This document shows, piece by piece, positions 1 through 64,000 of a stretch of 64,000 nt of DNA. A program made the translations under genes and the position numbers. The notes beneath the pieces are model-generated. The model saw only the letters and a list, made by a program, of their open reading frames with translations, had not been told where the DNA came from and searched no databases. This DNA comes from a virus. Where the stretch lies: positions 62,001-126,000 of IMG/VR virus record IMGVR_UViG_3300023274_000001, one strand, 5' to 3'. The first letter of the stretch is position 1; the number at the start of each line of letters is the position of its first letter.

Positions 1-1273
1 GCTCGTTGAACACACGGGTTAGGGCACCACGCGACAGCTCGGGCCGGACCTGGAGGGTGGCAAGGGCGGCGGAGAGACCGGCCGTCTGCTGGGCCGTGAG
101 GCCGAACAGGTTCGACACGGTGGCGATCGAGGCGTTGACGCGCAGGATCTCCTGGTCGGTCGCGGCCGACGCGGTACCGAGAGCCAGGATCGCGGAACCG
201 AGCTGGTCGATCTCGGAGATCGGCACATCCTGCATCTGGGCGATACGGCCGAGGAGCAGCGTTGCCTCGTCGGCCGCCACGCCCGTGGTCAGCGAGAACT
301 TCACGATCGTGTCGGTGAAGTCACCGAGGTTCTGTTCTGAGATGCCGATGGCCGCACCGAGCTGACCGATGCGGGCGACTTCCTCGAAGGAGATCGGCGC
401 CTGCTGGGCGATCTCCTGGAACCTCGCGAGCAGGCCGACCGAAGCGGCTTCCGCCTCGCCGACTACTCGGGCCACCTGCGCGAATGCCGCCTCCTGCGAG
501 ATGGCTGCCCCGGCGAGCGCGGTGGGCACCTTCGACAGGACGTTGAACAGCGACTGGAAGGCGCTCTCCAGTTCACCGACGGTGTTGCGCAGGGCGAACG
601 TGGAGCCCGAGTAGGAGACCGTCGACTGGTGGGCACTCTGGGTCGCCTGGGCGGTACGGGCGCGGGCGGCGGCCAGGGCCTGCTCCTGCTGAGCGATGCG
701 CTGAGCCGACTGGGCCAGCTTCTCCCGCTGGATGGCCAGCTTCTGCTCTTCGAGTGCGAGCCGCTGGGAGGTCTCGGCGGCCTTCCTCTTGGCCTGCTCT
801 TCCTTCTGCTGCGCAGCGATGGCGTTCTGGGTGATCGACGACATCGACTTCTGCGCACTGGCGAGCTGATTGATCACTGCGGCCAGCTTCTGATACAGCG
901 TGACCGTGCGGTTCAGCCGCTGGTATTCCTTCTCGCTCAGGCCCTGAACGGATGCCAGAGCAGAGCGGAGCTGCTGGAAAGCCTGCGTCATCAGCTTGGC
1001 GCCATTGGCCGACGCCGACTCGTTTTTCTGGAGCGCCTGAACGGCGGAGGCGTAGTTCTTCGTCGCCGAGGTGATCTGGTTGTAGACGGTCAGCGATGTG
1101 CGGAGCTTGGCGGCAAGGCCGCTTTCGACCAGAGCTACCTTGCTCAGAACGGTGTTCAGATTGGAGAAGACCTTCTCCATCTGGCCGCCAGACTTGGTGA
1201 CGGCCTGAGCGCCCTGCGCGAAAGAGCGGATGTCCAGGTTGATGCGAGCTGTCGCATCGAAGCCCGTTGCCAC
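1..1273 (-). CDS. Tape measure protein, N-terminal part (runs off left edge)
   Basis: The visible 424 codons are the amino-terminal part of a tail tape measure protein, which sets tail length and is extruded at DNA entry. Residues about 150-205 form a charged coiled coil rich in Q, E, K and A. From about residue 255 a TP901-type tape measure core follows, seen in FEEVARIGQLGAAIGISEQN and the conserved LLLGRIAQM. The GTG start is chosen because GGAGGT lies six bases upstream. It follows the frameshifted tail chaperone gene, which is the usual siphovirus order. The C-terminal part is outside the window. Confidence 0.93.
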   Translation of the reverse strand, partial: MATGFDATARINLDIRSFAQGAQAVTKSGGQMEKVFSNLNTVLSKVALVESGLAAKLRTSLTVYNQITSATKNYASAVQALQKNESASANGAKLMTQAFQQLRSALASVQGLSEKEYQRLNRTVTLYQKLAAVINQLASAQKSMSSITQNAIAAQQKEEQAKRKAAETSQRLALEEQKLAIQREKLAQSAQRIAQQEQALAAARARTAQATQSAHQSTVSYSGSTFALRNTVGELESAFQSLFNVLSKVPTALAGAAISQEAAFAQVARVVGEAEAASVGLLARFQEIAQQAPISFEEVARIGQLGAAIGISEQNLGDFTDTIVKFSLTTGVAADEATLLLGRIAQMQDVPISEIDQLGSAILALGTASAATDQEILRVNASIATVSNLFGLTAQQTAGLSAALATLQVRPELSRGALTRVFNE

Positions 1274-1286
1274 CTAGACCTCCGCT

Positions 1287-2400
1287 TCAGTCGCCGTCCG
1301 GCATGTCGTGCTGGTAGGAGTGCGCCCGGGAAGGGAGCGGAGTGCCCGCGCCCCATACGTTACGTGCAGACACGTACCGGGTCTCTCCCTTCTGACGGAT
1401 CTTCCCGCGCCGCTTCTCGCTGTCCTCGCGATCCTTCTCGATCTCCGCGCAGCCGTAGCAGACGGCGCCCTTCAGATCGAAAACGATCTCGTTGTTCGTC
1501 GACATGCCGATCCAGGCAGGAGTGCCGCACTGCTTGCACGTCTCCTCCTCCAGGATCGTCAGGGCCATGGCCAGCTTGCGGTTGCGTTCGTCGGCCCAGT
1601 CAGAGGGCCGTCCCGTCAGCATTGTCAGCGGGGGCACGGACCACGATCTCGCCGTTTTCAACAGCGGTCGCACCCATGCCGATTTCTTCCAGGTGAGAGC
1701 TTCCGCCAGGAAACCCGGCATCGAGCTTGTCGGCCCAGTCACGGGAAGCCGACAGGCCGGTCCCCACGGACTCCATCAGGCGCATCGTCTCGGAGGAGAT
1801 GAGCTTCTTCAGAAGGAGGTCGGCGCCGCTGCGGCTCGGCGGCGGAACCGTGCGCCCGTCGGGCAGCTTCAACTCGATGCAGAAGTGCGAGATCTGCGCG
1901 GTGAGCGTGTACCGGCTGCGGGCGGTGATGTAGTCGAGGTCGTTCTCGCTGGCGTCCTTGTACTGCGGGTTCTCCTTGTGGAACGTGCGCGTCGCCTCGC
2001 GGGTGACCGTTCCCAGCTCCTCCGGCGTCTTGACCTGAAAGACGAGCGTGATGCCCGACTTCACGATCTTCGCCTTCAGATCCTCGACCCGGCCGGAGAG
2101 AGCGTCGATCTTCTCCTCCAGCTCGGTGCGCTCTTCCTGGAGAGCGTCCAGCACCGAGTCCACGAAGGAGTTCGCGGAGGTCTCGGTGCGCTTGCGGATG
2201 TCCTTCTCCACGCGCTCCAGGCTCTCGACCAGAGCCTCCAGCTCTTCGAGCACGCCGCCGAGTTCGGCACCGCTCCGCTGGTCCAGGTACGCCGTGTGCT
2301 CGAACACGGGGAACGTGGAGTTCCCCTCCAGGTAGTCCTCGAAGCTGAAGTTGTCGGGGCCGGGCTCCGGGTTGCCCGGCTCCGCAATGTCCTGCGCCAT
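1287..2400 (-). CDS. Tail assembly chaperone, frameshifted long form
   Basis: Predicted fusion made when ribosomes leave the 266-codon upstream frame near its end and continue in the second frame to the stop at 1287. The second frame adds about 110 residues with CKQCG and CYGCAE pairs, the zinc-ribbon-like pattern usual in the second frame of actinophage chaperones. The shift is net +1 or -2. A run of five C (minus strand 1634-1630, codons GCC CCC) lets a CCC codon re-pair after a -2 slip. The second frame has no Shine-Dalgarno of its own at its first ATG (1622). Position just before the tape measure gene fits the family (phage lambda G/GT type). Confidence 0.75.
1600..2400 (-). CDS. Tail assembly chaperone, short form
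   Basis: The 266-residue product of the upstream frame is expected to be the abundant chaperone that keeps the tape measure soluble during tail assembly. It has an acidic N-terminus, a central coiled coil at about residues 55-110 (EELEALVESLERVEKDIRKR region) and an alpha/beta C-terminal half. ATG start with AAGGAACGGAC upstream. It sits between the tail tube gene and the tape measure. No specific fold can be named from sequence alone; the assignment rests on position, size and the overlapping second frame. Confidence 0.85.
   Translation of the reverse strand: MAQDIAEPGNPEPGPDNFSFEDYLEGNSTFPVFEHTAYLDQRSGAELGGVLEELEALVESLERVEKDIRKRTETSANSFVDSVLDALQEERTELEEKIDALSGRVEDLKAKIVKSGITLVFQVKTPEELGTVTREATRTFHKENPQYKDASENDLDYITARSRYTLTAQISHFCIELKLPDGRTVPPPSRSGADLLLKKLISSETMRLMESVGTGLSASRDWADKLDAGFPGGSSHLEEIGMGATAVENGEIVVRAPADNADGTAL
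1629..1638 (-). promoter_or_regulatory. Candidate programmed frameshift site (C5 run)
   Basis: On the minus strand the sequence reads CGTGCCCCCG, with GCC and CCC as in-frame codons of the short chaperone form. The five C allow a P-site tRNA on CCC to re-pair two bases back, which gives exactly the frame of the downstream CxxC-containing extension; a +1 step on CCC-G would also do. The upstream frame ends only about 30 bases later. Confidence 0.5.
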
Positions 2401-2426
2401 GTCCGTTCCTTCGGTCGTACGGGTTG

Positions 2427-2993
2427 TCAGCTCGCGGTGCTGCCGACCTGCACAAGGCCGTCCGAGGACTGGCCCTGGGCATACATGGTCGGCTGAAGCT
2501 GAAGGGGGGCGGTCGCGTCGTTGATGACGTTGGGGTCGCCGGAGAGGAACTTGTAGACCGTGACCCAGTCGTCGTCCACCGCGTTCGGATCCCGAACGGG
2601 GTGCTTCGAGATCCGCTGGACCAGGAACCCCGAGCGCAGGGGCTTCTTGAACAGGCGCATCACGTCGTTGTAGATCGACGGGTCGAGCTTGTTCGGGTCG
2701 CGGTCCAGGAAGACGTTGAGCTGGCCTTCGTAGTTCTTCGCGGTCGGGGTCGCCACGTTCGAGTCGTCGCAGAGGCCACGCGTGTCGTCCGTGTCACGGT
2801 CCGTCCAGCCGAGCGTGATGTCGGTGGTCAGTGCGCACGAGATGTTCAGACCCGCGTTGATCTCTGCGGCGGTCGGGTGGTCGATGTCCGCGAAACCCTC
2901 GCCGTACGTGCCCTCGTACCCCTCGGACGTCTGGTCCGATTCGTCGACCCACCAGATGGTGAGCGACGGGGGGAGGCTCTTCACTGCTGCCAT
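2427..2993 (-). CDS. Major tail (tube) protein
   Basis: Acidic 188-residue protein placed between the tail terminator and the tail chaperones, where the tail tube gene lies in siphoviruses. Sequence such as TAAEINAGLNISCALTTDIT and LNVFLDRDPN is typical of actinophage tube proteins. The ATG has a perfect GGAGGTACGA leader, consistent with a highly expressed structural protein. It should polymerise into the tail tube around the tape measure. Confidence 0.8.
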   Translation of the reverse strand: MAAVKSLPPSLTIWWVDESDQTSEGYEGTYGEGFADIDHPTAAEINAGLNISCALTTDITLGWTDRDTDDTRGLCDDSNVATPTAKNYEGQLNVFLDRDPNKLDPSIYNDVMRLFKKPLRSGFLVQRISKHPVRDPNAVDDDWVTVYKFLSGDPNVINDATAPLQLQPTMYAQGQSSDGLVQVGSTAS

Positions 2994-3085
2994 TCGTACC
3001 TCCGGCCGGAAGGCATGATCGTGCCTGACCGGAGTCTAACCGCGAAAGCCCCTGCCTGGGACGCTGGGCGCCCGAAGCGAATTCT

Positions 3086-3571
3086 TCACGAACCCGTTCC
3101 GGTGTGCTGACCCACATTCACGACACCCTGGAACCCGATCGCCAGGTAGAAACGCAGCGTGTCGCCGACACCAACCGGGTAGGGATCGCGGACTGTTCCC
3201 GATCCGGCTTCGCTGATCTCGCCCTGGTCGGCGGGCGTGTATCCGACGAGCAGATCCCGGCATGCCTGGGCGAGCTGAAGAAGCGAAAGTCCGGATGGCG
3301 CCACGGATTCGACAATGAATCCCGCCTTCTTCGTGACGCCCTTGTCCTCTCCGGAAACACCGCAGAGGTCCGCCACAGACAGGCGGCCACCGAATCCGGA
3401 GATGTCGAATGCCTGGCCGAACCAGAGGATGACGCTTGGCTTGTAGAAGCCCGAGGGGTCCTTGATGACGTCGGTGTTCTCGGGTACGCCTTCCAGGAAA
3501 ACCGGCGTGTTGGGCAGTCCCGTATCCAGTCGGCTGTAGATGTCGAGCTGCCAGTCCAGCAGAGAGGCCAT
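3086..3571 (-). CDS. Tail terminator-like protein
   Basis: A 161-residue protein directly between the HK97 gp10-like gene and the tail tube gene. The start ATG overlaps the stop of the upstream gene (ATGA), so translation is coupled. It opens with SLLDWQLDIYSRLDTGLPNT and has a mixed alpha/beta look without Cys motifs. Position and size fit the tail terminator (lambda gpU type) that caps the tail tube and joins it to the head; sequence alone does not prove it. Confidence 0.55.
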   Translation of the reverse strand: MASLLDWQLDIYSRLDTGLPNTPVFLEGVPENTDVIKDPSGFYKPSVILWFGQAFDISGFGGRLSVADLCGVSGEDKGVTKKAGFIVESVAPSGLSLLQLAQACRDLLVGYTPADQGEISEAGSGTVRDPYPVGVGDTLRFYLAIGFQGVVNVGQHTGTGS

Positions 3572-3984
3572 CAGCGACCACCCACTCGCGCCTGAAGCTC
3601 GGTGGTCACCTGGTTGAAGGCGTCGAGCACGGCCATCATCGGGGTGATGCCGGTACGCGTACCGAACTCCTGGAAGGGTGCGTAGTACGGGTTGTTGGAC
3701 TCCCAGCCGAAGGAGATCTTCAGGATGTCGGTACCGAAGTCGCCCGTGCCGGTGACGGAGGACTTCATCCGTCCCGTGTCCACGCGGGACTTCGCCCGCA
3801 CCAGACCCTCGCCCCGGCGCCGGGCGTTCGACATGTCCAGAACCAGTCGCTGACGGGACTTGTTCAAGTGGTCGATGACGAACGCAGAGAGGCCGATGTC
3901 GAAGGCGCCGTTCGGAGTGCCGCCGCCGTAGTACCGCTGGGCACCGCCGAACCGGTAGTTGTACTTGATCCCGATATACGCCAT
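3571..3984 (-). CDS. HK97 gp10-like head-tail connector / tail completion protein
   Basis: Residues 75-130 contain VDTGRMKSSVTG and EFGTRTGITPMMAVLDAFN, the signature layout of the HK97 gp10-like family (a D/TG turn, then EFGT, then a P-x-x-x-x-A helix). 137 residues is the usual length. The ATG overlaps the previous stop (TAATG) and has GGGAGG upstream. It lies between two glycosyltransferase genes and the tail terminator in the connector block. Confidence 0.75.
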   Translation of the reverse strand: MAYIGIKYNYRFGGAQRYYGGGTPNGAFDIGLSAFVIDHLNKSRQRLVLDMSNARRRGEGLVRAKSRVDTGRMKSSVTGTGDFGTDILKISFGWESNNPYYAPFQEFGTRTGITPMMAVLDAFNQVTTELQARVGGR

Positions 3985-4814
3985 TACAGGGCCTCCCTCA
4001 CCTCGTCGACCGGAAGGTTCTCGTCCAGGTCGATGACCTCATGGTCCTTCATCAGACCCGCCATCGCATTCATCTCTTCCGAGGTCATCGAGAGGATCCT
4101 CTCCGACCGGCGCTCGATCGAGCCCGAGAGTTTCCGGCCCGTCCGGTTGTACCCGTAGAACCCCGCATGGAAAGCCCGGGGCTGCGCGGGGTACACCGTC
4201 ACCCCCCGGCCGCTCTCCCGGATCCGGTTGAACAGCCCGTCCTGCTCCGCATGCCCCGGCGGGATCTGACTGCCGGGGAAGGTGCGGCGGCAGTAACCGA
4301 CCATGTCGCCGTAGTACACCGGCTTGTTGTGGGCAACCGCGCGGCGGGCCACCTCGGGCCGGAAAGACACTCCGAGCGACTGGTAGGAAGGGTGCCGGTA
4401 GGCCGCCGCTGGGGGTTCTCCGGTCAGGTTCTGGTTCCGGCAGGCACTCACCGAGAAAGCGTCCGGAGCCGCCGAGTGGGCTGCTTCGTGATACGCGAAG
4501 TAACCGAGCGAGACCATGATGTCGTCCTCGACCACGTGAATCAGGTCGGCTTCGATGGACAATGCATCCTTCAGTCCAGACAGGATGTTGTAGGAATTCC
4601 CGTGGAACTGGTGATGGTGCATCACGCGCAGAAAAATCTCGGAGAACGAGCTGGAAAAGGATTCGGCCACCTGACGGCATTCCAGGGTACCCTTCCGGTC
4701 CAGCGTCACCACCACTCGCACGTCATAACCCGCCGCCGCCTTGGCCAGCCGGGTGAGGCAGGCATGCAGCATGTCGGGCCTGCGCCACGCAGGAACCAGA
4801 ACCGTGTGCTTCAC
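3984..4814 (-). CDS. GT-A type glycosyltransferase
   Basis: A 276-residue protein with a GT-A nucleotide-sugar fold: strand-turn HTVLVPAWRRPDMLHACL at the N-terminus, an RVVVTLDRKG strand at about 33-42, and the metal-binding acidic motif HVVEDDIMVSLGYF with EDD at 96-98. A HAEQDGLF segment near residue 190 could supply the acceptor-side base. The GTG start overlaps the stop of the GT-B gene, so the two are co-translated. Embedded in the connector genes, it probably transfers sugar to a virion protein. Sugar and acceptor are unknown. Confidence 0.8.
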   Translation of the reverse strand: MKHTVLVPAWRRPDMLHACLTRLAKAAAGYDVRVVVTLDRKGTLECRQVAESFSSSFSEIFLRVMHHHQFHGNSYNILSGLKDALSIEADLIHVVEDDIMVSLGYFAYHEAAHSAAPDAFSVSACRNQNLTGEPPAAAYRHPSYQSLGVSFRPEVARRAVAHNKPVYYGDMVGYCRRTFPGSQIPPGHAEQDGLFNRIRESGRGVTVYPAQPRAFHAGFYGYNRTGRKLSGSIERRSERILSMTSEEMNAMAGLMKDHEVIDLDENLPVDEVREAL

Positions 4815-5725
4815 CGCTCCACCAGCCTCAGTGCGATTTCCTTGAACTCGGCATTGCGCTTCAGGAAGCGGGCGCGAACCGCTTTACCGATCTGCTCACG
4901 TCGTTCCGGGGTGAGGGCTGCGGCCCGGCGTACCGCCTCGGCAACGAGCGTCGGAGAGGTGTACGTGAGGATCGCCTGGTGGTGGTTGCGCGTGCTGGTC
5001 ACTCCGACCAGGTAGCCCCACTCCGGCCTGATGTGCTCGTTCATCGGTGAGGCGTCGGTCGTCACCACGATGGCGCCCACCGACATGGCCTCAGTGATGT
5101 AGTGGCCCCACCCCTCGGCAATGGAGGGGCAGACGTGGATCTGCGCCTCGTTCATCAGGCGATTGCGCTCCTCGTCGGAAGGTGAGAGGACGACGGTGAT
5201 GCGGTCTTCGAGCCCTGCCGGAATGTGCACCTCATCCTTCGAGATGATCGTCAGGGGCGGCAGGGTTGAGTCCTTCTGCCAGGCGCCGATGACCTGTTCC
5301 GTGCCCTTCATCCCTGACCGGCCGCGCAGATGCATGCACTTCAGCTCACGCTTTACGTCCGGATCATGGAGATCTGTTCCCAGAAACCCGGTGAGCTGCA
5401 CGTTCTTGCCGCCACGATTGCGGCAGAACCGCAGTGCGTAGTTGCTCTTGGCCCAGATCTGATCAAACGCCGCAAGGTATTTCATCCACTCTCGTGGATA
5501 CCATTCCAGGTTCAGAATGGCGATGTTCTTGTCGGCGAACTGGGCGAGGTTCCGGCTGACCAGTTCGAGATGAAAAGCGACGTCCGTCCGGGGCATCTCC
5601 TTCGCCTGCCAGTCATGGAATTCCACTTCATGCCCAGCCGACTCGAAAAGCTCGGTGAGCAGTGCGGCATCCAGCGACAGACCCACGCCATTGTCCCGGC
5701 TGAGCAGCGCAATCTTCAGGCCCAC
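4811..5725 (-). CDS. GT-B type glycosyltransferase (GT4-like)
   Basis: A 304-residue protein with a GT-B layout. The C-terminal half has CPSIAEGWGHYITEAMSVGA, an E-x7-E motif (E204 and E212) that binds the nucleotide-sugar donor in GT4-type retaining enzymes. The N-terminal half has a short LKIALLSRDNGVG strand-loop. It is shorter than typical GT4 enzymes (350-400 residues). GTG start with a GGGAGAGGGAAC leader. It overlaps the GT-A gene by four bases, so both probably act on the same substrate, most simply a capsid, connector or tail protein. Confidence 0.85.
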   Translation of the reverse strand: MGLKIALLSRDNGVGLSLDAALLTELFESAGHEVEFHDWQAKEMPRTDVAFHLELVSRNLAQFADKNIAILNLEWYPREWMKYLAAFDQIWAKSNYALRFCRNRGGKNVQLTGFLGTDLHDPDVKRELKCMHLRGRSGMKGTEQVIGAWQKDSTLPPLTIISKDEVHIPAGLEDRITVVLSPSDEERNRLMNEAQIHVCPSIAEGWGHYITEAMSVGAIVVTTDASPMNEHIRPEWGYLVGVTSTRNHHQAILTYTSPTLVAEAVRRAAALTPERREQIGKAVRARFLKRNAEFKEIALRLVER

Positions 5726-5744
5726 GTGGTTCCCTCTCCCCTGG

Positions 5745-6314
5745 TCAAGGACCCATCACGCCGTTGTTCATGGCGACGGGCTCCATCGAGAACGGCGGCG
5801 GCAGCGTCTGCGGGTGCGCCGCGTCCACGTCACAGAGGACATTCCTCAGCCATGCATTCGAGGACATGAGCGGGTTGCGTACGTGGAAAAGGTAATGGAC
5901 CAGCTCCGGATCTCCGAGGATCAGATGGCCGAGTTCCGGATCGTTCGGGTCGGGCTCAAGTGCACGTACCAGATCGTTGGCATGCACTGGCGGGCATGTG
6001 CGGATCGGCACCTGTACGCGGATCGCGTGGTCGGTACCCATATCGCCCCGCTGGGTGCGGACCCTCGCGCGCCAGTCCTTGTTGTTGGCGATGCGGCCCG
6101 GCCCCCGGTACAGCAGGATCAGTTCGGGGAATTTCTCGCCGCCCTGGCCGTCGGGAATCGTCAGGCCGCCGGAGATGGGGTCGAAGCCGTACTCACCGCC
6201 CTGCGACGGCCTGCGGAAGATCTCCACCGCCGCGTTCATGTGGCCGCGAGGAACCGACCGCTGGTGCAGTTGCCAGCGGGGATCCAGAGCGCTGCGCCTG
6301 TTGAGTGAGGCCAT
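5745..6314 (-). CDS. Head-tail connector-like protein (DUF6093-like)
   Basis: A 189-residue protein starting MASLNRRSALDPRWQLHQRS. The pattern of an N-terminal helix, a GHMNAAVEIFR strand, DPISGGLT, an LLYRGPGRI strand and a VQVPI strand resembles the DUF6093 family found in the connector blocks of Streptomyces phages. The start chosen lies 5 bases after the previous stop; a longer reading from 6353 would overlap the upstream gene and is less likely. The family name is from memory of its pattern and should be treated as tentative. Confidence 0.6.
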   Translation of the reverse strand: MASLNRRSALDPRWQLHQRSVPRGHMNAAVEIFRRPSQGGEYGFDPISGGLTIPDGQGGEKFPELILLYRGPGRIANNKDWRARVRTQRGDMGTDHAIRVQVPIRTCPPVHANDLVRALEPDPNDPELGHLILGDPELVHYLFHVRNPLMSSNAWLRNVLCDVDAAHPQTLPPPFSMEPVAMNNGVMGP

Positions 6315-6319
6315 GGGGC

Positions 6320-6508
6320 CTATTCTGCACGCAGACGCCCCGGAAGATCGCACTTCAGCGCGTTGAAGATGCGGCAGGCGAGGGGCGGGGTGCCGCTGGG
6401 CACCGGTCCGTTCTCAGGGATGGAGACCTCGGTCTGGTCGTAGGAGATGGTGATCTTTCCGCCTCCCTCGGTGACAGTGATCGGCGGCTCGTATTCCTTC
6501 TTTTCCAT
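6320..6508 (-). CDS. Possible internal-start small protein (62 aa)
   Basis: In frame with, and at the end of, the adaptor reading frame, an ATG at 6506-6508 follows an AGGGCAGGG leader. The product would be MEKKEYEPPITVTEGGGK-like, acidic and beta-rich, with two Cys near the end. The change in character compared with the Arg-rich stretch just upstream suggests either a separate gene or a fused domain. Confidence 0.4.
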   Translation of the reverse strand: MEKKEYEPPITVTEGGGKITISYDQTEVSIPENGPVPSGTPPLACRIFNALKCDLPGRLRAE

Positions 6509-7099
6509 GGTCCCTGCCCTCTTGGAAGCTGGATCCACGGAAGCTACCCGCCTACGCACCAGTAGGATCCAGGTTCGGGGAATCTTCACCCGAATCCCGG
6601 ATCCTCCTTGTAAGAGCCAGCGCGCGAAGGTAGGGCCGCCGATTCCGGCAGTCCACCCCTGGGGAAAACCGTGCAGGCTGTAGGGGAAGCCGTCCTGCGG
6701 CACCGGCTGGAAGTCCACGATCACCATGATCTCGGAGTCCTCGTCGGCCGCATCCGCCCGGTCTTCGAGCTGCTTCGCTCCGGCGAGCAGGGCACCGGCC
6801 AGCTTCGCACCGTCGGTCTGAAGATCTTCGGTGCGGATGACCTTCTGGATCAGACCTTCGGAAACGGCGAGCGCCCGCAGGGCCGAGGCCGCCGCCCGGT
6901 AGATGCGTGCCGAACCCTCACCGATGGCGATCGTGTACAGCCCGCGCAGGTGGGCGTCGCTGAACATGTACTCGGCGATCCCGGAGTCCGAGTAGTCGAC
7001 CTGCTCGACATCCGGAATGAGCGCCCGGATCTGTCCGATCACGGAGCCGAAGTCGACGGGATACACGTCCTGTGAAGCGGTCGTTCCTACGGCTGCCAT
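6320..7099 (-). CDS. Head-tail adaptor protein with uncertain C-terminal part
   Basis: First gene of the leftward connector-tail operon: ATG with GGGAGGTGGCTG leader, 22 bases after a predicted start of transcription. Residues 1-165 (DVYPVDFGSVIGQIRALIPD, then a helical part with KLAGALLAGAKQLEDRA) look like a head-tail adaptor. Residues about 165-197 are unusual and Arg-rich and are encoded by a strong inverted repeat (6565-6604). After that an internal ATG at 6508 with AGAGGGCAGGGACC upstream begins a 62-residue segment, which may be a separate gene in the same frame. Confidence 0.65.
   Translation of the reverse strand: MAAVGTTASQDVYPVDFGSVIGQIRALIPDVEQVDYSDSGIAEYMFSDAHLRGLYTIAIGEGSARIYRAAASALRALAVSEGLIQKVIRTEDLQTDGAKLAGALLAGAKQLEDRADAADEDSEIMVIVDFQPVPQDGFPYSLHGFPQGWTAGIGGPTFARWLLQGGSGIRVKIPRTWILLVRRRVASVDPASKRAGTMEKKEYEPPITVTEGGGKITISYDQTEVSIPENGPVPSGTPPLACRIFNALKCDLPGRLRAE
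6565..6604. other. Strong inverted repeat inside the adaptor reading frame
   Basis: GGATCCAGGTTCGGG (6565-6579) pairs with CCCGAATCCCGGATCC (6589-6604), giving 14 paired bases with one mismatch and one bulge. It lies between the recognisable adaptor domain and the internal ATG at 6508, so it may be an intergenic hairpin that happens to be open in frame. Confidence 0.6.
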
Positions 7100-7127
7100 C
7101 AGCCACCTCCCGGGTCTGTTGTCCCTG

Positions 7128-7156
7128 ATCGTACGGGTCGCGATCCTCATGGTCAG
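7128..7156 (-). promoter_or_regulatory. Leftward promoter of connector-tail operon
   Basis: On the minus strand CTGACC, a 17-base spacer and TACGAT (7133-7128) match an actinobacterial principal-sigma promoter. The start point would be near 7121, leaving a short leader with the GGGAGGTGG site of the gene at 7099. Confidence 0.5.
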
Positions 7157-7319
7157 CCCGCTGTCGACAGCCTTCGAAGGTACGAAGGTTCTCCCACGAT
7201 GTCCCAGTTTGACTGGTGGTCTGTGCGGTCAACTTGACATGCCACCAACAAGAGCAGCCCGAGTTGCAGGGTTTATTACCAATAAGTCCGAATTAATACC
7301 CTCAGTGGGTATGGCTCGC

Positions 7320-7606
7320 CTGACCTGCGGTTCTATTTGGTTCGGGGACCGAATCGAACTTGGAAGTTGGAGGGTCACCCGAATCTGCCAGGGGGTGCGC
7401 ACTTATGTGTCGATGTATGCGCAGGTCAAAGGGTGTGACGGGCGCAGGGCAAGCAGGGGTTGCGATGTCAACATTGAACCCTGGCAGCCAGGTAACAGGG
7501 AGGGGTATGCAGTGCCCGATTCGTACCGATTCATGGTGATTTTCTTTGGCTGCCAGTTCTCGGAAAAACGAGAGTATTGAACCCCTACTTGCGCCCTGAC
7601 CTGCGG
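7320..7606. repeat. TGACCTGC repeats, left group (three copies)
   Basis: TGACCTGCGG at 7321-7330 and 7597-7606 on the plus strand and CGCAGGTCA at 7420-7428 (inverted). The same element occurs six times at 36.6-37.2 kb, upstream of the other rightward gene cluster. Confidence 0.65.
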
Positions 7607-7624
7607 AACCACCCACTCTTTAAG
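7596..7624 (+). promoter_or_regulatory. Possible rightward promoter of small-gene cassette
   Basis: CTGACC (7596-7601), 17 bases, then TTTAAG. The -35 element overlaps a TGACCTGCGG repeat, so a protein binding that repeat would control it. The first gene starts 350 bases downstream; a weaker TTGCGC-N19-TACTGT (7927-7957) lies just before it. Confidence 0.3.
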
Positions 7625-7979
7625 AACAGAAACATCCTCCTCTCTCCTGTCTGTACCTGTAGGCAAGGGCCCGCCATCCGGGCTGGCGCCCGGCCTGGCG
7701 GCGGGAGGACGGAGGAATCGCTTCGCTCCAAAAAGATCTGGGGGCTGAGGCGGTGGGCAGGGTGCGGGCCGGAAGGGGGCTGGGCGGCGCTCTAGGGCGC
7801 GCGCAGGGGTTGGTGCGGCCCTGCGGCGGTCGGTGGGTGGCTGGGGCCGTCAGGCGGGCTCAGGTGGCTTCGTGGCGGAGGAGGTACGTGATGCCTATGG
7901 GCCTGAAAGGTGCTTCTCGCTAACCCTTGCGCTCGACGGTGGAAAAAGGTGTACTGTGGTTCTCGGAAAGGAGAAGCAC

Positions 7980-8336
7980 ATGCAGCCGACCGACCGCGTC
8001 CTTGCGGCAGCTCTGACCTCGAATCTTCCGCACGGCGCCTTCCGGCTCTACGCGATCCTCGATGCCGCCTCCCGTGAGGCCGACGCCGTGGACGAGTACT
8101 TCCCGGTGACGCTGGAGGGCCTGATGCGGCTCCACCCGGGTATCGCCGGGCGCAACGCCGGGGCCACCACGATCATCAAGCAGATCGCCGCACTGCGCGG
8201 GGCCGGTCTCCTGGACACCCGGGCTGCCATGCACCGCAACGAACCGAAGATGCCGGTGCTCGTGAAGCTCTTCGCTCCTCACGTCAGCCCCGGAGAGAAG
8301 CCCCTTTCGGTCGCATCGGTGGCGAACTCGCAGTAA
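7980..8336 (+). CDS. Winged-helix/HTH-like protein
   Basis: 118 residues, first gene of the rightward cassette, with a GGAAAGGAGAAGCAC start leader. The body reads as a winged-helix domain: HGAFRLYAILDAASREAD, then LEGLMRLHPGIAGRNAGAT and IIKQIAALRGAGLLDT, the pattern of a replication-initiator or regulator type HTH where a recognition helix is followed by a hairpin. It probably binds DNA and may control this cassette. The C-terminal 20 residues are Ser/Pro rich. Specific role unknown. Confidence 0.65.
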   Translation: MQPTDRVLAAALTSNLPHGAFRLYAILDAASREADAVDEYFPVTLEGLMRLHPGIAGRNAGATTIIKQIAALRGAGLLDTRAAMHRNEPKMPVLVKLFAPHVSPGEKPLSVASVANSQ

Positions 8337-8441
8337 ACGGATACCTGCATATCGAACATTCCTGTTTCACAAGCAAGTTCCGTTCGAACAGTGCGCTATT
8401 CTCCATGCGGCCCGGCTCGCCGGGTGGAAGGGAGGAAGCGC

Positions 8442-8606
8442 ATGTGCACGGACGCAGAAGGTCCACCGGAAGGGATTGATCCCGGACAGTGGGCTCTCGA
8501 TCAGTACAGAGCGTGGAGGGTCGTCACCTTCGGGGACGGCCGTACCCCGCCGGTCGGCTCGATGGATGAGCTGCTGGCGCGGGTGAGGGAAGAGCCGCCC
8601 GGCTGA
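8442..8606 (+). CDS. Hypothetical protein, 54 aa
   Basis: Starts at ATG after GGAAGGGAGGAAGCGC. Small acidic protein with GIDPGQWALDQYRAWRVV and a C-terminal helix MDELLARVREE. A TATTCT hexamer at 8396 could serve as a -10 element for this and later genes. Not recognised. Confidence 0.65.
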   Translation: MCTDAEGPPEGIDPGQWALDQYRAWRVVTFGDGRTPPVGSMDELLARVREEPPG

Positions 8607-8633
8607 CGGGCGGCACCGGAGAGGAGAAGGAAC

Positions 8634-8915
8634 GTGGCGACGAAGAGGCCGACCTACACCTGGAAGTACGTGCCGTTCACGGCGGCGGCGCCGCTCCCGG
8701 AGAAGAAGTTCCGCTCGAAACCGACCTGCTACGCGGGCATCAACGGCGAACGCGAGCTGATCCGTGAGGGCTCCAGCCGGGTGATCCGCGTGACGGTCTA
8801 CGAGTGGCAGAAGGACACCGGCCGCTGGATGACCTACGAGCGTCTGGACCTGAAGGCCGACATCGACGCGGAGAAGGCCCACCAGGAGAAGCTGGCGAAG
8901 GGTGACGAGAAGTGA
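8634..8915 (+). CDS. Hypothetical protein, 93 aa
   Basis: GTG start with GGAGAGGAGAAGGAAC. Basic N-terminus (TKRPTYTWKYVPF), a beta-rich middle and a helical, charged C-terminus. Its stop overlaps the start of the next gene (GTGA). No known family recognised. Confidence 0.7.
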   Translation: MATKRPTYTWKYVPFTAAAPLPEKKFRSKPTCYAGINGERELIREGSSRVIRVTVYEWQKDTGRWMTYERLDLKADIDAEKAHQEKLAKGDEK

Positions 8916-9412
8916 AGCTCGCCGTCGCGCTGATGTCGCTCACCGAGGGGTCCAACACGGTCTACGTCTCCCGCAGGGCGAGGCGTTTCCACGAGGACCC
9001 CGAGTGCCGGGCCCGTGGAGCGGGTCACATGATCTTCGCCTGCCGGTGCGGCGACCCGTACTGCGGATGCGCGGGCGACAAGCCCCCGGCCGCCGAGGTG
9101 ATCTCGATCGACCAGGCCGCGATCCGTGACCTGGACCCCTGCGCCGTCTGCTACCCGCGCTTCCAGGAGATCGCGGTCCAGCTCGTCGCCGACGACGACT
9201 TCGGCCACCGGCCCACCGAGGAATACGGCGCGAACCGCGCCAGCGTGAGCCGGAAGATCTGCGCCCGCTGCATCGACTGGAAGTGGGTCAAGGTCCACAA
9301 CCAGGACACCGGGTCCGACGAGTTCTACCGCATGGGCCGTCGCGTTTCCTGGCCCTGCACGAGCGCCCAGATCCTGAACATCGCACCCCGCCAAGAGGAG
9401 TGGATTTCGTGA
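8912..9412 (+). CDS. Cys-rich zinc-binding-like protein, 166 aa
   Basis: GTG start overlaps the previous stop. Cys pairs are spread over the chain: CRCGDPYCGC near residue 45-55, CAVC near 78 and CARC near 117, which suggests two zinc sites. The C-terminal part includes WKWVKV and a short helix. Not recognised; overlap at both ends marks it as part of the cassette operon. Confidence 0.75.
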   Translation: MKLAVALMSLTEGSNTVYVSRRARRFHEDPECRARGAGHMIFACRCGDPYCGCAGDKPPAAEVISIDQAAIRDLDPCAVCYPRFQEIAVQLVADDDFGHRPTEEYGANRASVSRKICARCIDWKWVKVHNQDTGSDEFYRMGRRVSWPCTSAQILNIAPRQEEWIS

Positions 9413-9747
9413 GGCAGTACGCGAGGGGCTACCTGGCTTTCTGCGTGAAGGTCGGCAGCCACTTCAAGGAACTCCTGGAGGAGAAGGGCGCCCTGCGGAA
9501 GTACAACGCGGAGACCGGCGCCGACCTGGGATACCTGGAGGCGGGCAGCTACGCCAACCAGGAGCTGTTCATCACCACGTACTGCGAGAGCGCAGAGCCC
9601 CTGGAGCCGCACCCGGTCGACATGGCCGATTTCACCGAGGAGCAGATGGCGGTCTGGCGCGGCCAGATCCAGCGCTTCCTGCGACAGGCGGAGATCCCGC
9701 CGGTCAACGCGATCGGCTTCCGGATCATCGCGGATCTGAGCAACTGA
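9409..9747 (+). CDS. Hypothetical protein, 112 aa
   Basis: GTG start overlaps the upstream stop and follows AAGAGGAGTGG. Helical N-terminus with VKVGSHFKELLEEKGALRKY, a Tyr-rich middle and a final helix ending in IADLSN. No domain recognised. Confidence 0.72.
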   Translation: MRQYARGYLAFCVKVGSHFKELLEEKGALRKYNAETGADLGYLEAGSYANQELFITTYCESAEPLEPHPVDMADFTEEQMAVWRGQIQRFLRQAEIPPVNAIGFRIIADLSN

Positions 9748-10157
9748 TGGCCGTGCTCGACATGGCGGACGTCGAAGCGGCCCGGAGTGACATCCGGGCC
9801 GCACGCAAGATCCTGATGCGGCTGTACACCGTCTCCGGCAACAACTCGGGGATGGACTGGCAGCTCGCGGTCGAGAAGGCCGAGGATGACCGGCGCGTGG
9901 TCGGGGTGATGAACGAGCGCGGCGACATGGTCATGGGTGACTGCATGTCGGACCCGAACAACGAGGTGACCGTGGCCGACGCGCAGCTCATCGCGCTCAT
10001 GGACCCCCGGTTCGCTCGCATGGTGATCGATCTGTTCAATTCGGCGCTGGAGGAAATCGACCGGTACGGCGCCTTCGAACATCTCGTGATCCACGCCAGA
10101 AGGATGGCGCAGAAGATCGTGAAACAGTGGGAAGGAGGGGTGAGCAATGAGCAGTGA
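9747..10157 (+). CDS. Hypothetical helical protein, 136 aa
   Basis: ATG overlaps the previous stop (TGATG). Largely alpha-helical and charged (DVEAARSDIRAARKILMRLY at the start, RRMAQKIVKQWEGG at the end). Overlaps the next gene by 11 bases. No family recognised. Confidence 0.72.
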   Translation: MAVLDMADVEAARSDIRAARKILMRLYTVSGNNSGMDWQLAVEKAEDDRRVVGVMNERGDMVMGDCMSDPNNEVTVADAQLIALMDPRFARMVIDLFNSALEEIDRYGAFEHLVIHARRMAQKIVKQWEGGVSNEQ

Positions 10158-10413
10158 ACCGCTGAAGGTGGGCGACGTGATCCACGGATTCGCCCAGGGC
10201 GGCTTCGGCCGTGACCACTACGACTGCGTGAAGATCGAAGCAGCCGGTACGGACTGGATCGTCGCCCGGGATGCCGACGGCGACGTGGCATTCGCCAGCG
10301 GGGAGCGCAGCCTGAAGCACCTCATCATGGTCCGCGACACGGATCGGTGCCCCGAGGACGAGTGCCCGGTGGAGAAGAAGGCGACCGGCCTGACGGTTCC
10401 GGGCGGATGGTGA
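10147..10413 (+). CDS. Hypothetical protein, 88 aa
   Basis: ATG at the end of the preceding gene, with GGAAGGAGGGGTGAGCA just before it. Begins with LKVGDVIHGFAQGGFGRDHYD, a beta-barrel-like opening, and has one CPEDECP pair. Not recognised. Confidence 0.7.
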   Translation: MSSEPLKVGDVIHGFAQGGFGRDHYDCVKIEAAGTDWIVARDADGDVAFASGERSLKHLIMVRDTDRCPEDECPVEKKATGLTVPGGW

Positions 10414-10414
10414 C

Positions 10415-10726
10415 GTGAAGATCCACGAAGTGCTGGACGGGGACGGGAAGGAGAACCCGGCGGTCTGCTGCGGCACGCTTCCGCTTCTCCTTCCCTCCGG
10501 GGATCTGGTCACCGAGCATCCGGAGATCGTCACCTGTGACAACAGGGCGCCGCGCTGCCCCGGCTGCAAGGGTGAGGCGGGCTACATCGGCATGCGTACC
10601 GAGCCGCCCGCGTTCGCCACGGACGACGCGGCGGTCATCATGAAGGTCGATCCCTGCGCGCACGAATTCCGGGTCAGGGTCGGCATCCAGGATTCCAAGA
10701 TCCGACTGGAGAAGAGGGGCACGTGA
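10415..10726 (+). CDS. Cys-rich hypothetical protein, 103 aa
   Basis: GTG start two bases after the previous stop. Contains AVCCG at about residue 17 and CDNRAPRCPGCKGE at about 41-54, the latter a likely zinc knuckle. Overlaps the next gene (GTGA). Function unknown. Confidence 0.7.
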   Translation: MKIHEVLDGDGKENPAVCCGTLPLLLPSGDLVTEHPEIVTCDNRAPRCPGCKGEAGYIGMRTEPPAFATDDAAVIMKVDPCAHEFRVRVGIQDSKIRLEKRGT

Positions 10727-11319
10727 GCGAGGCGACGGAAGGTCTGGGCGGCGTTCTGCTGGAACTGCTGAAGCAGGTCAGCCCCAAGACTGCGAAGAAG
10801 ATCCCCGAGCAGGACGCCCAGCAGGTGGTTGAGGCTCTGCTGGAGGACGCGGTCGCCCAGCGCTGGATCACGGAGCAGATGGCGCAGGTCGGCATCCGGG
10901 CCGCCGAGTACCGCAATGGCACCGCGACGATGGACCTGGAGCCCGCCCGCGAGATGGTTGCGATGTGGGTCGGGGCATGCCGTGGCCTGATCGGCACTGG
11001 GCCGAACTACTCCGAGACGGTTCTCACTGATCGCGTGGACCATCTGGCCAACCGTGGCGACAAGGTGGAGATGGGCGTGAAGGTCGCCGAGTCCACCGAC
11101 AAGTACATCATCACGGTGCAGCGCGACGCGTTCGGCACGATGACGCCCCACGAGGCGCGCATGAAGGCCGAAAGGCGGGCCGAGGAGCTGTCGAGCGAGG
11201 TGTGGGGCTGGATCATCGCAGTGAACGACGGCGCCGGGTACGACGCCGACGACCTGATCCAGATCATGGAACGGCTCGGCTTCCCGCCTCCGCCGGATCC
11301 GGACGAGGAAAAGGACTGA
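10723..11319 (+). CDS. Hypothetical helical protein, 198 aa
   Basis: GTG start overlaps the upstream stop; AAGAGGGGCAC precedes it. Mostly helical: LLELLKQVSPKTAKKIPEQD, then a conserved-looking DKYIITVQRDAFGTMTPHEA segment and a C-terminal helix with a proline-rich acidic tail. No catalytic motif seen. Confidence 0.75.
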   Translation: MSEATEGLGGVLLELLKQVSPKTAKKIPEQDAQQVVEALLEDAVAQRWITEQMAQVGIRAAEYRNGTATMDLEPAREMVAMWVGACRGLIGTGPNYSETVLTDRVDHLANRGDKVEMGVKVAESTDKYIITVQRDAFGTMTPHEARMKAERRAEELSSEVWGWIIAVNDGAGYDADDLIQIMERLGFPPPPDPDEEKD

Positions 11320-11498
11320 TGGGCGTTCTGGCCCGGCTGATCCTGGGCTGGCGGCACCACAAGACGATCGTCCTGTTCGGCCTGAACTGGCGGTATTGCA
11401 GTCATCGGTCTCACCGATGGAGCATGCCATGTTGGAAGTGGATGGCTGTAGACGGTTTCTGCGCCAAACACACGCTCCGCTGCTGGGGCGATCACTGA
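11319..11498 (+). CDS. Hypothetical basic protein, 59 aa
   Basis: ATG overlaps the previous stop (TGATG). Short, rich in His, Trp, Arg and Cys (GLNWRYCSHRSHRW). No domain recognised; retained because of start overlap, correct strand and tight packing with neighbours. Confidence 0.55.
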   Translation: MGVLARLILGWRHHKTIVLFGLNWRYCSHRSHRWSMPCWKWMAVDGFCAKHTLRCWGDH

Positions 11499-11518
11499 AA
11501 ACGGAAAGAGAGAAGAAC

Positions 11519-12214
11519 GTGAATGTTCTGCTGAAAGGTGTCGTGGGCTCCACGGCCTACGGCTTGAACCACGAAAATTCCGATGTGGACTACATGGGGG
11601 TTTTCGCGGCGCCGACGAGTGAAGTTCTCGGGCTGGACGATGTGAAGGAATCGGTGGTGACCAAGGACCCCGATACCACCTTCCACGAGGCGAAGAAGTT
11701 CGTCACCCTCTGCCTCAACGGGAACCCCTCGGTCTCCGAGCTGCTGTGGCTGGACCGGTATGAGCAGATGAGCGACCTGGGGGCGATGCTGGTGAACCTG
11801 CGTCACTCCTTCCTCTCGAAGGCCCGGGTGCGCGACGCCTATCTGGGATACGCGACCAGCCAGTTCACCCGGCTGAAGGACCGGGGCGACGGATCCTTCT
11901 CGGCCGACACGCGCAAGCGCACGGAAAAGCACGCCCGCCACCTGGTTCGGCTCGTCGAACAGGGCTTCCACCTGTACATCACGGGCGAGCTGGTCGTCGA
12001 CCTGCGCAGCAACGCGAGCGAGATCAGCCCTGAGCGCGTCTTCGAACTGGGGCAGGCCATTGCCCAGGATCCCGCCCGGGGAGAGAAGTACATGCGGCTG
12101 GCCGGGGCCCGGTTCGACCAGGCGAAAAGCCCGCTGCCAGAAAAGCCCAGCCGCAAGGTCGTCGAGAGCTGGCTGATCAAGGTCAGGCGTTCCGACTGGG
12201 GGATGAACGGATGA
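11519..12214 (+). CDS. DNA polymerase beta-family nucleotidyltransferase
   Basis: 231 residues from a GTG with GGAAAGAGAGAAGAAC. The N-terminus has the signature GSTAYGLNHENSDVDYMGVF: GS at 10-11 and the metal-binding D22 and D24 of the DNA polymerase beta-like nucleotidyltransferase fold (YcgL/PF10127-like, annotated elsewhere as an RNA-repair-associated nucleotidyltransferase). It should transfer a nucleotide to an unknown acceptor, possibly tRNA or protein. The C-terminal half is helical. The stop overlaps the next gene. Confidence 0.82.
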   Translation: MNVLLKGVVGSTAYGLNHENSDVDYMGVFAAPTSEVLGLDDVKESVVTKDPDTTFHEAKKFVTLCLNGNPSVSELLWLDRYEQMSDLGAMLVNLRHSFLSKARVRDAYLGYATSQFTRLKDRGDGSFSADTRKRTEKHARHLVRLVEQGFHLYITGELVVDLRSNASEISPERVFELGQAIAQDPARGEKYMRLAGARFDQAKSPLPEKPSRKVVESWLIKVRRSDWGMNG

Positions 12215-12555
12215 TCATCCCTTCACGCACCCGCTGGGAGTTCCGGCTTTCCGACGACGGCTACCGGATGGCCTTCTGGGATCCGGGCAACGAGCCGTGG
12301 TTCATGCCCGTGGCCAACATGCAGGGCAGGTTCTACGGCCCGGTCGAGCTGGACACCATGAAGGACCACAACGGCCGGAAGATCGACTGGGTTCGCTTCC
12401 TGCCCACGGACCGGGCGGCTCGCGAGGTTCTTCAGGTGGTGGCCGAATGGGCGGAAGGCGAGCCCGCAGACAGTGAGGCTGTCGGCCGTCTGGCTTTCCA
12501 GCTCGGCCGCAAGGGCTACCGGATCCCGGAGCCCGGAGAGGAGGACGATGAGTGA
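12211..12555 (+). CDS. Hypothetical protein, 114 aa
   Basis: ATG overlaps the nucleotidyltransferase stop (ATGA), so the two are translationally coupled and may work together. Trp/Tyr-rich beta segment at the start (TRWEFRLSDDGYRMAFWDPG) and a helical C-terminal half. No family recognised. Confidence 0.72.
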   Translation: MIIPSRTRWEFRLSDDGYRMAFWDPGNEPWFMPVANMQGRFYGPVELDTMKDHNGRKIDWVRFLPTDRAAREVLQVVAEWAEGEPADSEAVGRLAFQLGRKGYRIPEPGEEDDE

Positions 12556-12799
12556 CGAACGCGTTCGCGCCCTGGAGATCGGTCTGCGTCAGCTCCGCGC
12601 GGCCAGCGCCTTGCTGATCGACGAGTACGAGCGGATGCAGCGCACCGGTCAGTTCGAGAATCCGCAGCTCGCCGCTGCGGCGCTGCACGAGGTGGATCGG
12701 ATGGTCACCTTTCTCGCAGTGGCCGGTCTGGACAAGGTCAGGTACGACGGCAGCCACGTGAACGAGCTGCTGCGCCGTGGCAAGGAGGAAGAATCGTGA
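12548..12799 (+). CDS. Hypothetical helical protein, 83 aa
   Basis: Starts inside the end of the previous gene with GGAGAGGAGGACG. Predicted all-helical, with ALEIGLRQLRAASALLIDEY and a C-terminal RRGKEEES tail. No domain recognised. Confidence 0.7.
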   Translation: MSDERVRALEIGLRQLRAASALLIDEYERMQRTGQFENPQLAAAALHEVDRMVTFLAVAGLDKVRYDGSHVNELLRRGKEEES

Positions 12800-13170
12800 G
12801 CGAGGACAAGACGGCCGCCGACGAGGACACGATCAGCGTGCCCCTCCCGGAGGCCGAGCAGGAGACCGAACCCGAGCAGGTGAGTGACGCCGAGCGCCTG
12901 GAGAAGCTGGCGGTCGATCTCGGTGACGTGCGTTCCGCGATGGAGTCGGTGGGCCGGGCCCTGGCAGTTCTGTCGACCGAGTTCGAGCGGCTGAGCACGC
13001 TCGTGATCGGCGAGGAGGACACCATCATCCACGCCTGCCCGCCCAGCGGTTCCGGGCTGATGCCCTGCTGCGGCCGGAGCCCGATCGACGTACCGCTCAC
13101 GGAGCGCATCTCCATGGACGGTACGGCCGTTACGTGTGCCGGGGTCCAGAAGGCTCTCCCGCCAAGCTGA
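12796..13170 (+). CDS. Hypothetical acidic coiled-coil protein, 124 aa
   Basis: GTG overlaps the upstream stop; AAGGAGGAAGAATC is the ribosome site. Very acidic N-terminus, then a coiled coil (LEKLAVDLGDVRSAMESVGR), then two Cys pairs near the end (ACPPSG...PCCG). Function unknown. Confidence 0.7.
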   Translation: MSEDKTAADEDTISVPLPEAEQETEPEQVSDAERLEKLAVDLGDVRSAMESVGRALAVLSTEFERLSTLVIGEEDTIIHACPPSGSGLMPCCGRSPIDVPLTERISMDGTAVTCAGVQKALPPS

Positions 13171-13184
13171 AGGAGGTGAGCTGC

Positions 13185-13592
13185 ATGGCCAGTCACCAGA
13201 CGAACGCGCTCAGGGATTTCTCCGCGTCGCTCGGCTGTGTCGCGGTAAGCGTCCTGTTCGTGGTGGCTGGCCTGTGGCCGCTCTCCCTCATCTCCTTGTA
13301 TGTCGCGACACTCCTTCTGTGGAGCGGATGGCGACAGAAGGCGAAGGCGGAACGCCGCGAGGCGGAGATCGAATGGTGGGCCCGAGCGAAGAAGGGGATC
13401 GAGCAAGATCCACTGAATCCCTGCTGCCTCCAGTTCGACGACACCGGCCATTTGCACGACGAGACGGTTTGCACTCGGTACCGATATCGGCGACCCAGGC
13501 AGATCACGCGCGAAGAGCGCATTGAGATCGATCGGGAGTGGCAGCAGATCATTTCACGTCTGCACGATCCCGAATACGGAGAAGAGGCGTGA
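13185..13592 (+). CDS. Membrane protein, 135 aa
   Basis: ATG with a perfect AAGGAGGTGAGCTGC leader. Residues about 15-50 form two hydrophobic segments (LGCVAVSVLFVVAGL and LSLISLYVATLLLW), followed by a charged cytoplasmic tail with a CC pair and a basic RYRYRRPRQ stretch. Likely an inner membrane protein made early. Its role is unknown. Confidence 0.75.
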   Translation: MASHQTNALRDFSASLGCVAVSVLFVVAGLWPLSLISLYVATLLLWSGWRQKAKAERREAEIEWWARAKKGIEQDPLNPCCLQFDDTGHLHDETVCTRYRYRRPRQITREERIEIDREWQQIISRLHDPEYGEEA

Positions 13593-14224
13593 TGCTGGAA
13601 GACCTGAACACGGTGCATGACCTGACGGGGCGGATCGAGAGACTGCGCGCCGGAGAGGACCGCAGCGAACCCGCCGAGGGGGTCCGGCTCAGCCCCGGCC
13701 AGTGGTGGCACCGCCTCCTGGAGCTGGAGCCGCAGGATCGCCTGACCCGCCTGGAAGAGCTGCTGAAGTGCGTCGACAAGGGCCTCGCCTGCGAAGCCCA
13801 CATGCACGAGGAGAACCTGGAAGACCTCCGGCAGCACGCCGTTCTGGTGTCGCACCGGAGCCAGCAGTGGCAGACGGCCCGGCGGCTGCTCAGCATCTAC
13901 GTCCAGACGCTTCGTAAGGACGCGGAAGGGGAAACCACCAGGGGCCACGTGGCCGACAAGCTGGAGCTGTTCCTGACGTCGGGCGAGGAGAAGGTGGACA
14001 GCCGGTGCCGCCGGGTTCTCTGCGGTCACACCTGGGCGGAGGCAGGCCGGACCTTCGAATGCGCTGAGCCGGTCGGACCCGACGGCGGTCACTTCGGCGA
14101 GCACTACGCGTACGTGCGTGAGGGATCGGCGGCCGACGAAGAGCTGCGGATGCAGTACCTGGAGGAGGAGAACCGTGAGCTTCGTGCCCGTCTGGGTCTC
14201 CCGCCGAACCCCGCCAGGACATGA
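13592..14224 (+). CDS. Hypothetical protein, 210 aa
   Basis: ATG overlaps the previous stop. Helical N-terminal half (DLTGRIERLRAGEDRSEP, RLTRLEELLKCVDKGLACEA) and a C-terminal leucine-rich helix (LRMQYLEEENRELRARLG) that may dimerise. The middle HTWAEAGRTFECAEP could hold a metal site. Not recognised. Confidence 0.72.
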   Translation: MLEDLNTVHDLTGRIERLRAGEDRSEPAEGVRLSPGQWWHRLLELEPQDRLTRLEELLKCVDKGLACEAHMHEENLEDLRQHAVLVSHRSQQWQTARRLLSIYVQTLRKDAEGETTRGHVADKLELFLTSGEEKVDSRCRRVLCGHTWAEAGRTFECAEPVGPDGGHFGEHYAYVREGSAADEELRMQYLEEENRELRARLGLPPNPART

Positions 14225-14348
14225 ACCCGCGCTGGACCGCCTGACCGAGCTGTGGTGGGCGGTGTTCCGCTGGCCGGAGAGCGAGAGGGAAGCGGCCCGG
14301 CGTGACGTCAACCAGCAGCAGCGCGAGAGGGAAGCGCGCGATGGGTGA
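14175..14348 (+). CDS. Hypothetical protein, 57 aa
   Basis: GTG start preceded by GGAGGAGGAGAACC, nested in the last 50 bases of the previous gene in another frame. Contains LTELWWAVFRWPESEREAAR and a Gln/Arg-rich end. Overlap with the next start at 14341 supports it as real. Confidence 0.55.
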   Translation: MSFVPVWVSRRTPPGHEPALDRLTELWWAVFRWPESEREAARRDVNQQQREREARDG

Positions 14349-14466
14349 ACACGCCGCACCCCGGACGTACGGAGTGCGCTCCGCATGGATGAAGCTGATG
14401 CGCTGCCTGCGGTGGCGTACGGCGAAAGAGCTTTCAGAGAGGTGGGGCGGCTGGCGCCGCCCCTGA
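14341..14466 (+). CDS. Hypothetical basic protein, 41 aa
   Basis: ATG overlaps the end of the preceding gene and the stop lies just before the next leader. Tryptophan- and arginine-rich (LMRCLRWRTAKELSERWGGW). Too short for family recognition. Confidence 0.5.
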   Translation: MGEHAAPRTYGVRSAWMKLMRCLRWRTAKELSERWGGWRRP

Positions 14467-14477
14467 GAAGGGAAGAC

Positions 14478-14687
14478 GTGGAGAGCTTTACGGCGCAAGG
14501 GCGCTGGAACGAGCAGGGCAAGAAGTGGGTCGTCTCGGTGGACAACCCGCCGCACTTCGGGGCGGCAACCGCAGAAGGGCACAGCAGGACCGAGGCGAAG
14601 GACGGAATCACCGACCTGCTCGCCATGCTGCTGGGTCACCGCAACTTCAACGTGCAGGTGTCGTTCGAGGAGGAGCTTCGTGGCTGA
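14478..14687 (+). CDS. HicB-like small protein, 69 aa
   Basis: GTG start with GAAGGGAAGAC. The fold pattern beta (GRWNEQGKKWVVSVDNPP), then a T/S-rich turn and helix (HSRTEAKDGITDLLAMLLG), then beta (NVQVSFEEEL) matches the HicB/DUF1902 antitoxin-like partial RNase H fold. No adjacent HicA-type toxin is visible, so it may be a stand-alone RNA- or protein-binding domain. Overlaps the next gene. Confidence 0.55.
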   Translation: MESFTAQGRWNEQGKKWVVSVDNPPHFGAATAEGHSRTEAKDGITDLLAMLLGHRNFNVQVSFEEELRG

Positions 14688-15108
14688 CGTCAGAGATCCC
14701 GAGAGGGATCAGCCCGCACCCAAGCCGGGCAAGCTGCCGGTCCAGGAGATCATGATCCTGGCGATCCAGGAGCGCCGCGCCTACGGCAAGAGGAAGTACG
14801 GCCGGATCCTGGAGACCGACAATGGCCGCGACGCCCTGAAGGACGCCTGGGAAGAAGCTCTCGACCTGTTCACGTACCTCACCCAGGCCCGCCTGGAGCG
14901 CGGGGATCACATCGAGGGCATGGAGAATCTGGCCGGATCACCTGAGCTGGAGTTCGATCCCGACCAGGGTCTGGCCGATCAGCGCGTCGCTTCCGAGGCG
15001 AGGGCCCTGATCCCGGAGAGCTGCGCCCTGTGCAGGCATGAGCCCCACGTTCCGGGCCGCTGCCGGTTCCGGCCGCCTGGCCGACTGGCGTGCACCTGCG
15101 GACTGTGA
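14680..15108 (+). CDS. MazG-like nucleotide pyrophosphohydrolase-like protein
   Basis: 142 residues, last gene of the cassette, GTG start overlapping the previous stop. Residues 30-75 contain RRAYGKRKYG, then NGRDALKDAWEEALDLFTYL, the E-x-x-x-D pattern of all-alpha NTP pyrophosphohydrolases (MazG-like). The C-terminal 30 residues have CALCRHEPH and a CTCGL end, possibly a zinc site. It may remove unusual or alarmone nucleotides during infection. A bidirectional terminator follows. Confidence 0.65.
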   Translation: MADVRDPERDQPAPKPGKLPVQEIMILAIQERRAYGKRKYGRILETDNGRDALKDAWEEALDLFTYLTQARLERGDHIEGMENLAGSPELEFDPDQGLADQRVASEARALIPESCALCRHEPHVPGRCRFRPPGRLACTCGL

Positions 15109-15113
15109 GCATG

Positions 15114-15152
15114 CCGAAGGCCCGACCTGTAGGAACAAGGCCGGGCCTTCGG
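15114..15152. terminator. Bidirectional terminator between convergent operons
   Basis: CCGAAGGCCCG (15114-15124) pairs perfectly over 11 bp with CGGGCCTTCGG (15142-15152). It lies between the stop of the rightward cassette (15108) and the stop of the leftward Ig-like gene (15164), so it can end transcription from both sides. Confidence 0.85.
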
Positions 15153-15163
15153 TGTCTTCCGGG

Positions 15164-15979
15164 TCAGGCGGTGAACGGAACCGTCACGGCCTGGCTGCCG
15201 CCACGGGTGGCGTTGTCGTCGTCGGTGACCACGAGGGTGTAGTCGCCCGGCGCCGCGTAGGCGTGGGTGACCGGCGTGCCGTCGCCCGGGTTGGCCAGGA
15301 CGCCGCTGCCGTCACCCGGATCCACGGAGACCGAGCCCTCGCCCTTGTTGTCGACGGTGACGGTGACCGTCATGCGCGAGGCGTCGGTGGTGTCCTCGGT
15401 GACGGTGAGCGCCAGCGGGTCGGGCTGCGGGTCCTGCTCCGGCACGGCCGGACCGGCGTTGATCTGGACGGTCGCGGTACCGGCGGGCACCACGTCCACG
15501 GCCAGGGTCGCCTCCAGCGGCGGCTCGACATCGGTGACGCGCACGGTCAGTACGGTGCTGCCGGGGGCGCCGGAGATGACCCAGCCCTTCTGGTCGTCGC
15601 CCGCGTCGAGCTGGACGGTCGCCACGGTCTCGTCGGCCACCGACCACTCCACGGTGGCGTCGGTCGGGTAGCCCGCCGCGTCCCGGGTGTCGATCGCGAC
15701 GCTGAACTTCTCGCCAGTGTTGATCTGCACGGTTTCTCCCTCTTCGGCAGTGTGCTTCGGCCAGGTCACGTCGGAGTCTTCGCCGACCGCTGGGCCGACT
15801 CTGAGGATGAGCCGGGTTACGCCAACGAGCCAGCCGTAGAAGCGGTTCGCCCTCTCCAGCATCACCTGCGTCGCCGCGTCGGTGTACTCACCCGGCTCTG
15901 GCAGGGTGGTGGCGAAGGTGCCCGCCGCTTCCCGGAGAGCTGCGATCCTGAGATCCCGCGTCTCGTCGGGTGTTGCCAC
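15164..15979 (-). CDS. Ig-like / PKD-like domain virion protein
   Basis: 271 residues from GTG with AAGGAGTGACC. Residues 1-75 are a separate helical domain (AALREAAGTFATTLPEPG, MLERANRFYGWLVGVTRLIL). Residues about 80-170 look like a bacterial Ig-like (Big2) domain (VEWSVADETVATVQLD). Residues 190-270 look PKD-like (VSVDPGDGSG, HAYAAPGDYTLVVTDDD). It is the next gene after the major capsid gene and is separated from it by a terminator-like hairpin. Likely a capsid-surface decoration or fibre that binds host surface or carbohydrate. Exact place in the virion is inferred. Confidence 0.7.
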   Translation of the reverse strand: MATPDETRDLRIAALREAAGTFATTLPEPGEYTDAATQVMLERANRFYGWLVGVTRLILRVGPAVGEDSDVTWPKHTAEEGETVQINTGEKFSVAIDTRDAAGYPTDATVEWSVADETVATVQLDAGDDQKGWVISGAPGSTVLTVRVTDVEPPLEATLAVDVVPAGTATVQINAGPAVPEQDPQPDPLALTVTEDTTDASRMTVTVTVDNKGEGSVSVDPGDGSGVLANPGDGTPVTHAYAAPGDYTLVVTDDDNATRGGSQAVTVPFTA

Positions 15980-16054
15980 GGTCACTCCTTGTCTCTCAGG
16001 AGGAGCGTACGGCATCTCGGACCAACGGCAGGAAAATGGCCCAGAAAATCCGGA

Positions 16055-16078
16055 AGCCCCCACCTTGCGGCGGGGGCT
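16055..16078. terminator. GC hairpin upstream of Ig-like gene
   Basis: AGCCCCC (16055-16061) pairs with GGGGGCT (16072-16078). On the plus strand it is followed by CTTCGGAAAGGAGAAGAAAC and a GTG, the hairpin-plus-leader arrangement seen before many right-arm genes. Confidence 0.6.
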
Positions 16079-16098
16079 CTTCGGAAAGGAGAAGAAAC

Positions 16099-16161
16099 GT
16101 GGCCGTGACGGAGTCCTGGGGACTCGCACAAGGACGGTTCCTTCTTGGGCGGGGAGGGTGA
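16099..16161 (+). CDS. Possible micro-ORF, 20 aa
   Basis: GTG start with a near-perfect GGAAAGGAGAAGAAAC leader and a hairpin 20 bases upstream, but only 20 codons before a stop (AVTESWGLAQGRFLLGRGG). It is antisense to the region between the capsid and Ig-like genes. It could be a leader peptide, a remnant of a lost gene, or chance. Confidence 0.3.
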   Translation: MAVTESWGLAQGRFLLGRGG

Positions 16162-16241
16162 GTCCTCGCCACACCCATAAGATACCCGAGGTGGGGGGCT
16201 TTACGCCAGTTCCTGCTGGCCTCGTCATGCAATTGCACGCG

Positions 16242-16277
16242 AAGAGGGCCCCCCAGTCGCACATGGGGGACCCTCTT
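16242..16277 (-). terminator. Terminator after the major capsid gene
   Basis: AAGAGGGCCCCC (from 16242) pairs with GGGGGACCCTCTT (to 16277), a stem of about 12 bp. It lies 80 bases downstream of the capsid stop on the minus strand and would limit read-through into the Ig-like gene. Confidence 0.75.
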
Positions 16278-16354
16278 GCTGCCCGGCAGGAACGGAGACC
16301 GGGCAGGGGCGGTCGGGATCAATCCCGGGTCACCCGCCGCCCGGCTTCACCGGT

Positions 16355-17668
16355 TCAGGAACCCGAGGGACCCGAGACCGAACCGCCGCCGATGGAGGCC
16401 ATGGACAGCGCCGCCTCTTCGCCCGTACCCAGCGAGACCGCCACCGCCGAGGCGTCGATACCGGCAGCGCCGATGATCGAGCGGACCCGGTACTGGATGT
16501 CGTCGTGGGAGAACGAGCCCTCGAAGGCGTTGATCTCGCCACCGCCGAGCGCACGGCCCGTGTCGCCCATCACGCGGACCTCGGGGGTCTCGTGACCGCG
16601 CAGGAACGCGGTGACGATGGCCGGGCCGCGCTCCGTCTGGCCACCGGCCGGAACCAGGTACCAGGTCGAAGCGGCGTTCGCCGAGGTGTCGATGAGCGGC
16701 AGCCACGGGGACTCCACGACCGTGAAGCGGCCCGCGACCGGCGAGGAGACGTTCTGGCGCATCTCCGTGCCGTCGGGAAGCTGGCGCACCCGCAGGTACG
16801 TGGTTCCCTGGGCGATCTCCTGCGCCGTGAGCGCGAGAGACGGCGGAACGAGGAGCACGAAGTTCTGCACCCGGACCTGGCGGCCGTTGACCTGCCGCAT
16901 CCCGATGTAGTTGATCGCGTGCTCCAGCGCGTCGAGCGTCAGCGGCGGGTTGCCCGGCACGTAGTTGCCCGCCGGGGCCTGACCGCCGAAGTCCTCGGTC
17001 GTGTTGAAGAAGTCCGCGTTCGGGCCCGTTGCCGTGGCCAGAACACCGGTCGTCAGCACGTCCTCGGTGTCGCGCGCCCACCGTGCCATCTCGGTGGGGA
17101 GCTGCTGGAGAACCCGCAGCTCGTCGTTCATGAACGCTTCCCACGAGAAGGGGAAACGCGCACCGTACTTGTTGACGAAGTAGTCCGTGCCCTCGGTCGT
17201 GAGGTTGAAGGTCGGGTACTCCGTCAGCTCCGGGATGCGCGGCAGGGCCCGGACGTGGCGCTCGGCGCCGCCGTTGTAGTCGGTCGTCTGCGACTGACCT
17301 GCCACGGTGTCCCAGCGGACCATGCGGGCCGGACGGAAGTCCGGAACCGTGGTGCGCACCGAGAAGGTCGGCCACTGCTGCGGAAGATCCGCATACTGGC
17401 CGAGCATGCTCGCCTGCGAGATCGACTGGAACAGCAGCGGGAAGTCGCCACTGGAGACGGCCTCGCGCAGGCGGCCCATTGCGACCGGGGAGCCGAACTC
17501 CGCCTCACGCTTGAGGCGCAGGAACTCGACGGCCTTGTTGAGCTTCAGCAGGCGGGAGTCCGCCGACTCGCGGATGGCGACCCGACGCTTGTTGTGGGCC
17601 TCGGCGATGCGCTCGAACTCGGGGTTCGTGGTCGCCTTGATTCCGTCGAGGAAGGTGATCGCGCTCAT
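16355..17668 (-). CDS. Major capsid protein
   Basis: 437 residues, placed after protease-scaffold and decoration genes. The N-terminal 60 residues are helical and charged (RVAIRESADSRLLKLNKAVE), then a typical HK97-fold body: a segment with FPLLFQSISQASMLGQYADL, an NYGGAERHVRALPRIPEL-like loop, a KYGARFPFSWEAFMNDEL spine helix and late beta strands (FEGSFSHDDIQYRVRSI). It resembles the Mu gpT-like or actinophage major head subunit. The ATG is preceded by GAGGAGGAATCTGAGAC. No obvious separate delta domain is cleaved. Confidence 0.85.
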   Translation of the reverse strand: MSAITFLDGIKATTNPEFERIAEAHNKRRVAIRESADSRLLKLNKAVEFLRLKREAEFGSPVAMGRLREAVSSGDFPLLFQSISQASMLGQYADLPQQWPTFSVRTTVPDFRPARMVRWDTVAGQSQTTDYNGGAERHVRALPRIPELTEYPTFNLTTEGTDYFVNKYGARFPFSWEAFMNDELRVLQQLPTEMARWARDTEDVLTTGVLATATGPNADFFNTTEDFGGQAPAGNYVPGNPPLTLDALEHAINYIGMRQVNGRQVRVQNFVLLVPPSLALTAQEIAQGTTYLRVRQLPDGTEMRQNVSSPVAGRFTVVESPWLPLIDTSANAASTWYLVPAGGQTERGPAIVTAFLRGHETPEVRVMGDTGRALGGGEINAFEGSFSHDDIQYRVRSIIGAAGIDASAVAVSLGTGEEAALSMASIGGGSVSGPSGS

Positions 17669-17685
17669 GTCTCAGATTCCTCCTC

Positions 17686-18174
17686 TCAGGAACCGGTGGC
17701 CAGCTTGTCGGCCACTGCGTTGGCGTCGCCCGGCGTGGGCTGGACGACTCGGACGATCGGAACCCCGGCCGTGGTCTGGCCGACGATGACGCCGAACCAC
17801 CCGTCGGCCTCGGAGTTCGCAACCAGCGTGGCGCGCGTCGAACCGGCGGCGACGTTGATGCCGACCGGCGTACCCGAACCCATCTCCTCCGCATCCCAGC
17901 CGGTGACCGGGAAGGCGAAGGCGCCGGTGAGGGCGATGGACGCCCAGCCCGGCTCCAGCGAGTTCGCGGTGTTGCGCGCGATGGAGACCGTGGTCATGCC
18001 GGTCGTGTAGGAAACCGGCTTGCCGCCGACCTCCTGCGCGAAGCCGACGATCGAACCGATCTTGACCGGGTCCCCGTTGATCGTGGGGTCGTCGTTGACC
18101 GCCGGGTCACTTCCCCGGAGCGGCAGCGGAAGGGAGATCCAGTCCGCGTACTTGAAGATCTCGTTCGTGGCCAT
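17686..18174 (-). CDS. Head decoration / capsid-stabilising protein (DUF2190-like)
   Basis: 162 residues between the protease-scaffold and major capsid genes. Beta-rich with alternating Gly and Val (VGFAQEVGGKPVSYTTG, GTPVGINVAAGSTRATLVAN, FGVIVGQTTAGVPIVRVV), the look of a small trimeric decoration barrel such as lambda gpD or DUF2190. The ATG overlaps the upstream stop. Probably binds the capsid outside at three-fold points. Confidence 0.7.
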   Translation of the reverse strand: MATNEIFKYADWISLPLPLRGSDPAVNDDPTINGDPVKIGSIVGFAQEVGGKPVSYTTGMTTVSIARNTANSLEPGWASIALTGAFAFPVTGWDAEEMGSGTPVGINVAAGSTRATLVANSEADGWFGVIVGQTTAGVPIVRVVQPTPGDANAVADKLATGS

Positions 18175-19250
18175 CAGTAGGCACCCCCGCCCAGCAGGCT
18201 TCGGATCTCGGCGAGATCGCTGTCGCCCGCAGAGGAGAAGGTCGTCGAGGACTCGGTCAGACCGAGACCCGACGGCTCGCGGCCCTCGTTGAGTGCGCCG
18301 CGCTCGGTCTCCCGGCGGAGCTGCTTCAGGTACTCGCGCTCGTGGGTGATCGACTCGTGCAGGTCCTGGTCCGGACGGTAGGACTGCGCGATGCGGATCA
18401 TGGAGGGAAGCGGCAGCTTCGCCTCCAGGAGTTCGGTGAGAACGTCACCGGTCGTCTTGCTCTCCTTGAGCGCCTTGTCGGCGGTCTCGGCGCGGTCACG
18501 CAGGAACGTGATCGCTTCCTGGAGCTTGGCGTTCTCGGCTGCCTGCTTCTCGGACTGGCGGCGCGACTCCTGGATCTGCGAAGCCATGCGCGCCACGTCG
18601 ACGGAAAGCTGCTCGACGCGGTCGGAGAGAGTGTCCTTGAGGGCTGCCACCTCGCTGAGGAGGGCGCCCGTTCCGATGGTGGACGGAATCGCGGTTGCGG
18701 CCTGAGTGGCGGCACTCGCGGTCTGCTCGGCCGGAGGGGACTCCGGCGTGGCCGACTCGGTCATGGTGACGAGCCTTCCTCCCGCTCCAGCGCGGGTGAC
18801 GAGGTCAACAGAGAGACCTTGCTGAATGCTGCGCACAATACGCTGCCCAGCGGTCTCCTCGATCTGGCCTGCTGCACGGATCGAGAGACCGATCACGCTG
18901 TGCAGCTCCTTGGCGATCGGCTTGGCCTTCTCCGTGAACTGGATTCGGGAGAAGAGCCCGCGCCCCTCCGGTGTCTCTTCGAAGGTTGCGTCGTCGAGAA
19001 GGTACCCGGCGATTTTCAGGACGCTGCGTTCGGGCAGGTCCATCTCTTCCGACTCGGAAGGATGGTCGAAGTAGATGTGAGTCCCGGCAGGAAAGGCGCG
19101 AGCGCCATCCCGCTTGAGTACTTCGGCGGGGTAGTACCCGCTGGAGCCCTGCACGTCGGCAGCGATGAGGAGTGCTCGCCAGATGCCCTTCTCCGGCGAC
19201 TGGGCGTCCTCGGAGAGGATCGCGGTTTCCCGCAGTGTTTCCGTGGACAT
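18174..19250 (-). CDS. Capsid maturation protease fused to scaffold
   Basis: 358 residues. The N-terminal 160 residues look like a prohead protease: GTHIYFDHPSESEEMDLPER supplies a candidate catalytic His, and LHSVIGLSIRAAGQIEE a candidate Ser. Then comes a Thr/Ala/Pro linker (about 165-200) and a long coiled coil (220-300, VEQLSVDVARMASQIQESRR), the usual scaffold part. The start at 19250 has GAGGGGGCTC upstream; a longer start at 19262 is possible. It should guide and then process the procapsid. Confidence 0.8.
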   Translation of the reverse strand: MSTETLRETAILSEDAQSPEKGIWRALLIAADVQGSSGYYPAEVLKRDGARAFPAGTHIYFDHPSESEEMDLPERSVLKIAGYLLDDATFEETPEGRGLFSRIQFTEKAKPIAKELHSVIGLSIRAAGQIEETAGQRIVRSIQQGLSVDLVTRAGAGGRLVTMTESATPESPPAEQTASAATQAATAIPSTIGTGALLSEVAALKDTLSDRVEQLSVDVARMASQIQESRRQSEKQAAENAKLQEAITFLRDRAETADKALKESKTTGDVLTELLEAKLPLPSMIRIAQSYRPDQDLHESITHEREYLKQLRRETERGALNEGREPSGLGLTESSTTFSSAGDSDLAEIRSLLGGGAY

Positions 19251-19285
19251 GAGCCCCCTCACTGATCATCGACGAGCACAGCGTA

Positions 19286-19322
19286 ATAGCATCCGAGGCC
19301 AAAAGTCTCGGCAGGATGCTAT
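19286..19322 (-). terminator. Hairpin between portal and protease genes
   Basis: ATAGCATCC (19286-19294) pairs with GGATGCTAT (19314-19322), with further inner CCGAG/CTCGG pairing. On the minus strand it begins at the portal stop codon and ends in TATTAC. It may act as a weak terminator or a processing site separating portal and protease expression. Confidence 0.6.
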
Positions 19323-21058
19323 GAAGTTGATTCGTCTCGCAGTTCGTGGTCCGCGTAGGACATCGGTTCCGGCTGCTTCGGTGCGTCAGTTGAACGCGAA
19401 TTTCCTGCCTTCAGCGGGGATGGGGCACCGGGTCCACCGGTTCCTTCGGTGCCACTTCCTTCTGAATTACCGGGGGTTTCTGAGGAATTAGGCTCCTCCG
19501 TCTTCGGAGGTTCACCCTGTCCACTTCCGCCCGCAACATAGGGAAGATCCTCGACATCGGGTGCCTCGCGGTCGAAGTCCTGCCACTTGTCACCCCAGGC
19601 GTCGACCACCATGGCCCGTGCCTCATCGGCGGAGAACAGTCCGAGCCGGATCGCCATGTCGAGCGCCTGGAGCCTGCGGTGCACCGGCTCCTCGGAGATC
19701 TCCGGCCAGCGCAGGCGGACCTTCAGACCCAGCGTCTTGAAGATCTCCTTGAACATCTCGTCCATGACCTTCTGCCGGGCCTGCATCACGAGAATCGTGG
19801 AAGTGTCCAGCGAGGTGGCAGCCGCGTTGTTCGCGATCGAGGGATCCTCCAGCAGAGCCGGAAGCGGAACGTCGAGAGCTGCGGCGATCATGGCGGCGAG
19901 CGGGCGACCGGCGTCGAAGTCCACCTTCGTGTTGCCGCCGACGGCCGACAGATCCTGCCCGGCGCCCAGAACGGCCGAGGCTCCCACGTTCAGCGGCTGG
20001 CCGGTGGAAGGGTCGGTGCGCGGGGCCTGCGCCATCGCGGCGGCGGTACGGCGCACGGACCGAGAGCGGTCCGACGTGACCTTCCAGGCGAATCGTGCGT
20101 ACGCCTTGGTCAGGGTGGCACAGTTCTCCAGGTACTCCTTGTATGCCTTCGTCCACCAGACGGCAGGCAGCACGTCGGGGATTCCCCAGCGCCAGCCGGT
20201 AAGCCGGTTGAAGGGAACATGGACGAGCACCTTCGTGTGGTCGACCTTGTCACCTGCGATCTGCGCAGCACCCCGGTTGCGGCCGAGCGCCCGGATGCCA
20301 GCGGGTGTCGGGTACCAGACGTCCCGGAAGGAGAACCCGGCCCGGGTGGACCCGCCCGACACGCTGTCCCGGTCGGCCTTCATCCAGGTGCGCCCGCGCG
20401 CCGCCGCCTTCGGTGACGTGATCGGGTTCAGCTCGATGTTCGCTTCGAAGTCCAGCTCCAGATCCCAGTCGTTCCAGGTGCGCCGGATGTACAGCAGGCG
20501 CTCCCGGTTGCCGCGCTGGCTGACGCCTTCCGTGATCTCCTCGAACGGCACACGCAGGACTTCCTTGGTCCGGCGGTCCACCAGGAAGAAGAGATTCCCG
20601 TCGGTGCCGGAGGTCCGCTCCAGTTCGAGCTGGGCGAGTGTCCCGGTCAGTACCTCGTTGATTCCCTCGGGAAGCTCGGGCTCCAGGTTCACCGTCCTCG
20701 GACGGCCGGGCCCCTGGATGAACTCCTTCGGTACCACAGAGACCCCGGACCCCCACACGTAACCGGTGCGCACCCTCAGCCCCCGGCCGACGAGCGGATT
20801 CACGGTCGCCACGGCCCGGCACAGCTCGCTCGCGTGATGCAGGGCGTCGAGTGTGAAGGAGTTCGCGCTGTCGGAGAGGCCCATCAGCGGGCGCCACCCG
20901 ATGTCCTCGATGGCGAGCTGGGCCCGGCCGAATTCACCGGCTTCCCGCATCTCGTCAGAGACCAGACCCATCAGCTCCTCGTTGCGCGCTTCGAGGTTGC
21001 TCACGAAGGTCGTGATTTCCGTGTGAGACATCTCTTCGAGGGGCTTGGGCATCTGCAT
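19319..21058 (-). CDS. Portal protein
   Basis: 579 residues following terminase and two small genes. Seen features: an early helix, the segment ASELCRAVATVNPLVGRGLR followed by TGYVWGSGV, a wing/crown region, and IAAALDVPLPALLEDPSIAN with conserved D-VP, typical of the portal stem-clip region. The C-terminal 80 residues are low-complexity, rich in Pro, Gly, Ser and Glu. ATG with AAGGTGATCGC. Forms the dodecameric DNA gate at the capsid vertex. Confidence 0.88.
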   Translation of the reverse strand: MQMPKPLEEMSHTEITTFVSNLEARNEELMGLVSDEMREAGEFGRAQLAIEDIGWRPLMGLSDSANSFTLDALHHASELCRAVATVNPLVGRGLRVRTGYVWGSGVSVVPKEFIQGPGRPRTVNLEPELPEGINEVLTGTLAQLELERTSGTDGNLFFLVDRRTKEVLRVPFEEITEGVSQRGNRERLLYIRRTWNDWDLELDFEANIELNPITSPKAAARGRTWMKADRDSVSGGSTRAGFSFRDVWYPTPAGIRALGRNRGAAQIAGDKVDHTKVLVHVPFNRLTGWRWGIPDVLPAVWWTKAYKEYLENCATLTKAYARFAWKVTSDRSRSVRRTAAAMAQAPRTDPSTGQPLNVGASAVLGAGQDLSAVGGNTKVDFDAGRPLAAMIAAALDVPLPALLEDPSIANNAAATSLDTSTILVMQARQKVMDEMFKEIFKTLGLKVRLRWPEISEEPVHRRLQALDMAIRLGLFSADEARAMVVDAWGDKWQDFDREAPDVEDLPYVAGGSGQGEPPKTEEPNSSETPGNSEGSGTEGTGGPGAPSPLKAGNSRSTDAPKQPEPMSYADHELRDESTS

Positions 21059-21067
21059 GCGATCACC

Positions 21068-21316
21068 TTAACTGCTCGATTGACCTGGCGACCTGCGTCT
21101 GGCGGAGGGGTTTCCCGGGGATTGGCGAACCTTTTCCACGAGGGAGATTGCATTGTCGCAGGAGTCCGCCAGCTTCTTCAGTGCGCTCGTTCTGATCGGT
21201 GAATCAGGGGCGGTCATAAGGAGGTTCGCCAGTTCGGCATACTTTCGGCCGACCGGTCCGGCGTGCTGAGATCTGGTGAGGATCCTCCGGCGAGCCGCTT
21301 CGGCGTGGTCGTACAT
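21068..21316 (-). CDS. Hypothetical helical protein between terminase and portal, 82 aa
   Basis: ATG overlaps the stop of the upstream gene (ATGA). Basic helical protein: DHAEAARRRILTRSQHAGPV, then a helix with SALKKLADSCDNAISLVEKV, then a Pro/Arg/Ser tail. Small helical proteins at this place are common in actinophages, but no function is known. Confidence 0.7.
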   Translation of the reverse strand: MYDHAEAARRRILTRSQHAGPVGRKYAELANLLMTAPDSPIRTSALKKLADSCDNAISLVEKVRQSPGNPSARRRSPGQSSS

Positions 21317-21735
21317 CACACGGATCCGTTGCCGGGTACCGGATCCTCCGGTGCGATCCGCATGAAGAACGGCAGCACGTAGAAGTGCCCGGGGTAGGAG
21401 ACCTGCATGATCTGGCGGTTGTAGAGGTCGATGAACTGCTGCTGCTGGGCTCCGGACAGATGCTGGTAGTAGAACTTCGCCTGAATCTGCGCGGAGCCGT
21501 CGGACTCCGAGCGCGGCGGGTGCAGGTACGCCTTGTAGTTCTTGTCGGTCGGTCCGACCGACCATCCCTCGGCGACCAGCTTCAGGAACTTGCCCGGGTG
21601 CAGTGATCCGCAGAACGAGCAGTACGGCACCGCCTCTCCGGCGCGGCGCGGCTCCTCGCGCCACTCGTCTTGGCCCTCTGATCTGTCCCAGGGGCCCATC
21701 TCCCGCATCCGGCGCGGGCAGGTCTGGATGTCCAC
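21316..21735 (-). CDS. Hypothetical protein with CxxC, 139 aa
   Basis: GTG start with AAGGAGGACGA. Contains CSFCGSLHPGKFLKLVAEGW, a half zinc-ribbon, followed by VGPTDKNYKAYLHPP and FYYQHLSGAQQQQFIDLYNR, motifs found in small proteins next to terminase in Streptomyces phages. Function unknown; possibly a packaging or portal-assembly accessory. Confidence 0.72.
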   Translation of the reverse strand: MDIQTCPRRMREMGPWDRSEGQDEWREEPRRAGEAVPYCSFCGSLHPGKFLKLVAEGWSVGPTDKNYKAYLHPPRSESDGSAQIQAKFYYQHLSGAQQQQFIDLYNRQIMQVSYPGHFYVLPFFMRIAPEDPVPGNGSV

Positions 21736-21798
21736 TCGTCCTCCTTGAGTTCCATGCACATGGTGCTCCTGGAACTACAGCTCACTTTGAGGATTCCG

Positions 21799-24168
21799 TC
21801 AGTAGGGTGAGATCATCTCCTCCTCCCAGTAGTCGTTGTCCTCGACGAGGGAGCTGGCCATCGTCTCGGCCGTCTCGGTCAGAACATCACCCTGGCGAAG
21901 ACCCTCGGCCACCGGGGCGACCGCGTACGCGATGGCGTCGGCGTAGTCGGGGGACTTGCCGTACTCCTTGCGCATCTCCTCCTTGGAGGCGATGAGCAGG
22001 CGGCCGTTCTTGATCGAGTAGAAGACCATCTTCAGGTCGTCGGCGATCAGCTCGTCAGGGTCGATGAACTTCGCCGAGCCGTTGCGCATCTTCTGGCGAA
22101 GCTGCTCGAACCAGTAGGCACGAGCGTTGTAGAAGCCGTAGACCGAACCACCGACATCCGCCGGAGGGGCCGCCGATCCGTGCATCTCGTAGACGGTGAA
22201 CCACGGATCCGGCAGCAGCGTCGCACGGGCGTTCAGGGTGTCGACGACACCGGCACCGAGACCAACGGCGTCGACCCGGATCTCCACCCAGGGCGCCTTG
22301 CGCTCCTCCTTCAGGCGTTCGGCGATCTGGAGTACCTTGTGGGCCGAGGACACCGTGTCGGTCCCTGACCAGGATTCCTCGATCTGCGCGGTCACGCCGG
22401 AGTACGAAGCGACCACCGTCTTGTCAGCACCGAAGCGCGCGACGTCGACACCCAGGCGCAGCACCGAGTACAGCGAAGGCTTCGGAGTCTCGTCGATCGC
22501 GTCGGCCACCAGCGACGGGGCGAACAGCGACGACATGCTCTGCTCGGGGAACTTGGCCAGCACCTTCGCGATGTAGCGCGGGTCCTTCTCGCCCCAGTCG
22601 TCGAGGCGTTCCTGCACCCAGTCACGTGAGACGAGGACTTCGTTCAGGAGCTTGGGCACCGGCTCGCCCGTGAAGTTCGGAGTGCTCGACGCGGGGATCG
22701 AGATCCGATTCCACAGGTGCGCGGTCTTCGACTCCATGAAGTTCTTGCCGAAGTCCGTGTTCCGGTCGTCGGGGTTCCCGATGGCCAGGATGCGGCAGCC
22801 GACGTTCGTGGTGATGGCCTCGACGCCGGTCCAGATCTCCTCGGGAATGCCGCACGCCTCATCCAGGAGGGCCAGTACGTACCGGCGGTGAATACCGTGG
22901 AAGGAGTGGCGGTCGCCCTTGGCGGGCTTTCGGCCGAAGCCGACGATCTGCCCGTCGCCCAGCTTCCACTCATCCGCCTGGGTCACGCGGCCCGGCATCG
23001 GATACTCGCCGCGCAGGGCGTTCGAGTGGTGCTTGCGGATCTCCTCCCAAAGGATCTTGTTGACCTGCGCGTAGGTCGGTGCGGTCGAGACGACGATCGC
23101 CTGACCCGGGGGCTTCGTCGAGACCCACCAGCAGGCCAGCACCGAAGCGATCATCGAATTGTGGGTGGGAATCCCGCGCTCGCCGCAGAGGTACAGGTGG
23201 TCGGGCGAGTCGACCTGGATGCACTGCACGTCCCGCTCACCCACCGGCTTCACGGAGGTGATGCGCCAGCCGTCATCGCCCCAGGACCCTTGCGTCAGCA
23301 GCAGATGCGACAGGGCGATGGCCCGCTGGTTGGCATCCGGAAGAAGGGTCGGAGCGTGAGATCCCATCAGGGCCAGGTGCCGCATCGTGATGCCGTACTG
23401 CCGCTCGCGCCGGTAGATCGTCTGAACGCCCGCCTCGCGCATCCGGGCCCTGACCGAGAAGATCTCCTCCGGCTCACCCTGGCGCGTCTTCCAGAGCAGC
23501 GCGGTGCGCCCGTGGGGATCGAGTCCGCCGCGCTCGGCCAGCAGTGCCTGCATCGCTTCGTCGGCCGTCCACGCGAGTCCGCGCGGAATGATCTCCGGTG
23601 CCCGCCCGGGAACGACGACCGTGCCGGGCCGCAGCTTGGCGATCTGCTTGGTGGTCATGGTCTTCGCCTTGTGCATCCACAACCCGGTCTCCACCGGTAC
23701 GCCCGCCCGGTCGGACTTGAGCTGGATGTCGGCCAGGCCCTGAAGGTCGAGCACTGGCCACAGGTGATCGGCCGAGGCGATGATCTCCTCGCAGGCGCCG
23801 CCCCTCTCCAGACGGACGACGTAACTCTCGGCCTTGTGCTCGCCCGTGACGGCCACCACCTCGACCGGCGAGCCGTCGGAGCCCAGCACCTTCATGCCCT
23901 CGGTGATCTCACCCATCCTCACCGGGCCCGACGGGGTGTGAACCAGTTCGTCCAGCCCGAGCGCCTTGCCGGTGCCGTGACAGGAGGCGACGACCGTGCG
24001 CTTGTTCCGGATGAGAGAGGAGCAGATTTCCTGCTGCTTGCTCCACAGGTGGACGCCGAGAACGTCCCTGGCCCACCCCACCGGATCGTTGACCCATCCG
24101 GCCTGCCGCGCCTGATTGCGGAAGTATGCCTCCGCCTCGGCGGCGATCCGCTCTTCGTGTGAGGACAT
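21799..24168 (-). CDS. terL: Terminase large subunit containing an intein
   Basis: 789-codon precursor; removal of residues 69-337 gives a 520-residue terminase, the usual size. The Walker A motif CHGTGK-S is split by the intein between K68 and S338. The Walker B motif is VLALLDEACG (434-439). The RNase H-like nuclease has LGVDVARFGADKT (about 573), IRVDAVGLGAG (about 632) and a late SPDYADAIAYAV with its Asp. It drives ATP-dependent packaging and cuts concatemers. ATG with AGAAAGGAACGGC; a longer reading frame start at 24207 is unlikely. The candidate small subunit is at 28.1-28.6 kb. Confidence 0.95.
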   Translation of the reverse strand: MSSHEERIAAEAEAYFRNQARQAGWVNDPVGWARDVLGVHLWSKQQEICSSLIRNKRTVVASCHGTGKALGLDELVHTPSGPVRMGEITEGMKVLGSDGSPVEVVAVTGEHKAESYVVRLERGGACEEIIASADHLWPVLDLQGLADIQLKSDRAGVPVETGLWMHKAKTMTTKQIAKLRPGTVVVPGRAPEIIPRGLAWTADEAMQALLAERGGLDPHGRTALLWKTRQGEPEEIFSVRARMREAGVQTIYRRERQYGITMRHLALMGSHAPTLLPDANQRAIALSHLLLTQGSWGDDGWRITSVKPVGERDVQCIQVDSPDHLYLCGERGIPTHNSMIASVLACWWVSTKPPGQAIVVSTAPTYAQVNKILWEEIRKHHSNALRGEYPMPGRVTQADEWKLGDGQIVGFGRKPAKGDRHSFHGIHRRYVLALLDEACGIPEEIWTGVEAITTNVGCRILAIGNPDDRNTDFGKNFMESKTAHLWNRISIPASSTPNFTGEPVPKLLNEVLVSRDWVQERLDDWGEKDPRYIAKVLAKFPEQSMSSLFAPSLVADAIDETPKPSLYSVLRLGVDVARFGADKTVVASYSGVTAQIEESWSGTDTVSSAHKVLQIAERLKEERKAPWVEIRVDAVGLGAGVVDTLNARATLLPDPWFTVYEMHGSAAPPADVGGSVYGFYNARAYWFEQLRQKMRNGSAKFIDPDELIADDLKMVFYSIKNGRLLIASKEEMRKEYGKSPDYADAIAYAVAPVAEGLRQGDVLTETAETMASSLVEDNDYWEEEMISPY
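23158..23964 (-). other. Class 3-type intein in terminase Walker A
   Basis: 269 residues from Ala1 (after GTGK) to Asn269 (before Ser). It lacks a Cys/Ser/Thr at position 1, but has the three residues that define class 3 inteins: Trp69 after the block B His (SADHLWPV), Cys248 in block F (VQCIQVDSPDHLYL) and Thr267 in the C-terminal IPTHN. About 120 residues between splicing blocks show no clear LAGLIDADG motif, so any homing endonuclease is degenerate or of another kind. The insertion point is the active-site loop, a favoured intein site. Confidence 0.88.
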
Positions 24169-24292
24169 GCCGTTCCTTTCTGCTGCGACGCGTACAGCAT
24201 TCCTCACCGGGGAACATTTTCGGTAACCTTGTGATGCCCCACCCGCGCAGCACTGGGCAGTGCGGACTCCACTTCCTGGGGCTGAGACTCAC

Positions 24293-24320
24293 GGGGACCC
24301 GGCCAACTGGCCGGGTCCCC
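24293..24320. terminator. Perfect 12-bp hairpin upstream of terminase
   Basis: GGGGACCCGGCC (24293-24304), loop AACT, GGCCGGGTCCCC (24309-24320). It lies between divergent genes, 20 bases before the plus-strand gene at 24341 and 125 bases before terminase. The AACT loop is the same as that of the hairpin at 40367-40390. Confidence 0.7.
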
Positions 24321-24340
24321 TTCCTCATGGGGAGGCAAGG

Positions 24341-24508
24341 ATGGCTTCTGAACTGGGACGTGTGGCCTATGAGGCATACGGAGAAAGCGTCGGCTGGACC
24401 ACGTTCTCGGGCACTCGGATGCCCACGTGGGAAGAGCAGAATGAACGGCTGAAGCAGGCATGGAACTCGGCCGCCGCAGCCGTGGAAGCGCGAGTGCGCG
24501 AAGAGTAG
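24341..24508 (+). CDS. Hypothetical protein, 55 aa
   Basis: ATG with GGGGAGGCAAGG just after the hairpin at 24293-24320. Reads MASELGRVAYEAYGES, then WEEQNERLKQAWNSAAAAVE, a C-terminal helix. Divergent from terminase. Not recognised. Confidence 0.65.
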   Translation: MASELGRVAYEAYGESVGWTTFSGTRMPTWEEQNERLKQAWNSAAAAVEARVREE

Positions 24509-24577
24509 CGAGTTCCCTGAACTTCCCGCCCCCAATCGGACTTTCCTTTTGCGGCACTCTGTGTCATCCTCAAAAAC

Positions 24578-24949
24578 ATGAGGAATATGTACCCGAAACC
24601 ATGTGGCGTCTGCCAGGGACGGGTGCCAGCCGGAGAGGGCAACGTCCAGGGGTCGCACGCATCCGGCTGGACCGTCACGCATGACGTCTGCCCGCGCGGA
24701 TCGGTCCGTCACGGCCACGCCCAGGCGTACGCGCGCCGGGTGATGGGCGTGCTGCGCCGCAAGGAGTCCACCGCCAACGACATCTCCGAGGCCCTGGCCG
24801 GTCTCGCCGCCCTCATGCGCACGGGATGGACCAGCCGTGAGGGGTGCGAGAAGGTCATCCTCCGGGCCCCGGCGTTCAGTGATCTGGATCGCCTGGAAGT
24901 CGAGGAGATCCTGAACCGGTCCCTCTCCGAGGAAGGAACGCGCTGCTAG
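24578..24949 (+). CDS. Hypothetical protein with CxxC, 123 aa
   Basis: ATG at 24578 without a clear ribosome site (a second ATG is at 24587), so translation may be leaderless. CGVCQGRVPAGEG near the start resembles a half zinc-ribbon; the C-terminal half is helical (ANDISEALAGLAALMRTG). Convergent with the next gene, overlapping it by four bases. Confidence 0.65.
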   Translation: MRNMYPKPCGVCQGRVPAGEGNVQGSHASGWTVTHDVCPRGSVRHGHAQAYARRVMGVLRRKESTANDISEALAGLAALMRTGWTSREGCEKVILRAPAFSDLDRLEVEEILNRSLSEEGTRC

Positions 24950-25137
24950 TCACGCAGCCCAAGAGCATCGAGAAGTTCAGAGAGGGCGGCCTTCTGGTCG
25001 CCCTCTTCTGCTTCTCCGCGCAGTGCGTACGACGCCATGTTCAGCATCGCTCGACGACGGCAGGGCTGGCACTGCCCGCAGGGTACGGCACCGCAGGTTC
25101 GGGGAATGGTGATCGTGCTGACCGGGGCGATATCCAT
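24946..25137 (-). CDS. Cys-rich hypothetical protein, 63 aa
   Basis: ATG with GAAAGAGAGAAACC. Central CGAVPCGQCQPCRRRAML resembles a zinc knuckle; the C-terminal helix ends LLDALGLRD. Convergent with the gene at 24578. Function unknown. Confidence 0.65.
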   Translation of the reverse strand: MDIAPVSTITIPRTCGAVPCGQCQPCRRRAMLNMASYALRGEAEEGDQKAALSELLDALGLRD

Positions 25138-25152
25138 GGTTTCTCTCTTTCG

Positions 25153-25177
25153 TGGAACTTGAATTTGGCCTAGGTCA
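25153..25177 (+). promoter_or_regulatory. TGGAACTT / GGCCTAGGTCA element
   Basis: TGGAACTT (25153-25160) followed by GGCCTAGGTCA (25167-25177), 53 bases upstream of a secreted-protein gene. The same pair of words occurs at 59027-59048, and GGCCTAGG also precedes genes at 41640, 43699 and 52271. Likely a promoter or operator element. Confidence 0.4.
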
Positions 25178-25229
25178 TGTGGTCTGATGGATACAGCACG
25201 TCCCCACTTCGGAGAGGAACCCCGAACAC

Positions 25230-25664
25230 ATGAACAAGACGAGCATCGCGGCCGGTGCCGCCGCCATCGCGCTGACCGGATCCCTCGCCCTCGCGGGCAC
25301 CGCCTCTGCCGACTCCTGCAAGCCCGGCCAGGTGCAGACCGCCTACGGCTGCGGCGACGTGACCGGCGAGATCAAGGGCGAGCAGGGCAAGTCCACCGGC
25401 ATCACCTCCTTCGTCACCCCGGCCGTCGGCGTGGACTTCCGCGACGAGAACGGCAACAAGACGGGCTCCGGCTTCTACCCGGCGAACGGCTTCGAGTACC
25501 TGGGCAAGAAGAAGCACGGCAAGAACGGCGACGGCACGCTCATCCTGGTGCGCCAGATGACCAAGTCCCAGGACGGCGCCAGCATCACCCAGTCCGGCTA
25601 CGGCAACCTCTACAAGGGCTGGATCCCGGTGAAGTACACCCAGCTCCCGTCCATGTTCGACTGA
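25230..25664 (+). CDS. Secreted protein with signal peptide, 144 aa
   Basis: Starts MNKTSIAAGAAAIALTGSLA, a clear Sec signal peptide (basic n-region, hydrophobic core, ASA-D cleavage near residue 28). The mature 116-residue part has two Cys near its start (DSCKPGQVQTAYGCGD), possibly a disulfide, and is Gly/Lys-rich and beta-like. ATG with GGAGAGGAACCCCGAACAC. Phage-encoded export suggests a role at the cell envelope, such as superinfection exclusion or host-surface change. No family recognised. Confidence 0.75.
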   Translation: MNKTSIAAGAAAIALTGSLALAGTASADSCKPGQVQTAYGCGDVTGEIKGEQGKSTGITSFVTPAVGVDFRDENGNKTGSGFYPANGFEYLGKKKHGKNGDGTLILVRQMTKSQDGASITQSGYGNLYKGWIPVKYTQLPSMFD

Positions 25665-25667
25665 CCC

Positions 25668-25898
25668 GTGCAGGTCTCCTGGAGCAAGGCGGCGGCGTTC
25701 GACGCATCCGAGTCCGTGGACTGGAAGCAAGCCGAATCGGAAGCGCTGACGATGTTCGCCGACGACTCGGTTCTGGGAATGGCACGACGGTCCTCCCTCA
25801 ACCTCCTGTCGCTGGAACTTCCCTGCGGCCTGGAGGTGGACTTCGAAGTCGTCGAAGGGGAGGACCGCGTCCATATTCAGTGGGCGGGCCGAGCCTAG
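25668..25898 (+). CDS. Hypothetical protein, 76 aa
   Basis: GTG three bases after the stop of the secreted protein; no good ribosome site, so translation is probably coupled. Acidic, with a helical first half (SKAAAFDASESVDWKQAESE) and beta second half (CGLEVDFEVVEGEDRVHIQW). Convergent with the next gene. Not recognised. Confidence 0.55.
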   Translation: MQVSWSKAAAFDASESVDWKQAESEALTMFADDSVLGMARRSSLNLLSLELPCGLEVDFEVVEGEDRVHIQWAGRA

Positions 25899-26020
25899 CT
25901 TTTCAGCGACGGTCGCTTCACCCATGGCTTCACGGCCGTGCATGACGGCGCCTGGACGGTGCGCCACCAGGGGGCATGGTGCCTCCCGCAGATGCACCGC
26001 CAGCGCGTCATCGTCCACAT
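25895..26020 (-). CDS. Hypothetical Cys/Trp-rich protein, 41 aa
   Basis: ATG overlaps the stop of the upstream gene (ATGA). Sequence starts MWTMTRWRCICGRHHAPWWR and holds CIC and a later Cys; basic C-terminus. Very short, accepted for its coupled start and fit between neighbours. Confidence 0.5.
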   Translation of the reverse strand: MWTMTRWRCICGRHHAPWWRTVQAPSCTAVKPWVKRPSLKS

Positions 26021-26325
26021 CACAGCTCCTTCGAAGTGGCCCCGCTCACGAGCGGGGCCACCGGCTTTTCCGGCCAGTGCCAGGTGCCCGGAGTCGCTTC
26101 GCCATTCAGGGCCAGACCTTCGACGTCGAAGGCGACATCCTTGGCGAACTGGAAGCCTTCGGGGTTCATGACGGTGAGGTGCACGACCCCGGCCGACAGG
26201 TCGACGACCTCGGTGATGGTGGCCGCCCGGCACTTCGACGGGTACTGCTGCACTCCGTCCTGCGGCGCCGAGCCCAGCGACGTGTAGTGCACGGCGCGGC
26301 CGACGGAGGCGATGTCCTTGCTCAT
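26020..26325 (-). CDS. Hypothetical protein, 101 aa
   Basis: ATG overlaps the methyltransferase stop and has CAGGAGATCTC upstream. Beta-rich: VGRAVHYTSLGSAPQDG, AATITEVVDLSAGVVHLTVM, ending in GTWHWPEKPVAPL. This shape is common in actinophage proteins of unknown role (small beta-barrel). No motif for catalysis. Confidence 0.7.
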   Translation of the reverse strand: MSKDIASVGRAVHYTSLGSAPQDGVQQYPSKCRAATITEVVDLSAGVVHLTVMNPEGFQFAKDVAFDVEGLALNGEATPGTWHWPEKPVAPLVSGATSKEL

Positions 26326-26882
26326 GAGATCTCCTGGACGAGGATGTCGCGGGTGTCCCACGGGGTGTGCCGCTTGCGCAGCTTGAAGTTCGCGCCGTCC
26401 TCGCGCAGGAAGGGGATCAGCACCCGGCCCTTGCGGACCTCGCGATGATCGGTGTTCATGTCGTCGCCCATGATCAGGCCAGGGTGCTCGATCAGGTCGA
26501 GCGCGAGCAGGTACTCCCGCATGGTGGCCGCGCCGTCGTTGTCGGCATCCAGGTAGATCACGTCGAACTTCTCGCCGTCGATCTTCAGCTCTTCCATGGT
26601 GGCCACGGAGTCCCCGGCGTAGAAGTCGCAGAAGTTCCCCAGCCCTTCGGAGTCCACGGCACGCCGTGCCTCATGCGGCTCCAGGTCGATGCCGACGTAC
26701 TCGCTCCCTGGATGCTCCTTCAGGAGGCGGGCGAAGGCGAGAGTCGAATGCCCGTCACCCTTCAGGTGGTCGTCGTCGAGATTCCGCAGAACGCCGACCT
26801 CCAGAACGCGTAGGGTTTTCTTGCCCGTACGCTCCATGAAAGCGGGCAGCTCTTCATAGATGATTTCACCGATGGTCGTCAC
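26322..26882 (-). CDS. Class I SAM-dependent methyltransferase
   Basis: 186 residues from a GTG at 26882. Motif I region LRVLEVGV...GDGHSTLAF and the acidic SAM-ribose strand YVGIDLEPHEA are followed by KFDVIYLDADND (motif IV) and LIEHPGLIMGDDM. It resembles the methyltransferase_24/class I family acting on small molecules, sugar or protein. No ribosome site is seen; TATCCT lies six bases before the GTG, so the message may be leaderless. Coupled to two small genes downstream. Confidence 0.78.
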   Translation of the reverse strand: MTTIGEIIYEELPAFMERTGKKTLRVLEVGVLRNLDDDHLKGDGHSTLAFARLLKEHPGSEYVGIDLEPHEARRAVDSEGLGNFCDFYAGDSVATMEELKIDGEKFDVIYLDADNDGAATMREYLLALDLIEHPGLIMGDDMNTDHREVRKGRVLIPFLREDGANFKLRKRHTPWDTRDILVQEIS

Positions 26883-26888
26883 CAGAAG

Positions 26889-26894
26889 AGGATA
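26889..26894 (-). promoter_or_regulatory. -10 element of a leaderless transcript
   Basis: TATCCT on the minus strand, six bases before the GTG of the methyltransferase gene. Same spacing as TAGACT before the M4 peptidase ATG. No clear -35. Confidence 0.35.
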
Positions 26895-26921
26895 CAGCTC
26901 AGCCCCGGAGAGGAGAGAGGC

Positions 26922-27176
26922 ATGGTCAGCGAAACACCCGAACGCGTACACAAGAGCTGCCCGACCTGCACCTGTGAAGAGGTGCGCGAGCGGACCATCG
27001 TGTACCCGCCGAACCTGATCCTCTACGGCGCCTGCGGGGGTGCTGACGGCTGCGGAAAGGTGAAGTGGCAGTCGGAGACGTGGACGCGGCGCAACGGGTC
27101 CTGGACACCCACCAGGAAGACGCACTGCGACTGCTGCCGGGAAGGATGCCACGGCCACACGAGGGAGAAGCGATGA
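26922..27176 (+). CDS. Zinc-ribbon-like protein, 84 aa
   Basis: ATG with CCGGAGAGGAGAGAGGC. Four Cys pairs: CPTCTC near residue 14, CGGADGCG near 41 and CDCCREGCHGH near 70, a likely zinc-binding fold. Divergent from the methyltransferase. Its stop overlaps the next start (ATGA). Confidence 0.72.
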   Translation: MVSETPERVHKSCPTCTCEEVRERTIVYPPNLILYGACGGADGCGKVKWQSETWTRRNGSWTPTRKTHCDCCREGCHGHTREKR

Positions 27177-27400
27177 ACAAGCGGTACCGGAAGGCAATGC
27201 GCCTGAAGTCCCGGCACTACCGGCAGGGACACAACCAGTTCTGCAAGTGCTGGGAACTCTGGCAGAACTTCGGCCTGGCGCTGAAGCGTCGACTGGAATC
27301 CGGCGAGCCCCTGCCGCGCCGCCGGGTCAGGATGAGGACTTCGGAGCCAGCTTCGCCACGTACTGGTGCGAGCACCCCAGCATCGCCGCCACATCCCTGA
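27173..27400 (+). CDS. Hypothetical basic protein, 75 aa
   Basis: ATG overlaps the upstream stop, with GGGAGAAGCG. Basic helical start (NKRYRKAMRLKSRHYRQGHN) with FCKCWELW. Its last 74 bases overlap the convergent HTH gene, so the C-terminal part may be shorter in related phages. Not recognised. Confidence 0.6.
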   Translation: MNKRYRKAMRLKSRHYRQGHNQFCKCWELWQNFGLALKRRLESGEPLPRRRVRMRTSEPASPRTGASTPASPPHP

Positions 27401-27719
27401 CGGTCATCCGCTTCGTGAGGGCGCGGGCCGCAGCACCCATGGCTGCGTCGTAGTGGAACTTGGCATCCCTCAGAGCGGCTTGCCTGTGGTGCACCTCGTC
27501 GACCAGCTCCTGAAGTTCGGCGTCTTCCAGCTTGAGGTCGACGACTACCGAACCCGGTGGCGCACTCAGTGCCATCTCGGCGGCTCGCTGAAGAAGCTCT
27601 TGCGCCTGCTTCCAGGTCTTCCCCATCGAGAGTGCCTGCTTGCCGTCAGGCAGGCCCTGCGTGCTGGTCAGCCAGGAGTCTTCCCCGCGTGTCGCGAGTC
27701 CGTTGACTATCTGCTTCAT
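27327..27719 (-). CDS. HTH DNA-binding protein with coiled coil, 130 aa
   Basis: Residues 35-95 form a coiled coil (KQAQELLQRAAEMALSAPPG, LEDAELQELVDEVHHRQAAL). Residues 103-125 are a helix-turn-helix (KRMTVRDVAAMLGCSHQYVA). Such an arrangement suits a small regulator or a replication/packaging accessory. ATG start with no strong ribosome site. Its end overlaps the convergent gene at 27173. Confidence 0.68.
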   Translation of the reverse strand: MKQIVNGLATRGEDSWLTSTQGLPDGKQALSMGKTWKQAQELLQRAAEMALSAPPGSVVVDLKLEDAELQELVDEVHHRQAALRDAKFHYDAAMGAAARALTKRMTVRDVAAMLGCSHQYVAKLAPKSSS

Positions 27720-27724
27720 GCATT

Positions 27725-28069
27725 CTAGTCAACCGCATGCGACACAGTCTGTCCATTCGGCTCGCGGATGCAGTCGCCGCCGCAGGGGCACGAAGAGATT
27801 TTCTCTGCGCAGCACCGGCAGAAGTACCAGAACGACTCGGGGCAGTCGTCGAAGAGGCCGACCAGCCCCTCCCAGAAGAACGTGATCGAGCAGGTCTCGC
27901 ACTCCATCATGTCGCTCGGGCAGGACACCCCCTTCCGGCGCGGCAGCCAGGCGTTGCTCAGCGAAGGGCAGTCCTGGTCATGTGTCTGGATCAGGTCCCG
28001 CTGGCCGGTGAAGCAGCCACCTCCGTCAGGGTTCTGAGTCCAGCGCTCCACGTACGGATCGAGGGGCAT
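27725..28069 (-). CDS. Cys-rich zinc-binding-like protein, 114 aa
   Basis: ATG overlaps the upstream stop (ATGA). At least a dozen Cys: CPSDMMECETC near residue 60, YFCRCCAEKISSCPCGGDC near 90-105. Likely two zinc sites. It is co-translated with the candidate small terminase. Function unknown. Confidence 0.72.
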   Translation of the reverse strand: MPLDPYVERWTQNPDGGGCFTGQRDLIQTHDQDCPSLSNAWLPRRKGVSCPSDMMECETCSITFFWEGLVGLFDDCPESFWYFCRCCAEKISSCPCGGDCIREPNGQTVSHAVD

Positions 28070-28647
28070 CAGTCGAACTCCTCCATCACGGGCTCCAGCT
28101 CTACCGGCCCGGTGCTGCCGCCACCCACCTTGACGATCGCGGCCGAGTTGCGGGCAATGGCGTCGGCGGCCATGGCGGGAAAGACTTCGCCCCACATCTG
28201 CTCGACCGCCTCCCTCGACTCCTCGGGCAGTATGTCGACGACCTTCTCCAGCATGCCGACCCGGATGGCGTCGATGGCCGTGGTGACGAGCTGGGTCTGC
28301 GCCTGGGTGAGGCGGATCTGCTCGTCGCGCAGGCGGTCCTTCTTCAGGTCCATCAGCTCGGTGATCTCACGGACCGTCTCGATGAGGTTCTTCGCGTTGC
28401 GGCCCTGGGTCAGGAGGTCGCCGTCCATCACCTGCTGCCACAAGGCGCCCAGGATCCGTTCCAGGCGGGCGAGCTGAAGCATGCGCATCTGCACGATGGA
28501 CATCGACGTCGCCTGGTCTTCCAGGTACGTGTTCATCCGCTCGTGGACGGCCTCGATTTCCATCCCGGTACGGGCGGCGATCTGCGCAAGCGTCATGCCC
28601 TGCGCGGCGTAGTCCACCATCACCTGGGCGAGCGAGTCGTGTGCCAT
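28069..28647 (-). CDS. HTH and coiled-coil protein, candidate terminase small subunit
   Basis: 192 residues. N-terminal HTH (DYAAQGMTLAQIAARTGMEI, then AVHERMNTYLED), a central helical oligomerisation part (LQLARLERILGALWQQVMDG, RLRDEQIRLTQAQTQLV) and an acidic C-terminal tail ending in EEFD. This order (DNA binding, helical core, acidic tail for the large subunit) is that of small terminases, and no other candidate is closer to terL. It is 4 kb upstream on the same strand. The call is inference from architecture. Confidence 0.5.
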   Translation of the reverse strand: MAHDSLAQVMVDYAAQGMTLAQIAARTGMEIEAVHERMNTYLEDQATSMSIVQMRMLQLARLERILGALWQQVMDGDLLTQGRNAKNLIETVREITELMDLKKDRLRDEQIRLTQAQTQLVTTAIDAIRVGMLEKVVDILPEESREAVEQMWGEVFPAMAADAIARNSAAIVKVGGGSTGPVELEPVMEEFD

Positions 28648-28690
28648 ACCCTCATCTCCTGAACGTCTGATAAACGCGCAGGCCAGCGCG

Positions 28691-28837
28691 TCATTCCTCG
28701 GTGTCGACGGGTCCGATGATCTGGATGCCGCCCTGGTACTGAGGATGCCTTGCCTGGCTCTGGATCTTCTCGAACCAGATGCGGACCGCCTCGCGTTCCA
28801 TGTCCATCACGACGATGATCTCTCGGGTTTCTGCCAT
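28691..28837 (-). CDS. Hypothetical protein, 48 aa
   Basis: ATG overlapping the end of the upstream membrane-protein gene by 31 bases. Reads MAETREIIVVMDMEREAVRI, then WFEKIQSQARHPQYQG and an acidic end. No strong ribosome site; accepted because of reading direction, GC3 pattern and placement. Confidence 0.55.
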   Translation of the reverse strand: MAETREIIVVMDMEREAVRIWFEKIQSQARHPQYQGGIQIIGPVDTEE

Positions 28838-29088
28838 GAATCCAGACCATCACGGCCCTCGCCGGATTCAGGAGAAACGGGCCTGCGCCACGCACGGAAG
28901 TTCTTCAAATACACCCATCCGTACGCACCGGCCGAGACGAGGAAACCGTACTGTCTCGTACTGATGGCGTACGCGAGCCAGAGCCCCTGCGCACCAAGTC
29001 CGACGGCCCAGCCCCAGGGGCTCTTCCTGCCAGCCAGCCACAGGCCGAAGACGCCCACGGCCGTCAGCACCCAGCTCCACCACTGCAA
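28807..29088 (-). CDS. Small membrane protein (PnuC-like half), 93 aa
   Basis: TTG start with GGGGTGTTGCG, or a GTG eight codons later. Three hydrophobic stretches: WVLTAVGVFGLWLAG, WAVGLGAQGLWLAYAI and GFLVSAGAYGWVYL, followed by a basic KNFRAWRR tail. The spacing resembles half of a PnuC/SWEET-like transporter and a membrane protein family common in Streptomyces phages. Function unknown. Confidence 0.65.
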   Translation of the reverse strand: MQWWSWVLTAVGVFGLWLAGRKSPWGWAVGLGAQGLWLAYAISTRQYGFLVSAGAYGWVYLKNFRAWRRPVSPESGEGRDGLDSWQKPERSSS

Positions 29089-29137
29089 CGCAACACCCCG
29101 ATCTGTTGCCGCGCCGTTCCACGCGCCAACGGAAGTT

Positions 29138-29164
29138 GTTCGGTCCGGCTCCGGGAAACCGAAC
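29138..29164 (-). terminator. Hairpin after the M4 peptidase gene
   Basis: GTTCGGT (29138-29144) pairs with ACCGAAC (29158-29164) with inner GC pairing. On the minus strand it begins four bases after the peptidase stop. Confidence 0.5.
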
Positions 29165-29167
29165 CGG

Positions 29168-30067
29168 TCAGATCGAGATGCCGACCTCGGCCCACGCCTC
29201 GCGCACCGCAGGGTTCAGGCCGCCCGAGTGCGTCCAGGTGGCCAGCGCGAGCTGCTTGAAGGTCGAGCGCGGCCCGAGGTCTTCCATCGCCCGACGCCAC
29301 ATCGCCAGCGGCCGTCCCCAGCTCGGCTCCCCGGTCTTCTCGCAGAGCAGGGCGAAGGCCCGGTTCGGGATGCCCGAGTTGATGTGGACGCCGCCGTTGT
29401 CGGCCCGGATCTTCTTGTACTGGTCCATGTGGCCAGGCTGCGGATCCCGGCCGAGGACGTCGTTGTCGTACGCGGTGCCCGGGTGCAGCATGTGCCGGAC
29501 CGCCGAGGCGCCGTCGACCAGGATCTCCTCCCCGATCCGCCAGTCGTGCTGGTCCTGCTTGACCCACTGCTGGACGCAGGCGCCGAAGACGTCGGCCAGA
29601 TGCTCGTTCAGGGCGCCGGACTCACCGGAGTAAATGAGCCCCGGGCCGAGCGAGACGAGCGCGTGGCCGAACTCGTGGGCCATGATGTCGAGCGCCTTGG
29701 TGAAGTCGCCGAACACGGCCCCGTCGCCTTCGCCGAAGACGAGGTAGTTGCCGTTGAAGAAGGCGTTCGCGTAGTCGCGGCCGTAGTGCACGACTCCGTC
29801 GGGAAACTCGTCGGTCCCCAGGAGCTGGCTGATCAGGTAGGCGTTGCCCTTGACGCGTTCGGCCGCCTCGTCGTTGCCGCCCTGGACGAGCGCGCCGGGG
29901 ATGGCCACCTTGTTCGACGCGGTGTAGACGCGGATCGGACCGGAGGGGGCGACGGCGCTCTGCCGTTCTGCCCGGAGAGTGGTGTCGACCTTGATCCCGG
30001 CATTGAAAGACTTGTCGGTCTCGGCGACTTTCTTCGACATGTGCGGAGGGATGAAAGTGCAGATCAT
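29168..30067 (-). CDS. Protealysin-like M4 zinc metallopeptidase
   Basis: 299 residues. HEFGH (131-135) with two zinc His and the catalytic Glu, GALNEHLADVFG with the third zinc ligand E155, and DNGGVHINSGIPN with the catalytic His228 are the complete M4 (thermolysin-family) set. The N-terminus ICTFIPPHMSKKVAETD matches the short PPx-containing propeptide of protealysin-type enzymes, and no signal peptide is present, so it should act in the cytoplasm or be released at lysis. Possible leaderless message: TAGACT lies six bases before the ATG. Virion-protein processing, host-protein attack or a moron role are all possible. Confidence 0.9.
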   Translation of the reverse strand: MICTFIPPHMSKKVAETDKSFNAGIKVDTTLRAERQSAVAPSGPIRVYTASNKVAIPGALVQGGNDEAAERVKGNAYLISQLLGTDEFPDGVVHYGRDYANAFFNGNYLVFGEGDGAVFGDFTKALDIMAHEFGHALVSLGPGLIYSGESGALNEHLADVFGACVQQWVKQDQHDWRIGEEILVDGASAVRHMLHPGTAYDNDVLGRDPQPGHMDQYKKIRADNGGVHINSGIPNRAFALLCEKTGEPSWGRPLAMWRRAMEDLGPRSTFKQLALATWTHSGGLNPAVREAWAEVGISI

Positions 30068-30073
30068 GACGGC

Positions 30074-30103
30074 AGTCTACGCACCCCCTCTCACCGGTAG
30101 AAT
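30074..30103. promoter_or_regulatory. Divergent -10 elements between two metalloprotease genes
   Basis: TAGACT on the minus strand (30079-30074), six bases before the M4 ATG, and TAGAAT on the plus strand (30098-30103), 23 bases before the GTG at 30127. The two -10 elements are 18 bp apart, so each lies in the -35 zone of the other. No consensus -35 is visible. Confidence 0.4.
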
Positions 30104-30126
30104 CCATCCGTGGAAAGGAGTACTTC

Positions 30127-30582
30127 GTGGCTCTGGAGAAGTCGTTCCGGGTGAGCACCCGCCATTCCGGCAGCCGCCGGTTCGTGCGGGTCTCCCTCTA
30201 CTCGGATGCCGGTTCGATGCGCGCGGCGGCCCTGCGGCACAGCCAGCGCGAGGGGTACATCCGCGACGACGAGTACAGCGGTGCGCATGGCGTCACCCAC
30301 ACCTTCGACGTCCTGCACATCGGCGCCGACGGCAGTGAGAAACGCAGCCCCACGGCAGCCCACATCCGCATGTACGACGGGGCGCTCGGCACCAGCGTGG
30401 TCACTCACGAGGTGGTGCACGCGGCCATGAGCATCTACAACCAGGACTGCCTGAAGGACGGCACGGCCCACGAGGACATGAACCGTGAGGAGATCCTGGC
30501 GTATCTCGTCGGCGACCTGGCGGCCCGCATCGTGAACAAGATCTACGAGTTCGGCTACTACGGGAAGGACGACGATGCCTGA
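30127..30582 (+). CDS. HEXXH zincin-like metalloprotein, 151 aa
   Basis: GTG with GGAAAGGAGTACTTC. TSVVTHEVVHAAMSIY has H94, E95 and H98 of a zinc-metallopeptidase helix, and NREEILAYLVGDL 23 residues later offers a third ligand Glu, as in minimal gluzincins. The N-terminal 80 residues are beta-rich (FRVSTRHSGSRRFVRVSL). It is divergent from the M4 peptidase gene and may share its promoter region. Could be a protease, or a toxin- or ImmA-like protein. Confidence 0.72.
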   Translation: MALEKSFRVSTRHSGSRRFVRVSLYSDAGSMRAAALRHSQREGYIRDDEYSGAHGVTHTFDVLHIGADGSEKRSPTAAHIRMYDGALGTSVVTHEVVHAAMSIYNQDCLKDGTAHEDMNREEILAYLVGDLAARIVNKIYEFGYYGKDDDA

Positions 30583-31021
30583 CGTGAACGGCGAGGACGA
30601 GCGGATGCTCCAGGCGGGCATGAAGACCAGGCCCACCCCCGAGGACAAGGCGGATTTCTTCCTGGAGGAGCAGCTTCGCGAAGCCCGCAGGCAGCAACGT
30701 GAACTGAACCAAAAGTACCCCTACATGGACGGTGGCAAGACGGTCCTGGGACCTGGGGTCTTTACCGACGGTGCGGTGATTTCCTGGAAGGGTGAGAACT
30801 ACGTCCCGCAGTCCCACCTGAAGGCGTATCGGGACGTACGTGCGGTCGCCGCAATCCACTGTTCGGCCCTGATGGAGCTTCTGCACGACGAAGGGATCCG
30901 TCTCCCCGAGAACGCCCTACGGGTCTATCAGCTCCTCTACGACGAACTGACGCTGACGATGCCTGCCTTGGCTAAGGCGCATCCCGCCGTGCTGCCCCGA
31001 CTTCCGGAGGGAATGGAATGA
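30575..31021 (+). CDS. Hypothetical protein, 148 aa
   Basis: ATG overlaps the end of the HEXXH gene with GGGAAGGACGACG. A charged coiled coil at 30-50 (FFLEEQLREARRQQRELNQK) and a helical C-terminal half (RAVAAIHCSALMELLHDEGI). No motif recognised. Its stop overlaps the next start. Confidence 0.7.
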   Translation: MPDVNGEDERMLQAGMKTRPTPEDKADFFLEEQLREARRQQRELNQKYPYMDGGKTVLGPGVFTDGAVISWKGENYVPQSHLKAYRDVRAVAAIHCSALMELLHDEGIRLPENALRVYQLLYDELTLTMPALAKAHPAVLPRLPEGME

Positions 31022-31380
31022 TCCTGCTCGACGGCTACTGCCCCACCTGCGGAAACCAGACCCTCTACGCGGAGGAGATGCGGGTGGTTAACCGCATCAT
31101 CTGCATGGGCGACGACTGCCCGGATCCGCACTCGGTGCACCGGATCCTCCAGGACACGCAGACCGACCACATCGTGCACTTCTCCGGCTCCGGGTTCACC
31201 ATCCGGCACCCGCTGCGCGAGCGCATCGACGACGCCCTGATGGACTGCGAGCTGCACCTGGCCCTGATGGGCATGCCCGGCCCGCCGGAGGGCAGGCCCG
31301 GCCGGTTCCGGATGTTCATGAAGGACGGCCGCTGGGACATGGAGCGATTGGAAGAAACGGAACGGGCGGATACCGCATGA
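31018..31380 (+). CDS. DUF6085-like zinc-ribbon protein, 120 aa
   Basis: ATG overlaps the previous stop. [15 protein letters not shown] and [11 protein letters not shown] form a zinc-ribbon; the rest, [20 protein letters not shown] and [13 protein letters not shown], matches a family widespread in Streptomyces and its phages (DUF6085, from memory). Function of the family is unknown. Confidence 0.75.
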
Positions 31381-31727
31381 CGAGACAGAAGAAGACCCCC
31401 GAACAGAAGCTGGCCCGGCTGATCCAGGCGGGCACTTCCAAGCAGTACAGCGTCTGCCTCGCCGAGGCCAAGGTGATCCTCGCCGGTCGGGAAGAGGGTG
31501 CCGACGTTCTCGACATGAACTGCGGGGACCGCCTCACGGACTGGGTCTGCTCACTCCCTCCAGGTCCGCACCCCGGGTGGCGACACCTGGAGACCCTGAC
31601 GGGCATCTGGTGGTCTCAGTCGAGGGCCTTCCCCTACTCGAACGCCGTCAAGGAAGAACCCGTCCCGAAGACCTTCCGGGGTCCGTCGGCCGATCTCGTG
31701 ATCCTCGACGAAGCGGTGAAGCGATGA
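31377..31727 (+). CDS. Hypothetical protein, 116 aa
   Basis: ATG overlaps the previous stop. Basic N-terminus ([18 protein letters not shown]), then [20 protein letters not shown] and a Trp-rich middle. No domain recognised. Overlap with the methyltransferase start suggests a shared operon. Confidence 0.7.
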
Positions 31728-32434
31728 TGCCTGGGCAGTCACAGGACATGAAGCTCTTCGATTCCGGGCTGCTCTCGGCTGCCCTGGATGACGCCGCCTT
31801 TCCCCTCCTGGACGAACTCATGGAGTACTTCGTTCCCGAGGGGCCCTTCTTGACCTTCGGAGCGCCCGGGGCGGCCCGTGCCCTCAGCCTCTACGGCCGG
31901 ACCGTCCTGGCCGACCGTGACCCTTTCGCCGACCCCTTCAACGGCGCTCGCGAAGAGGGCATCGAGGTGCGTGTGGCCGGGCCCGAGGATCCGATGGTCT
32001 TCCCGCCGCGCCGGTTCGGCCTCGTGCATGCCCGCTGGCTTCCCTCGTTCGCGGGAAGCGTCCTGTCGAACATGACGAGGTGGCTGAAGCCCGGCGGAGT
32101 GCTGCTGATCGAGGCACCCGACGACTACCCGGCCCGCAACCTGCCGCGCGGCCCGTACCAGGCCGTCTCCCAGGCGCTCGCCGACCGGCTGAACCTGGCG
32201 TCCACGGCCCCGCTGCCCGGCTTGCTGGTGAGACACGGCCTCACCCACATCGGAGTACGCCACCAGCTCCCGCTGACCTCCGCCTTCCATGTGCTGTTCC
32301 AGCACCTGGTGGAGCGGGGCGCCCCGTGGCCGGAGGTGGAGGACGCGGACCTGCGCGACTGGCCGCATGACCCGGTGGCCCAGACTCCGGCACTCACGAA
32401 TGTGATGGCGTGGGGGCTGAAAACCCAGGAGTAA
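31724..32434 (+). CDS. Class I methyltransferase-like protein
   Basis: 236 residues. [20 protein letters not shown] followed by [20 protein letters not shown] is the post-motif IV/V block of class I SAM methyltransferases (a strand, then WLKPGG, then a beta strand). The motif I region is degenerate ([17 protein letters not shown]), with ADRDPF as a possible SAM-ribose acidic strand. It may be a small-molecule or lipid/sugar methyltransferase, or a non-catalytic relative. ATGATG start overlaps the previous stop. Confidence 0.65.
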
Positions 32435-32466
32435 TCTGCGGAAATACGCAGCAAGGTGCGAAGATG

Positions 32467-32472
32467 TATCCT
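32467..32472 (+). promoter_or_regulatory. -10-like element upstream of thyX
   Basis: TATCCT in a 94-base gap before thyX, with a small CTGCG-GAAATA-CGCAG hairpin just upstream (32436-32451). No consensus -35. Confidence 0.3.
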
Positions 32473-32528
32473 CACGCCGCTGAACGGACAGATCCGGCAG
32501 GAAGAGCCGGGCGGAGAAGGAGAAGAAC

Positions 32529-33311
32529 GTGCAGAGTGTGCAGCCCCGGGTGTACCTCATCAGTGCCCCGGCACTGGACTACGACGAGATCGAGGAGTAC
32601 CTGAACGAGGTCGGCGGCGGAAGCTGGCTCAGGCGGATCGACGAGGACGACGACGCCCAGAACCTCGTCGAGTTCGCGGGCCGGTTCTGCTACCGGAGCT
32701 GGGAACCCGGGCTGAACCCGAACGTGACGCGCATCCGTGAGGATCAGGGCAAGTACCTGGAGAACATCCTCAGCTCCCGGCACGGCTCGGTCCTGGAGCA
32801 CGCCCAGTTCACCTTCGCCCTGCACAACGTGAGCCGCGTCTTCACACACGAGCAGGTCCGCCACCGGGTCGGCACGGCGATCTCCCAGGAGTCGCTGCGG
32901 TTCGTGCGTCTGACCGATCTGCCGTTCTGGTTCCCGGACTGGACGGACGAGGACGAAGAGCTGAAGAGCCGGGCCGTGAAGCTCCTGGAGCAGATGGAGG
33001 AGTTCCAGGGCTGGATGGCGGAGCGCTTCGGGCTCGACAACCCGGGCGTGCCGTTCTCCGAGAAGAAGGCGAAGACGTCCTTCATGCGCCGCTTCGCCCC
33101 GGAAGGCGTGGCGACCGGCATGGTCTGGAGTGCGAACATCCGCACCCTGCGGCACACCATCGAGTCCCGTACGGCGAAGGGCGCCGAGGAGGAAATCCGG
33201 ATCATCTTCGACCGGATCGGCCGCATCATGCAGCAGGAGTGCCCGCTGCTCTTCGGTGACTACGAGGTCAGCGACGAGGGCGAGTGGATCCCGGGCTGGA
33301 GGAAGGTGTGA
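32529..33311 (+). CDS. thyX: Flavin-dependent thymidylate synthase ThyX
   Basis: 260 residues. The ThyX signature RHRVGTAISQESLRF is intact (RHR for FAD/dUMP, S and R later), preceded by HGSVLEHAQFTFALHNVSRV, which holds the HxxxxEH substrate motif, and followed by RTLRHTIESRTAKGAEEEIR with the dUMP-binding R-x4-R helix. It makes dTMP from dUMP with methylene-tetrahydrofolate and NADPH, raising dTTP supply. GTG with GGCGGAGAAGGAGAAGAAC. Confidence 0.95.
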   Translation: MQSVQPRVYLISAPALDYDEIEEYLNEVGGGSWLRRIDEDDDAQNLVEFAGRFCYRSWEPGLNPNVTRIREDQGKYLENILSSRHGSVLEHAQFTFALHNVSRVFTHEQVRHRVGTAISQESLRFVRLTDLPFWFPDWTDEDEELKSRAVKLLEQMEEFQGWMAERFGLDNPGVPFSEKKAKTSFMRRFAPEGVATGMVWSANIRTLRHTIESRTAKGAEEEIRIIFDRIGRIMQQECPLLFGDYEVSDEGEWIPGWRKV

Positions 33312-33454
33312 GTCCCTGGCTGCTTCTGCTGCTGGCGTGCCTGATCGGCGCGGTCTCCGGTGTGGTGACCTCGCTGCTCAGCGAGAAGACCATCCGGGCC
33401 CACGAGCGGGCGCGCTACCGCAGGGAAACCCTGGACGACCTGGGGGACGGATGA
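33308..33454 (+). CDS. Single-span membrane peptide, 48 aa
   Basis: GTG overlaps the thyX stop. Residues 3-25 are hydrophobic (PWLLLLLACLIGAVSGVV), followed by a basic cytoplasmic helix (KTIRAHERARYRRETLDD). The stop overlaps the next start. Function unknown; small one-helix proteins of this kind may influence the membrane during infection. Confidence 0.62.
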   Translation: MSPWLLLLLACLIGAVSGVVTSLLSEKTIRAHERARYRRETLDDLGDG

Positions 33455-33723
33455 GGCGCTACGAGGGCGAGGTGCTGGTCGTGGCCGGTGACGCCCTGCT
33501 CAACGCGAAGGCGTACCTGCTGGCGGTGGACGGATTCTGGGGCGGCTTCCTGACGATGCGCTCGACGGCCGGGGCGGAGCTGGTGATGGAGGCGCAGTTC
33601 AACAACCGCTTCCTCACCTTCAACACCCGCGACCCGTACCCCTTCACCCCGCGCCGCACGAACGAGGAATCCCCCGTTCTCAGAATCACCGGCCTGCGGT
33701 CCGTCCCTCCGGAGCTGAAGTGA
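33451..33723 (+). CDS. Small beta-rich protein, first of three related tandem genes
   Basis: 90 residues, ATG overlapping the previous stop. Opens RRYEGEVLVVAGDALLNAKA and holds a WGGFL segment near residue 30. The same order (Y/F-x-G-x-x-x-V at the start, WGG-x-L in the middle, L-x-x-A strand) recurs in the next two genes, so the three look like diverged duplicates. Function unknown. Confidence 0.7.
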   Translation: MRRYEGEVLVVAGDALLNAKAYLLAVDGFWGGFLTMRSTAGAELVMEAQFNNRFLTFNTRDPYPFTPRRTNEESPVLRITGLRSVPPELK

Positions 33724-34028
33724 TCCTCGACCGGTACGAGGGCCCGGCGTTCCTGGTGACCGAGGCGCGCACCCTCGACGGCGTCGTGCAGCTCACCTCC
33801 TGGCAGGGCGAGGAGATCTGCTACTGGGGCGGCGTGCTGCACCTGATCTCGGTCAGGGACCGCGCTCTGGCCATCGCCTCGGAGCACACCTTCCTGACGA
33901 TCGGCGGCCCCGAGACCTACGTGACGGTCACCGAAGGCGAGCAGGCAGACGGTCCGCTGGCCGTCACCGGGCACGGGCAGCCTCCGTTCGGGGCGCCGGA
34001 CAGAACCGCAGGACTGTCCTGGACGTGA
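33720..34028 (+). CDS. Small beta-rich protein, second of three related tandem genes
   Basis: 102 residues, GTG overlapping the previous stop. Opens ILDRYEGPAFLVTEARTLDG and has YWGGVLHLISVRDRAL, mirroring its neighbours. Its end is Pro/Gly-rich. Function unknown. Confidence 0.7.
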   Translation: MILDRYEGPAFLVTEARTLDGVVQLTSWQGEEICYWGGVLHLISVRDRALAIASEHTFLTIGGPETYVTVTEGEQADGPLAVTGHGQPPFGAPDRTAGLSWT

Positions 34029-34148
34029 GAGGGCATGTGCCTGGCACAACCGAAAAGGTGCCCCTGGTCCGAAGCGCACCGGTATCCGCCTTGCGTCTTC
34101 CCTCGCGCAATCAGGAGAGAAGGCGCAAGGCAGTGCAATGATCACCCC

Positions 34149-34445
34149 ATGGCGATGGATTTCTACGTGGGCCCTGCGGTGCTCACCCTCGACGGCGAGA
34201 CCATCGGCGTGACAGCGTTCATCGACTCCAGCGCCAGCCGGGGCCTGTACGTCTGGGGCGGCTTCCTGGACACGCACCGCGAGGAACTGCGCTTCGCGGC
34301 GGTCGAGGCGGAACGGACCCGGCTGGCCTTACCGGGACGCGAGGGCTCGGACATCGATGTCGTCTACACCTCGGGCCAGGGCATCGGCTTCATGGGCACC
34401 GGGCCTTCCCCGCTGGAGACCTCCGAGCGCTGCGAAGGCTCATAG
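34149..34445 (+). CDS. Small beta-rich protein, third of three related tandem genes
   Basis: 98 residues from ATG (a second ATG two codons later is possible). Opens MAMDFYVGPAVLTLDGE and has LYVWGGFLDTHREELRFA, again the WGG-x-L pattern. 120 bases separate it from the second copy and no strong ribosome site is seen. Function unknown. Confidence 0.65.
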   Translation: MAMDFYVGPAVLTLDGETIGVTAFIDSSASRGLYVWGGFLDTHREELRFAAVEAERTRLALPGREGSDIDVVYTSGQGIGFMGTGPSPLETSERCEGS

Positions 34446-34454
34446 GTCCGACGA

Positions 34455-34811
34455 CCGAACTCCAGTGCTACAGAGTTAATTACTCTCAGGACGTAACGAA
34501 CTCTGCATCAAAGAGGCTCTACGCGGGTAGCCCATCGGATCACTGATGGGGCCTCCCGCAGGAGGAGCAGTACAGGTATCCGGCGTACCCGGTGATCGAG
34601 CCGTCCCGGGAAACGCACACCAGGCCGACGGGATCCCCGTTGAGCTGGAACCACGCCTCGCCGCAGAAGCGGCACACGGCACCGTCGTAACTCCCCTCTC
34701 TCGCTTCGCTCTTCTTGCGGAACTCGTTGATGTCGGTGACGTCCATGCATCCACCATCCCCCACTCGGGGTGACGTACCCAAGGGGAACGGGTAATCGAA
34801 CTGGAGTTCGG
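34455..34811. repeat. 12-bp perfect inverted repeats flanking a minus-strand gene
   Basis: CCGAACTCCAGT (34455-34466) and ACTGGAGTTCGG (34800-34811) are exact inverted copies enclosing the opposite-strand gene at 34540-34746. The unit of 357 bp may be an inserted cassette, or the repeats may be operator sites. Confidence 0.5.
34540..34746 (-). CDS. Zinc-ribbon protein, 68 aa
   Basis: ATG with GGTGGATGC. CRFCGEAWFQ and LYCSSCGRPHQ give a four-Cys zinc-ribbon with about 28 residues between pairs; the N-terminus is a charged helix. It is the only minus-strand gene between 30.1 and 64 kb and is bracketed by 12-bp inverted repeats, suggesting separate acquisition. Confidence 0.75.
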   Translation of the reverse strand: MDVTDINEFRKKSEAREGSYDGAVCRFCGEAWFQLNGDPVGLVCVSRDGSITGYAGYLYCSSCGRPHQ

Positions 34812-34854
34812 CCCTATAGGGGAGTCGCAGCGAGATTTTTGTGGGGTCAGGACT

Positions 34855-34860
34855 TAGGAT
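34855..34860 (+). promoter_or_regulatory. TAGGAT -10 element before lipoprotein gene
   Basis: TAGGAT matches the favoured Streptomyces -10 hexamer and lies 38 bases before the lipoprotein ATG. No -35 of the TTGAC type at the expected distance. Confidence 0.35.
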
Positions 34861-34897
34861 TCCAGGTATCCCGGATGGTTTTCCCAAGGAGCGCGCC

Positions 34898-35227
34898 ATG
34901 AAGAGGTCCCTGATCGCCGTACCGGCCCTGCTGATGGTGCTCATGGGCTGCTCCGGCGGGGAACCGGACACCCCGGAGCCCTCGGCTACGGCTACGGCGG
35001 ACCTGAAGAAGGTCTCCGAGCGCTGGAACGAGATGACGCGGGACGAGCAGGCAGCCGTCTGCGCGGCGGCCTCGGGCCCCCTTCCCGGTGAAGGTGAGAT
35101 CGGCGGAACCGCGACCGCTTCGTCCCGGCCGGACTACCGGCTGATGCTCCAGGCGATCGAGGCGGCGGGCTACACCCAGCCGGAGGCGACCGCGATGCTC
35201 CCCTATGCGCTGAACGAGTGCCGGTGA
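34898..35227 (+). CDS. Lipoprotein, 109 aa
   Basis: MKRSLIAVPALLMVLMGCSG is a type II signal peptide with lipobox LMGC, so Cys17 should be lipidated. The mature part starts with a Pro/Thr/Ala linker and continues with a helical region (EMTRDEQAAVCAAASG, EAAGYTQPEATAMLPYALNE). Membrane-anchored on the outer face, it is a candidate for superinfection exclusion. AAGGAGCGCGCC precedes the ATG. Confidence 0.82.
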   Translation: MKRSLIAVPALLMVLMGCSGGEPDTPEPSATATADLKKVSERWNEMTRDEQAAVCAAASGPLPGEGEIGGTATASSRPDYRLMLQAIEAAGYTQPEATAMLPYALNECR

Positions 35228-35352
35228 AACTCTCGCGCGAACAGAAGGCATGGATCGGGAATGCACTGGTGTGCCCCCGCTGCCTTCGCATGCGATCACC
35301 TTTCCACTGGATCCTCGTGAGGCTGGGAATCTGCGATGACTACTCCTACTGA
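35224..35352 (+). CDS. CxxC micro-protein, 42 aa
   Basis: GTG overlaps the lipoprotein stop and the end overlaps the next ATG. Basic helix then VCPRCLRMRSPFHWIL, half a zinc-ribbon. Too short for family naming. Confidence 0.55.
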   Translation: MKLSREQKAWIGNALVCPRCLRMRSPFHWILVRLGICDDYSY

Positions 35353-35590
35353 CTTCTCCGTCTGTCCCAGGTGCGGTGACGAGATCCCGCCGGACAATGA
35401 CGCGACCGGGGAAGGACCCGTGTACTGGACGATCTCCGAGGAACCGTTCTGCTCGATGGAATGCGTGATCTTCGTTCATCGCATGTGGCTGAAGCGGAAA
35501 GAAGGCCGGGCGGAGATGAGTGCGGCAGAAGTACTCGCAGCTCTGAAGGATCGCGCGGAACTGAACAAGCAGCAAGGACAAAACGGCTGA
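35336..35590 (+). CDS. Zinc-ribbon protein, 84 aa
   Basis: ATG within the end of the preceding gene. VCPRCGDEIPPD and FCSMECVIFVHRMW form a C-x2-C/C-x3-C zinc-binding pair; the C-terminal third is a charged helix. Last gene before the 2.7-kb non-coding region. Function unknown. Confidence 0.7.
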   Translation: MTTPTDFSVCPRCGDEIPPDNDATGEGPVYWTISEEPFCSMECVIFVHRMWLKRKEGRAEMSAAEVLAALKDRAELNKQQGQNG

Positions 35591-35639
35591 AGGCCAGAAT
35601 GCTCTGACGGATGCATGGTCCTAACCTGGGACCCAAATT

Positions 35640-36490
35640 CAAATTCAATTCCGCATTTGGTTTTCTACCGTGAGAGAATTTCGACTGAATTTCCCGCGAA
35701 TTTTCCCGCAGGTTTTCTCGCACCCGCTCCGCTCGCACTCCCGCTCACATTCCCTTGCATATCCATGTGCATTCATTGTGCATACGTGTGTGCATTGACG
35801 TGAGATATAGAGCTAGTGAATAGAGCGTAGATATCCCTGCATTAGCTAGCTGTTGATTCCCCTGCATTCCATCCCTTCCATTGCTGCGCATTCCCCCTGC
35901 ATTCCATCTGTTGCATTCCCCTGCACATTCCGAGTGTGTGTGATGAGAGACAGCAGATATCGAGACTCCGAATAGCCTCCCGCTTTCCCTCGCTTTCCCT
36001 TTCCTCTCACCTCCCGCTTTCCTCTCACTGCATAGGTTCATGTGTATGTGTGTATTGGGTGTGAGCAGTACAGACGTGAATGCGAAATAGCGATATCGAG
36101 ATACCCGCGCATTCCCTTTCCGAGTGCTCCCGCATTCCCCCTGAATTCCCGCGCGCTCCCGCTCCCGCTCACGTGCTCCCACCTGCACGCATACACACAT
36201 GATCATGCGCACCCTGCATACCGAGTGATCACCCGCTCACGTGCTCCCGCATTGCGTGCACTCCGGCACCGTGCGCCGTTCCCGCTCATGTGCTCCCGAG
36301 TGGCCAGGCAAGCGCGCTCACGCGCGAACGCGCATCGCGTCGCGCCCCCGCGCGCGCCGCTGCACGCGCGACCCCTCCGGCATGCTCCCGCTCCGTTCGC
36401 TCACATGTGTACTCACGTGCTCATCTGTGCTGATCAGTCCCCCTCGCTTCACATTCCCTCCCATCCCTCCCCTTCCCCTTCAAATCAGAC
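35640..36490. repeat. Pyrimidine-rich repeat block
   Basis: The plus strand is dominated by C and T, with many copies of GCATTCC (for example around 35870-35935 and 36105-36140) and CTCCCGC (for example 35737, 35978, 36124, 36154, 36240, 36380). Reading frames through it give RERERER-like low-complexity products and are not taken as genes. Confidence 0.65.
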
Positions 36491-36874
36491 ATAGCTACAC
36501 ACACTGACCCTGCAATGTGGGAGCGCAACGACGTGCATGCACTCCGGGAGTCCTCACGTTTCCGCAGCTCAGGAGCATGATCACAGCAAACTCCGACATA
36601 CGGGACAACGCTGTGACCTGCGGTTTCAACAGTTCGTTGTACCGGTTTCGAGCGCGAGAAAGTGGAGCCATCCTGCCCAAATAAGTAACTAAGAGTGGTC
36701 TTCCCTCACTTGCTTCTCACTCTATGTATATGCATTGCAGGTCGCAGCGCTGACGTGCGCGTACGTGTATGAACCGGACATGTGGGAGTTATGAGCACAC
36801 ATGCCGCTGCCTTCCTCACGCTCGAAACCCTCCCCTCCCTGCCTGTCTCGCGTAGCTATGTCCGAGTTTGTACA

Positions 36875-36890
36875 TGTGACCTGCGTCACA
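36875..36890. promoter_or_regulatory. Crp-type palindromic box 1
   Basis: TGTGACCTGCGTCACA is a perfect dyad of TGTGAC and GTCACA around CTGC. It fits the classical CRP box TGTGA-N6-TCACA and also GTG-N6-GNCAC, the form reported for Streptomyces Crp. Confidence 0.6.
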
Positions 36891-37119
36891 CTTTTATCGA
36901 TGCTTGCTACACCTACCGATTCGCTCCCTCGTTTGCTCACCGCAAATTCTTGACCCATCTGTCGTACATGTCCGTTTCGTGTCGTGAAGTCCGGTAGGTT
37001 CTCCATGCCTCTGACCTGCACAAACAGAAAGTCTCCCGACGTTTCCGCAGGTACAAGAGCTGACAGAACCTTTTTTGAGAAAAATCTTGAACTCCTCGTT
37101 TTCGCAGGTCAGAGCCCAT

Positions 37120-37135
37120 TGTGACCTGCGTCACA
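37120..37135. promoter_or_regulatory. Crp-type palindromic box 2
   Basis: Second identical 16-base dyad TGTGACCTGCGTCACA, 245 bp from the first. It overlaps one of the TGACCTGC repeats. Confidence 0.6.
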
Positions 37136-37306
37136 CACATTCGGTCCTGAAGTCCGGTAGCGCTCTGACCTGCACGTTTACTGTTCACCTGACACGTCGT
37201 CAGCAACCGCACACTTGCAATGGCAGCCATGTTTCTGGTCTAGTTCTGGTTGTCGCCACGACGCGGCGCCCGCTCCGGCGGGACGCGGCGCGGGGCGAGT
37301 GCAAGC

Positions 37307-37343
37307 GTCCGGGTTCTACCCCCGGACACACCCGCCCGGGTGT
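37307..37343. other. Tandem small hairpins
   Basis: GTCCGGG (37307-37313) pairs with CCCGGAC (37321-37327), and directly after it ACACCCG and CGGGTGT form a second dyad (37328-37343). They lie in the right part of the non-coding region. Confidence 0.4.
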
Positions 37344-38292
37344 TCCTTCACATCACGTGAGGGGTGACCGGGAAGGGCTCACACGAACTCTGTGACGCAT
37401 GCGGTTCGCCGTAGCGACGTCGGGAGGGGAAACGGGAGGCACGATCCCCGGGTGAGGCGGACGGGAGCGAAACGCGCTAGCCGTAATGGCGCGGGATGCA
37501 CTCGAATGCGGTTCCTTGAGATTTTCGGAGCCCTCTCGTACACGATCCCCGGTAACCCGGGAGTACGGGAGCGGCGCAAACGGCAAGCCACGCGGTCCCC
37601 TAGGGGGCGCCGGAAAGCGTGGCCACTCGAACCGGTGGGAGGGGTCACCCTTTTGCCAGTCGGGAATACGGCGCACGGAGTACGTGACCACTTGCCGGAA
37701 TGCCTTACAGATCACAAGCGACGTGATCAGGGAATCCGGGAATGTCACAGGAAACGTGTTAAAGCGTTAGTCCGGTTCCCGCGAGTTGCGGCGCACGCAA
37801 GTACGGCCCTCTAGTCCGGGAGGTCAACCACAAGCCACGTGGGGAAACCGGGGGAATGGTGGGGAAAGCGTGTCGAAATAGTCAGTCCGCAGCAAAACCC
37901 GTTTCACCACTGGTTCGAGCCAAACGCACTATGCGGGTACGGCATAGATGATCACGCACTCTCCCGGGAGGGGTTCCGGGGGTGACGTGCGACGGTACGG
38001 CGGGATACCAGGGGTGTCGGAACCCCTGCCCGTGACGGACGGGAGCGCTTAGCGCTTCCGTCCCCCGGGGGATTCGGACGCGACACGTTGCGACGCGCCG
38101 GTTTCCACACGGAAATACGGGACGCGCTCCGATGTGGCGCCGTTTCCCCCGGGACGCATCACGTGCTGAGAGCACGAACGGACAACATGGTTTCGGTCCG
38201 GTAGGCAGGGAGGCTAGAACTCCCGTGACGCTACGACGGGGAAACTCTGTCCGTTCCTCCCTCCGCACGGAGGTTCGGGAAGGATTCCGGCA

Positions 38293-38472
38293 ATGGTGAT
38301 CAGGCTTGACAACGGCGGAACGGTGACGGTCTCGGAAAGCGGGATCACGTACCGTCGGGGGCGCGAGATTCAGTGGCGCCCCCTCCCCGGAACGTACAGC
38401 GAATCGGCCGAATGGCTGGACACGTTGGCGAACGGGAATGCGGGAGTTCTGTTCACGTCGCGTAAGGCGTGA
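38293..38472 (+). CDS. Hypothetical protein, 59 aa
   Basis: First gene of the right arm. ATG with GGGAAGGATTCCGGCA, preceded by a small CCTCCG-CA-CGGAGG hairpin (38260-38273). Short beta-rich start (VIRLDNGGTVTVSESGITY) and helical end. Its stop is 60 bases before the next gene. Not recognised. Confidence 0.6.
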   Translation: MVIRLDNGGTVTVSESGITYRRGREIQWRPLPGTYSESAEWLDTLANGNAGVLFTSRKA

Positions 38473-38531
38473 ACTGTCGGCAGACGTCGCACACGAGAGA
38501 TGCGACGCGGACAACGGAAAGCGGGAAGATC

Positions 38532-40334
38532 ATGAAGGTTGCGGGCAAGGTGTTGGCGGTTTCGGGCGACGGTTTCGCTCGGATGTACGGGCAGGGTGAA
38601 CGGGGCGCGGGACACGCGGTGTTCATTCCGGCCGGTTGTCAGGGTGACCCGTTGGGCGGGAGCGGCGCGCGAATCGTCCGGGCATGCGGGAGCACGCTCC
38701 CGACGGAAAAGGCGGCCGAGAAATTCCAGGGTGACAAGCGGTGCCCGAAGTGTGTCGAGTGGCTGGCCACGACGGACGGGACGGCTGCGCTCGAATCGGC
38801 CCGTGCGGAGCGTCACGCGTGGGAGTTCGGCGCCGATGACATCGCGGAACTGTTCAGCGTGGCGGACGTGGTGAACGGGACGGACGCCCGGGAGGACTCC
38901 GCCCCGGTTGCGGACATGGCCCCGGGTGCGGCGCGTGACGCTGCGGTGCGGGAGATCTGGACCGGCGGGAGCGACCCCGACCCGGTGGCCACGCGTAAGG
39001 CGGCGGTCGCTCGGGAGCGTAAGCGGCTGGCAGATCAGACGGAAAAGCGGGAGGCCGCTAAGCGGGAGGACTCCGCCCCGGTTGACCCCCCGGCGGACGG
39101 GAGCGGCGCGGAGATCATCGCGTCAACGGGTAAGACGCTCGCACAGATGGTCGCCGAAACGGCCACGTTCTACGCGAACGGCGGTGCGGTCTCCCCGGAG
39201 ATTGCGGCACTCCCGGCGCCCGGAACGGTGAGCCTGGCAAGCGGGACGGTTTCCGGGAGTGCGGCCGAAATTCTGGTCTGCACGTTCAAGGGTGAGGTTT
39301 CGACCGTCAACCCGGAGCGGACGCACGGGAAGTGCCCCGACTGCACCACGTACATTCCCCTTCTGCCCGGGGGCGCGGGAGGCAAGGAATCCGGCCCGAA
39401 GGTTTCCAAGATCAAGTGCGACGGGACCGGTTCGGCTCCGACGTCCGGGACCCTGGTTCTCCGCGACGATCACAGCGTGAGCGTGGCGGACGACTACGAC
39501 GGTAAGACGTCGGCCCCCTGCCCGGACTGCGGGCGCGTGATCGCGGTCTCTCGTGACCGGAACATGCGCAAGCACAACGGCTTGGAAGTGCGGGAGGTTG
39601 CCGAGTCGGCGGACGTCGACAAGATCGGCAAGCACAACGTGGGCGGGGTCGCGACTCCGGCCGGTAAGGGCCTGTCGTCCAAGTCGATTGAGACCGTGGA
39701 ACACGGGAGCGTGCCCGGTGACCCTGCCTCCGCTGACAAGCGGCGTGCGGCGGAGATCGAAGAGCGGGGCGCGGACGCGCGGGAGTTCAAGGGCGGTGCG
39801 GACGTCGGGGCGACGGTTGCCAAGGGTGCGCGACTGGCACTGTCCCGGGGTCACGGTTCGGTGGACGGGAGCGCGACGACCGGGAGTCAGAACATGGCGC
39901 CCGTGCAGCCCAAGGGGTGGGTAGGGGTCGCCGGTACGGGATCGCTTCCGGCCATGGTGCGCCCCGGGATTGACCCGGAAGTGACCGGGGACATCTGCCC
40001 CCTGCCGAAGTGCGGCGGACAGCGTAAGGACGTCGCACACAAGGGCAAGTCGTCGGGGTGGCGTCGGCGTCACTCCTCGCAGATCGGCGCCTATCTGGCC
40101 GGGCGCAAGGAAGAGCGGGACGCCAAGCGCGCGGCGCAGATCGAAAGCGGGGAGATCGTTCCCGCCTCGGTCAAGCGGGAGGCCCGTAAGGCGGCGTCGG
40201 TCGGATCGTTCAGTGAGGGCAACGTGAACGGGACCGTGACGCACGCGCCCCGCCCGGAGTTCGCCCCGAAGGGGACGCGCAAGCCTGCCCCGAACGGCAA
40301 CAAGCACACCCGCCGGAGCGGTCGCGCGGAGTAG
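38532..40334 (+). CDS. Large multi-CxxC protein, 600 aa
   Basis: ATG with GGGAAGATC leader. The largest right-arm gene. At least four Cys clusters are spread along it: RACGST...KRCPKCVEW near 55-75, VCTFKG...GKCPDCTTY near 255-280, APCPDCGRVIAV near 335, and ICPLPKCGGQRKDVAHKGKS near 500. Between them are Ala/Glu/Lys-rich, low-complexity stretches, and the C-terminus is very basic (KPAPNGNKHTRRSGR). This suggests several zinc-ribbons strung on flexible linkers, possibly a nucleic-acid-binding protein made early. No family recognised; a start 21 codons upstream is possible but lacks a ribosome site. Confidence 0.8.
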   Translation: MKVAGKVLAVSGDGFARMYGQGERGAGHAVFIPAGCQGDPLGGSGARIVRACGSTLPTEKAAEKFQGDKRCPKCVEWLATTDGTAALESARAERHAWEFGADDIAELFSVADVVNGTDAREDSAPVADMAPGAARDAAVREIWTGGSDPDPVATRKAAVARERKRLADQTEKREAAKREDSAPVDPPADGSGAEIIASTGKTLAQMVAETATFYANGGAVSPEIAALPAPGTVSLASGTVSGSAAEILVCTFKGEVSTVNPERTHGKCPDCTTYIPLLPGGAGGKESGPKVSKIKCDGTGSAPTSGTLVLRDDHSVSVADDYDGKTSAPCPDCGRVIAVSRDRNMRKHNGLEVREVAESADVDKIGKHNVGGVATPAGKGLSSKSIETVEHGSVPGDPASADKRRAAEIEERGADAREFKGGADVGATVAKGARLALSRGHGSVDGSATTGSQNMAPVQPKGWVGVAGTGSLPAMVRPGIDPEVTGDICPLPKCGGQRKDVAHKGKSSGWRRRHSSQIGAYLAGRKEERDAKRAAQIESGEIVPASVKREARKAASVGSFSEGNVNGTVTHAPRPEFAPKGTRKPAPNGNKHTRRSGRAE

Positions 40335-40366
40335 TCCGCAGACGTCCGGAAGTCAAAGAGCGAAGC

Positions 40367-40390
40367 GGGCCCCGGGAACTCCCGGGGCCC
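40367..40390 (+). terminator. Intergenic hairpin (10 bp, AACT loop)
   Basis: GGGCCCCGGG (40367-40376), loop AACT, CCCGGGGCCC (40381-40390). It ends 27 bases before the next ATG and is followed by GGAAAGGGAGTACGGGAC. Confidence 0.7.
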
Positions 40391-40417
40391 GGGTGAATCG
40401 GAAAGGGAGTACGGGAC

Positions 40418-41086
40418 ATGAGCACGATCACGGTTGCGCAGGAAATCGAGGGCGCGCGGGAGCGCGTGACGCCGTTCTTCGAGGGGCTGCGGGAGGACAT
40501 GACGGCTCACTTCTGGGAGACGTTCGGCGCGGCGGCGGCGGCCTACCGGGGCGCGCGGTCGGAGGGTCCGGCGGCGGACCGGTTCGCGGGAGTGGTCGGC
40601 GAACTGATCCGGGACGCAAAGGGAACCGCGAGTGACCCCGTGCTGCGCCGTGGCGCCCCACTCCCGGCCGAGTACGGCGCCCCCGCGCGGGAGGCCCGGG
40701 AGGTCCCTCCCATGCCCTCACGTGAGCCGTGGGCGACCATGCCGACCGACGGGAGCGGAACGCTCACCCTGCCGGAGCGCATCACGTACGCGGTGATCGG
40801 CGCGGCGTGCGTGGCGGTCCTGCTGATCATCGGATTCCTGGTCTCGGGGGTCGGGAGTTCCCCCGACGCTCCGGCCGTGGACATGCGCAACGCGGGACAG
40901 GTGGTCACGGACGCCGACTTGATCACTCAGGGTGGCTACTGGTCATGGGAGGTCGCCGAGTCGTGCGGGATGCGCGTTCCGGCGGAGTGTGACAAGACGC
41001 TGCGGGAGGTCAACGCGGCGGCGGAGCGCTACGGCGTGCGGGTGTGGGAGGACGGAACGATCTCCCCCCTCGGACGTCAGTACTGA
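40418..41086 (+). CDS. Single-span membrane protein, 222 aa
   Basis: The first 115 residues are helical and Arg/Glu/Pro-rich (cytoplasmic). Then one transmembrane helix at about 125-147 (ITYAVIGAACVAVLLIIGFL) and an outer 75-residue domain with two Cys (ESCGMRVPAECDKTLRE) that may form a disulfide. Start leader GGAAAGGGAGTACGGGAC. Role unknown. Confidence 0.78.
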   Translation: MSTITVAQEIEGARERVTPFFEGLREDMTAHFWETFGAAAAAYRGARSEGPAADRFAGVVGELIRDAKGTASDPVLRRGAPLPAEYGAPAREAREVPPMPSREPWATMPTDGSGTLTLPERITYAVIGAACVAVLLIIGFLVSGVGSSPDAPAVDMRNAGQVVTDADLITQGGYWSWEVAESCGMRVPAECDKTLREVNAAAERYGVRVWEDGTISPLGRQY

Positions 41087-41106
41087 TCACGGCCGTGCGG
41101 TCCGGT

Positions 41107-41132
41107 CGGGCTCCGGGTTTCCCGGGGTCCCG
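41107..41132 (+). terminator. Intergenic hairpin
   Basis: CGGGCTCCGGG and CCCGGGGTCCCG pair around TTT (inner CCGGG 41113-41117 with CCCGG 41121-41125). It lies 55 bases before the next gene. Confidence 0.5.
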
Positions 41133-41185
41133 GCCGAATCGTCCGGGAGTGAGGGACGAGACGCGGAAAGGGAGAGGAAACGATC

Positions 41186-41584
41186 ATGGGTGCTGTCACG
41201 CTGGCCAAGCTGAGCGACGGAACGCGGGAGGACTTCCCGGGGGTCGGAATGAACTCCGGCGCGGGGGAACTCCAGTTCATCGGCGGAATGCCGACGCGCA
41301 AGATCGACGGTCCGCTGATCATGGTGGCCGGGATGCGCGTCAACCTGCCGGAGTCGGTCAAGGTCCCGGGTCCGCGCCGGGTGCGCGCGGTTGCCGTGGC
41401 CGTGGAGCGCGACGGGTTCCGGGACGCGGCCGAAACCGTGCCCAGCTACCGGGGCGTCGTGATCACGGCGGACGGTGACGAGTACCGGACGGGCCCGCGC
41501 GGTGAGATGGAGTACGTGCGCCGCGAGTGGCTGCGTCTGGCCGTGGAGTCGGGGACGTTCCGCCGTGTCGCCCGGATGAGCTAA
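41186..41584 (+). CDS. Hypothetical protein, 132 aa
   Basis: ATG with GGAAAGGGAGAGGAAACGATC. Beta-rich (FIGGMPTRKIDGPLIMVAGM, RVRAVAVAVERDGF) with a C-terminal basic helix. No domain recognised. Confidence 0.75.
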   Translation: MGAVTLAKLSDGTREDFPGVGMNSGAGELQFIGGMPTRKIDGPLIMVAGMRVNLPESVKVPGPRRVRAVAVAVERDGFRDAAETVPSYRGVVITADGDEYRTGPRGEMEYVRREWLRLAVESGTFRRVARMS

Positions 41585-41596
41585 CATCCGGGACGT

Positions 41597-41607
41597 GGCC
41601 TAGGTCA
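41597..41607 (+). promoter_or_regulatory. GGCCTAGGTCA element
   Basis: Conserved 11-mer 33 bases before the gene at 41640; also at 25167 and 59038. TAACAT, a possible -10, lies 10 bases upstream of it. Confidence 0.4.
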
Positions 41608-41639
41608 GACAGGAACATCGGGAAGGGAGAAACGGGATC

Positions 41640-42023
41640 ATGCAGGAATCGATGACGCGCGGTGAGTGGTGGGACGAGTCGGCCCCGTACGGTGCGAACG
41701 GGTACACGTTCGGACGCGGTGAGCGGGTCACGGGCGCTCAGGTCGCGCGGGAGGTCACGTTCGACATGCAGCCGGGCGACCCGAACTGTGTGGCGCGGGG
41801 CGTGGCGGAGATGACCGACGGCCGCGTGTACATGTTCACGGTCGTGCGGGAGGACTTCGCCCGGAACTGCCCGGCGGACGGACGTAAGCGGCGGCGGTTC
41901 GCCTCCCTGTCGCGCCTGCCGTTCCGGGAGGCGGCATTCGACCTGATGGCATGGGAGATCGCCGGGCACCGTATCCGCCCGGCGGATGTCCCGGAGTACA
42001 CACGTCAGATTCACGCGCTCTGA
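41640..42023 (+). CDS. Hypothetical protein, 127 aa
   Basis: ATG with GGGAAGGGAGAAACGGGATC. Mixed alpha/beta: REVTFDMQPGDPNCVARGVA, then a basic GRKRRRFASLSRLPF segment and a final helix. No known family. Confidence 0.75.
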   Translation: MQESMTRGEWWDESAPYGANGYTFGRGERVTGAQVAREVTFDMQPGDPNCVARGVAEMTDGRVYMFTVVREDFARNCPADGRKRRRFASLSRLPFREAAFDLMAWEIAGHRIRPADVPEYTRQIHAL

Positions 42024-42047
42024 CGTCGGGGAGACGCCCTAGGCGAA

Positions 42048-42067
42048 CCGGTCCGGGAACGGACCGG
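42048..42067 (+). terminator. Intergenic hairpin (8 bp, GGAA loop)
   Basis: CCGGTCCG (42048-42055), GGAA, CGGACCGG (42060-42067), just after a CCCTAGG word (42037-42043). A second small stem, GCCGGG/CCCGGC, follows at 42071-42089. Confidence 0.65.
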
Positions 42068-42147
42068 GGCGCCGGGAGTGCCGCCCGGCACTGCGGGCCC
42101 GGTCACATCGGACCGGGGCCATTGGTTCGGAAAGAGAGAAGATCAAC

Positions 42148-42552
42148 ATGCGTGCAGCATTCGCGGGAATCCTCGCCGGTCTCGTCGCCCTGTTCTCGCT
42201 GAGCGGGAGCGCGGAAGCGGCCCCGTCGGTCAAGCGTCCGGCCGTCAAGTCGGTCTGCGAGACCGGGAGCCGGGGACAGAAGGCGTACGACGCGAAGTGC
42301 CTGAAGACCGGGACCGTGATGGACGGCGTGAACCTGTGGTTCCGCTACATCGACGGCGGCGCGGTGAGCAAGGCCGACCGCAAGGCGTTCTGCAAGGACG
42401 CGACCAGCACGGGCCACACCCGCGCCGGGATCATCGACGGCCTGTTCGATGTCGCGTACGACAACTACCGCAACCACACCCGCATGCTCTCGATCGCCGG
42501 GACCGTCGGCGTGTGGGACTGCCAGGCCCTCGGGGTCAAGATCAAGAAGTAG
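42148..42552 (+). CDS. Secreted protein with signal peptide, 134 aa
   Basis: MRAAFAGILAGLVALFSLSG followed by SAEA-A is a Sec signal peptide with cleavage near residue 24. The mature part has four Cys (SVCETGSRGQ, AKCLKTG, FCKDATSTGH, WDCQALG) that could form two disulfides and is Lys-rich. Leader GGAAAGAGAGAAGATCAAC. Exported phage protein of unknown role; an envelope or exclusion function is possible. Confidence 0.78.
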   Translation: MRAAFAGILAGLVALFSLSGSAEAAPSVKRPAVKSVCETGSRGQKAYDAKCLKTGTVMDGVNLWFRYIDGGAVSKADRKAFCKDATSTGHTRAGIIDGLFDVAYDNYRNHTRMLSIAGTVGVWDCQALGVKIKK

Positions 42553-42572
42553 TCCGGCCGGACCGGCGGACG

Positions 42573-42603
42573 GGAGCGCGCGGGAGGGGGGCCCGCGCGT
42601 TCC
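42573..42603 (+). terminator. Intergenic hairpin, GGAG/TTCC type (12 bp)
   Basis: GGAGCGCGCGGG (42573-42584) pairs with CCCGCGCGTTCC (42592-42603), followed by AG. The stem begins GGAG and ends TTCC, as in the hairpins at 43612, 44071 and 44486. Confidence 0.75.
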
Positions 42604-42644
42604 AGCCTGCTTGTCCAGCGGGAACCGAGGAGAGGGAGAAGATC

Positions 42645-42962
42645 ATGGCGAAACTTTCTGCGGCCGGACGGCTCGTGATGTTCCTGGTCGACAGTCCGCA
42701 CGCGCGCGTCAGCTACTCGCTGGGGGGCGGATTCAGTCCGTCGGTCATCGCGTCCATGGAGCGGGGGCACGGTACGAAGTCGAACCCGCGCGCTGACACG
42801 GTCCTGAAGCTGATCGACGTCGGCGTGCTGGAAGGGGCGGAGTTCGCGGATCTGAAGCTGACCGCGCGGGGCCGGACGATCCTGGCCGAACAGCAGGCGC
42901 TCGGGTGGGAGCTGGTCACCGGGACCGGCCACAAGCCGCGCATGCAGCAGAAGGGGAAGTGA
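42645..42962 (+). CDS. Hypothetical protein, HTH-like, 105 aa
   Basis: ATG with GGAGAGGGAGAAGATC. Helical: AGRLVMFLVDSPHARVSYSL, then a possible HTH with SPSVIASMERGHGTKSNPRA and DTVLKLIDVGVLEGAEFADL. The basic end has GHKPRMQQKGK. It may bind DNA; low certainty. Confidence 0.7.
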   Translation: MAKLSAAGRLVMFLVDSPHARVSYSLGGGFSPSVIASMERGHGTKSNPRADTVLKLIDVGVLEGAEFADLKLTARGRTILAEQQALGWELVTGTGHKPRMQQKGK

Positions 42963-42974
42963 CCGGCTGACGGG

Positions 42975-43002
42975 AGCGCCCCGGGGGCAACTCCGGGGCG
43001 CT
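42975..43002 (+). terminator. Intergenic hairpin (10 bp)
   Basis: AGCGCCCCGG (42975-42984) pairs with CCGGGGCGCT (42993-43002); it follows GACGGG and lies 47 bases before the next ATG. Confidence 0.7.
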
Positions 43003-43048
43003 GACGCCAACTTGTCACGGACGGAACCGAGGAAAGGGAGAAACGGGA

Positions 43049-43585
43049 ATGATCAAGCCGTACGGAATCAAGGTCACCGCGTACCGGGAGGGTTCGGACT
43101 CCGGCATGTACCACGTGCGGGAGTTCGACGCGCCGGGACGTGCGGAAGCGGTCGCGGCCGTGCGTTCGTGGCTGCTGGTCGAGGGGTACGACGCCGACCA
43201 GTCCAAGATCGAAGTGGTGGCGGACGGGATGACCCTCGCCGACCACATGTCCCGGGAGCTGGTGAACCTGGGGGCCCGCATGTCCCTGCGTCACGGCGTG
43301 AGCATGGACGGCCCGCGCACGTGGGTGGACGGGAACGGCGAGAGGGGCGCGGCCGTCAAGCTATGGGCGGCGAACGGGCGCGGCGTGTCGGTCTCGTCGA
43401 AGCTGGACGAAAACGGGTTCATTCACTCGGAGTTCGCGGCGATCCGGGAGGACGCGGCCGACCGGCACGGGTGGGTGTTCGACGACGCGGCGCAGCACTA
43501 CCCGGAGCGCACGACAGTCGGGGACGGGTTCGACGGTGACGTGTCGGAGATGCTGACGCGCATCGTCGGCCTGCCCCGGAAGTAA
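43049..43585 (+). CDS. Hypothetical protein, 178 aa
   Basis: ATG with GAAAGGGAGAAACGGGA. Opens IKPYGIKVTAYREGSDSGMY with beta strands, then FDAPGRAEAVAAVRSWLLVE, an alpha helix, and an acidic C-terminal half. No motif recognised. Confidence 0.76.
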   Translation: MIKPYGIKVTAYREGSDSGMYHVREFDAPGRAEAVAAVRSWLLVEGYDADQSKIEVVADGMTLADHMSRELVNLGARMSLRHGVSMDGPRTWVDGNGERGAAVKLWAANGRGVSVSSKLDENGFIHSEFAAIREDAADRHGWVFDDAAQHYPERTTVGDGFDGDVSEMLTRIVGLPRK

Positions 43586-43611
43586 CGAACGGGTCACGAT
43601 GTAGGCGGACG

Positions 43612-43638
43612 GGAGCGCCCGGGTCCTCCGGGCGTTCC
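43612..43638 (+). terminator. Intergenic hairpin, GGAG/TTCC type (11 bp)
   Basis: GGAGCGCCCGG (43612-43622), loop GTCCT, CCGGGCGTTCC (43628-43638), one G-T wobble. Confidence 0.75.
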
Positions 43639-43660
43639 AGCCGGTCTATGATCGGGCAAC

Positions 43661-43670
43661 GGCCTAGGCC
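43661..43670 (+). promoter_or_regulatory. GGCCTAGGCC palindrome
   Basis: Perfect 10-bp palindrome between the hairpin and the start leader of the gene at 43699; TATGAT, a possible -10, is at 43646. The same palindrome occurs at 52176. Confidence 0.4.
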
Positions 43671-43698
43671 GAACGGGAACGCGGAGAGGGAGAAGATC

Positions 43699-44046
43699 AT
43701 GGCTCAGAAGAAGCGGAACGCACCGTCGGGCAACGTCGCGTGGCGTGAGTTCATGAACGTCGTCACGGCGGGACGCGGCGGGGAGTACGGGCGCGTCCCG
43801 CGTGGCGGTCTCGCGGTCGGCGCGAACCCCACGGAAGAGCTGACGTGGCTTCCGGCGGAGTGGGACGCGGACGTGGAGCACGCTTCCCACGTCGTCTACC
43901 ACTACGGGACGCCGGTCGCGTGGATCGACGAGCGTAACGGCGGGTGGGTCGTGCCGGAGGTGAACTACACCCCGCAGACCAGCGGCGTACAGAACCGCAT
44001 CCGGGAGTACCTGGGCGCCGGGTTCCGCACCACGGTCAAGATCTGA
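43699..44046 (+). CDS. Hypothetical protein (DUF8033-like C-terminus), 115 aa
   Basis: ATG with GCGGAGAGGGAGAAGATC. The second half, VVYHYGTPVAWIDERNGGWV followed by TPQTSGVQNRIREYL, has the YGTxIAW...TxxHQ-like shape of a small beta-alpha domain common in phage proteins (DUF8033, from memory). Basic N-terminus. Confidence 0.72.
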   Translation: MAQKKRNAPSGNVAWREFMNVVTAGRGGEYGRVPRGGLAVGANPTEELTWLPAEWDADVEHASHVVYHYGTPVAWIDERNGGWVVPEVNYTPQTSGVQNRIREYLGAGFRTTVKI

Positions 44047-44070
44047 CGGACGGGCGCGCGGTCGCGTTCG

Positions 44071-44102
44071 GGAGCGCGCGGGGATCCGTCCCCGCTCGTT
44101 CC
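44071..44102 (+). terminator. Intergenic hairpin, GGAG/TTCC type (12 of 13 bp)
   Basis: GGAGCGCGCGGGG (44071-44083) pairs with CCCCGCTCGTTCC (44090-44102). The preceding 15 bases, GGTCGCGTTCGGGAG, recur at the next hairpin, while the stem core differs. Confidence 0.75.
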
Positions 44103-44135
44103 AGTGCACGACCGGACGACGGAAAGAGGGAAGAC

Positions 44136-44471
44136 ATGGCGACGTACGACTACCTGAAGCCCGGCGAGGCGCTGGCCAGGGCGCACGAGAGCGCGCGGGA
44201 CTTCGAGAAGATCATCGGGCTGCGCGGGATGGACGCCGACAACATCCGGCCCCGGATCGAGCGGACGCGGGCCGGGTACATGCACCCGCCCGTCGACACG
44301 TGGCGCGCATACGGGAGCCGCGACAAGATGCGGGAGATCGTCAAGGTCGAGAGGACGACCGGCGACGCGGACCCCGGGACGATTACGGTCACGTTCAAGA
44401 ACGACGACGGCACGGAAGAGTCGACGTACCTGCACAGGTTCGATCTGCTCTGTGTCGAACGCCCCATCTGA
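44136..44471 (+). CDS. Hypothetical protein, 111 aa
   Basis: ATG with GGAAAGAGGGAAGAC. Helical start (PGEALARAHESARDFEKIIG), then RERTRAGYMHPP-like basic part and a beta end (GTITVTFKNDDGTEESTYLH). Not recognised. Confidence 0.74.
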   Translation: MATYDYLKPGEALARAHESARDFEKIIGLRGMDADNIRPRIERTRAGYMHPPVDTWRAYGSRDKMREIVKVERTTGDADPGTITVTFKNDDGTEESTYLHRFDLLCVERPI

Positions 44472-44485
44472 CGCGGTCGCGTTCG

Positions 44486-44512
44486 GGAGTGCCGGAGGGG
44501 GACCGGCATTCC
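44486..44512 (+). terminator. Intergenic hairpin, GGAG/TTCC type (10 bp)
   Basis: GGAGTGCCGG (44486-44495) pairs with CCGGCATTCC (44503-44512). Flanks GGTCGCGTTC and AGTGCA are shared with the hairpin at 44071, but stem bases differ on both sides. Confidence 0.75.
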
Positions 44513-44545
44513 AGTGCATGACCGACGGAAGGGAGAAACGGAAGC

Positions 44546-44983
44546 ATGGACACGACGCGACAGAGGATCGACGACATCGCGCGGGGTTCGCTGATTCAGA
44601 CGGCGGGCGGGTTCGTGATCGCCGACCTGGACGGCTGGACCCCCGGGAGCGGTGACGGGCGGGTCGAGCCGCAACAGTTCCTGTATGACACGGACGGGCG
44701 GCGCCACTTCCCGAACGCGGACGGGGTCCTGATCACCGGGATCGCCACGTTCCGCACGCAGGAGTACGGCAAGGTGCCCGGGAAGAACACGCAGGGTCAC
44801 GCGCTGCTCAACCTGGTACCGGGTCAGCCTCCGGCCGGTCTCTGCCCGGCGTCCCGGAACCTGGGCAATGCTCTGTCGGTCTGGTCGTCGGGGACGGCGC
44901 TCACGGGTGTCACGTGCCGGGCGTGCCGGAAGATGATCGGCCTGGTCAACACGGGTGCGCCCCGGCAGAGCAACGGAATCTGA
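44546..44983 (+). CDS. Hypothetical protein with Cys pairs, 145 aa
   Basis: ATG with GGAAGGGAGAAACGGAAGC. Beta-rich first two thirds with PHFPNADGVLITGIATF-like strands; the end has GLCPASRN and VTCRACRKMIG, a probable zinc knuckle. No family named. Confidence 0.75.
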   Translation: MDTTRQRIDDIARGSLIQTAGGFVIADLDGWTPGSGDGRVEPQQFLYDTDGRRHFPNADGVLITGIATFRTQEYGKVPGKNTQGHALLNLVPGQPPAGLCPASRNLGNALSVWSSGTALTGVTCRACRKMIGLVNTGAPRQSNGI

Positions 44984-44985
44984 TC

Positions 44986-45258
44986 ATGGACGAGTTCGCC
45001 TACTACTCCCCCGGCGCGAAAGCCGGGACGCTCCACATGCGGGAGCTGACGGACGACGTATTGCGCACGATCGCCCGGGACCGGGACCACGTGACCCCGG
45101 AGTTCCGGGAGGTCTACGCGTTCATGGAGACGGTCAAGGACGGCGACCGCCCGACGAACGCCGATTGGGTCACCGGGAGGGCGATCGACGAACTGTTCGA
45201 CCGGGGCCGGATCGACGGGGAGCGGTACGACCACATGCGACGGGAGGCGGGGCTGTGA
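44986..45258 (+). CDS. Hypothetical helical protein, 90 aa
   Basis: ATG two bases after the preceding stop. Acidic and helical: MRELTDDVLRTIARDRDHVT, FREVYAFMETVKDGDRPTNA. Stop overlaps the next start (GTGA). Not recognised. Confidence 0.74.
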   Translation: MDEFAYYSPGAKAGTLHMRELTDDVLRTIARDRDHVTPEFREVYAFMETVKDGDRPTNADWVTGRAIDELFDRGRIDGERYDHMRREAGL

Positions 45259-45536
45259 AGCTGATCGCCGTTGACCCGTGGGACTGCGGGTGCACGGAGT
45301 GCATCACGGGCGAGTACGTGCCCCTGCGGTACGCCACGGATGAGCAGGTCGCCGACCTGATCGCGGGGAGGCTGCGCAACAACCTGAACTCCGGTACCCA
45401 ACTGGAGATCCGCACCACGTACGCGACGGAGGGCGGGAAGCTGGTGTTCCACGACGTCACCGTGACGTACGAGCACCACGACGGACAGACGCGGGAGTGG
45501 TCGCCGGACCCGTACCGGATGGGTCTCGCCGCGTAG
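45255..45536 (+). CDS. Hypothetical protein, 93 aa
   Basis: GTG overlaps the previous stop. KLIAVDPWDCGCTECITGEY holds three Cys in a zinc-like array; then a helix with QVADLIAGRLRNNLNSGTQL and a C-terminal beta hairpin (LVFHDVTVTYEHHDG). Unknown function. Confidence 0.74.
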   Translation: MKLIAVDPWDCGCTECITGEYVPLRYATDEQVADLIAGRLRNNLNSGTQLEIRTTYATEGGKLVFHDVTVTYEHHDGQTREWSPDPYRMGLAA

Positions 45537-45599
45537 TAACGCACGGAAGTGATGGACGGATGCGGGGCCCACACGGGCCCGGCCGGAAGGGAGAACACG

Positions 45600-46223
45600 A
45601 TGGGTCGCACGGTCGAGGAGTTTCACGGTCTGCTGGCTGACCTGCTGAGCAACACGCGCCGGAAGCATGACGGGCGCCCCGGTCCGGGACAGCCCGGTTA
45701 CCTGAGTGACGAGTCGGCCGACGCGGTGACCATGTGGCGGCACATGGCGCACATGGCGCACTCGTACGCGAACGGGGCCGACGTGCGCGGGATCCGGCCG
45801 ACAGGGTCGGACCTGTGGGAGGACGGCATGGACCGGGGGAAGTTCCTGGCCCTGATCACCGAGCGGTCCCGCATCCTGCGCGCGGTGAAGCGCGGGGGCG
45901 ACATGGACACGATGCTCGTGGACGACTCCGTGCGGTACTGGGAGTTCACCCTGGCCCTGTCCACGGTCACGAACGACGAACACGCCGAGTCGGCCCGGCA
46001 GAACGGGAACCGGGAGGCCGCGCGCCGGATCATGCTGGAAACGGAGATCGACCTGGCCCTGATCCGGGCGTACACGGACGTCGACATCGCGACCCTGCGC
46101 CGCACGCTGCGGGAGTGCGAGGGTGAGCGCCCCGTGTCGCCGGGCCGGAACGGTGACGGCTCCCGCAAGTGGGAGCCGCACCCGCTGTTCGACCTGATCA
46201 CGGCCAACCGGCCGACGGTCTGA
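45600..46223 (+). CDS. Hypothetical helical protein, 207 aa
   Basis: ATG with GGAAGGGAGAACACG; an upstream ATG at 45549 has no leader. Long helices: VEEFHGLLADLLSNTRRKHD, WRHMAHMAHSYANGADVRGI, NREAARRIMLETEIDLALIR. No catalytic motif is evident. Confidence 0.76.
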   Translation: MGRTVEEFHGLLADLLSNTRRKHDGRPGPGQPGYLSDESADAVTMWRHMAHMAHSYANGADVRGIRPTGSDLWEDGMDRGKFLALITERSRILRAVKRGGDMDTMLVDDSVRYWEFTLALSTVTNDEHAESARQNGNREAARRIMLETEIDLALIRAYTDVDIATLRRTLRECEGERPVSPGRNGDGSRKWEPHPLFDLITANRPTV

Positions 46224-46252
46224 AGCTACGGAGCGCCGCTGTTCGGGCGGGC

Positions 46253-46270
46253 GCGGGATTGCGGTCCCGC
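46253..46270 (+). terminator. Intergenic hairpin (6 bp)
   Basis: GCGGGA (46253-46258) pairs with TCCCGC (46265-46270) in the 86-base gap before the gene at 46310. Confidence 0.5.
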
Positions 46271-46309
46271 ATCCGTCCGTGTGGTGACGGTTCGACGGAA
46301 GGGGAAGAG

Positions 46310-46603
46310 ATGCGAGCGACGACGACGGACCGAGTGGCTGTGTTCATCCAGCCGGGGGACGAGATCGTGAACAGTCGGGCGGAGGTGCACGACGTGTTCA
46401 AGGTGCTGCACTCCGGCTACGGGTTCGCGGGAGTGCTGCTGACGCAGCGCCCGACGGAGACCGGCAAGGGGATGCGGTACGCGCTGTGGATCGTCACCCC
46501 GGAGGGGGACGTGCGGGCCACGATGACGACGGACGACTTCCCGGCAGTGACGGGCGCGTTCATGGCGCGTGCGAACGACATGGTCCGGGAGGGCGCACGG
46601 TGA
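46310..46603 (+). CDS. Hypothetical protein, 97 aa
   Basis: ATG with GACGGAAGGGGAAGAG. Beta-rich start (TDRVAVFIQPGDEIVNSRAE), a short helix, and a final helix (VTGAFMARANDMVREG). Overlaps the next gene by four bases. Confidence 0.74.
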   Translation: MRATTTDRVAVFIQPGDEIVNSRAEVHDVFKVLHSGYGFAGVLLTQRPTETGKGMRYALWIVTPEGDVRATMTTDDFPAVTGAFMARANDMVREGAR

Positions 46604-47058
46604 AGCACACGTACGTGTACCGGCTCCCGAAGGGGAAGCGGTGGCTGTGGACGGCGGGACGTGCGGGCGCGGCCGACCTGTTCCTGTCCCCCGAGACGGG
46701 TGACGGGACGGATCCGGACTGGCAGGGGTACATCGGTCTGTCGAATCACCTCGGTCACATGGAAGAGCTGTTCCGCAAGGCGATCGAGGACGAGCCGCGC
46801 GTGTGCATCGGCAAGCACTACATGATCCCGGGGTCGCTCTGTGAGGTCTCGCAGGAACGGGAAAGCCTGGCCAGTGAGACGGTCCGGCTGGTCACCCTGT
46901 GGACATGGGATGCGCCCGTACTGGAAGGGACCACACTGTCCCGGCTGCGCATGACCCTGAACCGGCCGACGGACGCGGAGGGGATGAGCAGCCGGGCCGA
47001 GCGGATGGCATTCCTGGCGGAGAACGAGGGGCACCGGATCGTACCGGTGTGGATGTGA
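46600..47058 (+). CDS. Hypothetical protein, 152 aa
   Basis: GTG overlaps the previous stop. Basic, Trp/Tyr-rich beta opening (KHTYVYRLPKGKRWLWTAGR), a helix, and a C-terminal helix (SSRAERMAFLAENEGH). Not recognised. Confidence 0.74.
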   Translation: MKHTYVYRLPKGKRWLWTAGRAGAADLFLSPETGDGTDPDWQGYIGLSNHLGHMEELFRKAIEDEPRVCIGKHYMIPGSLCEVSQERESLASETVRLVTLWTWDAPVLEGTTLSRLRMTLNRPTDAEGMSSRAERMAFLAENEGHRIVPVWM

Positions 47059-47077
47059 CGGAGCGCAGTGCTTCGGG

Positions 47078-47103
47078 CCTGCACGGGAGTGATTCCGTGC
47101 GGG
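47078..47103 (+). terminator. Intergenic hairpin (9 bp)
   Basis: CCTGCACGG (47078-47086) pairs with CCGTGCGGG (47095-47103), one wobble. It lies before the gene at 47144. Confidence 0.65.
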
Positions 47104-47143
47104 TCCGTGGTGCCGGGCGGTCCGGCCGGAAGGGAGATTGATC

Positions 47144-47635
47144 ATGGGTAAGACGCTGGACGAGTTGCTGCACGGGCCGAGCGCGCTCCCCGTGCTGGTC
47201 AAGGCCGACGGGACGTTCGAGACGGCGGCGTACCCGCCCCCGACCCTCGCCGAGTACGCGCCGGAGTCGATCGACGTCGACTATGAGGGCTCGTTCGAGG
47301 ACGGGCAGATTCTCGACCACCACGAGCGGGACGCGATCAGCTCCGTCGAGAACGGATGGACCGTGCTCACGGGATGGTCGGCGGACCCGTCCCTGTTCAT
47401 CATGCGCAACGACCAGTACATCGGCGGAGCCCTGGCCGAGCACATCGCCGAGACGCCGGGCCTGTGGGCGGTCGTCTCCGTCGAGATGCACCCGCACGCG
47501 TGCGGCGCCGGGAAGGACGGGATGCCGTGCCCGGAGTGGGACGAGCACGAGACGTGCGAGCACGCCGAGGGGGGCGAGTCGGACGGAGTCGGGTGGGCGC
47601 TGGTTCACCGGGAGCCGCAGGACGACAACGCCTGA
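47144..47635 (+). CDS. Hypothetical acidic protein, 163 aa
   Basis: ATG with GGAAGGGAGATTGATC; a TTG two codons upstream is a possible alternative. Acidic throughout, with HPHACGAGKDGMPCPEWDEH and ETCEHAEGG near the end forming a candidate Cys/His metal site. Function unknown. Confidence 0.75.
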   Translation: MGKTLDELLHGPSALPVLVKADGTFETAAYPPPTLAEYAPESIDVDYEGSFEDGQILDHHERDAISSVENGWTVLTGWSADPSLFIMRNDQYIGGALAEHIAETPGLWAVVSVEMHPHACGAGKDGMPCPEWDEHETCEHAEGGESDGVGWALVHREPQDDNA

Positions 47636-47651
47636 CGGGAAGGGAACGGAA

Positions 47652-48281
47652 GTGCTGTACGCGATCTACGTTCCGACCGCCCGCACCCCGACGTCCGGTC
47701 TGGAAGTCGAGCGCCTGCCCTCACGGGAGCAGGCGGGGCGGTGCCTGCTGGAACGGAACCTGTTGGGTGCCGGGCGAACCTGGTTCCTGGGAGACGAGCC
47801 GTCCCGGTACGGAGCGCACCGGCCGGTGAGGGAGTGGGCCGACGCGGACGAGACCGGTTACATGCGGGTCTTCCTGCGCAAGGCCACGGAGCCGGTTCCC
47901 CGGCCGCTGGACACGCCTCATGAGGAGTGGCTGGTCAACCCGGGAGGCAAGCGCGGGGTCGTGGTCCGGCTCCCGTGGGAGGCGGCCGACGGCGAAGTGG
48001 TGCGACTGCTCAAGGACGGGTTGCGGGTACTGCCGTCCGGTACGGTTCCGGCCCCGGCGCCCCGCAGCCGGACGATTGTGGCGCATGCGCCGCTGGTCGT
48101 GGCGCCCCGGCCGGTCTGCGGGAGTTGCTTTCAGGTCAAGCACCCTACGGCCGGGTGTGGTTGCCCGGATACGGGCGCGGCCCTGGTGATGGAGATGCAG
48201 CGGCCGACCCGGGATGGATGGGAGGAGTGCCCGGGGTGCGGCAAGGCGGTATCCGCGTACGCGCGGTGTGGTTGTTCGTGA
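47652..48281 (+). CDS. Hypothetical protein with C-terminal zinc-ribbon, 209 aa
   Basis: GTG with GGGAAGGGAACGGAA. The first 150 residues are mixed alpha/beta; the end has PVCGSCFQVKHPTAGCGCPD and WEECPGCGKAVSAYARCGCS, eight Cys in two clusters, a likely pair of zinc-ribbons. No enzyme motif seen. Confidence 0.74.
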   Translation: MLYAIYVPTARTPTSGLEVERLPSREQAGRCLLERNLLGAGRTWFLGDEPSRYGAHRPVREWADADETGYMRVFLRKATEPVPRPLDTPHEEWLVNPGGKRGVVVRLPWEAADGEVVRLLKDGLRVLPSGTVPAPAPRSRTIVAHAPLVVAPRPVCGSCFQVKHPTAGCGCPDTGAALVMEMQRPTRDGWEECPGCGKAVSAYARCGCS

Positions 48282-48306
48282 TCGAGTCAGGCAGGGAGAG
48301 GAACGG

Positions 48307-48573
48307 ATGAGCAGCGGAGACGGACCCCGGGAGATCGTCGTTCGGCACAAGCAGAACGTCTTGCGCGGGGTGCCGACGATGGGCGTCGGTGCGCAGGACA
48401 AGCAGACGGGGGCGCACATCTGGCTCCCGTCCCCGATCAGGGACGGTGACCGGTTCACGGAGGGCCGGGAGGCGGCGGAGGTCGTGGCCCGGAAGCTGCT
48501 GCCGGACGGCGCGCGGCTGCTGTGGAGCCGGGACACCCCGGAGACGTACGTCTTCACGGTGGCGGGTGCATGA
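48307..48573 (+). CDS. Hypothetical protein, 88 aa
   Basis: ATG with GGCAGGGAGAGGAACGG. Beta-rich (REIVVRHKQNVLRGVPTMGV) with a helix (GREAAEVVARKLLPDGARLL) and a final strand, a small double-psi or OB-like look. Stop overlaps the next start (ATGA). Confidence 0.7.
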   Translation: MSSGDGPREIVVRHKQNVLRGVPTMGVGAQDKQTGAHIWLPSPIRDGDRFTEGREAAEVVARKLLPDGARLLWSRDTPETYVFTVAGA

Positions 48574-48680
48574 TCTTCGGTCTCGTGTTCGTCCTGTACT
48601 TCGGGTGCGGCCTGACCTGCATGGGCCTGCGGTACCTGTGGGCGGGATTGCGCAAGATCAGAGACGGCAACGCCGGGTGA
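48570..48680 (+). CDS. Single-span membrane micro-protein, 36 aa
   Basis: ATG overlaps the previous stop. IFGLVFVLYFGCGLTCMGLR is one hydrophobic helix with two Cys, followed by a short basic tail (RKIRDGNAG). Confidence 0.6.
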   Translation: MIFGLVFVLYFGCGLTCMGLRYLWAGLRKIRDGNAG

Positions 48681-48693
48681 TCTGAGGCATTCG

Positions 48694-48734
48694 GGAGGAT
48701 TCGGGACCGGGTTCGGTCCGGTTCCGAGTCTTCC
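48694..48734 (+). terminator. Intergenic hairpin, GGAG/TTCC type (long)
   Basis: GGAGGATTCGG (48694-48704) pairs with CCGAGTCTTCC (48724-48734) through two wobbles, and an inner GACCG/CGGTC stem extends it. AGTG follows as at 44071 and 44486. Confidence 0.65.
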
Positions 48735-48788
48735 AGTGTGTTCCTGATCGGTCGAATGGTCATGAACCGGACGGAAAGGATGTAAACG

Positions 48789-49187
48789 GTGAAAGCTGAG
48801 CGAATGAAGTTCACGGGGGCGTTCGTCGAGGAGGTGGCGGCCCGGGTCGAGAAGATCACGGGCGGCATGTTCAAGCTGGGGCCGGTCGGCTCGCACCCGG
48901 AGCACGGGACGTCGTACGCCGACGCCCGGGATGACCGGGTGTGGTACGGACCGCAGGGAGCCCGGCAGGCGTGCGCGTTCTACACGGCCGCCGCGATGCG
49001 GTACCTGCACCTGATGGGCATCGAGCCCGACGGGGACGACGGCGAGTTCTTGCTGGCCGTGCAGGTGGCGTACTCCCGCTACGGGGCGACCGCCCGGGAG
49101 CGCGTCGACTACCACGAGTGGGAGATGCGCGGCGGCGACCGGGCGCAGGAACTGATCAACGCCGCCGAGGGCGACGCGCGCAACTGA
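48789..49187 (+). CDS. Hypothetical protein, 132 aa
   Basis: GTG with GGAAAGGATGTAAACG. Helix-rich: FTGAFVEEVAARVEKITGGM, ACAFYTAAAMRYLHLMGIEP, with a Gly/Asp-rich middle. No motif recognised. Confidence 0.74.
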   Translation: MKAERMKFTGAFVEEVAARVEKITGGMFKLGPVGSHPEHGTSYADARDDRVWYGPQGARQACAFYTAAAMRYLHLMGIEPDGDDGEFLLAVQVAYSRYGATARERVDYHEWEMRGGDRAQELINAAEGDARN

Positions 49188-49220
49188 CCAGCGGTACACG
49201 ACGGAAGGGAAGAACGGGAC

Positions 49221-49736
49221 ATGACGAACCTGATCACGCTGGAGAACGGCAACCAGGTCGAGCCGGGATGCTGGTTCGACGGGGCGCACGGGTGGACGAA
49301 CTCGTACCGGGTCGTCGACCTGGCCGTGCATCACGGGATGGAGCTGGACGCCGAGGACGCGGCGGTCGTCGAGTGGTACCGCAACTCCGGGGACTCCGAC
49401 GCGGACGCCTCGGACGACGAGCTGAGCAAGCTGGAAGCGATGACCGGTCAGGGCGGCCTCTCCGACAAGGCGACGGACTACCTGATGGAGCAGCTTCCCG
49501 AGGGCTGGACGCTGCGCTGGGACGACGGCCTGACCTGTCTGCGGGACTGGGAGGACTGCGCGGCCGACGGCAACGGGTGCGAGGTCGACGTGGACACGGC
49601 CGGGAACATCGTGCTGGTCAAGCGGTGTGCCGACCACAACCCCTGTGAGGGTCACGTCGACACGGACGACGCGCTGACCTCCGGCGCGGGCATCGGGGAG
49701 GCCGTCTACTGCGACGGGTCGTGCGTCAAGCGCTGA
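49221..49736 (+). CDS. Hypothetical acidic protein, 171 aa
   Basis: ATG with GGAAGGGAAGAACGGGAC. Very acidic; C-terminal third has six Cys (LTCLRDWEDCAADGNGC, RCADHNPCEG, YCDGSCVKR), a likely zinc or disulfide cluster. Function unknown. Confidence 0.75.
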   Translation: MTNLITLENGNQVEPGCWFDGAHGWTNSYRVVDLAVHHGMELDAEDAAVVEWYRNSGDSDADASDDELSKLEAMTGQGGLSDKATDYLMEQLPEGWTLRWDDGLTCLRDWEDCAADGNGCEVDVDTAGNIVLVKRCADHNPCEGHVDTDDALTSGAGIGEAVYCDGSCVKR

Positions 49737-49755
49737 CCATCCGCGCACTTCGGGC

Positions 49756-49779
49756 GGGCATCCGGGAGACCGGGTGCCC
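49756..49779 (+). terminator. Intergenic hairpin (10 bp, GAGA loop)
   Basis: GGGCATCCGG (49756-49765), GAGA, CCGGGTGCCC (49770-49779). The GNRA-type GAGA loop recurs at 55756. Confidence 0.7.
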
Positions 49780-49809
49780 CACCGTGGACCACGGAAGGGA
49801 GATCGGGAA

Positions 49810-50343
49810 GTGACCGACATTCAGATCAAGGACAAGGACGCGTATCCGCTGAGCCTGTGGCGTGAAGCGCTGGAGGTGGCGGAGGTGGCGGAGTTCTGCC
49901 CCACCGACACCCGGGAGCACAACGGCGGGGAGCTGGGGGCGCTCGGGGCGTGGCTGTGTGACGAGCTGTACGGGAAGCCGGTCAACCCGGACAACGCCCG
50001 GGAGGACAAGGGCGAGATCGTCACGGAGCAGATCATCGATGGCGCGCTGGCCGTGCTCGACCAGGAGGACCGGGAAATCGTCACCCCGGCCGACCTGCGC
50101 AAGGTGATCGAGTCGTATCGGGGCGAGACCTTCGACGATTTCGAAGAGCTGGCCCGGGACTACGCCGAGGCCGACTACATCGGCCCGGACGACGAGAACC
50201 CGGCGCTCGCGGAGTGGGAGGGATTCAACTCCCCGGAGGACTTCGAGCGCTGGTACACCCGGTACGCCACGGGCGAGGGTGAGGTCTGCGGGGAGATCCG
50301 CGAGGGCGGGACCCTGATCTGGTTCGACAGGTTCAAGTGGTGA
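49810..50343 (+). CDS. Hypothetical acidic protein, 177 aa
   Basis: GTG with GGAAGGGAGATCGGGAA. Helical and strongly acidic (DADYIGPDDE-type stretches), with WREALEVAEVAEFCPTDTRE and FEELARDYAEADYIG. The charge pattern is DNA-mimic-like, so an anti-restriction role is conceivable but unsupported by any motif. Confidence 0.74.
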   Translation: MTDIQIKDKDAYPLSLWREALEVAEVAEFCPTDTREHNGGELGALGAWLCDELYGKPVNPDNAREDKGEIVTEQIIDGALAVLDQEDREIVTPADLRKVIESYRGETFDDFEELARDYAEADYIGPDDENPALAEWEGFNSPEDFERWYTRYATGEGEVCGEIREGGTLIWFDRFKW

Positions 50344-50352
50344 GGTGACGAG

Positions 50353-50625
50353 ATGCACGGATCGTACGACGACATGATGGACTGGAAGTACCGGGAGGAG
50401 AACGGCGGGCGGGAGCGGGAGATCGCCTACATGCCGAACTACACGAACCCGGAACTCCCGGACTACGTCGCTCCCGAGGATCGTGACCCGGAGCTGGAAA
50501 AGGAGATGCACGAGATCTACGCCCGGGACAACGCCGGGCGCGTCGCGCGCAATCACCGGGCCGAGGTCGCCGGTCTGCGGGCGCTGCTCGAAGAGAACGG
50601 GATCGAGATCCCGGACCACCTGTGA
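50353..50625 (+). CDS. Hypothetical protein, 90 aa
   Basis: ATG with GAGGTGACGAG. Charged: DDMMDWKYREENGGREREIA, then a Pro/Tyr-rich middle and a C-terminal helix (RAEVAGLRALLEENGIEI). Not recognised. Confidence 0.72.
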   Translation: MHGSYDDMMDWKYREENGGREREIAYMPNYTNPELPDYVAPEDRDPELEKEMHEIYARDNAGRVARNHRAEVAGLRALLEENGIEIPDHL

Positions 50626-50643
50626 TCACCGCGTGATTCAGGG

Positions 50644-50667
50644 GCGCACGGGAGGGGGCTCGTGCGC
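50644..50667 (+). terminator. Intergenic hairpin (7 bp)
   Basis: GCGCACG (50644-50650) pairs with CGTGCGC (50661-50667). A second small dyad, GTCCCA/TGGGAC, follows at 50674-50688. Confidence 0.6.
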
Positions 50668-50715
50668 GCCTGTGTCCCACGGTGGGACCTGATGGACGGA
50701 CGGAAAGGAAGAAAC

Positions 50716-51273
50716 GTGATCAAGAAGCTGAAGGGGATCCTGGGACTGGGCATCGGCCCGTCGGAGTACGCGCCGAACCCGAGCGTGATCGGTTCGGTGG
50801 AGCAGTCGAACGCCGGGAACGCCGTGCTGCGCATCGGCAAGGCGACCGTACCCGACGAGGGCAACCCGTCGTGGACACAGACCGAGTACGTGGTGCTGTC
50901 CCCGGAAGAGCGGGACAATCTGATCGACGTGCTCGACTCGCAGAACGGCTACCGCACGGTCAAGTGCGGCGACATCATCGGCGTCGGCTCCATCGTGCTG
51001 GCCGTGCAGTACGCGAACGGTGCGGGCGGCGGGGAGCGCCGCATCGGTACGGTCCTGGCGTGGACGGACCACAAGCGGGAGTACGTGGTCTACACCGTCG
51101 ACCCGTACGGCGAGGTGAGCAACGGGACGTACACCTTCGACGAGCAGCGGGCGCTGAACGCGTACATCGCCCGGTCCAACGACCACCTGTTCCGCCACTT
51201 CAACGCCAAGCCTCCGGCCATCACGTACGCCCACGTGGCGGAGCGGGACGTCCTGAAGGGCGACCGCGCATGA
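50716..51273 (+). CDS. Hypothetical protein, 185 aa
   Basis: GTG with GGAAAGGAAGAAAC. Basic start (IK KLKGILGLGIGPSEYAPN region), then beta-rich with VEQSNAGNAVLRIGKATV and VGSIVLAVQYANGAGG, and a final helical part. Stop overlaps the next ATG. Confidence 0.75.
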   Translation: MIKKLKGILGLGIGPSEYAPNPSVIGSVEQSNAGNAVLRIGKATVPDEGNPSWTQTEYVVLSPEERDNLIDVLDSQNGYRTVKCGDIIGVGSIVLAVQYANGAGGGERRIGTVLAWTDHKREYVVYTVDPYGEVSNGTYTFDEQRALNAYIARSNDHLFRHFNAKPPAITYAHVAERDVLKGDRA

Positions 51274-51845
51274 GCAGCGAACTGACGGGCCTGCGGGTCA
51301 AGGTCGGACTGGCCAACCGGCCGGTCTACGGCGTCGCCCGGGTCCGGTACAACGAGGGCCACGCGCACGCCGGGAAGTACGAGATCGAGACGGCCGACGG
51401 GAAGTCCTTCCTGGCCCCGTTCGACGCATGCAGGCCCGGCGACAACTGGGACGTCACCCCGGAAGAGGGGCGGTTCACGGGGGCGGAGATCTTCCGGCCG
51501 AACTTCCTGGACGGCACCGGCAAGGCTTTCCTGAGCCGTGGCCCCGGGGTCATCGTGCCCGGGAGCATGGCGCAGATGTGGAAGCTGCTCGACCCGGTCC
51601 GGAAGGGCTGGACGGTCGAGTGGTTCAGCCGTGGCGCCAACGAGTTCCGGGGCACGCTCACGGTCGCCGAGCGGGAAGAGGCGGCGTTCCGGATGAGCGG
51701 GAAGCACGCGTTCCACTACACGTGGCCCCAGGTCGGCGAGGAGTTCGAGGTCATCGGCAACACGCTGCACGAGGTGCGGGTGCCGCCGAAGAGGACCGGT
51801 AAGCACCCGTCCCGGTCCCTGTCGCTCACGTTCCACCGACCCTGA
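51270..51845 (+). CDS. Hypothetical protein, 191 aa
   Basis: ATG overlaps the previous stop. Beta-rich (LRVKVGLANRPVYGVARVRY, YEIETADGKSFLAPFDA) with a middle Gly/Pro segment and a basic C-terminus (PPKRTGKHPSRSLSL). No family recognised. Confidence 0.75.
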   Translation: MSSELTGLRVKVGLANRPVYGVARVRYNEGHAHAGKYEIETADGKSFLAPFDACRPGDNWDVTPEEGRFTGAEIFRPNFLDGTGKAFLSRGPGVIVPGSMAQMWKLLDPVRKGWTVEWFSRGANEFRGTLTVAEREEAAFRMSGKHAFHYTWPQVGEEFEVIGNTLHEVRVPPKRTGKHPSRSLSLTFHRP

Positions 51846-51862
51846 CGGAAAGAGGGAAGAGC

Positions 51863-52138
51863 ATGACCGGAAGCACCAGATATCCGGCGACGTCGTACGA
51901 CAAGCTGAACGAGGAATGGGAGGTACGGGCGGAGCCGATCACGCAGCTCCGCATCGCCTCGGAACTGGCCCCGTGCGTGAGCGCCGGGATGACCGTGCGC
52001 GGCGGCCCGCTGCGGGCGCAGCTCCCCGACGGTTCGTCCGGACGGGAGATCGGCGCTGTGTCGATCGTGTGGAGTCAGACCGAGCAGGACGACGGCAGTC
52101 GTACGGTGCTCGGGTGGTACGAGTCCGGGCGGAACTGA
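51863..52138 (+). CDS. Hypothetical protein, 91 aa
   Basis: ATG with GGAAAGAGGGAAGAGC. Short beta-rich protein (EEWEVRAEPITQLRIASELA, GAVSIVWSQTEQDDGSRTVL). No motif. Confidence 0.72.
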   Translation: MTGSTRYPATSYDKLNEEWEVRAEPITQLRIASELAPCVSAGMTVRGGPLRAQLPDGSSGREIGAVSIVWSQTEQDDGSRTVLGWYESGRN

Positions 52139-52175
52139 CGTCCGGGTGGCGGCCCGTGCAGGGTGCCGCTAGTCT

Positions 52176-52225
52176 GGCCTAGGCCGACGGGTTCGGGAGC
52201 GGCCGGTCCTCCGGGATCGGCCGCT
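52176..52225 (+). promoter_or_regulatory. GGCCTAGGCC palindrome followed by 8-bp hairpin
   Basis: GGCCTAGGCC at 52176-52185 with TAGTCT (52170-52175) directly upstream as a possible -10. Then AGCGGCCG (52198-52205) pairs with CGGCCGCT (52218-52225) around a 12-base loop. The gene at 52271 follows with its start leader. Confidence 0.5.
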
Positions 52226-52270
52226 GACGTGCCGTGTCGGACGGCGATTGAATCGGAGAGGGAGAAGAAC

Positions 52271-52621
52271 ATGGGGACGTATCGCACCGACGGTGAGAAC
52301 GAGATCGGCGTTGCCCTGACGGACTCGTGGGCGGCCGTGTGGACCGTCGACACGGAGTACATCGAGGTCATCCGGCGCGACTTCTGGGACGAGCACAGCG
52401 AGGCGATCAAGGAGTTCGCCGAGCGGGGCCGCGACTTCACCGACGAGGACGGCCACAACGGCACCGTCGCGGTGATCAGCACGAAGGGGGACCTGGACGG
52501 CGAGGGGTTCCCGAAGGAGTTCGACGACGCCTCGGAGTACGTCGCCGACGAGCTGTCCTCGTGGACCAGGTCGGACGGCGGCGCGTACGAGCGGGCCACC
52601 GTTCAGGGATACAGCTACTGA
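52271..52621 (+). CDS. Hypothetical acidic protein, 116 aa
   Basis: ATG with GGAGAGGGAGAAGAAC. Acidic alpha/beta protein (VWTVDTEYIEVIRRDFWDEH, FDDASEYVADELSSWTRSDG). No motif recognised. Confidence 0.74.
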   Translation: MGTYRTDGENEIGVALTDSWAAVWTVDTEYIEVIRRDFWDEHSEAIKEFAERGRDFTDEDGHNGTVAVISTKGDLDGEGFPKEFDDASEYVADELSSWTRSDGGAYERATVQGYSY

Positions 52622-52634
52622 CGGGAGCGGTTCG

Positions 52635-53087
52635 ATGCACGGGGAACTGATCAGGTACACGTGGGCACCGAACCCCGGGATGGCCTGGGGTCTGGTTCAC
52701 CTGTCACAGGGCAGGGACGGCGACATGATCGGCGCCTTCGTGTACGAGGACCGCGACGCAGCGCTGAAGGGTGAGAAGCGGGCCGGGAACACGCTGTACC
52801 GGGTGGTGCGGCAGATCCGGCCCGCCGATCAGAGCACCGGGACCCCGGACGCCGGGGCCTACGCCTTCGTGTGCAGCTCCGCCACGGAGTACACCATCTG
52901 GACGAAGCCCACGGTGAACGACGCGGGCGGGAGCGAATACGACGGAGTGTGGTCCTTCCGGGACGCACCGGCCGCCGTGGAGCGCACCGGATGGGCGAAC
53001 AAGGACAACGCGCGGTACGAGGGACCGGACAATCCCCGGTTCGCAACGTTCCTGCTCACGTGGGACGTAACGGAAGAGGAGAGCTGA
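52635..53087 (+). CDS. Hypothetical protein, 150 aa
   Basis: ATG with GACGGGAGCGGTTCG, 13 bases after the previous stop. Beta-rich (LIRYTWAPNPGMAWGLVHLS, YTIWTKPTVNDAGG) with Trp-rich end. Not recognised. Confidence 0.73.
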   Translation: MHGELIRYTWAPNPGMAWGLVHLSQGRDGDMIGAFVYEDRDAALKGEKRAGNTLYRVVRQIRPADQSTGTPDAGAYAFVCSSATEYTIWTKPTVNDAGGSEYDGVWSFRDAPAAVERTGWANKDNARYEGPDNPRFATFLLTWDVTEEES

Positions 53088-53088
53088 C

Positions 53089-53658
53089 GTGCAGGAAGTC
53101 ACCCGCTGGGACCAGAAGAAGATCCAGATGTTCGACCGGGGTGACCGGGTCGAGATCGGGCCGGGCGAGGTGGCCACGGTCGAGCACGACATGGGCGGCG
53201 AGGTCGTCCACGTGCACCCGGAAGGGAGCCGGGGCCGGTATCCGCACGACGCCGTGCCGGTCGCCCGGGAGGGTGTGAAGCTGATCCGTCAGACCGTGGA
53301 CGGTGAAGAGGTTCAGGTCGAGATCTACTCGAACGGCTCCACGCACACGCTGTACGAGTGCTGCGGGTACGACGACTGCCGGGAGCTGATCCTGGTCAAG
53401 GGTCTCGGGATCGACCGGGACGAAGCGTTCGCCGGGGACCGGTTCCTGACCGAGGTCGAGGGTGAGCCGGTCCGCATCACGGTCAAGCCGCTGGACGACC
53501 CGTCGTCGTGCATCTGGTGCTACGGGTGCGGCGACTTCCTCGCGCACGGCGAGGGCTGCGAGTGCGAAGACCGGGGCCACAACCCCGAGGCCGACCGGGA
53601 GCCGATGCGCCCGCTGGTCGTGGAGGACGGTCGGCTGGAGCTGACCCACTGGAACTGA
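53089..53658 (+). CDS. Hypothetical protein with Cys clusters, 189 aa
   Basis: GTG one base after the previous stop, with GAGGAGAGCTGAC. Beta-rich N-terminal half (VEIGPGEVATVEHDMGGEVV); then YECCGYDDCRE near 103 and CIWCYGCGDFLAHGEGCECE near 145, seven or more Cys in likely zinc sites. Function unknown. Confidence 0.75.
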   Translation: MQEVTRWDQKKIQMFDRGDRVEIGPGEVATVEHDMGGEVVHVHPEGSRGRYPHDAVPVAREGVKLIRQTVDGEEVQVEIYSNGSTHTLYECCGYDDCRELILVKGLGIDRDEAFAGDRFLTEVEGEPVRITVKPLDDPSSCIWCYGCGDFLAHGEGCECEDRGHNPEADREPMRPLVVEDGRLELTHWN

Positions 53659-53677
53659 GCGGAGACGCCCTAGGGCT

Positions 53678-53694
53678 CCCGGCCGAGCGCCGGG
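53678..53694 (+). terminator. Intergenic hairpin (6 bp) next to CCTAGG
   Basis: CCCGGC (53678-53683) pairs with GCCGGG (53689-53694). GACGCCCTAGGG precedes it, as at 42034 and in altered form at 54970. Confidence 0.5.
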
Positions 53695-53746
53695 GGCCCG
53701 GGAGTGTCGCTGATCGGGCGATGCCGGAACGGAGAAGGAGAACGGG

Positions 53747-54337
53747 ATGACCGAGATGGACGTGCTGGAGACGGCGGGCCGCTACCGGGTGCGCCTGGTG
53801 GTTCAGCAGGACTCGCAGGATTGCAACCCCCGGACCGAGCAGGACTGCAACCTGACGAACGTGATCACCCCGAAGGGTCAGCGGTACATCGACGTCGACA
53901 AGGACGGCGGCCCGCTGGCCGAGGGCTGGGAGCGGATCGAGGACTGGTACGTGGACGCGGTCCCGGTCTTCACCCGGTGGGCCAAGATCTTCCACGGCGC
54001 CACGGTCGTCGAGCACCGGCCGCACGACGGCGCCTGGTCCATCTGGTACGTGATGCCGGAGAAGCTGGCCGAGACCACGTGGACGGCCGAGAAGGTCATC
54101 GAGTCGGAGCAGGCCGAGTACCAGCGGTGGGCCGAGGGTGAGGTGTACGGCCACATCGTCGAGAAGGACGTGACTCGCATCCCCCGGGACGCCGAGGACC
54201 GGGAGGACCCCGAGCTGGACGACGAGACCAGCGAGTGGGAGCACGTCGACTCGTGCTGGGGCTACATCGGCCGGGAGTACGCCGAGGAGGCGGCCCGTGA
54301 GGCGTTCGTCCCGTACGCCGAGGAGGCCGGGAAGTGA
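53747..54337 (+). CDS. Conserved-type acidic actinophage protein, 196 aa
   Basis: ATG with GGAGAAGGAGAACGGG. Contains RYIDVDKDGGPLAEGWERIE, FTRWAKIFHGATVVEHRPHD, AWSIWYVMPEKLAETTW and VDSCWGYIGREYAEEAAREA, blocks I recognise as a recurrent actinophage small-protein family without assigned function. Acidic, mixed alpha/beta. Stop overlaps the next gene. Confidence 0.78.
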   Translation: MTEMDVLETAGRYRVRLVVQQDSQDCNPRTEQDCNLTNVITPKGQRYIDVDKDGGPLAEGWERIEDWYVDAVPVFTRWAKIFHGATVVEHRPHDGAWSIWYVMPEKLAETTWTAEKVIESEQAEYQRWAEGEVYGHIVEKDVTRIPRDAEDREDPELDDETSEWEHVDSCWGYIGREYAEEAAREAFVPYAEEAGK

Positions 54338-54642
54338 AGCGCGAGGTGCGGGAAGTCGCTCCGATGACCGTGACCCGGATCATCCGGGGCAGGCCGCCGG
54401 GACACATCGGACCGTACTGGTTCGGCTTCGACATCAAGGTGACCGGTCCGGCGGACGGGGCGTACGTGAGCGTTCGCGCCCGCGCCCTGGCCATGGCCGA
54501 CGCGAAGGCCCTGTGTGAAGAGGTGAACGCGCCGGACCTGGTGCTCCAGTTCGAACAGTCCGGCAACTGGAGTGACCCGAGGGAGTACGAGTGCACGATC
54601 AGCTTCGGTACGGGCCTTTCCGTGGAGGAGGACCCGCTGTGA
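54334..54642 (+). CDS. Hypothetical protein, 102 aa
   Basis: GTG overlaps the previous stop. Mixed alpha/beta: MTVTRIIRGRPPGHIGPYWF, then a helix (RARALAMADAKALCEEVN) and a final strand. No motif. Stop overlaps the next start. Confidence 0.73.
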   Translation: MKREVREVAPMTVTRIIRGRPPGHIGPYWFGFDIKVTGPADGAYVSVRARALAMADAKALCEEVNAPDLVLQFEQSGNWSDPREYECTISFGTGLSVEEDPL

Positions 54643-54962
54643 GCGGTGACATGTGGACCCTGCCCGACGGGACTGAGATGGTCTACCAGGATGGTGATCA
54701 CGTCACCATCGACATCGACCCCGGTTCGTCGTCGGCCCTGCAACTGCCGTTCCTGAGCGGCTACGTGCGGGGGTACGACGCCACGATCGAGGACGACGGT
54801 CCGGCCAAGGTGGCGTACACGCTGTACAGCGTGGGGAACAACCCGCTGGTCGGCGTGCGGGAGGAACGACTGAAGAAGACGGTCGGCCGGTTCGGCATCG
54901 GCCACGGCCGGGGTGCGCACGGGGACGGCAAGGCGTGTCATCTGTGCGGTGCGAACCTCTGA
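54639..54962 (+). CDS. Hypothetical protein with CxxC end, 107 aa
   Basis: GTG overlaps the previous stop. Beta-rich middle (MVYQDGDHVTIDIDPGSSSA) and a C-terminal HGDGKACHLCGANL, half a zinc-ribbon. Function unknown. Confidence 0.72.
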   Translation: MSGDMWTLPDGTEMVYQDGDHVTIDIDPGSSSALQLPFLSGYVRGYDATIEDDGPAKVAYTLYSVGNNPLVGVREERLKKTVGRFGIGHGRGAHGDGKACHLCGANL

Positions 54963-54977
54963 TCGGGAGGCGCCCTA

Positions 54978-55003
54978 GGGCGACCGGCTCCGGCCGGTCA
55001 CCC
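54978..55003 (+). terminator. Intergenic hairpin (UCCG loop)
   Basis: GGG-C-GACCGGC (54978-54988), loop TCCG, GCCGGTC-A-CCC (54993-55003). CGCCCTAGGG precedes it. Confidence 0.65.
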
Positions 55004-55041
55004 GGGAGTGCCGCTCACCAGAGCGGACGGAGAGGGAGAAG

Positions 55042-55389
55042 ATGCTGACGAGTGAGGGTCTGGCCGAGGGACGCGCCTGGGTGGCCACGCCGGAGGAGTA
55101 CGAGGAGAAGGTGCAGCCGCACGTCAGGCAGCGCAACGAGCGCCGCCTGCGGGGTTTCAACTTCGAGATCGTGATCGGCGGCCTGTGCCGGGACGGGGAC
55201 TTCGCGTACCCCTACCCGGGCTACTACGGCACCACGGCGCCGGTCGTGGGGCTGCGCCGGGACCAGGCCGAGCACCTGACGGCCGAGCTGCTGAAGAAGC
55301 TGGCCCCCGGCGGCGAACTGCCGACCGACGCGGCCGAGCTGCTGGACTTCGTGTCCACCGTGCTCCGCAACGGCTCCACCCCCGCCTGA
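55042..55389 (+). CDS. Hypothetical protein, 115 aa
   Basis: ATG with GGAGAGGGAGAAG. Basic helix (EEKVQPHVRQRNERRLRGFN), then a Gly/Tyr-rich strand (DFAYPYPGYYGTT) and a C-terminal helix (LTAELLKKLAPGGELPTDAA). Not recognised. Confidence 0.74.
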   Translation: MLTSEGLAEGRAWVATPEEYEEKVQPHVRQRNERRLRGFNFEIVIGGLCRDGDFAYPYPGYYGTTAPVVGLRRDQAEHLTAELLKKLAPGGELPTDAAELLDFVSTVLRNGSTPA

Positions 55390-55403
55390 CGGGAGGCGCC
55401 CCA

Positions 55404-55429
55404 GGGTTTCCGGCTGCGACCGGAGGCCC
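55404..55429 (+). terminator. Intergenic hairpin (10 bp)
   Basis: GGGTTTCCGG (55404-55413), loop CTGCGA, CCGGAGGCCC (55420-55429), two wobbles. Confidence 0.6.
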
Positions 55430-55476
55430 GAGAGCGCCGCTCGTGAGCGGTGTGGACCGGAAGGGAGGTGATCGTG

Positions 55477-55545
55477 ATGAGCGACGACGAGTGGGAGAAG
55501 GCGGGCCGTGAGGCCGATGAGATCCTGCGTCGGCTGAACGGCTGA
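55477..55545 (+). CDS. Micro-protein, 22 aa
   Basis: ATG (GTG one codon earlier) with a strong GGAAGGGAGGTGATC site. Encodes an acidic helix, SDDEWEKAGREADEILRRLN. Supported by its leader and by the hairpin upstream; too short for the usual gene finders. Confidence 0.5.
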   Translation: MSDDEWEKAGREADEILRRLNG

Positions 55546-55607
55546 TCGCCGACCGCGCAGCACACCACGTGAGCACAGAGAACTGCAACCGGAAGATGGA
55601 GAAGAAC

Positions 55608-55736
55608 ATGACGCAGGAGACGCCCCAGACCCCGCCGGACATGATCAACGTGCCGGTCCCGGCCGACACCCCGCCGCCGGAGGCCATCGCGGTCACCCCG
55701 GAGAACGCGCAGCAGATGGACGCCGACAAGAAGTAG
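55608..55736 (+). CDS. Proline-rich micro-protein, 42 aa
   Basis: ATG with GGAAGATGGAGAAGAAC. Pro/Thr/Glu-rich and probably disordered (TQETPQTPPDMINVPVPADT). Own hairpin and leader on both sides support it. Confidence 0.58.
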   Translation: MTQETPQTPPDMINVPVPADTPPPEAIAVTPENAQQMDADKK

Positions 55737-55755
55737 CGGGCCGACGGCGCCGCTC

Positions 55756-55781
55756 GGGGCGGCCGGGAGACCGGCCGCCCC
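55756..55781 (+). terminator. Intergenic hairpin (11 bp, GAGA loop)
   Basis: GGGGCGGCCGG (55756-55766), GAGA, CCGGCCGCCCC (55771-55781), perfect pairing, 17 bases before the next ATG. Confidence 0.75.
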
Positions 55782-55797
55782 CTCGGAAGGGGGAGAC

Positions 55798-56166
55798 ATG
55801 CACGAACAGGACGTATGGCGGGTGCGGTTCACCCGGGAGCACGGGGAGCTGTTCTCGCAGACCCTGGAAGGGCTGATGACCTTCCGGTACGGGTCCAGCG
55901 GGACGTGGGCGGCGCATTCGGCCATGCTCCACTGGACCCGGGCGTGCGGGGTGCCGGGCAACGCCGAGAACTATCCGATGCAGTACCTGGTCGAGGCCAT
56001 CCGCATGAAGGACGGCGAGGAGATCGTCGCCGGTACGGCGACCGTCGTACGGGATTCCCTGAACGGGAAGTTCCTCAACGAGAACCAGGTCGACATTCTC
56101 CAGTTCACCACGGAGGGGACGCTGATCCGTACCCGGGAGAGCTGGACCGTAGCCGAAAGGCACTGA
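55798..56166 (+). CDS. Hypothetical protein, 122 aa
   Basis: ATG with GGAAGGGGGAGAC. Alpha/beta: WRVRFTREHGELFSQTLEGL, a Gly/Trp turn, then YLVEAIRMKDGEEIVAGTAT and TLIRTRESWTVAER. No family recognised. Confidence 0.74.
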   Translation: MHEQDVWRVRFTREHGELFSQTLEGLMTFRYGSSGTWAAHSAMLHWTRACGVPGNAENYPMQYLVEAIRMKDGEEIVAGTATVVRDSLNGKFLNENQVDILQFTTEGTLIRTRESWTVAERH

Positions 56167-56182
56167 AGGAAGGGAGTGGGGC

Positions 56183-56407
56183 ATGGCTCTCACGCTCACG
56201 AAGGAACCGGCGCCGGAGATCACCGGCCCGATCACGATCCGCTCCGAGTGGAACCACTCGTGCACGTCGCAGTGCCCGAACCCGTGCCCGGCATCGTCCC
56301 GCCTGGGATCGCCGATCATCACGGCCCGCATCCCGCAGCAGCCGGGGCCGCAGTCGCCCCCGCCGAAGGCTCCGAAGGTCCCGCAGCAGCCGGGCCCCCG
56401 GGACTGA
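56183..56407 (+). CDS. Proline-rich hypothetical protein, 74 aa
   Basis: ATG with GGAAGGGAGTGGGGC. Short ordered start with CTSQCPNPCP (Cys triple), then a Pro/Gln repeat-like tail (PQQPGPQSPPPKAPKVPQQP). Function unknown. Confidence 0.65.
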   Translation: MALTLTKEPAPEITGPITIRSEWNHSCTSQCPNPCPASSRLGSPIITARIPQQPGPQSPPPKAPKVPQQPGPRD

Positions 56408-56433
56408 AACCGAACCAGGAGAGGGAGAAGATC

Positions 56434-56877
56434 ATGGGCGAGTGGACGATGCACGGCAAGGTGTGGTCCGACGACGGCGACGTGGGCGGCGACACGCAGA
56501 TCGGGAAGGCGGCAAGCGTCCGGTTCGTGAACCCGGACTACCCCGGCGCGCGGGTCACGGTATATGCCTACGCGCACGCTCCCGAGCGGGCGATCGAGGC
56601 GAAGGTCGGTTCGATCGAGGTCCACATGGGCTACGACGCCGACCTGAGCAACCTCGGGATCGAGTCGCAGGTCTGGTTCGAGATCGACGACGACGCCGCC
56701 GGGGACGCCGACGAGTGGGATCCGACCTGGTCGGAGATCAAGTACGAGTCGCTGGACTCGTACATCGGCCCGGGTCCCGATGAGAAGCGGGTGGCCGTGG
56801 CCGAGGCGGCGGCGCTCGCATGGGTCCGGTCGTACGACCCCAAGAAGTTCATCAAGTGGGACGGCGAACGGTTCTGA
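56434..56877 (+). CDS. Hypothetical acidic protein, 147 aa
   Basis: ATG with GGAGAGGGAGAAGATC. Mostly beta (KAASVRFVNPDYPGARVTVY, IEAKVGSIEVHMGYDADLSN) with a C-terminal helix (KRVAVAEAAALAWVRSYD). No family recognised. Confidence 0.75.
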   Translation: MGEWTMHGKVWSDDGDVGGDTQIGKAASVRFVNPDYPGARVTVYAYAHAPERAIEAKVGSIEVHMGYDADLSNLGIESQVWFEIDDDAAGDADEWDPTWSEIKYESLDSYIGPGPDEKRVAVAEAAALAWVRSYDPKKFIKWDGERF

Positions 56878-56890
56878 GCCGGTGCGTTCG

Positions 56891-56921
56891 GGGCGGCGGG
56901 AGCTACGGGTTCCCGCCGCCC
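56891..56921 (+). terminator. Intergenic hairpin (11 bp)
   Basis: GGGCGGCGGGA (56891-56901) pairs with TCCCGCCGCCC (56911-56921), followed by AGTGCA as at 44071 and 44486. Confidence 0.75.
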
Positions 56922-56952
56922 AGTGCACATCGGACGGAAGGAGAGGGAGAGC

Positions 56953-57924
56953 GTGAAGACGATCAAGGATGCCGAACAGGTCACTCCGCAGCAGCTCACG
57001 GGCATGACCCCGACGCAGGTGGACGAGCTGTTCGCTGCCACCTGGGACCACCGGTACGAGCTGGTGGCGGACGTGTACGCCGCATGGAACGAGGTGCACT
57101 ACGCCGTCGGCGACCGCCGGATCAGCGCGCAGACGTGGCGCCTGGGTCACCAGGAAGTGCAGGACAAGGCAGCCGGGACCGAGCGGGGGCGCAAGGCGCT
57201 CGACCGGGTGAACCGGGCGAAGGGTGCGGTCGCCGAGCTGGACGGCACCGTACTGGCCAAGCTGGAGAACGAGTTCGGCCGCCGGAGCGGCTGGTCCCGG
57301 GCCTACCTGGTGACCGATGGCCACGTGCACAGCTCGATGCACTGCTCGTCGTGCAACCGGGGCGAGTTCCCGACCCGGTTCTTCTGGATGATCGACTACT
57401 CCGGGAAGAGCCACGCCGAGATCATCGAGGCCGCCGGGGAACGGGCCTGCACGATCTGCTACCCGGATGCCCCGGTCGCCCGCCGGGACAAGGGCGAGGC
57501 GGTGGCGGTGCCGAAGTCGGTGATGTTGACCTCCGAGGAGATCGAGCGCGCCGAGGCCAGGGAGGCGGAGGCCAAGCGCCGGGCGGAGAAGAAGGCCAAG
57601 GCCGCACTGAACGCCATCACGCAGCCTGACGGTACGCCCCTGCGGGACGAGGTGGACCGGGACGGCAGGCAGAAGGGCTCGGTCGTGAAGACCGTGCGCA
57701 CGGCCCGCAGCGAGCTGAAGCGGCAGTGCTGGTACGCGTACGCCTGGGGCGACGACGACGGCGCCCATGAGCGCAACGTTCAGCACCTGGGGCGGGCCGT
57801 GGCCTGGAAGGAGAACGGGCTGGAGATCGGGACCGAGCCGACCGCCGAGCAGATCGAAGCGGTGATCAAGCCGCTGCGGGACAAGGCCCACAAGGAAGTC
57901 GACAAGGCCCGAGCGGAGGGCTGA
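56953..57924 (+). CDS. Conserved-type actinophage protein with CxxC pairs, 323 aa
   Basis: GTG with GGAAGGAGAGGGAGAGC. Helical N-terminal half; GWSRAYLVTDGHVHSSMHCS, then CNRGEF, and ERACTICYPDAPVARRD form a central zinc-binding domain with HxxSSMxCSxC and CTICYP, a pattern I know from many actinobacterial phage proteins. A charged coiled coil (EEIERAEAREAEAKRRAEKK) follows. Probably nucleic-acid or protein binding. No enzymatic motif. Confidence 0.8.
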   Translation: MKTIKDAEQVTPQQLTGMTPTQVDELFAATWDHRYELVADVYAAWNEVHYAVGDRRISAQTWRLGHQEVQDKAAGTERGRKALDRVNRAKGAVAELDGTVLAKLENEFGRRSGWSRAYLVTDGHVHSSMHCSSCNRGEFPTRFFWMIDYSGKSHAEIIEAAGERACTICYPDAPVARRDKGEAVAVPKSVMLTSEEIERAEAREAEAKRRAEKKAKAALNAITQPDGTPLRDEVDRDGRQKGSVVKTVRTARSELKRQCWYAYAWGDDDGAHERNVQHLGRAVAWKENGLEIGTEPTAEQIEAVIKPLRDKAHKEVDKARAEG

Positions 57925-57928
57925 GGTC

Positions 57929-58135
57929 GTGGCGGAAGACTGGGCGCGGGAGATCGAGACCGGGGATCACTCACTCCGCGTGGGGCCCGAGGGCGTCACG
58001 CTGGACGGGCCTGGTGGCGTGGAAGAACTGACCCCGAAGGACATCGAGCGCCTGTACCAGGCGCTCGTCAACTACCGCTCACACAGCGGACTGGACTGGG
58101 AGTGGGCCCGTCAGGGCTCCGACTGGTGGAAGTAG
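57929..58135 (+). CDS. Hypothetical protein, 68 aa
   Basis: GTG with GGAGGGCTGAGGTC, four bases after the previous stop. Short alpha/beta protein (GDHSLRVGPEGVTLDGPGGV, TPKDIERLYQALVNYRSH). Not recognised. Confidence 0.68.
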   Translation: MAEDWAREIETGDHSLRVGPEGVTLDGPGGVEELTPKDIERLYQALVNYRSHSGLDWEWARQGSDWWK

Positions 58136-58147
58136 GAGAGGGAGAAG

Positions 58148-58684
58148 ATGAACGAGACCACCATGCGCCTCATTCACTGGATCTGGGGCGAGCCGAAGCT
58201 GGCCGAGTTCCTGCGTGGCATCGCCGAGGGGGAGGAGATCCCGCCGCACCACGAGGTGTTCGAGTACGGGGATGACCAGCTCGCCTGCTGGATCTCCGAC
58301 CTCGTCTTCCCGGAGGACCGCAGCCGGGGGATCAAGGCGTGGATCGACCTGGGCGGCAGCGACGAGCGGGCCGACGCCCTGTATGAGACGCTGACCGAGG
58401 GCCGCAAGACGCCCGCCGGTCGCCTGAAGTGGCTCGACGAGATGGACATCGGCCTGATCCGGGACGCCCTGCTGGGGCACCGGGGAGGCTCGGACATCTA
58501 CGTCCACTCCCTGGTCAAGCCCTACCACCCGAACAACACCTACCGGGTGCACGACTCCGGGACCGTGTACGAGCGAGGGTGGACGTCGGCCTCCGGCGCC
58601 TGGGGGCTGGCCGAGAAGGACCGCCAGATCTGCCCCCGTCCCACGGTCTCGCCGTGCGGGTGCACGGTGGTCCAGCGTGGCTGA
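58148..58684 (+). CDS. Hypothetical protein, 178 aa
   Basis: ATG with GGAGAGGGAGAAG. Helical N-terminal 130 residues (EPKLAEFLRGIAEGEEIPPH) and a short tail with ICPRPTVSPCGCTVV, three Cys. Overlaps the next gene by eight bases. Confidence 0.73.
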   Translation: MNETTMRLIHWIWGEPKLAEFLRGIAEGEEIPPHHEVFEYGDDQLACWISDLVFPEDRSRGIKAWIDLGGSDERADALYETLTEGRKTPAGRLKWLDEMDIGLIRDALLGHRGGSDIYVHSLVKPYHPNNTYRVHDSGTVYERGWTSASGAWGLAEKDRQICPRPTVSPCGCTVVQRG

Positions 58685-59021
58685 CCTGAGCTGCACCTGC
58701 GGTCCCGGCACTTCGGTCGCCGGGACCCGGCAGGAGATCATCGAGCAGCGGCTGGCCCCGCTCTTCGGACTCACGGTTCCCGAGGTTCATGCCCTGCTGG
58801 ACCTGCTGGACCGGGCGAACGAGGCCACGCTGGACATCCCGGACGACAAGCGGGACCCGGACGGCGGGGAAACCGAGCGGCAGATGGCCCGGGAATCCGG
58901 CCGCACCGAGGGCTGGATCAAGAACTTTCTGGCCGCGTGGGAGTTCACGGGTGACACCCTGGACCGGGAACTGCACGAGAAGCATGGCCCATGGGGCGGT
59001 CTCTTCGGCAAACAGTCCTGA
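58677..59021 (+). CDS. Hypothetical protein, 114 aa
   Basis: GTG inside the end of the previous gene. DLSCTCGPGTSVAGTRQEII at the start (Cys pair then helix), PEVHALLDLLDRANEATLD, and GRTEGWIKNFLAAWEFTGD, an HTH-like helix pair. Not recognised. Confidence 0.7.
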   Translation: MADLSCTCGPGTSVAGTRQEIIEQRLAPLFGLTVPEVHALLDLLDRANEATLDIPDDKRDPDGGETERQMARESGRTEGWIKNFLAAWEFTGDTLDRELHEKHGPWGGLFGKQS

Positions 59022-59026
59022 ACAAC

Positions 59027-59048
59027 TGGAACTTCACGGCCTAGGTCA
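59027..59048 (+). promoter_or_regulatory. TGGAACTT / GGCCTAGGTCA element
   Basis: TGGAACTT (59027-59034) and GGCCTAGGTCA (59038-59048), the same words as at 25153-25177 but three bases closer. TAGTAT lies just downstream and could be a -10. Confidence 0.4.
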
Positions 59049-59059
59049 GTAGTATTCGA

Positions 59060-59082
59060 GGGCCCCGGGAGAACCGGGGCCC
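59060..59082 (+). terminator. Intergenic hairpin (9 bp)
   Basis: GGGCCCCGG (59060-59068), loop GAGAA, CCGGGGCCC (59074-59082), directly before the leader of the gene at 59098. Its stem repeats that of the hairpin at 40367. Confidence 0.7.
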
Positions 59083-59097
59083 GGGAGGAGAGACGGC

Positions 59098-59445
59098 ATG
59101 CAGCAGATGGACGAGTACCGGCGCACCGCCAAGTTCGTGGACGTGGTGGCCGGTGAGCCGGGTCAGGTGCACACGGTGTACCGCTTCCCGAACACGGAGC
59201 ACGGTCACGGCCGGGCGGTCGAGTACCGCAACGCCTACAACGAGTCCCTGCGCGAGGCGATGGGGATCCCGAAGGCCGACCTGGAGCTGGAGAGCCCCGA
59301 CTGGGGTCAGCGCCGGGACGAGTATGACCGGGCCGAGAAGGTCGAGTCGTACCGGTACAACCAGGCGGGACTTTCGTACGTGCACCCGCCCAAGCTGATC
59401 GGGCCGGACGACCCGATGCCGACCGACTACCCGCACGAGTTCTGA
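59098..59445 (+). CDS. Hypothetical protein, 115 aa
   Basis: ATG with GGGAGGAGAGACGGC. Reads FVDVVAGEPGQVHTVYRFPN with a small beta sheet, then a helix and a Tyr/Pro-rich end. Not recognised. Confidence 0.72.
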   Translation: MQQMDEYRRTAKFVDVVAGEPGQVHTVYRFPNTEHGHGRAVEYRNAYNESLREAMGIPKADLELESPDWGQRRDEYDRAEKVESYRYNQAGLSYVHPPKLIGPDDPMPTDYPHEF

Positions 59446-59456
59446 GGAGATCCGGG

Positions 59457-59765
59457 ATGGCCGAGCTGACCCGTGACACCACGCACTACATCGTCCATTC
59501 CACGGTCGTCGACCCGGGACCGAACTCCACCTTCGGCACCTCTCCCCCGTACTCGGGTGAGCGGGCACTGGAGCGAGCCGTGAAGGCGGCCCATGCGGAG
59601 CTGGCCGGGCGCCGCCGGGCGTTCGTGACGGCCCGGGACGGCGAGAGCCGGATCCTCGCCGTGATCCCGGTCGTGGACTACCCGGTCTTCGGGGACACGC
59701 ACGTCCCCGAGAACGCGCAGGACGCCATCACGGCCCTCTTCGAGGGGCTGGACTGGACGATCTGA
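59457..59765 (+). CDS. Hypothetical protein, 102 aa
   Basis: ATG with GAGGAGATCCGGG. Beta-alpha-beta protein (THYIVHSTVVDPGPNSTFG, ERAVKAAHAELAGRRRAFV, ILAVIPVVDYPVFG). The alternating pattern suggests a small ferredoxin-like fold. Role unknown. Confidence 0.72.
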   Translation: MAELTRDTTHYIVHSTVVDPGPNSTFGTSPPYSGERALERAVKAAHAELAGRRRAFVTARDGESRILAVIPVVDYPVFGDTHVPENAQDAITALFEGLDWTI

Positions 59766-59775
59766 CACGGACGAA

Positions 59776-59802
59776 ACCGGGCCCCTGGGAAGGGCTCCCG
59801 GT
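59776..59802 (+). terminator. Intergenic hairpin
   Basis: ACCGGG (59776-59781) pairs with CCCGGT (59797-59802), with an inner CCC/GGG pair. Confidence 0.5.
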
Positions 59803-59852
59803 AGGCGGAACAGGACCGCCCTGACGAGTCCCGTCAGTACGGAGAGGAGAAG

Positions 59853-60173
59853 GTGAACGTGAATGCCGAGCTGCCCAGGTCGATCGAAACGGTGACTCTC
59901 GCCGACATGCCGGTGGGGATGACCGCCTACACCGTGCCCTGGGCCATGTATGCGGACCAGGACAGGAAGTTGTGGCTCGACCCCAACTTCACCTTCGAGA
60001 AGCGCCCGGGTGGCACCGTGCAGATGCGAGTCACACGCATCGACGAGGGATTCCAGGTGGGCTACGTACCCGGGGAGACGTACGAACCTGGAAGCGGTCG
60101 CGCCTCCGGCAAGGACGGCCTGCCCGTCATCGCGCTGACCGGGGCGCCCGAGCCCGACGACGCGAACGCCTGA
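59853..60173 (+). CDS. Hypothetical protein, 106 aa
   Basis: GTG at 59853; a second GTG two codons later (59859) is at a better distance from GGAGAGGAGAAGG and may be the true start. Beta-rich (SIETVTLADMPVGMTAYTVP, RPGGTVQMRVTRIDEGF) with a Pro/Gly end. No family recognised. Confidence 0.7.
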   Translation: MNVNAELPRSIETVTLADMPVGMTAYTVPWAMYADQDRKLWLDPNFTFEKRPGGTVQMRVTRIDEGFQVGYVPGETYEPGSGRASGKDGLPVIALTGAPEPDDANA

Positions 60174-60199
60174 CCAGCAAATACGGATCGGAGAAGAAC

Positions 60200-60556
60200 A
60201 TGCCGGTGAGCTACACCTTCACGAAGGCTGACGGGACCGAGCAGGACCCCGCCGCTGACCTGACCCCGGTACAGCAGGCGTTTCTGGCCCTGAGCGAGAT
60301 GGGGATCGGGATCCCCCGGCTGGACCGCAGCACGCTGGACGAGTGCGTGCGCCGCGCGGACCTGTTGCAGGCGTACGTCGGCATCGTGTGGCGCAACGGT
60401 GACGGGACGCCCCGGATCTTCACCCGGGCCGACTTCACCGAGCTGCTGCCCGGCGCCCGCACGAACTGGACGGCCCGCAGCAAGCGGGACTTCGACCAGG
60501 CCATGAAGAAGGAGATCGACGCGTACTGGAACAGCGTCGACAGCCGCAAGAAGTAG
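60200..60556 (+). CDS. Hypothetical helical protein, 118 aa
   Basis: ATG with GGATCGGAGAAGAAC. Helical: LTPVQQAFLALSEMGIGIPR, LDECVRRADLLQAYVGIVWR, SKRDFDQAMKKEIDAYWN. Not recognised. Confidence 0.72.
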   Translation: MPVSYTFTKADGTEQDPAADLTPVQQAFLALSEMGIGIPRLDRSTLDECVRRADLLQAYVGIVWRNGDGTPRIFTRADFTELLPGARTNWTARSKRDFDQAMKKEIDAYWNSVDSRKK

Positions 60557-60565
60557 GAGGACGGC

Positions 60566-61012
60566 ATGCCCCGGTGGCGGTACGACCTGGACCAGGTGAT
60601 CCGGGTGATGGACCAGGTGATCGACAAGGAACCCGAGCGGATCGACCGGCGGGCCGAGGGGCGCCTGGGCTGCGTGTACGCCGAGCACGGGGCGGCGGCC
60701 TGCCTGGTGGGCGAGATGCTGGTGGCCCTCGGGATCGAGGTTCGCACCCTGCGGGGGCTCGACCGGGAGGGTAAGTACATCCACGAGTCGGAGCACCCGT
60801 TCTGGCGCCGGTTCCAGCCGGAGGCCCGGGATCTCCTGTCGTACCTGCAACGGCAGAACGACGCCTCGTGGACCTGGGCGAAGGCCCGGGAGCGGGCGTT
60901 CACCGTCAATCGCAGGTGGTTCGAAGAGGGACCCGAGTCCCGCTACTACCACCGGGCGTTCCCGGGCGCCTGGGTGACCGCCGAGAACTATCGCAAGATC
61001 ACGAAGTACTGA
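60566..61012 (+). CDS. Hypothetical protein, 148 aa
   Basis: ATG with AGGAGGACGGC. Helical domain with EGRLGCVYAEHGAAACLVGE and LVALGIEVRTLRGLDREGKY, then an aromatic-rich C-terminal half (SWTWAKARERAFTVNRRWFE). I have seen this general pattern in actinobacterial hypothetical proteins; no function known. Confidence 0.73.
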   Translation: MPRWRYDLDQVIRVMDQVIDKEPERIDRRAEGRLGCVYAEHGAAACLVGEMLVALGIEVRTLRGLDREGKYIHESEHPFWRRFQPEARDLLSYLQRQNDASWTWAKARERAFTVNRRWFEEGPESRYYHRAFPGAWVTAENYRKITKY

Positions 61013-61026
61013 GGAGAGGGAAGAAC

Positions 61027-61476
61027 GTGGACAGCTTCACGAACGTGGCCGCCGACGCGGTGACGGCGCACGAGAACGGGACATACCGGAAGGGCGCCAA
61101 CGCCGCCGCCGATCACGTGGTCGAGGCGGTCAGGAAGTACGGCAAGTGGGCGGTGCTCGCCGCCTCCGAGCTGATCAAGCTCGACCCGGACGACGCCTTC
61201 GAGGACATCCCGGCCGACAAGGTCATGGAGTTCATGGAGGAGAACTACCTGCACTCCGGGGCCACCGTCGCCCACGCGCTGGAGACCTACGCCAAGGACG
61301 CCGGGGACCACACCGAGCTGGGCCGCCTGTACGACGCGCTCGACAAGGCGGGCGGCGTGGACCGCTTCGACTGGGGCTCTTATGCCGACGACGGCATGAC
61401 CCCGACGATCGGCCTGCACTTCGTCGTGATGCCGGTCCCGGCGGGCGAGTCCGGCACCTTCATCTTCGGGAGCTGA
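61027..61476 (+). CDS. Hypothetical protein, 149 aa
   Basis: GTG with GGAGAGGGAAGAAC. Long helical N-terminal part (AADHVVEAVRKYGKWAVLAA, SELIKLDPDDAFEDI) and a short beta end (TIGLHFVVMPVPAGESGTFI). No motif. Confidence 0.73.
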   Translation: MDSFTNVAADAVTAHENGTYRKGANAAADHVVEAVRKYGKWAVLAASELIKLDPDDAFEDIPADKVMEFMEENYLHSGATVAHALETYAKDAGDHTELGRLYDALDKAGGVDRFDWGSYADDGMTPTIGLHFVVMPVPAGESGTFIFGS

Positions 61477-61479
61477 GCC

Positions 61480-61791
61480 ATGTCCTGGGAATCCAACCGG
61501 GAAGTGATCCGGACCTGCCTCGCGGAAGCGATGAAGGGCAAGGCCGGAGCGAACGGTCCCGGAACCCTGCGGGAGGTGCGCGGCAAGAACGACTCGGACA
61601 CCTGGTTCACGATCATCGGGACCTGGCGCCTGTACGCCCGCTTCCTCGCCGCCGTGGCCGCCGAGAGCGCGCAGACGGCGCACATCCTGGACTTCAACAT
61701 GGTCCCCGGTGACCCCGGGGACGGGAGCGGCGAGATGGAGTTCTTCTTCGTCGGCTGCCGCCTCGCGGACTTCGAGAAGAGGGGGAGCTGA
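61480..61791 (+). CDS. Hypothetical protein, 103 aa
   Basis: ATG with GGGAGCTGAGCC. Alpha/beta: REVIRTCLAEAMKGKAGANG, then DTWFTIIGTWRLYARFLAAV and a final strand EMEFFFVGCRLADF. Not recognised. Confidence 0.71.
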   Translation: MSWESNREVIRTCLAEAMKGKAGANGPGTLREVRGKNDSDTWFTIIGTWRLYARFLAAVAAESAQTAHILDFNMVPGDPGDGSGEMEFFFVGCRLADFEKRGS

Positions 61792-61795
61792 CCAC

Positions 61796-62212
61796 ATGGT
61801 CAACGGCGGTGACATGCTCGACTGGTGGACGGTTCCGGGTGCCCGCTGGGGTGTGCGGAACGTGGACTTCAAGGTCGAGCTGAAGCGGGACGGGGTGGCC
61901 AGCCCGGTCCTGCTGGAGGGGTACAGCGAGGAAGACCTGGCCGCGTTCGACGGCGGTGACTGGCAGTTCGTCATCGTCCGCGTGGTGCCGGTGGACCGGG
62001 ACCTCACGGACCTGGTGAGCGCCGAGCGGTTCATCCGGGGTGTGGACTGGGGCGACCTGCCGCAGGGCCGCATCGACCGGGAGGATGTGACCGACGCGCA
62101 GGCGAAGGAGCTGGCCATCGAGTCGGTCCGGGCGCTGCGCAGCTTCGGGGTCACCGTCGAGACGGAACGGGACAGCGAGTTCGCGATCCCGCGCGTTACG
62201 GCTCCGTTCTGA
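61796..62212 (+). CDS. Hypothetical acidic protein, 138 aa
   Basis: ATG with GGGGGAGCTGACCAC. Beta N-terminal half (VRNVDFKVELKRDGVASPVL, GGDWQFVIVRVVPVDRDLTD) and a helical C-terminal half (DAQAKELAIESVRALRSFGV). No family. Confidence 0.73.
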   Translation: MVNGGDMLDWWTVPGARWGVRNVDFKVELKRDGVASPVLLEGYSEEDLAAFDGGDWQFVIVRVVPVDRDLTDLVSAERFIRGVDWGDLPQGRIDREDVTDAQAKELAIESVRALRSFGVTVETERDSEFAIPRVTAPF

Positions 62213-62223
62213 ACGAGCCCTGT

Positions 62224-62244
62224 GGGGCCCTCGCCGAGGGCCCC
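62224..62244 (+). terminator. Intergenic hairpin (9 bp)
   Basis: GGGGCCCTC (62224-62232), loop GCC, GAGGGCCCC (62236-62244); 42 bases before the next ATG. Confidence 0.7.
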
Positions 62245-62286
62245 GTGGAGTCCGGTTCAGCCGGTGAAAACGGAAGGGAGAAGAGG

Positions 62287-62496
62287 ATGCTCACATTGGT
62301 GCTGTGCTTTCCGGCGCAGGGGAGGATGCCCCGGGGCGAGCTGCGGATCTCCGCCAGTCACGTCCCGCAACTCGGCTCGACCATCAACACGCCGAGCCCC
62401 CGATTCGGTACCTGGAAGGTGAATCACATCGGCCAGGACACGGACGGGACCACCCTGAGCGACACGGTGTTCCTCTACCTGGAGGAGACGGACTGA
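62287..62496 (+). CDS. Hypothetical protein, 69 aa
   Basis: ATG with GGAAGGGAGAAGAGG. Short beta-rich protein (LTLVLCFPAQGRMPRGELRI, WKVNHIGQDTDGTTL). Stop overlaps the next start (TGATG). Confidence 0.68.
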   Translation: MLTLVLCFPAQGRMPRGELRISASHVPQLGSTINTPSPRFGTWKVNHIGQDTDGTTLSDTVFLYLEETD

Positions 62497-62840
62497 TGGG
62501 ACACCGGATCAAGGTCGAACGGTACGGCCTGGACCACGCACTGGAGAGCAGCGAGGAGTTCAACGCCCCCTCATGGGAGGGCATCTGGCAGGCCGTCGAG
62601 GGCGAGATGGAGCGCACCGGAAAGACGCCGAGCGGCATGGAGGGCTGGGAAGAGGGCGGCTGCGTCCTGGACTCGGACCACGACTGCGAGGCCGACCCCG
62701 CCAAGTGCGAGGAGAACCTGAAGGACGCGATCCGGGACTGGATCAAGTCGTCCTGGGAGAACGACGAACTGAAGACCGGCAGCTTCCACTTCGGCGGCGT
62801 GGACTGGTCGTCGGTCACCTTCGGATGGGACGGAGAGTAG
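62496..62840 (+). CDS. Hypothetical protein, 114 aa
   Basis: ATG overlaps the previous stop. Acidic helical protein with CVLDSDHDCEADPAKCEENL in the middle (three Cys) and DAIRDWIKSSWENDELKT. Not recognised. Confidence 0.72.
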   Translation: MGHRIKVERYGLDHALESSEEFNAPSWEGIWQAVEGEMERTGKTPSGMEGWEEGGCVLDSDHDCEADPAKCEENLKDAIRDWIKSSWENDELKTGSFHFGGVDWSSVTFGWDGE

Positions 62841-62843
62841 GAC

Positions 62844-63146
62844 ATGGCGGAGCGGATGCGCGTGAAGGAGGCCCCTCGCCGGATCGAGGGGCTGCCGGTG
62901 GTCAAGTCGGCCTTCCTGGGCTGGCTTTCCGACTTCCGGCAGGAGGGCGGATACGTGGCGGTCTGCATCACGTACGGCGTGACCGACGTGGACAAGGGTG
63001 AGCAGTACCAGTTCCACATCATGTGGTCGAACGGCCTGGACAAGCCGTGGCGCCGCATCGAGAGCCTGCTGGAGCTGAACCGATACGCGGCGCTGGCCGC
63101 GTTCGACAGGCACGAGAAGCTGGCCGTCTGGCCGGAAGGGAACTGA
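62844..63146 (+). CDS. Hypothetical protein, 100 aa, first of a related pair
   Basis: ATG with CGGAGAGTAGGAC. Shares its layout with the next gene: a S/H-FLGW start (VVKSAFLGWLSDFRQEGGYV), a GY-x-A-V-x-I-T-Y strand, W-RRI-S, and F-x-x-x-x-KLAV near the end. Small alpha/beta protein. Function unknown. Confidence 0.72.
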   Translation: MAERMRVKEAPRRIEGLPVVKSAFLGWLSDFRQEGGYVAVCITYGVTDVDKGEQYQFHIMWSNGLDKPWRRIESLLELNRYAALAAFDRHEKLAVWPEGN

Positions 63147-63148
63147 AC

Positions 63149-63463
63149 ATGGCACGCAGGAACCCGCTGCTGGCCAAGGCCCTGCCGTCCACGGTGGACG
63201 ACCACCACGTGATCAAGGTGAGCCACCTCGGCTGGCAGGACAACGAAGAGCTGTCAATGATGCCCGGCTACCTGGCGGCCGTCATCACGTACAACGCCTA
63301 CAGCGGTGACGACCCCGGCGCCTACGGCATCCACCTGATGCGGACTGCCACGCCCGACGGCCGGTGGCTGCGCATCGACAGCCGCCGCAACCTGATGTGG
63401 AGCGAGGCCGAGAGCGCCTTCGCTTCCTACGACAAGCTGGCCGTCCGGCCGGGGAGGATCTGA
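63149..63463 (+). CDS. Hypothetical protein, 104 aa, second of a related pair
   Basis: ATG with CCGGAAGGGAACTGAAC, almost the same junction as the next gene. Opens with VIKVSHLGWQDNEELSMMPG and GYLAAVITYNAYSG, then WLRIDSRRNL and FASYDKLAVRPGR, aligning with the preceding protein. A probable tandem duplication. Confidence 0.72.
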   Translation: MARRNPLLAKALPSTVDDHHVIKVSHLGWQDNEELSMMPGYLAAVITYNAYSGDDPGAYGIHLMRTATPDGRWLRIDSRRNLMWSEAESAFASYDKLAVRPGRI

Positions 63464-63465
63464 AC

Positions 63466-63795
63466 ATGGCAGGCATCCGCATCCTGGAGCGCAACGGCGA
63501 CATCGTCTCTCACTCGTCCGTGTGGGCCGGACCGGAGGAGGTTCCGGTGGTCTTCGTGATCGTGAAGGACGGGGTCACTGCGCTCGCCCACCCGGACTAC
63601 GTCGGCGGCACCATCTACGACATCGAGCAGGGCGACCTGACGATCGAGCAGGCGTGGGATGCGCTGCTGATCAAGACGCCGAAGCTGGTCTACCCGCAGA
63701 GGTGCACCGTGCGCAGGCTGGATGGGACCGGCGGAGGCGCCGAGATCCTGATCGGCAAGCGGGTCGTGCACCGGATCGCGGGGGTGAACGAGTGA
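63466..63795 (+). CDS. Hypothetical protein, 109 aa
   Basis: ATG with GGGGAGGATCTGAAC. Alpha/beta protein (IRILERNGDIVSHSSVWAGP, VPVVFVIVKDGVTALAHPDY) ending in a basic strand. Stop overlaps the next start. Not recognised. Confidence 0.72.
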   Translation: MAGIRILERNGDIVSHSSVWAGPEEVPVVFVIVKDGVTALAHPDYVGGTIYDIEQGDLTIEQAWDALLIKTPKLVYPQRCTVRRLDGTGGGAEILIGKRVVHRIAGVNE

Positions 63796-64000
63796 GCGCC
63801 TTCGAGAGGCCCAAGGAGATCGGGAAGCGGCCCGAGCCCGGCAAGCTCGACCCGGTGTGGACCTTCCTGCGTACCTCGTACGGGCCGGAGTACAACTTCG
63901 ACCTGTACCGGGCGCACGGTCTCGACAGCTTGTACTTCGTCGACCCGCGCCAGGACCCGCAGCCGTGGGAGCTGAAGGACGGGGCGCTGGACCTGGGTCT
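63792..64000 (+). CDS. Hypothetical protein, partial (runs off right edge)
   Basis: GTG overlaps the preceding stop (GTGA). The visible 69 residues begin SAFERPKEIGKRPEPGKLDP and include TSYGPEYNFDLYRAHGLDSL. The reading frame is open to the end of the window. Confidence 0.65.
   Translation, partial: MSAFERPKEIGKRPEPGKLDPVWTFLRTSYGPEYNFDLYRAHGLDSLYFVDPRQDPQPWELKDGALDLG

Follow-up and report, generated by a model that had tools for sequence, protein, structure and literature searches.

What recognises a 16-base palindrome that is exactly repeated in the non-coding DNA of a phage? The sequence, TGTGACCTGCGTCACA, occurs at positions 36875..36890 (dyad 1) and 37120..37135 (dyad 2) of a stretch of 64,000 nucleotides from IMG/VR virus record IMGVR_UViG_3300023274_000001, hereafter the window. 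An initial annotation had read the two copies as Crp-type boxes and proposed that the phage may either use the Crp of its host to sense growth state or carry a Crp-like regulator of its own. Here we place both dyads relative to the physical end of the phage genome, follow them through related genomes and weigh the proteins that might bind them.

Position of the dyads at the genome end

The window comes from a circularly permuted contig of a cluster-BM-type Streptomyces phage with Frankenweenie, Satis and Kela as relatives. Seven Streptomyces phages were matched by BLAST, all belonging to the Satis/JustBecause/Kela/Frankenweenie group. This group is known as cluster BM, whose members have prolate heads, genomes of 184-200 kb and direct terminal repeats of 1,038-1,049 bp, and the genome ends of Satis and JustBecause were defined by read build-up (PMC6687918, PMC10652959). 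By comparing both ends of the relatives' records with the window, we located the direct terminal repeat at 35624..36661. It is non-coding and 1,038 bp long, matching the identical repeats of 1,038-1,049 bp at the relatives' ends, and it is present as a single copy because the contig is circularly permuted. The left physical end of the relatives corresponds to 36661/36662 (minus strand) and the right end to 35624.

The left-end cut site block (36644..36662) consists of GGTTTCGAGCGCGAGAAA followed, across the cut between 36661 and 36662, by a G; in the aligned relatives it reads GGTTTCGAGCGYGAGAAA followed by the same G. An inverted copy of this block, 89% complementary and 148 nt apart, lies in unique DNA at 36811..36829 and is kept in 12 of 12 aligned ends. 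Hairpin ends have been proposed for T7 concatemer processing, and the cut block with its inverted copy is reminiscent of them.

Both dyads are located in the unique right-end DNA of the virion genome, beyond the left-end cut and preceding the first right-arm genes, with dyad 1 lying 214 bp and dyad 2 459 bp outside the terminal repeat. The coordinates confirm the exact repetition that had been reported, 245 bp from start to start and wholly non-coding, as are the surroundings in annotated relatives. Each box also fits both of the patterns assigned to it, TGTGA-N6-TCACA and GTG-N6-GNCAC. A first-order Markov model predicts 0.03 occurrences of TGTGA-N6-TCACA in the window, 0.1 in the genome and 0.003 in the 2.7-kb terminal non-coding stretch, where two are found, in agreement with the earlier judgement that chance is an improbable source. 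No third copy of TGTGACCTGCGTCACA was detected in the window with up to 3 mismatches, nor a further TGTGA-N6-TCACA site with up to 1 mismatch, and the whole 188,697-b record contains no TGTGA-N6-TCACA beyond the two dyads.

Several other features were observed in this region. GC skew shifts from ~0 to +0.13 across 35624-38292, although the flanking genes on both sides share one direction, and this interval is thus a possible replication origin or terminus. An odd palindrome, ATGGCAGCCAT, preceded by GCA, occupies 37220-37230 and is kept in 11 of 12 genome ends. Additionally, a GC-rich block at 37254-37297 contains the direct repeat GACGCGGCGC, could fold into a long hairpin and is nearly invariant in most relatives and in one ~250-kb giant. 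Scans of the window for tRNAs and Rfam families gave no matches.

Two site classes around the cut

Both dyads contain TGACCTGC, and this shorter sequence forms an array around the cut, with 6 copies in 560 bp (36614-37173). The window as a whole has 15 copies, compared with a mean of 2.5 and a maximum of 8 in shuffled sequence. We refer to the copies outside the dyads as class I elements. One of them, at 36614..36621 (+), is part of the terminal repeat, stands 47 bp away from the left-end cut and takes the same place in all aligned relatives. Three more are found at 37012..37019 (+), 37104..37111 (−) and 37166..37173 (+), within an array that is conserved in relatives. A decayed element at 37048..37055 (−), GTACCTGC, aligns with an intact TGACCTGC in the Satis group and in the ~250-kb relatives. 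Beside the −47 element, an alignment of 12 genome ends revealed a conserved block, CCGACATACGGGACA (36593..36607), which reads CCGACATnyGGGACA across relatives. In every relative, including the ~250-kb contigs, the class I array is found at corresponding distances from the cut. A common pattern, (C/G)TC-TGACCTGC-R-N-N-W-W-Y, unites the 54 class I elements that lie outside the dyads; it is asymmetric and is used on both strands.

Since the array straddles the cut site, its probable role is in packaging or replication. Recognition elements of a terminase would be expected to flank the physical genome end at fixed positions and to be limited to the packaging site. The class I elements do hold such fixed positions, but 2-3 more of them lie in a conserved internal non-coding stretch. 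In the window this second cluster (7321..7604) has TGACCTGC at 7321 (+), 7421 (−) and 7597 (+). It falls within ~0.8 kb of non-coding DNA that separates divergent gene blocks directly ahead of the structural genes, and it has no dyad; two of its three sites are kept in the Frankenweenie and Kela lineages and they are degraded in Satis. Nearby, at 7296-7312, we noted a perfect inverted repeat, ATACCC-N5-GGGTAT, beside a fully conserved AATTCGGACTTAT block. This repeat is present with a variable spacer in 4 of 4 relatives aligned and looks like another operator.

The CTC-TGACCTGC-R array is most likely bound by a phage protein, perhaps a small-terminase-like one. A candidate for both roles is the homologue of Frankenweenie gp18 (28072..28647, −), in which an N-terminal HTH is combined with a helical domain. 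It is 79-99% identical in 10 of 10 genomes, it has weak PHROG matches to terminase small subunit, and Frankenweenie gp18 itself is annotated as a 'DNA binding protein'; confidence in the homologue's structure model is low (mean pLDDT 55). The packaging regions lambda cosB and SPP1 pac likewise contain repeated short elements, which bind terminase, at set distances from a genome-end cut. The class I array differs from these in that terminase binding is only putative here and in that its elements recur at the internal locus 7321-7604. To our knowledge, the class I sequence is unlike known pac or cos elements.

We compared the dyads across ten related genomes totalling 1.92 Mb, comprising cluster-BM phages and further IMG/VR genomes. 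Among the latter are two ~250-kb virus contigs, L114 and L115 (IMGVR_UViG_3300049141_000098 and IMGVR_UViG_3300049144_000095), distant relatives that share the terminal array. Their gp365 homologue is only 35-37% identical, and as judged from sequence they extend this phage group to larger genomes. The ten genomes hold 16 TGTGA-N6-TCACA sites, against ~1 expected in total. Each genome has 1-2 of these, all inside the terminal array and none elsewhere in the 1.92 Mb, and a reversed control pattern had no match in the same genomes. Thus the box, which the initial annotation had suggested looking for in related phages, is kept in all ten and at this spot only.

The way in which the dyads vary separates them from the class I elements. 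Dyad 1 is orthologous in the window, Frankenweenie and Satis lineages, is carried as TGTGAC[CT]TGGGTCACA by both ~250-kb giants and is cleanly deleted (22 nt) in the Kela lineage. All lineages except the giants have dyad 2, in the form TGTGACCTGCGTCACA, TGTGATCTGCGTCACA, TGTGAGCTGCGTCACA or TGTGAGCTGCATCACA, with both half-sites intact. Satis has both dyads, at 185.2-185.4 kb of its record, and JustBecause has one, at ~182.8 kb. Approximately 5 independent changes have occurred within the dyads; the 6 centre columns account for all of them and the 10 half-site columns are untouched (crude P 0.007), while the aligned DNA around them is 80-90% identical in closer relatives and 42-51% identical in Satis-type and giant relatives. 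The Kela-group change to TGAGCTGC breaks the TGACCTGC core and retains TGTGA/TCACA. Because this form loses the core yet keeps its half-sites, and because the W and Y of class I positions 13 and 14 are absent from the dyads, the dyad represents a site type apart from class I. The half-sites are invariant and the centre variable even in the ~250-kb relatives, indicating that selection acts on the Crp-type dyad as such and that it is no by-product of the class I array. We therefore rejected the idea that the dyads are mere members of the TGACCTGC array with an accidental likeness to Crp sites, since TGTGA/TCACA outlives TGACCTGC and the class I flanks are missing.

Candidate binders of the dyads

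The reported consensus for S. coelicolor Crp is GTG(N)6GNCAC (PMC10033298), and in the nucleoid of this species Crp is one of the most abundant DNA-binding proteins (PMC3784963). This consensus is matched by both window boxes and by most of their orthologues; box 2 of Kela and JustBecause, TGTGAGCTGCATCACA, does not fit it on either strand. Host Crp was read from one Streptomyces and one Kitasatospora genome, taken as stand-ins for the phage's own host. Streptomyces Crp matches the M. tuberculosis CRP structures 3I54 and 3D0S, with an identical VGASRETVNKALADFA segment and the same recognition helix. TGTGA-N6-TCACA is common to the phage dyads and to the actinobacterial CRP/GlxR operators, namely those of M. 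tuberculosis CRP, C. glutamicum GlxR and S. coelicolor Crp.

Host chromosomes carry the same site. Among the matches listed for the exact 16-mer in genome contigs, 23 of 80 loci are from Streptomyces and one is from Kitasatospora. Fourteen Streptomyces/Kitasatospora genomes contained 94 dyads compared with 5 occurrences of the reversed control (~19 times), a figure in which 14 of the 94 are expected from the selection of these genomes for carrying the 16-mer. The exact 16-mer is found at several unrelated host loci, some of them upstream of secreted-protein genes, including one gene that by our own reading of its sequence is secreted-metalloprotease-like.

Thus the Crp reading stands in part. 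The conserved Crp-type dyad, the host recognition helix and the host enrichment speak for it, and on sequence grounds host Crp is the likeliest candidate binder. The proposed phage-borne Crp-like regulator is unlikely, given that the cNMP-binding domain PF00027 was not found in eight phages (the window's genome and seven relatives) and the Crp-type HTH PF13545 was not found in the window's genome. Additionally, the boxes turn out to be part of a larger conserved terminal region that includes a second motif class and the packaging cut site. On balance, we predict that the two boxes are operator sites for host Crp in a terminal control region of the phage. No mention of Crp sites in these phages came up in a search of open-licence papers.

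The arrangement of the dyads also allows for a packaging or replication complex, in which they would be architectural or recognition sites bound, together with the TGACCTGC array, by a protein of the phage (its terminase small subunit, its replication initiator or one of its regulators) and would resemble Crp sites by coincidence. The dyads stand inside an array whose positions relative to the cut are fixed in all relatives, at 214 and 459 bp from it; they share TGACCTGC with that array in most relatives, conservation extends to the cut-site block with its inverted copy, and the HTH protein with weak terminase-small-subunit matches is present in 10 of 10 genomes. However, what the dyads tolerate is loss of the TGACCTGC core and not of TGTGA/TCACA, and they do not have the class I flanks. 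The Kela group lacks dyad 1 and the giants lack dyad 2, whereas the −47 element is invariant, and the same 16-mer is present on host chromosomes. We regard this alternative as a real but distinctly less probable one. A dedicated phage regulator of the GntR/UTRA type, the homologue of Frankenweenie gp109, appears improbable as the protein for which the dyads are operators. GntR-type regulators do bind palindromes as dimers, and this one is kept in 9 of 10 genomes, giants included, the tenth being a 102-kb fragment. The site core of the HutC subfamily, GT-N-TA-N-AC, is nevertheless absent from the dyad, and the dyad is absent both near the regulator's gene and elsewhere in the genome.

The dyads could also act in RNA, as hairpins or weak terminators. 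As RNA, a dyad would form a 6-bp stem with a 4-nt loop (−6.5 kcal/mol), and a terminator scan flagged box 1, which is followed by a T-rich stretch. Such a tail is found at box 1 only, terminator-like sites are no commoner than in shuffled sequence, and the Kela form is unpaired at positions 6 and 11. Because pairing is lost there, the half-site sequence and not the stem is the conserved element, and we consider a role as RNA highly improbable. An intrinsic terminator was rejected as well, with a scan no better than shuffles and a stem that is not conserved in the Kela form. The BldD box, nTnACnCWGnGTnAn, was also rejected as a description of the dyads, since its AC-to-GT spacing is 5 and that of the dyads is 4.

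A predicted role for host Crp in infection

The genes nearest to the dyads on the right arm are a 59-aa homologue of Frankenweenie gp366 (38293..38472, +) and a homologue of gp365 (38532..40334, +). Nearly every Frankenweenie gene between ~146 and 200 kb (about 120, most of them small hypotheticals) is oriented away from the dyad end. By analogy with other large phages, the ~54-kb right arm, with its small genes, is likely to be an early region. Phage promoters under host CRP control have a precedent in coliphage T1, where pir, dam and recE are regulated in this way (PMC6737242). The likeness lies in a phage promoter region governed by host cAMP-CRP without a phage-borne CRP. T1 differs in that its control is experimental while ours is predicted; additionally, T1 is unrelated, and the dyads here are at a packaging end and not at a mapped promoter.

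A search of the alignment with standard and HrdB-like patterns found no sigma-70-type or HrdB-type promoter near the dyads, and the lack of a recognisable promoter is the main weakness of the transcription-control reading. Unlike CRP/GlxR operators, the phage dyads are placed in the non-coding terminus of a lytic phage, with the first right-arm start codon 1.2-1.4 kb downstream. This distance is too large for ordinary Crp activation, barring a long leader.

With host Crp as the binder, the following scheme can be proposed. The terminal control region would be the unique right-end DNA from the terminal repeat to the first right-arm gene. Abundant host Crp would bind the dyads once the genome end enters the cell and would bend the DNA there, acting beside the phage protein on the surrounding CTC-TGACCTGC-R array. 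Crp at the dyads may then tune transcription of the right arm, presumably of early genes. In this scheme we infer Crp binding, the early-gene role, and the function and binder of the array alike. More tentatively, a lytic giant phage may have built host Crp sites into its packaging and early-control terminus, so that the cAMP state of the host gates early transcription or genome processing, an arrangement kept in a group with genomes of roughly 185-260 kb.

The wider result is that two classes of site make up a conserved terminal control region around a packaging end whose position was set by experiment. Independently of Crp, the conserved TGACCTGC array at this end is a concrete candidate for the site where the DNA of a large phage whose direct terminal repeats are ~1 kb long is recognised for packaging. 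If Crp does bind, the genome end where the long right arm begins would give a strictly lytic Streptomyces phage a reading of its host's cAMP state, which would tie phage infection to Streptomyces metabolism or development in a simple way that can be tested.
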